Below the pieces are notes generated by a model. It saw only the letters and a program-made list of their open reading frames with translations, did no database searches and was not told the origin of the DNA. A DNA stretch of 19,965 nucleotides from NCBI GenBank assembly GCA_046727435.1, contig JBKPCR010000107.1, positions 1 to 19,965 of the forward strand, given 5' to 3'. Numbering within the stretch: position 1 is the stretch's first letter; each line of letters opens with the position of its first letter. Positions 1 through 19,965 of this stretch are shown here, piece after piece. Source of the DNA: CAVPRW01 sp046727435 [NCBI: bacterium] (lineage in GTDB: Bacteria; Tectomicrobia; Entotheonellia; J063). Position numbers and translations under genes: made by a program.

Positions 1-1
1 C

Positions 2-2047
2 GACAATCTTGTGTCCTTGGATTTCGACAACGTTGACCTCAAGGTCTTCATCAAATACGTCAGCGAGATCACTGGACGAAATTACGTGGTCGACGATAAG
101 GTGCGTGGACGCATTACCCTGATCTCGCCGACAAAAATTCGTGTGGATGAGCTCGAGCGCGTCCTGGAGTCGTTGCTCGAATTAAACGGCTTCACCGCGG
201 TGCCTTCAGGGAGCGTGACGAAAATCGTCCCCTTGCGCGAAGTCAAGCAACGAGGGGTGGAGACCGATGTCGGACGCGACCCCCGAGAAATCGCCCCGAT
301 CGATCGTATGGTCACGCACCTCGTGCCGCTGCGATACGCCGACATCAACGAAGTCCGGAACATGCTGACACCGCTGATCTCGAAGGACGGTAATATCACC
401 GCCTATGGGCCGTCGAACACGATTATCCTGACCGATTTGGCCTCTAACGTGAACCGCCTCGTCAAGATTATCCAAGAGGTGGACATCAAGGTCACCGACG
501 AGCAGATCATGGTGGTCACCCTGAAGTTCGCTTCGGCGATCGATCTCGCACCGCAGGTGACGGCGGCTGTGGAGGCAAAGCTCGGCGAGACAGGTGGAGC
601 GGCACCTGGGCGCCCGCGTGCCGCGCGGGGCGTGGCTAGACCTGGGGTCCCGGGAGCGGCAGCGGTAGCGGGACCCGAGAAGGTGTTCCGTGTCATCGCT
701 GATCCGCGTAGCAACGCGCTCGTCATCGTGGCGGGGCGCGATGAGATGGCGCTGGCCCTCGACTTGATCGCGAAATTGGATGTTCGTTTGCCGCCCGGGC
801 GCGCGCAGATTCATGTCTATTTCCTGGAAAATGCCCTTGCCGAAGATCTCGCCAAGGTGCTTACAGCCCAGGCCCAGGAGCTGGTGCGGGCCGTCGGTCA
901 GCAACCGACTCCTGGGGCGCGTCCACCAACCGTCGCCGCTCCCGCCCCGCCCTCCCCCTCCCCTCCTCCCCAAACGGGGCCGACCTCCGGGGTTGTCCCG
1001 ACGGCTACTGGCGAGCGAAAAATCACCATCACCCCCGACAAGTCCACAAACTCGCTGGTCGTCACCGCCATCCCCGAAGATTATCAGGCGCTGGTGGAGG
1101 TGATTAAAAAGCTTGATATCCCCCGACGGCAGGTCTACGTCGAGGCAGCGGTGGTCGAGCTCACCCTGGAGAGGACCAAAGACATCGGTGTGGAGTTTCG
1201 TTCGACCTCGGATTTCACGACCGAAAGCCCGGTGGTGTTTGGTGGAGAGAGCTTTGGGTTGATCAACGAGCTGGCGCGTGATCCGTTCGCTCTCAGCGGC
1301 CTGGCGATCGGCCTCGTCAACGGCACGATCACCTTCGGCGGGCAGCAATTCCTGAATATCGGGGCGTTGGTCCATGCCATTCAACAACAGACCGATGTCA
1401 ATGTGCTGTCGACGCCACACTTACTCACGACTGACAATCAAGAAGCGGAGATCGTTGTGGCCAGCAATATCCCTTTTGTCACGGCCACGAGCCAGACCAC
1501 GGTGAGCACGCTGACCTCCATCGAGCGCAAAGACGTCGGCATCACTCTGCGCTTCACCCCGCAGGTCAGCGAGGGAGATAAGGTCACCCTGAAAATCTTC
1601 GAGGAGATTTCGGCCGTCCAGACCACCGTCCAGGCTGGCCTCAACCCTCAGCAAGTCGGCCCCACGACCTCAAAGCGTACGGCCAAGACCACCGTTGTCG
1701 TCGATAGCCGACAGACCATCATTATCGGCGGGCTGTTCCGTGATGATGCGGACTCGAACGAGCAGAAAATCCCTTGCCTCGGGGACATCCCCCTCCTCGG
1801 CAAGCTGTTTGGGCGAACGATAGATAATAGTCGCAAGACAAACCTGGTAATTTTCCTGACGCCGCACATCGTGCGCACAGCCGAAGATCTGAAGCGCATC
1901 AAAGAGCAGATTGGTGGCGAGTTCCAGAAGTTTCAAAACCAGCCAGACATCCCGAGCCCGCCGGTTGACCCCAGGCGGCCCATACTGTTGGAACCTCCGC
2001 CGCCCCCCTCTGGAGCTGAAGGGACACCGCCAGCCCGGGGTCCATAG
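2..2047 (+). CDS. gspD: Type II secretion system secretin GspD (5' truncated by window)
   Basis: Outer-membrane secretin that forms the exit channel of the type II secretion system. The reading frame is open to the window edge. The GTG at position 11 falls inside the conserved N0 domain, so the true start and the signal peptide lie upstream. About 681 residues are visible: N0 (roughly the first 75), N1 (about 95-165), further N domains interrupted by Gly/Ala/Pro-rich and Pro-rich inserts (nt about 590-690 and 895-1015), then the secretin domain (nt about 1090-1890). That domain carries the typical VVVDSRQTIIIGGL stretch and an IPLLGKLFG motif. The protein ends in a Pro-rich tail (nt about 1940-2044) and I see no recognisable pilotin-binding S-domain. 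It is first in a tight operon, 11 bp before gspE. A type IV pilus secretin (PilQ) is less likely given the GspL/GspM-type partners downstream. Confidence 0.93.
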   Translation, partial: DNLVSLDFDNVDLKVFIKYVSEITGRNYVVDDKVRGRITLISPTKIRVDELERVLESLLELNGFTAVPSGSVTKIVPLREVKQRGVETDVGRDPREIAPIDRMVTHLVPLRYADINEVRNMLTPLISKDGNITAYGPSNTIILTDLASNVNRLVKIIQEVDIKVTDEQIMVVTLKFASAIDLAPQVTAAVEAKLGETGGAAPGRPRAARGVARPGVPGAAAVAGPEKVFRVIADPRSNALVIVAGRDEMALALDLIAKLDVRLPPGRAQIHVYFLENALAEDLAKVLTAQAQELVRAVGQQPTPGARPPTVAAPAPPSPSPPPQTGPTSGVVPTATGERKITITPDKSTNSLVVTAIPEDYQALVEVIKKLDIPRRQVYVEAAVVELTLERTKDIGVEFRSTSDFTTESPVVFGGESFGLINELARDPFALSGLAIGLVNGTITFGGQQFLNIGALVHAIQQQTDVNVLSTPHLLTTDNQEAEIVVASNIPFVTATSQTTVSTLTSIERKDVGITLRFTPQVSEGDKVTLKIFEEISAVQTTVQAGLNPQQVGPTTSKRTAKTTVVVDSRQTIIIGGLFRDDADSNEQKIPCLGDIPLLGKLFGRTIDNSRKTNLVIFLTPHIVRTAEDLKRIKEQIGGEFQKFQNQPDIPSPPVDPRRPILLEPPPPPSGAEGTPPARGP

Positions 2048-2058
2048 AAGGAGAGAGG

Positions 2059-3759
2059 ATGAAAACGCGCAAGCTGGAGGAGATCCTGGTGGAGCGCGGC
2101 CTGGTGCGTGAGCCTGACATCGCGCGGCTTCTCGATAGCGAGCGCGCCCGGGGGCAACCTCTGGGAACACTGCTCGTGCAGCAGGGACTCATCACCGAAG
2201 AGGATTTGTTGGAGGCTCTCAGCGAACAATTTGGCCTGCCATACTGGCGTAAGCTTGAAGAGGCCGGCATTGAGCGGCTCCCCGTGTCGAAGGTACCGAT
2301 CGCGTTCTATCGCCAGCAGAAGGTCTTTCCGATTGTCTGCACCGACAGCGGCGTGAAAGTGGCGGTGAGTGACCCGCTGAATTTGCAGCCCCTGGATGAT
2401 CTTGCGGTGTTCCTGGGGGCCCCAGTCGAGCCGGTGCTCAGCAGCGAACGGGAGTTAATGGCGGCCATCAATCGTTTCTTCGATCGCGAAACCGGTTCCA
2501 CCGAACAAGTGATGCAGGACCTGGAGGGTGAGGACCTTGGTGCCATCGCCGACGAGATCGAGGAGACGGACGATCTGCTGGACCTTGCCTCTGAAGCGCC
2601 GGTCATTCGCCTGGTGAACTCGATCCTCACGCAGGCAGTCCGAGCCCGGGCCAGTGACATTCACATCGAACCGTTTGAACGTGAGCTCAAAGTTCGCTAT
2701 CGCATCGACGGCTTACTCTATAATACGCTGACCCCGCCGCGGCGCCTGCAAGCGGCCATCAGTTCGCGCATCAAGGTGATGGCGAACCTCAACATCGCGG
2801 AGCGCCGGCTGCCGCAAGATGGGCGCATCCGCATCCGCGTCGGCGAGAAGGATGTCGATATCCGTGTGTCGGTCGTGCCAATTGCCTATGGCGAGCGCAT
2901 CGTCCTGCGTCTCCTGGATAAGACCAGCGTGCTGCTAGGGCTGGAAGAGATCGGTATGGCGGCGGCGACCTATGGCAAGTACAGCCGCTTGATCAAACGC
3001 TCGAATGGCATTATCCTGGTCACGGGTCCCACCGGCAGCGGCAAAACCACAACCCTGTACGGAACCTTGAACAAGATCAACGCCCCCGAGTTGAACATTA
3101 TTACCATCGAAGACCCGATTGAATACCAACTCAATGGCATTGGCCAGATTCAGGTCAACCCTAGGATCGACCTGACGTTTGCGAATGGACTGCGATCGAT
3201 TCTGCGCCAGGATCCGGATATCATCATGGTTGGCGAGATTCGCGATCGGGAAACGGCTGAGATCGCCATCCAGGCCTCATTGACAGGACATCTCGTGTTC
3301 AGCACACTACATACAAACGATGCCGCTGGCGCCGTCACCCGCCTGCTCGACATGGGGGTCGAGGCTTTCCTGGTGTCATCGTCCGTGATCGCAATCATCG
3401 CGCAGCGCCTCGTGCGGGTGATCTGTCGGGAGTGTCGGGAGGCCTATCGTCCCGATCTCTCGCTGGTCAAGGAGATCGGCCTCGACAAGTCAGGTGAGGC
3501 AGCGTTCGATGGCTTTTTCTACCGCGGCAAGGGATGCATAGCCTGTCTTCAGACAGGCTATCGCGGGCGGTCGGGAATCTATGAGCTCCTGGTGATCGAC
3601 GACAACATCCGCGGCCTGGTCATGAGCGGTGCTGATTCGAACGTCATCAGACGGAAGGCCATTGAGCAGGGGATGACGACACTCTTCCGTGATGGCGTCG
3701 ATAAGATCGTCAAAGGGATCACCACCGTGGATGAGGTCCTGCGTGTGACGCAGGAATAG
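2059..3759 (+). CDS. gspE: Type II secretion assembly ATPase GspE
   Basis: Cytoplasmic hexameric ATPase that drives pseudopilus assembly. The 566-residue protein has an N-terminal MshEN/T2SSE_N-like region (about 1-150) and a C-terminal motor domain. I see Walker A GPTGSGKT at 323-330, the Asp box after ITIEDPIEYQ, Walker B DPDIIMVGEIRD at 385-396 and the His box FSTLHTNDA. A tetracysteine zinc site (C456-x2-C459, C493-x2-C496) is complete, as usual in GspE/PilB. ATG at 2059 follows an AAGGAGAG ribosome site at ideal spacing. The gene sits 11 bp after gspD and 15 bp before gspF, so co-transcription is expected. PilB is the main alternative; neighbours of the GspL/GspM type favour GspE. Confidence 0.93.
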   Translation: MKTRKLEEILVERGLVREPDIARLLDSERARGQPLGTLLVQQGLITEEDLLEALSEQFGLPYWRKLEEAGIERLPVSKVPIAFYRQQKVFPIVCTDSGVKVAVSDPLNLQPLDDLAVFLGAPVEPVLSSERELMAAINRFFDRETGSTEQVMQDLEGEDLGAIADEIEETDDLLDLASEAPVIRLVNSILTQAVRARASDIHIEPFERELKVRYRIDGLLYNTLTPPRRLQAAISSRIKVMANLNIAERRLPQDGRIRIRVGEKDVDIRVSVVPIAYGERIVLRLLDKTSVLLGLEEIGMAAATYGKYSRLIKRSNGIILVTGPTGSGKTTTLYGTLNKINAPELNIITIEDPIEYQLNGIGQIQVNPRIDLTFANGLRSILRQDPDIIMVGEIRDRETAEIAIQASLTGHLVFSTLHTNDAAGAVTRLLDMGVEAFLVSSSVIAIIAQRLVRVICRECREAYRPDLSLVKEIGLDKSGEAAFDGFFYRGKGCIACLQTGYRGRSGIYELLVIDDNIRGLVMSGADSNVIRRKAIEQGMTTLFRDGVDKIVKGITTVDEVLRVTQE

Positions 3760-3774
3760 GGAAGGCGGTAGGCC

Positions 3775-4995
3775 GTGCCTGTCTATGAATATCGCGCTCT
3801 GAACACCTCAGGCCGTACGGTGAAGGGTATCGTTGATGCCGACAGCTCACGGGGGGCCCGCCTCAAACTGCGGCGCAATGGCATCTTTCCCATCGAGCTG
3901 CGCGAAGAGGCCGATGCTCAGAGCGACAAGCAAGAGGTCGATGTCCTACGGTTTTTCCGACGCGTCAAACTGCAGGAGGTCGCCATTACGGTCCGGCAAC
4001 TGTCGACCCTGCTCAGTGCCGGGTTGCCACTCGTGGAATCGCTCTCCGCGATCATCGAACAAGTGCCCAATCCCGCCCTGAAAAAAATCGTCACCCAGGT
4101 GCGCGAACGGGTCAATGAAGGGAGTTCCCTGGCCGACGCCTTCGCGCAACATCCGCGTATCTTTTCCTCGTTATTTGTAAACATGACCCGCGCGGGCGAA
4201 CGCAGCGGCGCCCTGGAGATCGTCCTCGAACGTCTGGCGGATTTCACCGAAAACCAGGTGGCCTTTCGCCATAAGATCTCAGCCGCGATGGTTTATCCGA
4301 TTCTGATGACCTTCGTCGGGATTGGGGTCTTAGGGTTTTTACTGGGCTATGTGATTCCAACGGTGACGCAAATCTTTGAGGACCTTAAGCAGAGCCTACC
4401 ACTGCCCACATTGATTCTGATGATGGTCAGCGACGGGCTGCGGCGCTTCTGGTGGGTTGGTGTGGTGGTGCTGGCTCTAGTGCTGTTGGGGATCGATCGC
4501 TATAGTCGGACTGAGGCCGGTCGCCTGGTCCTGGACCGCGTGAAAATCAAGGCGCCGATCTTCGGACCGCTAGCGTTGAAGGTTGCTATTGCCCGTTTCA
4601 CCCGTACTCTGGCGATCCTGCTCAGGAGCGGTGTGCCGGTGTTAACCTCAATGGACATCGTCAAGAATGTGGTCAGCAACCGGGTGTTGGAACACGTGAT
4701 CGAAGAAGCCCGTGACAACATTCGTGAAGGACAGGATATCGCTCCTCCTCTGCGTCGTAGCCAGCTGTTTCCACCGCTGGCGACCCACATGATCGCTGTC
4801 GGCGAAAAAAGTGGTAAGCTCGAGGATATGTTGATGCGAGTTGCGGATGCGTTTGAGACGGATGTCGAAACCACGGTCCAAGGGTTAACTGCGCTCATCG
4901 AGCCGCTGATGATTCTCCTGATGGGCTCGGTGATCGGCTTCATCGCCTTGTCGATTCTGTTACCAATATTTCAGATTAATCAAATTGTGAAGTAA
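3775..4995 (+). CDS. gspF: Type II secretion inner-membrane platform protein GspF
   Basis: Polytopic inner-membrane platform that couples GspE to pseudopilin assembly. The 406-residue protein starts MPVYEYRALN..GR, the standard GspF opening. It has two cytoplasmic helical repeats (about 60-170 and 265-370), each beginning with a 'F.R.L..LL..G.P' type stretch. Three membrane segments lie at about 172-195, 226-242 and 374-399. The start is GTG at 3775, preceded by a modest GGAAGGCGG site. Length and topology are normal for the family. It is the third gene of the operon, 15 bp after gspE. PilC of type IV pili is closely related, and the name rests on gene context. Confidence 0.92.
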   Translation: MPVYEYRALNTSGRTVKGIVDADSSRGARLKLRRNGIFPIELREEADAQSDKQEVDVLRFFRRVKLQEVAITVRQLSTLLSAGLPLVESLSAIIEQVPNPALKKIVTQVRERVNEGSSLADAFAQHPRIFSSLFVNMTRAGERSGALEIVLERLADFTENQVAFRHKISAAMVYPILMTFVGIGVLGFLLGYVIPTVTQIFEDLKQSLPLPTLILMMVSDGLRRFWWVGVVVLALVLLGIDRYSRTEAGRLVLDRVKIKAPIFGPLALKVAIARFTRTLAILLRSGVPVLTSMDIVKNVVSNRVLEHVIEEARDNIREGQDIAPPLRRSQLFPPLATHMIAVGEKSGKLEDMLMRVADAFETDVETTVQGLTALIEPLMILLMGSVIGFIALSILLPIFQINQIVK

Positions 4996-5005
4996 GGAAG
5001 TGGCT

Positions 5006-6583
5006 ATGATGAAGTCTGTGGTCAGCGTCGATCTCGGTTCCACCGCCTTGAAGGTGATGGAATTGCGCGGCACATGGAAAGGGTTTGAGGTGGTCAAAGC
5101 CGCTGAGCGGCGGCTCCCAACGGACACTGGCGCGACTTGCCCGCCGGAAGAGACGGCGCAGGCCCTGAGCGAATTATTAAGCGCCCACGCCATTAAACCT
5201 ACCCATGTGGTGAGCGCCATTCCGGCCCAAGCGACCTTCGTGCGCAACCTCCCACTGCCCTTCCGGGATCCGCGCAAAATCCGCGAAGTCTTGAAGTTTG
5301 AAATCGAGCCACACATCCCCTACCCTGTGGAAGACGTGATCATAGACTTTGCGAAGATCCGCAACCTGGATACCGGCGGCTGCGAGGTGTTAGCGGCGGC
5401 CGTGTCGAAGAAGGTGATGGCTGATCATTTGCACATTCTCGATCTGGCAGGCCTGGCGCCCGAAGTGGTCGATTGGGAGGTCTTCGGAGAGCTCAACAGC
5501 TATCTTGCCTGGCGGCCATTAGCAGCGTCGGGTCCGGTGGCGTTAGTCAATCTCGGCGCCACCAAGACGACCGTCAAAATCATTCAAGATGGCAGCATTC
5601 GATTCACACGCAGCATTATCCGTGGCGGGAATGCGCTTACCGAGAGTATTCGGCAATACCTGACCTTAACCAGCGCGCAGGCCGAGGCGATGAAATTGAG
5701 TGATCGCGAGCGCGACCGCGCCAGTATCGCCGAACCGATCGAAACCTTCTTGGCGATGCTAGCCAAGGAAATCGACCACACCTTGCTGGCATACAACACA
5801 CGTGCCGGCGAAGAGCCCGTGCAGGAGATTGTCCTGCTCGGCGGCGGTGCTGGCCTGCCGGAGGCTGTGCCGTTCTTCGAGGCACATTATGGTTTGCCGA
5901 CAACGCTCTTTGATATGGATCAGCGGCTCTTTCCTCCCGCGCCGATGTCCCTCCAACCCCAGGCCGGCTTGGTCATGCCCGTAGCCCTCGGCCTCGCCAG
6001 CCGGCAGCTGAGCCGGAGAGCGTTGGGGCTAGATTTCCGCCAGGAGGAGTTCGCCCTGCACAAGAGTTATGACGAGGTCCGCGGTCAACTCCTGTCGCTC
6101 GGCGGCATGGTGGCCTTGCTGGTGGGGCTATCACTGTTCGATCTGTACTATCACCTGCGCACGAAAGAAACTCAGTTTGCTGTGCTCCAAGGTCAGGTGG
6201 ATTCCATGTTCCACGAGACGTTTCCCGAGGTGCGACGGGTCAGCAATGCGGTTGGCCAAGGGCAGGAGAAGCTCCGCGAGATCGAGGCCAACCTGAAGGG
6301 CGTTGGCACCCTCAGTGGGCCGCAGGGCTCGGCATTGGAGATGCTGCGTGAGCTGGCCAGACTGACACCACAAGGGTTGCCAGTTAAAATCACCGATCTC
6401 ACCATCAGCACGGAAGGCATCAGCATCAGCGGTGAGACCCAGTCATTCGATGGCGTGGATCACCTCAAGAAAGCCTATGCCTCCTCGCCATATTTCGATG
6501 AGATCAAAATGTTTCCGGCCAGGGCAGGAGCCACTGGCAAGGGAGTCGAGTTCAAGCTCGCCATCACGTTAAAGAAATCCTAG
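5006..6583 (+). CDS. gspL: GspL-like protein: PilM-type actin-fold domain joined to a PilN-like membrane/periplasmic part
   Basis: Inner-membrane assembly component that binds GspE on the cytoplasmic side and GspM in the membrane. The 525-residue protein has an N-terminal actin-like domain resembling PilM, with phosphate-loop-like VDLGSTALKV (near residue 8), LVNLGATKTTVK and LLGGGAGLPE. One membrane segment follows at about 362-382, then a coiled-coil linker and a ferredoxin-like periplasmic domain ending in VEFKLAITL. That is PilM and PilN in one chain, the GspL plan. I chose ATG at 5006 because AAGGA (4994-4998) stands 7 nt before it; GTG at 5000 would overlap the ribosome site. ATG at 5009 is also possible. 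The gene lies 10 bp after gspF. Naming it GspL rather than PilM is inference from architecture and order. Confidence 0.8.
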   Translation: MMKSVVSVDLGSTALKVMELRGTWKGFEVVKAAERRLPTDTGATCPPEETAQALSELLSAHAIKPTHVVSAIPAQATFVRNLPLPFRDPRKIREVLKFEIEPHIPYPVEDVIIDFAKIRNLDTGGCEVLAAAVSKKVMADHLHILDLAGLAPEVVDWEVFGELNSYLAWRPLAASGPVALVNLGATKTTVKIIQDGSIRFTRSIIRGGNALTESIRQYLTLTSAQAEAMKLSDRERDRASIAEPIETFLAMLAKEIDHTLLAYNTRAGEEPVQEIVLLGGGAGLPEAVPFFEAHYGLPTTLFDMDQRLFPPAPMSLQPQAGLVMPVALGLASRQLSRRALGLDFRQEEFALHKSYDEVRGQLLSLGGMVALLVGLSLFDLYYHLRTKETQFAVLQGQVDSMFHETFPEVRRVSNAVGQGQEKLREIEANLKGVGTLSGPQGSALEMLRELARLTPQGLPVKITDLTISTEGISISGETQSFDGVDHLKKAYASSPYFDEIKMFPARAGATGKGVEFKLAITLKKS

Positions 6584-6598
6584 CAAGGGAGAGCGCGC

Positions 6599-7132
6599 AT
6601 GAAGTTGGGCAGGCGAGAGCAGCTCATGATCATCGCTGGGGTGGTGGCGGTGGCCCTGCTGCTCTTCTATCGTCTCGGCCTGTCGCCAGCGCTTGAGCGG
6701 CTACGCACGCTGGATCGACTGGTGGCCATGAAGGAGCGTGAGCTCCATCAGATGAAGACACTACAGGAAACATATATAGCCCAAAAGCGTCTGATGGAAG
6801 ACGTTAGTCGAAGCTTGGCTCAACGCGGCCCAGATTTCGCAATATTTTCGTTCCTCGAGGACCTGGCCAATAAAACGGGCATTAAGGACAACATCAAGTC
6901 GATGACGCCAGCCCTCACCACCCCAGGTGAGCTGTTTCGCGAGTCATCCGTCGAAATGCGGCTCGAGGGCATCGCGCTGCAACAATTGACGCGCTATCTG
7001 TATGACATCGAGCAGGCCCCCCAACTCTTGCGTGTGCGCCGTATGCACATTAAACCACGACCCGCCAATCCAGACCTGTTGGACGTGACCTTTCAAGTCT
7101 CCACCTTTTACCTCCAGGAAAGGACCAGCTAG
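6599..7132 (+). CDS. gspM: Type II secretion protein GspM (PilO-like)
   Basis: Bitopic inner-membrane protein expected to pair with GspL and stabilise the secretion platform. The 177 residues comprise a short basic N-terminus, one membrane segment (about 9-27), a coiled coil (about 35-75) and a periplasmic ferredoxin-like domain with the typical EGIALQQLTRYLYDIEQ..LLRVRRMHI pattern of PilO/GspM proteins. ATG at 6599 follows an AAGGGAG ribosome site. It is 15 bp after gspL and is the last gene of the operon in this window. No GspN or pseudopilin gene follows. The small size and low sequence conservation of this family make the GspM label less certain than those of gspD, gspE and gspF. Confidence 0.8.
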   Translation: MKLGRREQLMIIAGVVAVALLLFYRLGLSPALERLRTLDRLVAMKERELHQMKTLQETYIAQKRLMEDVSRSLAQRGPDFAIFSFLEDLANKTGIKDNIKSMTPALTTPGELFRESSVEMRLEGIALQQLTRYLYDIEQAPQLLRVRRMHIKPRPANPDLLDVTFQVSTFYLQERTS

Positions 7133-7151
7133 CTGTAGTACCTGCCCGGTA

Positions 7152-7182
7152 TTGACAGATCATCCATCGCAGGCAAGCATCA
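7152..7182 (+). promoter_or_regulatory. Possible promoter for the methyltransferase operon
   Basis: A perfect -35 hexamer TTGACA lies at 7152-7157. At 17 bp spacing the -10 position reads AAGCAT, which matches consensus at only three positions. The site is well placed for transcription of the operon starting at 7281, but the -10 is poor and read-through from the gsp operon could serve instead. Confidence 0.25.
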
Positions 7183-7241
7183 ACCGCCAAGAACACGGCT
7201 GCGCGATGGTTGATCTATACCAGTAGCAACTGGATTCAACC
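7158..7241. repeat. Overlapping inverted repeats between gspM and the methyltransferase operon
   Basis: GATCATCCATCGC (7158-7170) is complementary to GCGATGGTTGATC (7203-7215) at 12 of 13 positions, enclosing 32 nt. The right arm can also pair as GGTTGAT with ATCAACC (7179-7185). It can further pair as GGTTGA (7208-7213) with TCAACC (7236-7241), enclosing a perfect inner hairpin CCAGT-agca-ACTGG (7220-7233). The three pairings exclude one another. There is no T-run, so it is not a standard rho-independent terminator. It may be an operator, an attenuator-like leader, or an operon-end structure. Confidence 0.5.
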
Positions 7242-7280
7242 GACACGCTGAAGGCCTTGGAAAGGAGCACGGTCATTGCG

Positions 7281-8012
7281 GTGAGGGAGCACTGGTGGTT
7301 GCCGACACGCATCGATGGCGAGGAATGGCTTGATCAGGGCCGTGGGACCCCTGAGGCCATCGACCGGAGCCTCGCAGATCTCGGCCGCATCAATCGCTGG
7401 CTCGGAGGAATGCGAGGCTTGGCGTCATATCTCTACCCGCGTATCCGCAGGTGTCGAACCGACCGTGTGCGTGTGCTCGATCTGGGAGCTGGAGGCTGTA
7501 CCATTCCGGAGGCCATGGCGCGATGGGCACGTCACGCCGCTATCTCACTCCAAATCTATGCGCTAGATCTTCGCCACGCACATCTACGCTGGGCGCGGAG
7601 GAGCTTGCAGGCCTGCCCTGAGATCGTTTTTATTCAGGGTGATGTGCGTGCCCTGCCGTTCGCTGAAGGCAGCGTCGATTTCGTGATCTCTTCGCTTTTT
7701 TTGCATCACTTTACAGCACCAGAACTCACCCAGGTGCTGCCGCAGTGGGCTCGCCTGGCACGCCAAAGCCTCATCATGACCGACCTGGTGCGCCATCCCG
7801 CACCCTATTGGTTCATGAAGGCGACAAGTCCCATATTTGCGCGCAGCACCATCACGCGGCATGATGCCGCGGTGTCGATTCAGCGGGCCTACCGGCCTCA
7901 GGAGTTACAGCGGATTGCGGCAGAGGCTGGGTTAGCACAGGCCCGAGTATACACCAGTTTTCCGTATCGCATGAGCCTCGTCATCGACCACACAGAGCCT
8001 GGTTCTATATGA
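7281..8012 (+). CDS. SAM-dependent methyltransferase (UbiE-like class I fold)
   Basis: Predicted methyl transfer from S-adenosylmethionine to a small aromatic or lipid acceptor; the substrate is unknown. The 243 residues include a leader with ..LADLGRINRWLGG (about 31-43), motif I VLDLGAGG (65-72), the acidic strand end YALDL (93-97), GDVRALPF (120-127) and a FVISSLFLHHF strand. By family recall, this type of methyltransferase with a 'RINR' leader is often encoded beside FAD oxidoreductases in polyketide-type clusters. AAAGGAG lies at 7261-7267. GTG 7281 is the first ordinary start after it, with a rather long 13-nt gap; TTG 7257 precedes the ribosome site and is unlikely. The stop overlaps the next start as ATGA, implying coupled translation. 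Confidence 0.82.
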   Translation: MREHWWLPTRIDGEEWLDQGRGTPEAIDRSLADLGRINRWLGGMRGLASYLYPRIRRCRTDRVRVLDLGAGGCTIPEAMARWARHAAISLQIYALDLRHAHLRWARRSLQACPEIVFIQGDVRALPFAEGSVDFVISSLFLHHFTAPELTQVLPQWARLARQSLIMTDLVRHPAPYWFMKATSPIFARSTITRHDAAVSIQRAYRPQELQRIAAEAGLAQARVYTSFPYRMSLVIDHTEPGSI

Positions 8013-9175
8013 CTGTATGGGATATCGCCGTAATCGGAGGGGGCGTTGCCGGAAGCACCGCCGCCGCGCTATTGGCGCGGCATGGGCTACAGGTGATCCT
8101 CATTGAGAAGGGCACGTTTCCGCGTCAAAAGGTCTGTGGCGAGTTTCTCTCGCCCGAGGGAGCAGGTGTCCTAAGCCGCTTGGGGGTGTGGCCACAGGTC
8201 GAGGCACGCCAGCCGCAACGAATTGATGGCTTCACCTTGACCGCCAGCCGGCGACAAACCCGGCACAGGTTACCCTTTCCTGGTTGGGGCGTGAGTCGTT
8301 GGGTCCTCGACCACCTGCTCTGGGAGCATGCTGTGCGCTCCGGAGTGGCGACCCGAGAGCGCTGCACGGTGGAGCAGGTGACGGGGGATTTTCAGCGCGG
8401 GTTCTCACTGACCTTGCAGCAGGCCGGTCTGTCATCGACGCACATCCGGGCGCGCGCCGTCCTTTGTGCCGCTGGCCGACAATGGCAGCCGCGCGGTCAG
8501 CAGCGGACGCCGCACTACCGCGGGAAGTTACGCTTTGTCGGTCTTAAGGCACACATTCAGGGCGTGCCCCTCGACCGACACGTCGAACTGCATACCATTC
8601 GACACGGATACTGCGGCATGGTCGAGGTCGCCGACGGTGTAACCAACCTCTGTTGTTGGATAAAGGCGGAAGTGCTGCGGCGCGCCGGTGGGACTCCCCA
8701 CCGATTCCTAGTTTCTGCTCTGAGAGAAAATTTGCACCTGTGCCTACGATTGCAGGGCGTCGAACAGGGTGGCATATCGTGGACGACCACCAGCTTTACG
8801 TATGGGAGAACCGTTGCCCCGGTGGTGTCAGAACTCTGGAACATCGGTGACTGTGCCGCGATGGTCGCGCCGCTCACCGGTGATGGCATGGGTATGGGAT
8901 TGCGCGCGGCCGAACTGGCAGCAACGATGATGCTAGGAGTTTTTCGGCAAGAGTCGCCATGGCACCTGGCAATGGCTGAGTACGCACGTCGCTGGCAAGG
9001 GGAGTTTCTGCCTCGCCTCCGGTGGGGTCGAGGCCTGGAAGCCATACTGCTCCAGCCACGACTGGCGTCGCTTGCTTGTGGAGCGGTACATTGGATCCCC
9101 CTGCTCATGAATCAGCTCTATCGGCGGACACGGCAACTCGCTCCCGCCACCGATTCAGCCGTGGAAGCCTTATAG
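8009..9175 (+). CDS. FAD-dependent oxidoreductase/hydroxylase (geranylgeranyl reductase or UbiH-like group)
   Basis: Predicted flavoprotein that hydroxylates or reduces the pathway intermediate. The 388-residue protein opens with a Rossmann dinucleotide motif (GGGVAG, 10-15, with an acidic residue E33 at the end of the second strand). It has KVCGEFLSPEG (42-52), characteristic of the geranylgeranyl-reductase/FAD-monooxygenase group, and the second FAD motif GDCAAMVAPLTGDGMGMGL beginning at 280. There is no W-x-W-x-I-P halogenase motif and no membrane anchor at the N-terminus. The start ATG overlaps the methyltransferase stop by 4 nt, so the two are probably made together. Whether it is a monooxygenase or a double-bond reductase cannot be decided from the sequence. 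Confidence 0.85.
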   Translation: MTVWDIAVIGGGVAGSTAAALLARHGLQVILIEKGTFPRQKVCGEFLSPEGAGVLSRLGVWPQVEARQPQRIDGFTLTASRRQTRHRLPFPGWGVSRWVLDHLLWEHAVRSGVATRERCTVEQVTGDFQRGFSLTLQQAGLSSTHIRARAVLCAAGRQWQPRGQQRTPHYRGKLRFVGLKAHIQGVPLDRHVELHTIRHGYCGMVEVADGVTNLCCWIKAEVLRRAGGTPHRFLVSALRENLHLCLRLQGVEQGGISWTTTSFTYGRTVAPVVSELWNIGDCAAMVAPLTGDGMGMGLRAAELAATMMLGVFRQESPWHLAMAEYARRWQGEFLPRLRWGRGLEAILLQPRLASLACGAVHWIPLLMNQLYRRTRQLAPATDSAVEAL

Positions 9176-9177
9176 CA

Positions 9178-9252
9178 ATGACCGCATTCGCGTCGATGTT
9201 TGCGGGCGCGATGAAAGGCCCATCAGAAACCGAACACTCGCTGCATAGATAG
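9178..9252 (+). CDS. Possible 24-residue small ORF between oxidoreductase and cyclase genes
   Basis: An ATG two bases after the oxidoreductase stop opens a 24-codon frame that closes with TAG 9 bp before the next gene's start. It reads MTAFASMFAGAMKGP.. and is mildly hydrophobic at its N-terminus. The upstream GGAAG is 11 nt away and weak. It fills most of an otherwise unusual 86-bp gap in an operon whose other junctions overlap. I do not recognise it, and chance is a good explanation. Confidence 0.2.
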   Translation: MTAFASMFAGAMKGPSETEHSLHR

Positions 9253-9261
9253 GATACAGTG

Positions 9262-9756
9262 ATGGCGACGAAAACTTTGAAGGCGATGCACACTGAGAAT
9301 GGCATCGAGATCCGTGGGGATATCAAACGCATCTTCCAAGTAGCGGCCCAGGTCAGTAAGTGGCCCGAAATTCTGCCGCATTATCGTTGGGTTCGCGTCT
9401 TGCAGCGCAAGAGGCGGCGCACGACTGTCGAGATGGCGGCCAGGCGGGGACGCATCCCAGTGAGCTGGACTGCGGTGCAGGAGGTCTTCCCATACGAACG
9501 GATCACCTACAAGCATATCAAAGGCTTTACGACTGGTATGGATGTCACATGGTCGTTCAAGCCGATTCAGGAACGGGTGGAGGTAGTCATTACCCACGAT
9601 TTTTCCCTGTCCTGGCCGCTCCTGGGAGATTTCGTCAGCAAATATATCGTGGGAGCCCTATTTGTCAAGCCGATTGCTTCGAGAACACTGCAACACATCA
9701 AGCAGACTGTGGAGTCTGGGCAGATCGTTGGCCGCAGTGCTGAGGGGACACGATGA
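9262..9756 (+). CDS. SRPBCC-family protein (polyketide cyclase/aromatase or COQ10-like)
   Basis: A 164-residue START/Bet v1-like (SRPBCC) domain protein with a hydrophobic pocket. Members shape poly-ketone chains (aromatase/cyclases) or carry prenyl quinones (COQ10). Visible family marks are ..IFQVAAQVSKWPEILPHYRWVRVL near the N-terminus, the strand-rich centre with VSWTAVQEVFPYERITY, and a long C-terminal helix region ..SRTLQHIKQTVESG. I took ATG 9262 because AGGA at 9251-9254 is 7 nt upstream; GTG 9259 is too close. The stop overlaps the ketosynthase start (ATGA, 9753-9756). Pairing with a ketosynthase favours a cyclase role, but this is inference. Confidence 0.8.
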   Translation: MATKTLKAMHTENGIEIRGDIKRIFQVAAQVSKWPEILPHYRWVRVLQRKRRRTTVEMAARRGRIPVSWTAVQEVFPYERITYKHIKGFTTGMDVTWSFKPIQERVEVVITHDFSLSWPLLGDFVSKYIVGALFVKPIASRTLQHIKQTVESGQIVGRSAEGTR

Positions 9757-11006
9757 ATAGGGGACGACAGCGACGAGTTGTGATCACCGGAATGGGGGCG
9801 GTGACGCCGATCGGACATGGTCGAGAGGGCCTCTGGCAGGGGGTTTTGCGGGGGAAATCGGCCGTTCGGCGTGTGTCTGCATTCGATGTCGATGCTTACC
9901 GCTGCCAGGTAGCAGCCGAAGTCCGGGATTTTGACCCGACACCTTACCTCGACAAGAAGCAGTTGAAGCGGCTCGACCGTTATTCACAGTTCGCCGTGTG
10001 CGCGGCCAAGATGGCGGTTACCGACGCCGACCTGCCTGTCGATGCGGAACCCCATGACCAAGTGGGGGTCTGTATCGGCTCGGCTCTCGGGGGCATGATC
10101 ACCGCCGAGGAGCAGCACGGCCAGTTTGCCAGGCGCGGCCTGGGCGGCGTAAGTCCGATGCTGGCGGTAACGGTTTTCGGCGCCGCGGCCTCATGCAATA
10201 TCGCCATCGAGTTCGGTATCACCGGCCCGAACACCGCCAACTGCAATAGTTGTGCGGCTGGGGCGATCGCCATCGGTGAGGCCATGCGCTATATTCAGCG
10301 CGGAGAGGCCGAGGTCATGTTAGCAGGAGGGGTGGAGGCGCCGATCGCCCCCCTGTCTTTCGGGGCCTTCAGCGTCATCCGTGCGATGTCGAAACGCAAC
10401 CATGACCCTGAGCGAGCTTCCCGCCCGTTCGACAAGGGTCGGGATGGCTTCGTCATGGGGGAGGGTTCAGCCATTCTGGTCCTGGAAGAAATCGCGCACG
10501 CCACACGACGTGGCGCGCACATCTTTGGTGAAGTGCTGGGGTATAGCCTGACCAACGATGCCTATCATATGTCGGCTCCCCGCCCGACCGGCTCCCAGGC
10601 CGCCCGGGCGATCGACTTAGCACTCAAAGATGCAGGCCTGCATCCAATGGATATCGATTATATCAACGCGCATGGCAGCTCGACACCGCTTAACGACAAG
10701 AGTGAGACCCTGGCGATCAAACGGATCTTTGGAGCGCAAGCGTCACGTATCCCCATCAGCGGCACCAAGGCCTTATATGGCCATCCATTGGGAGCATCAG
10801 GGGCCATCGAAGCCGCCATTGGGGCGCTAAGCCTGTCGCACGATTATCTGCCGCCGACGATGAATTATGAGATACCGGATCCTGACTGCGACCTCGATTA
10901 CCTCCCGAATGTGGGGCGGGTGGCGCATGCACGATATCTCTTATCGAATTCATTTGGCTTCGGCGGGATCAATGCCTGTCTTGTGTTGGGGCGTTATGGC
11001 GAGTAA
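9753..11006 (+). CDS. Beta-ketoacyl-ACP synthase (KAS II/FabF-like), probably pathway-specific
   Basis: Condensing enzyme predicted to extend an acyl chain with malonyl-ACP. The 417-residue protein is full length for FabF. The catalytic set is intact: nucleophile C167 (in NSCAAG), H307 (HGSSTPLND), K339 and H344 (TKALYGHPLGASG). The C-terminal gate region reads NSFGFGGINA, as in chain-elongating enzymes. The active-site flank NSC differs from the usual TAC of housekeeping FabF. Neither acpP nor fabG is adjacent, and no second ketosynthase (chain-length factor) is present. Translation is coupled to the cyclase gene by a 4-nt overlap. The stop lies 3 bp from the stop of a convergent gene. I leave the symbol blank because this looks like a paralogue in a special pathway. 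Confidence 0.88.
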   Translation: MNRGRQRRVVITGMGAVTPIGHGREGLWQGVLRGKSAVRRVSAFDVDAYRCQVAAEVRDFDPTPYLDKKQLKRLDRYSQFAVCAAKMAVTDADLPVDAEPHDQVGVCIGSALGGMITAEEQHGQFARRGLGGVSPMLAVTVFGAAASCNIAIEFGITGPNTANCNSCAAGAIAIGEAMRYIQRGEAEVMLAGGVEAPIAPLSFGAFSVIRAMSKRNHDPERASRPFDKGRDGFVMGEGSAILVLEEIAHATRRGAHIFGEVLGYSLTNDAYHMSAPRPTGSQAARAIDLALKDAGLHPMDIDYINAHGSSTPLNDKSETLAIKRIFGAQASRIPISGTKALYGHPLGASGAIEAAIGALSLSHDYLPPTMNYEIPDPDCDLDYLPNVGRVAHARYLLSNSFGFGGINACLVLGRYGE

Positions 11007-11009
11007 TGG

Positions 11010-11909
11010 CTAGCGGTAGAATTCAGCGCGATCGATGCCGGTGAGGTGCACTTCATGCATGTCCTCACCCCGCTGGATCGTTAAGGTCAACTCATCACCC
11101 GGACGCATCTTCCACAGGGCTTCATACAACTCCCGACGGCCTGCGATCTCAACATGATCGACCTCAAGGATAATGTCTTTCACTTCGATGCCGGCGCGGC
11201 TGGCAGGGCCGTTCGGGATCAAGCCAATTACCGACACTCCCCCCTCTATCGCTTCGGTGTAAATCCCCACCCATGGCCGCGGCCGACGGCCAGCCACTTG
11301 GCCGAACGTGAGCACGCTGTCCCGGATACCATGGAACAGGTCAATGGGAATGGCCAGGCTCATTTCCTTGGGTGAATTGAGGTTGAGAGAGAGGACCCCG
11401 ATCATCTGACCGAAGGCGTCGAGCAGCGGTCCACCGCCGAAGCCAGGGTTCATGGCTGTCGTCAGAATAGCGCGGTCGAGCATATACTCCCAATAGGCAT
11501 CGAAGGGTCGCAGCGCCGAGATGAAGCCGGGGGACGCCATGCGCTGCGTCTGATCTGTAGCTGCCACAATGATGACATTATCGCCCTCCTGGAGGGCAGC
11601 TGAGCGGCCAAGGGGGACAGTCGGTAGATCACGCGCTGGCGTTTGTAGGATGGCCATGCCGCTTTCAAAGTCTTGGAACAGCAGGGTTGCAGGATACTGC
11701 TGCTGGTCGGGTAGGGTGATTTCAATGGTTCGTGCGCCCATTACCACATAACCCACGGTGAGAATATGGCCCTCGGCATCGATGACCGCTCCCGATCCCG
11801 TGCGCTCAGTTCCCAGGATACGGGCCGAGGGGTGGCGTTGCGGGGTCACGGAGCGGATGCTGACGATTGCGGGCACCACATGTTCCAGAAATTTCAGATA
11901 ATCGTTCAC
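11010..11909 (-). CDS. HtrA/Deg-like protein with PDZ domain, catalytic triad lost (pseudoprotease)
   Basis: A 299-residue trypsin-fold domain (about 1-200) followed by one PDZ domain (about 210-293: WVGIYTEA..GVSVIGLIPNGPASRAGI..GDIILEV-type). The fold is clearly Deg/HtrA, but the three catalytic positions are changed. The HtrA segment ILTNNHVV reads ILTVGYVV (His to Tyr54), the D-x3-D-x-A segment reads DFESGMA (Asp to Gly84), and NPGNSGG reads NPGFGGG (Ser to Gly158). It should therefore not cleave peptides and may act as a chaperone, scaffold or peptide sensor. There is no signal peptide or membrane segment, so a cytoplasmic location is likely. The start is GTG with GGAGG 7 nt upstream. 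It follows the HAD gene by 42 bp on the same strand. Confidence 0.88.
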   Translation of the reverse strand: MNDYLKFLEHVVPAIVSIRSVTPQRHPSARILGTERTGSGAVIDAEGHILTVGYVVMGARTIEITLPDQQQYPATLLFQDFESGMAILQTPARDLPTVPLGRSAALQEGDNVIIVAATDQTQRMASPGFISALRPFDAYWEYMLDRAILTTAMNPGFGGGPLLDAFGQMIGVLSLNLNSPKEMSLAIPIDLFHGIRDSVLTFGQVAGRRPRPWVGIYTEAIEGGVSVIGLIPNGPASRAGIEVKDIILEVDHVEIAGRRELYEALWKMRPGDELTLTIQRGEDMHEVHLTGIDRAEFYR

Positions 11910-11951
11910 AAGGCTTCCTCCACATCAGGAGGTCATAGGAGAACCGGGGAG

Positions 11952-12638
11952 TCAGCGCTCTGGCACTCCTGATTCAGCGAGTCTGGGAAGGAGGTCGGCG
12001 ACGGAATCCAAAATGAGGTCCGGTTGACTGGCCAGCAACGACTCACGGCGATCGCCGCCGGTGAGGACAGCAACCGTCTTGAGGCCAAGCGCTTTGCCCG
12101 CCGTAATATCAATCGGGCCGTCTCCAACCATCACCGCCTGCTGGGCTGGAATAAGGAGATGGTCAAGGGCACGCTGAAGGTGCTCAGGGTGCGGCTTGAC
12201 AAAACGTACAACCTCGCGCGGGAGAAAGACATCACACAGGGTGTCGATGGCGGAGCAAATCGTGCGCACGGCGGACGCGCTATTCCGTGTCACCACGCCG
12301 AGCTTGAAGCCTTGCTGGCGCAGGGTTTGGAGTACCTCTAGGGCCCCGGGCAACATGCCCCCGCGGCGGGCGCAGTCGATCTCGAGCGCCAGAATCGACG
12401 CATGCGCTTCGCGATGAAAGTCCCCTCCACTAGGGTCACCGGTCTGGCCCAGTTGTGCCCTCACGGTCTCGATCATCTCCAAGATATACAGATGCCTGAG
12501 CGATACAGGATCGACACCATACCGTGCGGCGATCGTGTCAACCTGCCGACGCATCAGGCTGAAGTCGATGTTCGGAATCGCCAATGTCCCATCGAAATCG
12601 AAGACAAATGCTTGTATGCCTGCAAACAGATGCGGCAT
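11952..12638 (-). CDS. HAD-superfamily phosphatase (phosphoglycolate phosphatase-like)
   Basis: Predicted phosphomonoesterase of HAD subfamily I with a helical cap. Numbered from the chosen start, the nucleophile motif DFDGT has D14 and D16. Motif II is VVTRNS, motif III uses the Lys of FVKPHPEHL and motif IV is GDGPIDI, so the active site is complete. Length is 228 residues. I chose the ATG at 12638-12636 because GGGAG precedes it by 5 nt; the ATG 12 bp further out has no ribosome site. A promoter with TACAAT lies upstream (12695-12723). The gene leads a two-gene unit with the HtrA-like protein. The substrate is unknown; Gph-type or pyrophosphatase (PpaX)-type activities are possible. Confidence 0.85.
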   Translation of the reverse strand: MPHLFAGIQAFVFDFDGTLAIPNIDFSLMRRQVDTIAARYGVDPVSLRHLYILEMIETVRAQLGQTGDPSGGDFHREAHASILALEIDCARRGGMLPGALEVLQTLRQQGFKLGVVTRNSASAVRTICSAIDTLCDVFLPREVVRFVKPHPEHLQRALDHLLIPAQQAVMVGDGPIDITAGKALGLKTVAVLTGGDRRESLLASQPDLILDSVADLLPRLAESGVPER

Positions 12639-12694
12639 CCAGTCTCCCATCGCGTGGTCTAGCGTCGGTGACCAGCATGTATACTATGGGGTCG

Positions 12695-12723
12695 ATTGTA
12701 CGGTATGGGGGTGCAATGTTCAA
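12695..12723 (-). promoter_or_regulatory. Promoter for the HAD/HtrA-like unit
   Basis: Read on the minus strand, TTGAAC (12723-12718) is followed after exactly 17 bp by TACAAT (12700-12695). These match the sigma-70 consensus at 4/6 and 5/6. It lies about 57 bp ahead of the chosen HAD start. Confidence 0.55.
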
Positions 12724-12743
12724 GCCCTTCGCTGTACCAGCGC

Positions 12744-12772
12744 TTGACAGCTGCAAAGAATCAGCGTATGAA
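12744..12772 (+). promoter_or_regulatory. Promoter for the threonine/serine dehydratase gene
   Basis: A perfect TTGACA (12744-12749) and TATGAA (12767-12772, 4/6) are separated by 17 bp. The element is divergent from the HAD promoter, with only 20 bp between the two -35 boxes. A short palindrome CGCTG-tac-CAGCG (12730-12742) lies between them. The leader to the ATG at 12831 would be about 50 nt. Confidence 0.55.
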
Positions 12773-12830
12773 AGGAATGGAGCTTGATGACCGTCCCTGC
12801 TGCCAGACGATTTCGCCTCGAGGAGGATTT

Positions 12831-13850
12831 ATGTTCCGGCGCCCGACTTTTGCCGATGTCCTGCGCGCCAAGCGCATCGTTAGCCGCTACCTCCCTCGCA
12901 CGCCGTTCCTACCGGCGCTCTCCTTGAGCAAATTATTGGGATTTCAGCTGTACCTCAAATTCGAAAATTATCAGCCCATCGGGGCCTTCAAGGTGCGCGG
13001 GGGACTGAATCTGGTTTCCTCACTGGCGATCGGTGAGCGCGCCCGCGGGGTCATCACTGCCTCGACCGGCAATCATGGGCAATCGATTGCCTACGCGGCG
13101 CAGACCTTTGGGGTACGAGCGGTCATCGTCATGCCTGAGGTGTCCAACCCAGATAAGATCGAGTCCATGGTCAACCTGGGCGCGGAAATCGTCTTCTGCG
13201 GCGAAGATTTCGAGGACGCGCGCTTGAAAGCCGAACAGATGGCCCGTGACCACGGCATGTATTACGTGCATCCGGCCAATGAGCCGCTGTTGATCGCTGG
13301 CGTGGGTACCTACGGCCTGGAAATCGTCGAAGACCTGCCGGAAGTGCAGACCATCATTGTCCCCATCGGGGCGGGAAGCGGGATCTGTGGAACGTCGATC
13401 GTTGCCAAGTCGATCAATCCCCAGATTCGCATCATTGGGGTCCAGGCGGAGAAGGCCCCCAGTGTGTATTGGTCGTGGCGAGAGCAGCGGATGGTCGACA
13501 CACCATCTTGTGACACCTTTGCCGAAGGGTTGGCCACGCGGACCGCTTTTGAGTTACCTTTGAGCATTATGCGCGATTTGGTGGACGATATCGTCCTGGT
13601 CAGTGAAGACGAATTGAAGCAGACCATCGTCCTGCTGCTGGAGAAAGCGCACACCATTGCCGAGGGGGCTGGTGCAGCGTCCACGGCCGCCGCCATCCAG
13701 CTGAAAGACCGCCTGCAGGGCCAGACAGTAGCCTGTGTTCTGAGCGGCGGGAACCTGCCACTGTCGACGTTGCAGCGTATTATCGCTGAAACGCGGCCCT
13801 CATTGCTAGAAGCCTCCATCGGCAAGACATGCGACAGGGCAGACAAATAG
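12831..13850 (+). CDS. Threonine/serine dehydratase-like PLP enzyme (no ACT regulatory domain)
   Basis: Fold-type II PLP enzyme expected to deaminate L-threonine or L-serine to the 2-oxo acid. The 339 residues contain the PLP lysine K54 in IGAFKVRGG, the Asn loop STGNHGQ, the phosphate-binding glycine loop GAGSG (180-184) and the late Ser in VLSGGN. There is no C-terminal ACT domain, so it resembles the short catabolic type (TdcB/EutB-like) rather than feedback-regulated biosynthetic IlvA. Serine racemase or hydroxyaspartate dehydratase are alternatives. ATG 12831 is preceded by a strong AGGAGG; a longer GTG-start frame from 12696 would run through the promoter and is rejected. It is the first gene downstream of its own promoter, with selA following at 174 bp. 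Confidence 0.85.
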   Translation: MFRRPTFADVLRAKRIVSRYLPRTPFLPALSLSKLLGFQLYLKFENYQPIGAFKVRGGLNLVSSLAIGERARGVITASTGNHGQSIAYAAQTFGVRAVIVMPEVSNPDKIESMVNLGAEIVFCGEDFEDARLKAEQMARDHGMYYVHPANEPLLIAGVGTYGLEIVEDLPEVQTIIVPIGAGSGICGTSIVAKSINPQIRIIGVQAEKAPSVYWSWREQRMVDTPSCDTFAEGLATRTAFELPLSIMRDLVDDIVLVSEDELKQTIVLLLEKAHTIAEGAGAASTAAAIQLKDRLQGQTVACVLSGGNLPLSTLQRIIAETRPSLLEASIGKTCDRADK

Positions 13851-13907
13851 ATCCACCCCTCGAGCTAGGCATCATCCCGTAAGGACGCACCTGGAGGTGG
13901 ACCGCCC

Positions 13908-13976
13908 ATGGACCGGCGGGAAACCGCAATGGAGAGATATAGAATGACGTTGACGCTGCATGGTGAATTGCGTTAG
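13908..13976 (+). CDS. Possible 22-residue leader ORF upstream of selA
   Basis: ATG at 13908 opens a 22-codon frame ending at TAG 13974-13976 (starts MDRRETAMERYRMT, Arg-rich). A GGAGG (13893-13897) lies 10 nt before it, a reasonable ribosome site. It ends 48 bp before selA. The rest of the 174-bp gap holds a short GC inverted repeat, CCGCC (13902-13906) and GGCGG (13915-13919). I do not recognise the peptide; a leader role is only a possibility. Confidence 0.25.
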   Translation: MDRRETAMERYRMTLTLHGELR

Positions 13977-13978
13977 GG

Positions 13979-13987
13979 TGGCATAAT
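13979..13987 (+). promoter_or_regulatory. Possible extended -10 promoter for selA
   Basis: TGG followed by CATAAT (13982-13987, 5/6 match) has the TGn extended -10 form and stands 37 bp before the selA start. No fitting -35 hexamer is seen at 17 bp. Read-through from the dehydratase gene is equally plausible. Confidence 0.3.
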
Positions 13988-14024
13988 TCTTCTCTCCGAG
14001 CAATTTTGGCCAGGGATCAGTGGG

Positions 14025-15440
14025 ATGCAGGAAGTACATCTTGAGCTCCTTCGGCAATTGCCCTCCGTGGATGGTCTGGCACAGGCCTGCCAGGCTGGCA
14101 ATGGCAGCGGTAACCCGCTGCCAAAGCTCCTCCTGGAGGCGGCACGCGCTGTGCTCGAGCGTAAACGGCATCTGGTATTGTCCGCTACTACCGACGAAGA
14201 GCTGAGGGCGATCGATCTGCGCCACGAGGCGCTACAGGCCGAAGTGTCCACCTGGCTCATGCGAGCCCAGCAGCCCCACTTCCGACGCGTCATCAATGCC
14301 ACCGGCGTGATCCTGCACACCAATCTTGGGCGGGCACTGCTGAGCCAAGCAGCGGTTGAGAATGTTGCGCTCTTGGCCTCGCACTACTCTAATCTCGAAT
14401 ACGATCTCGAGCATGGGCAGCGCGGGGACCGCTATGTGGCGGTAGTCGGTCTCTTGCAGCGGCTGACAGGAGCTGAAGCGGCCTTGGTCGTCAACAACAA
14501 CGCCGCCGCAGTGCTGCTTGCCCTGCAGGCTCTGGCCGCTGGACGAGAAGTGGTCGTTTCGCGCGGCGAGCTGATCGAGATCGGCGGCTCGTTTCGTATC
14601 CCAGACATTATGCGGTCCAGTGGCGCACTGCTCCACGAAGTGGGCACTACCAATAAAACCCATCTGACGGATTACCATACCGCCATCACCGAACGCACCG
14701 CCCTGCTCTTGAAAGTTCATACCAGCAATTATCGCATTGTCGGGTTTACCGAGACGGTGCCACGGGAAGCGTTGGTGCGATTGGGAAATGCCTCCCAACT
14801 TCCGGTAATGGAGGATCTCGGCAGCGGTAACCTGGTCGACCTAGCGGCGCACGGCTTGGAGCAGGAGCCAACGGTCTCTGAGGTTGTCCGAGCTGGCGTC
14901 GATGTGGTGACCTTCAGTGGGGATAAGCTGCTGGGGGGGCCGCAGGCAGGTATCCTGGTGGGTAAGAAACGCTATCTTGAGATGCTGAAACGACACCCTT
15001 TGAACCGTGCTTTGCGTATCGACAAGATGACGCTCGCCGCACTGGAAGCAACCTTACGCCACTATCTCGACCCCGATGCGGCGATCCGAGCGATTCCGAC
15101 ATTGCAGATGATCACTGCTCCTGTACAGGATGTGCACCGCCGGGCGCGACGTTTGCTCCGACAGCTGACAGGCGTTGTGAGCGGCGATTGGGTAGTCGAC
15201 GTGCAGGCTGACGTGTCGGAAGTCGGTGCCGGAGCCTTACCCCTGACGAAAATCCCCACCCGGGTGATCAGCGTCCGTTCTGCCCGGATGTCCGCCACAG
15301 CGATCGAACACAGCTTCCGTCGGCAAGACCCCCCCGTGCTTGGACGGATTCAGCAGGATACATTTTTGTTGGACATGCGGATGATTCAAGACCATGAGCT
15401 ACGCGAGGTCGTGCAGGCCTTTCGGCGCGTGTGTGGTTGA
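14025..15440 (+). CDS. selA: L-seryl-tRNA(Sec) selenium transferase SelA
   Basis: Cytoplasmic PLP enzyme, a large ring-shaped oligomer in E. coli, that converts seryl-tRNA(Sec) to selenocysteinyl-tRNA(Sec) using selenophosphate. The 471 residues are full length. The N-terminal tRNA-binding domain (about 1-70) is followed by the PLP domain with RVINATGVILHTNLGRALLS, VVNNNAAAVLLAL, SRGELIEIGGSFRIPDIM and EVGTTNKT. The PLP lysine is K301 in FSGDKLLGGPQAG, and all hallmark stretches are intact. ATG 14025 has AGGGA about 8 nt upstream. selB follows after a 110-bp structured spacer, forming the classical selAB pair. The partner genes selC (tRNA-Sec) and selD are not in this window. Confidence 0.96.
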   Translation: MQEVHLELLRQLPSVDGLAQACQAGNGSGNPLPKLLLEAARAVLERKRHLVLSATTDEELRAIDLRHEALQAEVSTWLMRAQQPHFRRVINATGVILHTNLGRALLSQAAVENVALLASHYSNLEYDLEHGQRGDRYVAVVGLLQRLTGAEAALVVNNNAAAVLLALQALAAGREVVVSRGELIEIGGSFRIPDIMRSSGALLHEVGTTNKTHLTDYHTAITERTALLLKVHTSNYRIVGFTETVPREALVRLGNASQLPVMEDLGSGNLVDLAAHGLEQEPTVSEVVRAGVDVVTFSGDKLLGGPQAGILVGKKRYLEMLKRHPLNRALRIDKMTLAALEATLRHYLDPDAAIRAIPTLQMITAPVQDVHRRARRLLRQLTGVVSGDWVVDVQADVSEVGAGALPLTKIPTRVISVRSARMSATAIEHSFRRQDPPVLGRIQQDTFLLDMRMIQDHELREVVQAFRRVCG

Positions 15441-15513
15441 GGATGCCTCAGCCTTGTCAAGCCCGACATGGTGAATGCTGACGCACCGTGCGGCATCCCA
15501 GCCGGGGGCTTGG
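15441..15513 (+). ncRNA. Foldable selA-selB intergenic element (possible cis-regulatory RNA)
   Basis: Beginning right after the selA stop, GGATGCC (15441-15447) pairs perfectly with GGCATCC (15492-15498). Stacked on it, TCAGC (15448-15452) pairs with GCTGA (15477-15481). Inside that stem, TGTC-aagccc-GACA (15455-15468) can form a hairpin. GCAC-c-GTGC (15483-15491) is self-complementary too, though too tight for a normal loop. A second hairpin, GCC(15501-15503)/GGC(15507-15509) with flanking pairs, follows. There is no T-run. The shape is a branched RNA, not a tRNA. It might be an SelB-responsive leader or a processing site; no covariation evidence is available here. Confidence 0.4.
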
Positions 15514-15550
15514 CAATCCGCTGTAGGCGACGGCTTAGTGAGGATTGATG

Positions 15551-17461
15551 ATGAAGCAAGTGGTCATGGGAACGGCTGGGCATATCGACCATGGCAAGAC
15601 GCAGCTGGTCAAGACATTGACGGGCATCGATACCGACCGACTGAAGGAGGAAAAGGAGCGGGGCATCACCATTGATCTTGGTTTCGCACATCTGACGTAT
15701 GAAGACGGTACGGAAGTCGGGGTCATCGATGTGCCGGGGCACGAGCGTTTTGTCCGCAATATGCTGGCGGGTGTCGGCGGCATCGATTTGGTGATGTTGG
15801 TGATTGCCGCCGATGAGGGCGTGATGCCCCAAACCAGGGAACATCTGGCCATTTGCCAACTCCTGCGCGTCAAGGAAGGTTTGGTGGCACTCACCAAGGC
15901 TGATCTGGTGGATGAGGATTGGCTCGAATTGGTGAGTGAGGATACGCGCGAGTTCCTGAAAGGGACTTTCCTCGAGGGTAAGCCCATCGTTCCGGTGTCG
16001 GCGAAAACTGGTCAAGGGATCGATGAACTGAAGCGCGTCTTGCAGGCACTCGTCGCTCGCGTGCCGCCGAAACAATTAGAGGGGAAATTTCGCCTCCCCG
16101 TCGATCGTGTCTTTACGATTCGCGGCTTTGGCACGGTGGTCACGGGGACACTGTTTTCGGGCACGATTCGGGTCGAAGATCGGATCGAGATCTACCCCAA
16201 AGGGATCGAAGCTAAAATCCGTGGCTTGCAGGTGCATAACGCGAGTGTGCCTGAGGCGGTAGCGGGTCAGCGCACGGCGATAAATCTCCAGGGCATCGAC
16301 AAGGTAGAGCTGGAGCGTGGTGATGTCCTCGGTCATCCAGGAGAGTTTGCCCCCACGTTCATGCTGGATGCTGTATTGCAACATCTCTCCGATGCGCCGC
16401 GGCCACTCCGTCACCGCGCGCGCGTCCGACTCCATGTCGGAACCAGCGAAATCATGGGGCGGGTGATCTTCTTGGATCGCGATGAGCTCGCTCCCGGTGA
16501 AGAAGCTTACGTGCAGCTCCGCCTTGAGGAACCGGCGATTGCGCTGCCCCGCGATCGATTCGTGATCCGCAGTTATTCGCCTGTACAAACGATTGGTGGC
16601 GGGATGCTCCTTGACGCGCAGGCATCGAAGCATCGTCGCGGAGAAGCTGGCCTAGCGGTCCACTTTCGTGTGCTGGCAGAAGGTAGTCCGGAGGAGATCT
16701 TCTCGCACCACCTGAGACAAGCAGCCCACCAGGGGCTGCGTTTATCAGAGTTTCTGCCACGTACGGAATTATCGGAATCACGCTTGCGGCAGGTCGCAAC
16801 TACGTTGCAACGCGCTGGCCGGCTACGAGCGGTGAATGCCGACATGGGATGGTATCTCCACGCTGAAGCGTTGGATTCCCTAACAAGAGAATTGCAGCGT
16901 TACCTCGAAACCTTGCACCGGCAAAATCCGCTGAAACCTAATATCTCTAGCGAAGAGTTGCGCGCCAAAGTCCGAGGTCTCGGCGAACGTGTTTGCCTGA
17001 TGGGCCTTGAGGAGCTCCGCCAGCAAGGGGCTGTGATTGTGGAGCGCGATCGTGTGCGGCTGGCAACCCACGAGGTAGCTCTTGACGACACGCGTGAGCG
17101 CATACTGAACGAACTGGAGGCTGAATTTCTGGCGGCAGGCTATCAGCCGCCGCGGGCAGAAGACCTCTTCGCCAAATTGAACATTGGTAAGGGCCATGAC
17201 AAAGCACTGCTCCAGGTGCTCCTCGACCAGGGGCGTGCAGTGCGACTTAAGGAGAACGTGGTATTTCATCGTTCGAACCTCGCGAAGGCCGAGTCCTTGC
17301 TTGTGCAGTATTTACGCGACCATCGCGAAATCACCCCGATTGAATTCAAAGATCTCCTTGGAATATCGCGCAAATATGCGATTCCCATGCTTGAATACTT
17401 CGATAGCCAAAAGATCACCATCCGTGTCGGGGATAAGCGAATCCTGCGAGGAGTGAGCTGA
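15551..17461 (+). CDS. selB: Selenocysteine-specific elongation factor SelB
   Basis: GTP-binding factor that brings Sec-tRNA(Sec) to UGA codons marked by a SECIS hairpin. The 636 residues have the G1 loop GHIDHGKT (10-17), the switch I segment ERGITIDLGFAHL, G3 DVPGH (60-64) and G4 TKAD (115-118). EF-Tu-like domains II and III follow (about 175-360). The C-terminal half contains tandem winged helices that bind the SECIS RNA, ending in the typical EITPIEFKDLLGISRKYAIPMLEYFD..IT segment. I chose ATG 15551, which gives the usual MK..V.GTAGH start with GAGG 7 nt upstream; ATG 15548 is possible. Its presence shows that this organism decodes UGA as selenocysteine somewhere in its genome. Confidence 0.95.
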   Translation: MKQVVMGTAGHIDHGKTQLVKTLTGIDTDRLKEEKERGITIDLGFAHLTYEDGTEVGVIDVPGHERFVRNMLAGVGGIDLVMLVIAADEGVMPQTREHLAICQLLRVKEGLVALTKADLVDEDWLELVSEDTREFLKGTFLEGKPIVPVSAKTGQGIDELKRVLQALVARVPPKQLEGKFRLPVDRVFTIRGFGTVVTGTLFSGTIRVEDRIEIYPKGIEAKIRGLQVHNASVPEAVAGQRTAINLQGIDKVELERGDVLGHPGEFAPTFMLDAVLQHLSDAPRPLRHRARVRLHVGTSEIMGRVIFLDRDELAPGEEAYVQLRLEEPAIALPRDRFVIRSYSPVQTIGGGMLLDAQASKHRRGEAGLAVHFRVLAEGSPEEIFSHHLRQAAHQGLRLSEFLPRTELSESRLRQVATTLQRAGRLRAVNADMGWYLHAEALDSLTRELQRYLETLHRQNPLKPNISSEELRAKVRGLGERVCLMGLEELRQQGAVIVERDRVRLATHEVALDDTRERILNELEAEFLAAGYQPPRAEDLFAKLNIGKGHDKALLQVLLDQGRAVRLKENVVFHRSNLAKAESLLVQYLRDHREITPIEFKDLLGISRKYAIPMLEYFDSQKITIRVGDKRILRGVS

Positions 17462-17500
17462 CACCACTGGTGGATGCTCCAACCGATAACACTTCTCCTC

Positions 17501-17543
17501 CTGTCGTCAAATGGCGGAGTGCCATACGCCATTGAAGCGACAG
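17501..17543. other. Two-part hairpin downstream of selB with alternative pairing
   Basis: CTGTCG (17501-17506) pairs with CGACAG (17538-17543), and AATGGCG (17510-17516) with CGCCATT (17527-17533), separated by a small internal loop (3 and 4 nt). The apical 10 nt contain GCCAT (17521-17525), which can instead pair with ATGGC (17511-17515). A further GGCGC/GCGCC pair (17543-17547 and 17558-17562) follows. No T-run is attached in either direction, so a factor-independent terminator is not indicated. It may still end or protect the selB message. Confidence 0.45.
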
Positions 17544-17562
17544 GCGCTGGTCTCGACGCGCC

Positions 17563-17745
17563 TATTCCTGCACGGCCTAGAGAAACATTTTACCATTCTA
17601 GCAGCCTTGATCAACATTAGATAGCACCCACCAAACTTCATAGCCCTTGACAAACAACGTATCAGCGAGTGTGGTCGGCGAAATTTTATGATCAATAATT
17701 ATCTTTTTCAATCAAAAGATTTAAATTATCTCTGCAAAAAATTCC
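17563..17745. other. AT-rich non-coding stretch before mraZ
   Basis: Base composition shifts sharply from GC-rich genes to an AT-rich tract, most marked at 17680-17745. It holds a perfect inverted repeat ATCTTTT-tcaatc-AAAAGAT (17701-17720) and an A-run just upstream of the mraZ -35 box, resembling an UP element. A TTGACA at 17647-17652 has no matching -10. I see no credible gene here. Confidence 0.5.
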
Positions 17746-17774
17746 TTGACAAGTGCGCAGGGGGGCTGTAATGT
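17746..17774 (+). promoter_or_regulatory. mraZ promoter
   Basis: A perfect TTGACA (17746-17751) is followed by TGTAAT at 17767-17772 (5/6 match, 15-bp spacer) or TAATGT at 17769-17774 (17-bp spacer, weaker match). The A-rich segment immediately upstream could strengthen it. It stands about 55-60 bp before the mraZ start and probably drives the division cluster. Confidence 0.6.
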
Positions 17775-17786
17775 ACTGCCACCAAG

Positions 17787-17841
17787 TGGGAGAGAATGGA
17801 AGGAATTACCATGAAGTGGAGCTGTGTGGATGTTCTTGGGG
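17787..17841 (+). promoter_or_regulatory. Candidate MraZ operator: 10-bp-phased TGG boxes
   Basis: TGGGA (17787), TGGAA (17797), TGGAG (17817), TGGAT (17827) and TGGGG (17837) recur at exact 10-bp steps, with only the 17807 position (TACCA) missing. In E. coli, MraZ binds TGGGN repeats separated by 5 nt, also between promoter and mraZ start. Here the boxes run from the leader across the ribosome site into the first codons. The last two overlap coding sequence and may be partly coincidental. Confidence 0.55.
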
Positions 17842-18357
17842 ACTTTTCAACTTAAGCTCGATGACAAAGGTCGCCTCAGCATCCCCACGCGGTACCGCGA
17901 TATCCTCAGGGAAAAATATCCACTCAGGCCACAGCAAGACGACCTCGAAATCATCCTTTGTTACATTGGCCCGCATATCAGCGCCTACCCCCGAGTCGAG
18001 TGGGACCGGTTAGCTGATGCCCTGTCTGAAGCCATCGCCCTGCCAGGTTTGCATCAGGATGCACGGAACCTCGAGCACATGTTGTTCGGCAACGCAGCGG
18101 AGTGTCCCATTGATTCCCAGGGACGAGTGGTCATTCCACCGCCTCTGCGTACCAAAGGGAAGCTGAACAGCGAGACCACCATTGTCGGGCACAACCGGTA
18201 CTTTGAGATCTGGGATCGGGCAACATGCGAGCAGTATGACGCCAGCCTGCAAGGGCATGAACTTTTAGAGATTGCGCAGAAGATCGCCGAGCTACGCGAC
18301 GCCCGTATTATAGCACGACCATCTCTGTTTGACGATGGACTTCGACCAGGACTATAA
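17830..18357 (+). CDS. mraZ: Transcriptional regulator MraZ
   Basis: DNA-binding regulator that heads the division and cell-wall cluster, and in E. coli represses its own operon. The 175 residues carry two AbrB/SpoVT-like half-domains, each with the D-x3-R signature: LDDKGRLSIP (about 10-19) and IDSQGRVVIPPPLR in the second half. At 175 residues it is longer than the usual roughly 140-155; the extra length lies between strands of the first domain (..PLRPQQDDLEII..) and at the C-terminus. I chose ATG 17830, giving the normal MF.G opening, with GGAG 8 nt upstream; GTG 17824 is too close to that site. Its end overlaps rsmH by 23 nt. Confidence 0.93.
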   Translation: MFLGTFQLKLDDKGRLSIPTRYRDILREKYPLRPQQDDLEIILCYIGPHISAYPRVEWDRLADALSEAIALPGLHQDARNLEHMLFGNAAECPIDSQGRVVIPPPLRTKGKLNSETTIVGHNRYFEIWDRATCEQYDASLQGHELLEIAQKIAELRDARIIARPSLFDDGLRPGL

Positions 18358-19252
18358 ACACATTCCCGTGCTGATGGGGGAAGTCGTGCTGTCGTTGCGC
18401 CCACAGGCCCACGCGGTGTATGTCGACGCCACCTTGGGCGAGGGGGGGCATGCGGAAGCACTTCTTCGCACCACTGCGCCGAGCGGACGGCTAATCGGTA
18501 TTGACCGCGATGCAGAGGTGTTGGAGATAGCGCGCCAACGGCTGGGACCATTCGGGTCGAGAGTGGACATTGTGCACGGTCATGCCGCCGAGTTACGGAA
18601 CATCCTCGATACATTGCAGGTGGCGGAGGCGGACGGCATATTGTTGGACCTTGGGGTGTCGTCTTATCAGTTAGAAACCGCCGCGCGTGGCTTTAGCTTC
18701 GCGCGTGCGGGTCCACTGGATATGCGGATGGACCGCACGACGGGGCCAACCGCCGCCACGCTGGTAAATACGCTGGGGGAATGGGAATTGGTCAACGTCA
18801 TCATGCGTTATGGGGAAGAGCACTGGGCCCGGCGGATCGCCCGGGCTATTCTCCGTGCACGACGCTGTGCCCCGCTGCAGACCACTCAAGATTTGGCGGT
18901 TATCGTTACCCAGGTGATCCCGCCGAGCGCACGACGGCAGCGTATCCATCCCGCCACCAGAACCTTTCAGGCCCTCCGTATTGCCGTAAATCAGGAATTG
19001 TCGAGGCTAGAGGAGAGTCTCAAGGTGGCCATTGCCTGTCTTCGACCGGGGGGACGGCTATGCGTCATTGCCTACCACTCTCTCGAGGATCGCATCGTCA
19101 AGAGGACCTTCCAGGTTTACGCCACGTCGCCGGAAAACGCCACACCACGCGTGCGCCTGCTGACGAAGAAGCCTGTCACCTGCACCCTCGCTGAACGCCA
19201 GGTTAACCCTCGCGCCCGCAGTGCAAAGCTGCGGGTACTCGAGCGGGTGTAG
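18335..19252 (+). CDS. rsmH: 16S rRNA (cytosine(1402)-N(4))-methyltransferase RsmH
   Basis: Methylates N4 of C1402 in the decoding site of 16S rRNA. The 305 residues show every family mark: HIPVL near the start, the SAM loop VDATLGEGGHAEALL, GIDRD, LLDLGVSSYQLE..RGFSF, PLDMRMD, HPATRTFQALRIAVNQEL and IAYHSLEDRIVK. ATG 18335 lies inside the mraZ frame. No ribosome site precedes it, so translation probably depends on ribosomes finishing mraZ (re-initiation). The TTG six bases earlier is not needed. The position directly after mraZ is the standard dcw order. Confidence 0.96.
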   Translation: MDFDQDYKHIPVLMGEVVLSLRPQAHAVYVDATLGEGGHAEALLRTTAPSGRLIGIDRDAEVLEIARQRLGPFGSRVDIVHGHAAELRNILDTLQVAEADGILLDLGVSSYQLETAARGFSFARAGPLDMRMDRTTGPTAATLVNTLGEWELVNVIMRYGEEHWARRIARAILRARRCAPLQTTQDLAVIVTQVIPPSARRQRIHPATRTFQALRIAVNQELSRLEESLKVAIACLRPGGRLCVIAYHSLEDRIVKRTFQVYATSPENATPRVRLLTKKPVTCTLAERQVNPRARSAKLRVLERV

Positions 19253-19276
19253 CCCGCATCGCGGCAGAGCAAAAAT

Positions 19277-19295
19277 CATCGAGAGCATGTCGATG
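19277..19295. repeat. Small inverted repeat between rsmH and ftsL
   Basis: CATCGA (19277-19282) and TCGATG (19290-19295) are a perfect 6-bp inverted repeat with a 7-nt loop in the 97-bp rsmH-ftsL spacer. There is no T-run, so termination is unlikely. It could be a weak mRNA hairpin or chance. Confidence 0.3.
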
Positions 19296-19349
19296 GGTCA
19301 GGAGAAGACACTAGACCGCCGTGACTAATCTTTAGGTGAAGGAGACTTG

Positions 19350-19742
19350 ATGCTCCGTACCATTTCTGTCCGGCAGTCCCCACCCCCCAGGACCTCTTCT
19401 CGGCGGTTCAGTTCGGCATCTCGGGCCAACCTACAGGGACAACGATCGTCGTCGCTTCAACGTTTTCGATTCGGACCCCTCCTCGTGAGTTTATTCTTAT
19501 GTTTGGCTGGAGTTGGAGTGTATATGTGGCCACGGGTCCAGGTCGTCCGACTTGCCTATCGTATGCAAACCTCTGAACAGCACTTGCGCGAACTATTGCA
19601 GGCACACGATCAGCTTCGGTTCGAGTTGGCATCACTCAAAGATCCAGAGCGCATCTATCGTGTGGCTACTGAACAGCTGGGGATGGGCATGCCACGGCGG
19701 GACCAGGTGGTGATCATGACGCAGGAGCCTCAGGGTCGATAA
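19350..19742 (+). CDS. ftsL: Cell division protein FtsL
   Basis: Small bitopic divisome protein that works with FtsB and FtsQ to activate FtsWI. The 130 residues have a long basic, Ser/Arg-rich cytoplasmic N-terminus (about 1-40), one membrane helix (about 41-60) and a periplasmic coiled coil (about 65-110). The end ..LKDPERIYRVATEQLGM is the usual FtsL closing pattern. ATG 19350 has AAGGAG 5 nt upstream. Sequence similarity in this family is low, so the call rests on topology, the terminal motif and position between rsmH and ftsI. Confidence 0.88.
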   Translation: MLRTISVRQSPPPRTSSRRFSSASRANLQGQRSSSLQRFRFGPLLVSLFLCLAGVGVYMWPRVQVVRLAYRMQTSEQHLRELLQAHDQLRFELASLKDPERIYRVATEQLGMGMPRRDQVVIMTQEPQGR

Positions 19743-19753
19743 GAGGAAGACCG

Positions 19754-19965
19754 GTGGAGCGCCGATCACTGCGACGGCTCTATATGCTTGTGGGGCTATT
19801 CATGCTGGCGCTATGCGCGCTTCTAGCGCGGTTGTTCGACATTCAAGTTCTCCAACACCATCTCTTATCCGGTCTGGCCGAACGCCAACATCAGAAAAGC
19901 GCTGAACTGCACGGCAAGCGTGGCACGATATACGACCGACGGCTGCGCGAGCTTGCTCTCAGCGT
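19754..19965 (+). CDS. ftsI: Peptidoglycan transpeptidase FtsI/PBP3-type, N-terminus only (3' cut by window)
   Basis: Septal class B penicillin-binding protein, expected to cross-link peptidoglycan at division. Only about 70 codons are visible: a short basic start, one membrane helix (residues about 10-28, LYMLVGLFMLALCALL..) and the first conserved periplasmic segment KRGTIYDRRLRELA, near-diagnostic for PBP2/FtsI proteins. The start is GTG 19754, with AAGAGGAAGA just upstream and 11 bp after ftsL. The catalytic SxxK, SxN and KTG motifs would lie beyond the window. Confidence 0.9.
   Translation, partial: MERRSLRRLYMLVGLFMLALCALLARLFDIQVLQHHLLSGLAERQHQKSAELHGKRGTIYDRRLRELALS

Follow-up and report, generated by a model that had tools for sequence, protein, structure and literature searches.

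The four genes at positions 7281 to 11006 of the window (the whole 19,965-nucleotide stretch of bacterial DNA analysed here) may be explained best as a variant operon for an alkylresorcinol-type lipid, in which the ring would come from a type III polyketide synthase (PKS) encoded elsewhere, while the ketosynthase (KS) and the SRPBCC protein would handle the acyl chain. This reading is a tentative one, to which we assign a probability of roughly 0.45. The gene identities, the closeness of the methyltransferase (MT) to a type III PKS-associated group, and the absence of a type III PKS gene (CHS) and of an ACP from the window are observed directly. A preliminary description had taken the locus as a candidate for an undescribed pathway. 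The evidence points instead to a known lipid pathway in variant form, and not to one that is entirely new, since a gene pair whose relatives usually accompany the resorcinol-lipid synthase is found here without it and is accompanied downstream by a KS and an SRPBCC protein. The resorcinol- or quinone-like aromatic or phenolic lipid put forward in the same description is indeed where the relatives of the MT and of the flavoprotein (FAD) point.

Gene arrangement

The locus is laid out as follows:

7281..8012, + strand: SAM-dependent methyltransferase, HidA-like (MT), with a GTG start
8009..9175, + strand: FAD-dependent oxidoreductase/hydroxylase, HidB-like (FAD)
9176..9261, no strand: gap of 86 bp, from the coordinates, separating MT-FAD from SRPBCC-KS
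9262..9756, + strand: SRPBCC (START/helix-grip) protein
9753..11006, + strand: FabF-type beta-ketoacyl-ACP synthase (KS)

An alternative TTG start of the MT, at 7257, is also in open frame. ATGA overlaps join the MT to the FAD (8009-8012) and the SRPBCC gene to the KS (9753-9756). Upstream, gspM ends at 7132, leaving a gap of 148 bp to the MT, and downstream a trypsin/PDZ gene is convergent with the KS, its stop ending at 11010, 3 bp beyond that of the KS. The coordinates thus agree with what had been described earlier, namely four genes with two ATGA overlaps that start after gspM and end 3 bp before a convergent gene. Because of the 86-bp gap between the FAD and SRPBCC genes, we treat the locus as two same-strand overlapping gene pairs and not as a proven four-gene transcript.

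The methyltransferase and the flavoprotein

The MT matches Pfam Methyltransf_25 with 57 bits and NCBIfam PRK06202 with 145.9 bits, the latter being under the cut-off of 243; PRK06202 is also matched by four of the five cassette MTs tested, with 116-309 bits. On a profile of cassette MTs that was built without the window protein, it scores 169 bits; the 11 cassette MTs from genomes lie at 145-271 bits on it and 19 other MTs do not exceed 74 bits, HidA itself not being among the compared proteins. When plasmid relatives of the MT are paired by coordinates with type III PKS matches, such a match lies within about 2.3 kb in 30/30 of those listed (32 records matched), 13 of the 30 being Sphingobium. 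Likewise, all 11 strong MT matches in 398 Pseudomonadota genomes are in CHS-MT-FAD cassettes. For the next four matches examined (51-74 bits, of hundreds weaker), a CHS match is absent within about 5 kb. By sequence, the MT appears to be a member of the hidABC-type cassette MT group, close to the type III PKS-associated MTs.

Directly after the MT, with a 4-bp overlap, comes a flavin oxidoreductase, as expected of a hidABC-type cassette. It matches Pfam FAD_binding_3 and scores 98 bits against GG-red-SF (under the cut-off of 158.8), and would be a HidB-like member of the geranylgeranyl-reductase/halogenase-like flavoprotein superfamily. On the cassette-FAD profile, again built without the window protein, it reaches 239.8 bits. 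Since a non-cassette flavoprotein, which belongs to an isonitrile cluster, still obtains 196 bits there, we take the FAD score as supportive and not as diagnostic. Leave-one-out scores inside the cassette group range from 67.8 to 278 bits for the MTs and from 25.4 to 245 bits for the FADs, and since some left-out members score low, not every cassette is captured cleanly by these profiles. Both window proteins are remote from the cassette members, at 20-31% identity, and in the trees they are not firmly nested in the cassette group. The comparisons support a HidA-HidB-like pair, of the kind that does the tailoring in type III PKS (alkylresorcinol/hierridin) cassettes.

In the available text of PMC10896814 and PMC8086630, hidABC is given as an MT, an oxidoreductase and a type III PKS, and co-expression of the MT and oxidoreductase of Gimesia maris led to a single methylation of an alkylresorcinol. 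That text of PMC10896814 leaves the role of the oxidoreductase open, so that even the model case gives no demonstrated function for the FAD.

We propose that the MT and the FAD would do the tailoring in a phenolic lipid pathway of the alkylresorcinol/hierridin type. Together they would methylate a long-chain resorcinol-type ring and hydroxylate or oxidise it, so that a methoxy-hydroquinone or quinone lipid would be formed. The ring maker would most likely be a type III PKS whose gene lies at another place in the genome and which acts in trans. The KS and the SRPBCC protein could both be accessory. The former would elongate an acyl chain, for which it would use the fatty-acid ACP of the cell, and the latter would bind either this chain or the phenolic/quinone lipid.

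Home-made ACP, CHS and KS profiles were run against the 300 stop-to-stop ORFs of at least 40 aa in the window. They give no ACP (best 2.2 bits), no type III PKS (best 4.0 bits) and no second KS or chain-length factor (second-best KS 1.2 bits). As positive controls, three of four fabF loci score 77-83 bits on the ACP profile, while the fourth (L121, unannotated) gives none. The preliminary description was therefore right, for the window, that an ACP, a second ketosynthase and a type III PKS are lacking. Its view of the genes as self-contained is at odds with the 30 listed plasmid relatives and the 11 strong Pseudomonadota matches, which have the MT by a type III PKS. Since the listed MT relatives each adjoin such an enzyme, the gene set looks incomplete without a ring-maker.

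The ketosynthase and the SRPBCC protein

The KS is complete, as previously claimed, with C167, H307, K339 and H344 all present in the alignment with FabF. Its best matches are FabFs, and with 537.2 bits it passes the curated FabF model TIGR03150 (cut-off 493.75). On the same model three fab-operon FabFs score 608, 645 and 651 bits, i.e. 71-114 bits more, and one KS-alpha scores 441. The active-site neighbours are unusual (A166S, F136M, F137L, S337G, L345P), and at nine well conserved positions the KS has residues that are absent from all 50 other KSs compared. It lies outside a fab operon, between the SRPBCC and trypsin/PDZ genes, with no adjacent acpP or fabD.

One KS tree, which left out 12 of the 50 rows (redundant FabFs), puts the window KS outside KS-alpha with support 95/91. 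In a second tree, which left out 24 of the 54 KS rows (long or redundant), it is unplaced, the support for a position with KS-alpha being 17/1, and the claim of a grouping with KS-alpha was dropped at this value. The claim that it belongs with the KSs of CHS clusters was dropped as well, this kinship, with p-AU 0.275 in the second tree, being neither shown nor rejected. The KS is thus FabF-like by score, and the trees do not place it. For the refuting condition that had been proposed, a ketosynthase inside the FabF clade, the answer is divided, in that the protein passes the curated FabF model but is left unplaced by the trees. In a first count of divergence, the KS departs at 22 of 112 conserved columns, which had been picked from 36 FabFs including the comparison rows (27 of them without departure, the highest with 9). 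When the columns are picked from Pseudomonadota alone, it has 43/150 departures, compared to 26-42 in eight FabFs of other phyla, and the idea of a KS that greatly exceeds every housekeeping FabF in divergence was rejected after this re-choosing.

The SRPBCC protein matches Pfam Polyketide_cyc with 54.2 bits, and scores 56 bits on a RatA/COQ10-like profile versus 42 bits on an ARO/CYC profile, with some ARO/CYC similarity (BexL). It lies between the two kinds of protein, and could be either a cyclase or a binder of an acyl chain or quinone. The catalytic residues of TcmN are given as Tyr35, Arg69 and Arg82 in the available text of PMC9014085, which also describes acyl-ACP binding by a SRPBCC protein. 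In a single pairwise alignment with the cyclase 2kf2, which has Y, R and R at 35, 69 and 82, the tyrosine is kept as Tyr41, whereas Arg69 and Arg82 correspond to Gln73 and His85. Because the two arginines are not kept, cyclisation by this protein, as in the earlier suggestion of an encoded cyclising step, is unproven. The structure predicted from the single sequence has a pLDDT of 42.7 and was not used.

A plasmid search with the SRPBCC protein gives zero matches, and 53 of 398 Pseudomonadota genomes contain weak ones, of at most 35.3 bits. At the 20 such loci fetched, with up to about 1.5 kb on each side, there is no tblastn match to the MT, FAD or KS. The order MT-FAD-SRPBCC-KS has no relative where searched, which among whole genomes means Pseudomonadota. 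A contig scan with the FAD protein returned one irrelevant Janthinobacterium oxidoreductase, and four viral-contig scans returned no relatives. With rsmH of the window (Pfam MraW methylase) as DNA query, 12 of 60 genomes gave matches, all of them short, and a close relationship of the window to the Pseudomonadota sampled is therefore improbable.

Alternative explanations

The locus could also consist of two unrelated neighbouring pairs, an unlikely reading but one that deserves serious weight. MT-FAD would then serve lipid tailoring and SRPBCC-KS would be an ordinary fatty-acid unit, with the KS as a FabF, possibly the main one, and the SRPBCC protein as a RatA/COQ10-like lipid-binding protein. 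The 86-bp gap fits this, as do the KS score above the curated FabF equivalog cut-off, the FabFs as its best matches, and the slightly higher RatA/COQ10-like score of the SRPBCC protein. It is harder to reconcile with a KS that is not in a fab operon, that scores below the three fab-operon FabFs, and whose residues at the nine conserved positions occur in 0/50 other KSs. Quite unlikely, in our judgement, is that the KS and the SRPBCC protein have replaced the type III PKS in a hid-type phenolic lipid operon. Here, a diverged FabF-type KS would extend a fatty acyl-ACP several times, unreduced, on borrowed fatty-acid ACP, the SRPBCC protein would guide ring closure, and the MT and FAD would finish the ring, giving a minimal type II route without CLF that leads to a resorcinol lipid. 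The absence of CHS from the window, the intact catalytic residues of the KS with their unusual neighbours, and the BexL similarity of the SRPBCC protein all speak for a replacement. The SRPBCC-KS pair also follows MT-FAD, where hidABC and the planctomycete operons, in the available text of their sources, have their PKS gene; however, CHS comes first in the 11 Pseudomonadota cassettes, and this position therefore says little. The replacement is further weakened by the lack of a CLF or ACP in the window, the lost equivalents of the TcmN arginines, the FabF score of the KS, its divergence hardly above that of the eight other-phyla FabFs on the Pseudomonadota-chosen columns, and the lack of a relative with this gene order where searched.

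It is highly unlikely that the genes belong to a novel pathway for a quinone or pigment that has no relation to resorcinols, with the MT and FAD acting on another aromatic core. Such a pathway would accommodate the observations that the nearest relative of the FAD among the matches listed is the flavoprotein of an isonitrile cluster without PKS, and that a CHS match is not seen nearby for six of the 30 listed FAD relatives (60 of 177 CHS records listed), but it conflicts with the tie of the MT to type III PKSs in every listed plasmid relative.

If it is true that the KS and the SRPBCC protein make the ring, the locus would represent a minimal way to resorcinol or quinone lipids that needs neither a CLF nor a type III PKS. 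The more cautious reading with the synthase elsewhere matters too, as it would mean that hid-type tailoring genes can be located away from their synthase gene, and that searches starting from the type III PKS would therefore miss such operons.

Comparison with known systems

The window shares the MT and FAD families and the MT-FAD order with hidABC-type alkylresorcinol/hierridin cassettes, and this order with a 4-bp overlap with Paludisphaera and Paracoccus. Unlike the hidABC-type cassettes, it has no adjacent type III PKS, the SRPBCC protein and the FabF-like KS coming next. As in type II aromatic PKS systems (KS-alpha/CLF/ACP plus ARO/CYC), a KS stands beside an SRPBCC-fold protein with a flavoprotein near, but the CLF, the ACP and the TcmN arginines are missing and the KS scores as FabF. 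Compared to FabF itself (TIGR03150), the KS is alike in its score above the cut-off and its intact catalytic residues, and differs in its location, its lower score and its active-site neighbours.

The Caballeronia CHS-MT-FAD-ACP-KS cluster and the related Novosphingobium cluster also hold an MT, a FAD and a KS together; unlike the window, they have retained both CHS and ACP, and they show no SRPBCC protein by annotation or by match. They provide a precedent for an accessory KS and ACP beside a type III PKS, MT and FAD. The type III PKSs of both clusters match Pfam Chal_sti_synt, and their KSs group with NodE (100/99).

Results and Discussion

The four genes under study and their surroundings are as follows.

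Upstream of MT: block of type II secretion genes (Pfam secretin/GspD, T2SSE, T2SSF, PilM/T2SSL-like and T2SSM)
5000-6580: GspL-like gene, matching PilM, and PilN at its C-terminal end
7281-8012, same strand as the secretion block: MT, SAM-dependent methyltransferase
8009-9175, same strand as MT: FAD, flavoprotein oxidoreductase
9262-9756, same strand as MT: SRPBCC, START/helix-grip-fold protein
9753-11006, same strand as MT: KS, FabF-type ketosynthase
Convergent to KS, ending 3 bp from it: trypsin/PDZ gene (Pfam)
Beyond the trypsin/PDZ gene: HAD hydrolase, PALP enzyme, SelA, SelB, MraZ and RsmH (Pfam)
12696-13850: PALP-family ORF, TTG start as called

The preliminary description saw here one self-contained aromatic polyketide operon. 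Both ATGA overlaps (MT/FAD and SRPBCC/KS) are real and the coordinates confirm the end 3 bp before the convergent gene, but the genes are better seen as two overlapping pairs separated by 86 bp. The reported lack of an ACP, a second KS and a type III polyketide synthase (PKS; CHS) also held, as profiles matched none of them among the 300 ORFs of the window. The scan for promoter and terminator patterns is uninformative, since its hits (two promoter-like sites, three terminator-like sites) are hardly different in number from those in shuffled sequence. The G+C content is 55-62% in 18 of 19 1-kb steps and 51.5% in the remaining one, and the operon does not stand out from the rest of the window. 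Comparison of rsmH DNA found no close kin of the window among 60 Pseudomonadota genomes. The N-terminus of the PALP-family ORF as called is probably too long, since its Pfam match begins only at residue 65.

We propose, with a probability of roughly 45%, that the substrate tailored by MT and FAD is a long-chain phenolic lipid. Its ring would be supplied by a type III PKS encoded elsewhere, KS would shape the acyl chain while it is bound to fatty-acid ACP, and SRPBCC may carry the chain or the product.

The first pair points to cassettes, that is, type III PKS clusters of the alkylresorcinol/hierridin type with an MT and FAD tailoring pair. When the MT and CHS tables were paired by coordinates, by eye, a type III PKS match was found within ca 2.3 kb of the MT relative in all of the best 30 of 32 plasmid records (13 Sphingobium, 6 Deinococcus, 4 Novosphingobium and 7 singles from other genera). 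The whole-genome searches covered 398 Pseudomonadota genomes, where an MT model with the window MT among its members gave 11 strong matches (153-273 bits) before the score fell to 80. All 11 show the order CHS-MT-FAD, while no CHS match lies near four weaker matches taken as contrast from hundreds, one of these regions ending early at a contig end. On profiles of seven plasmid cassette members, with the window sequences left out, the window MT scores 169 bits, compared to 145-271 for the 11 genome cassette MTs and at most 74 for 19 other MTs. Its top NCBIfam model, PRK06202, is likewise that of four of the five cassette MTs tested. The window FAD reaches 239.8 bits against 243-300 for the 11 cassette FADs, a result weaker than it appears because an isonitrile-cluster flavoprotein also scores 196. 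In trees, both proteins fall close to cassette rows, short of firm support.

A type III PKS is nearby for 24 of the best 30 of 82 plasmid records of FAD relatives (23 from the CHS table, and a Caballeronia locus, L012, from annotation and Pfam); for the other six, none was seen among the CHS matches listed (60 of 177). The best plasmid relative of the window FAD is the flavoprotein of a Hymenobacter locus (L011, NZ_CP040937.1, 2122-7131), which also holds an isonitrile synthase and a TauD dioxygenase. In the six listed Deinococcus plasmid records, MT lies beside a type III PKS match, and the one fetched (L010) has the order PKS-MT-FAD.

According to one study, a methyltransferase-oxidoreductase-PKS operon houses 58 of 96 type III PKS genes in Planctomycetota, the tested PKSs from such operons give alkylresorcinols, and co-expression of the Gimesia maris methyltransferase and oxidoreductase led to a single methylation, the role of the oxidoreductase being left open there (PMC10896814). 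The cyanobacterial hidABC genes yield hierridins, with 47 hierridin-like clusters reported (PMC8086630). The methyltransferase-oxidoreductase order is common to the window pair and these operons, but they have a PKS and the window pair does not. The 4-bp MT/FAD overlap recurs in Paludisphaera and Paracoccus cassettes. The term HidA/HidB-like for the window pair rests on common gene order and on the cassette relatives that were compared. Plasmids of Novosphingobium (L008, NZ_CP009292.1) and Caballeronia (L012, NZ_CP049319.1) each carry a type III PKS, MT, FAD, ACP and NodE-like KS, possibly as a type II/III hybrid, so these components are able to share one cluster.

SRPBCC matches Pfam Polyketide_cyc (54 bits), and in the PDB its best match is BexL, followed by TcmN-like cyclases. 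Of the small profiles made in-house, the one from 12 Pseudomonadota hits, which we take to be RatA/COQ10-like, gives it 56 bits and the ARO/CYC one 42. A bolder alternative is that KS and SRPBCC make the ring themselves, which we consider rather unlikely. Aligned to the cyclase 2kf2, SRPBCC retains the equivalents of Trp28 and Tyr35, while those of Arg69 and Arg82 are Gln and His. Tyr35, Arg69 and Arg82 are catalytic in TcmN (PMC9014085), and because of the two replacements the residues lend no support to cyclisation by SRPBCC, conceivable though it is. The same source describes an acyl-ACP-binding SRPBCC protein, a role that would fit an operon without ACP and the proposed handling of the acyl chain.

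KS has C167, H307, K339 and H344, as originally described, in alignment with FabF. It scores 537.2 bits on the curated FabF model (cut-off 493.75), compared to 608 for Thermomicrobium (beside fabD), 645 and 651 for Monoglobus and E. coli (beside acpP), 636 for an unannotated Acetoanaerobium FabF, 538 and 558 for two secondary FabF-like enzymes, and 441, 428 and 424 for KS-alpha, NodE and the Caballeronia cassette KS. The closest sequence by identity is Monoglobus FabF (ca 50%). One tree places KS outside KS-alpha (95/91) but nowhere definite among FabFs and other KSs; in a second, with long rows removed, it is again unplaced, and kinship with KS-alpha or NodE/cassette KSs is not rejected. Near the active site KS is unusual, with NSC where most FabFs shown have TAC, ML in place of FF at positions 136-137, and GTKALYGHPLG versus STKSMTGHLLG. 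At nine columns with a conservation of 85% or more, it carries a residue that is absent from 50 other catalytic KSs. It departs at 43 of 150 columns, against 26-42 for FabFs of distant phyla, and this overall divergence does not by itself set it apart from them.

Literature searches brought up no paper that we recognised as dealing with the exact MT-FAD-SRPBCC-KS set, which does not prove its absence from print. A FabF-type KS also has a lipid-binding protein as its neighbour on a Streptomyces plasmid (L115, NZ_CP109562.1, 316-6221), where a FabF-like enzyme (558 bits) lies beside an SCP2 sterol-binding-domain protein, an FAD oxidoreductase, a P450 and an ACP.
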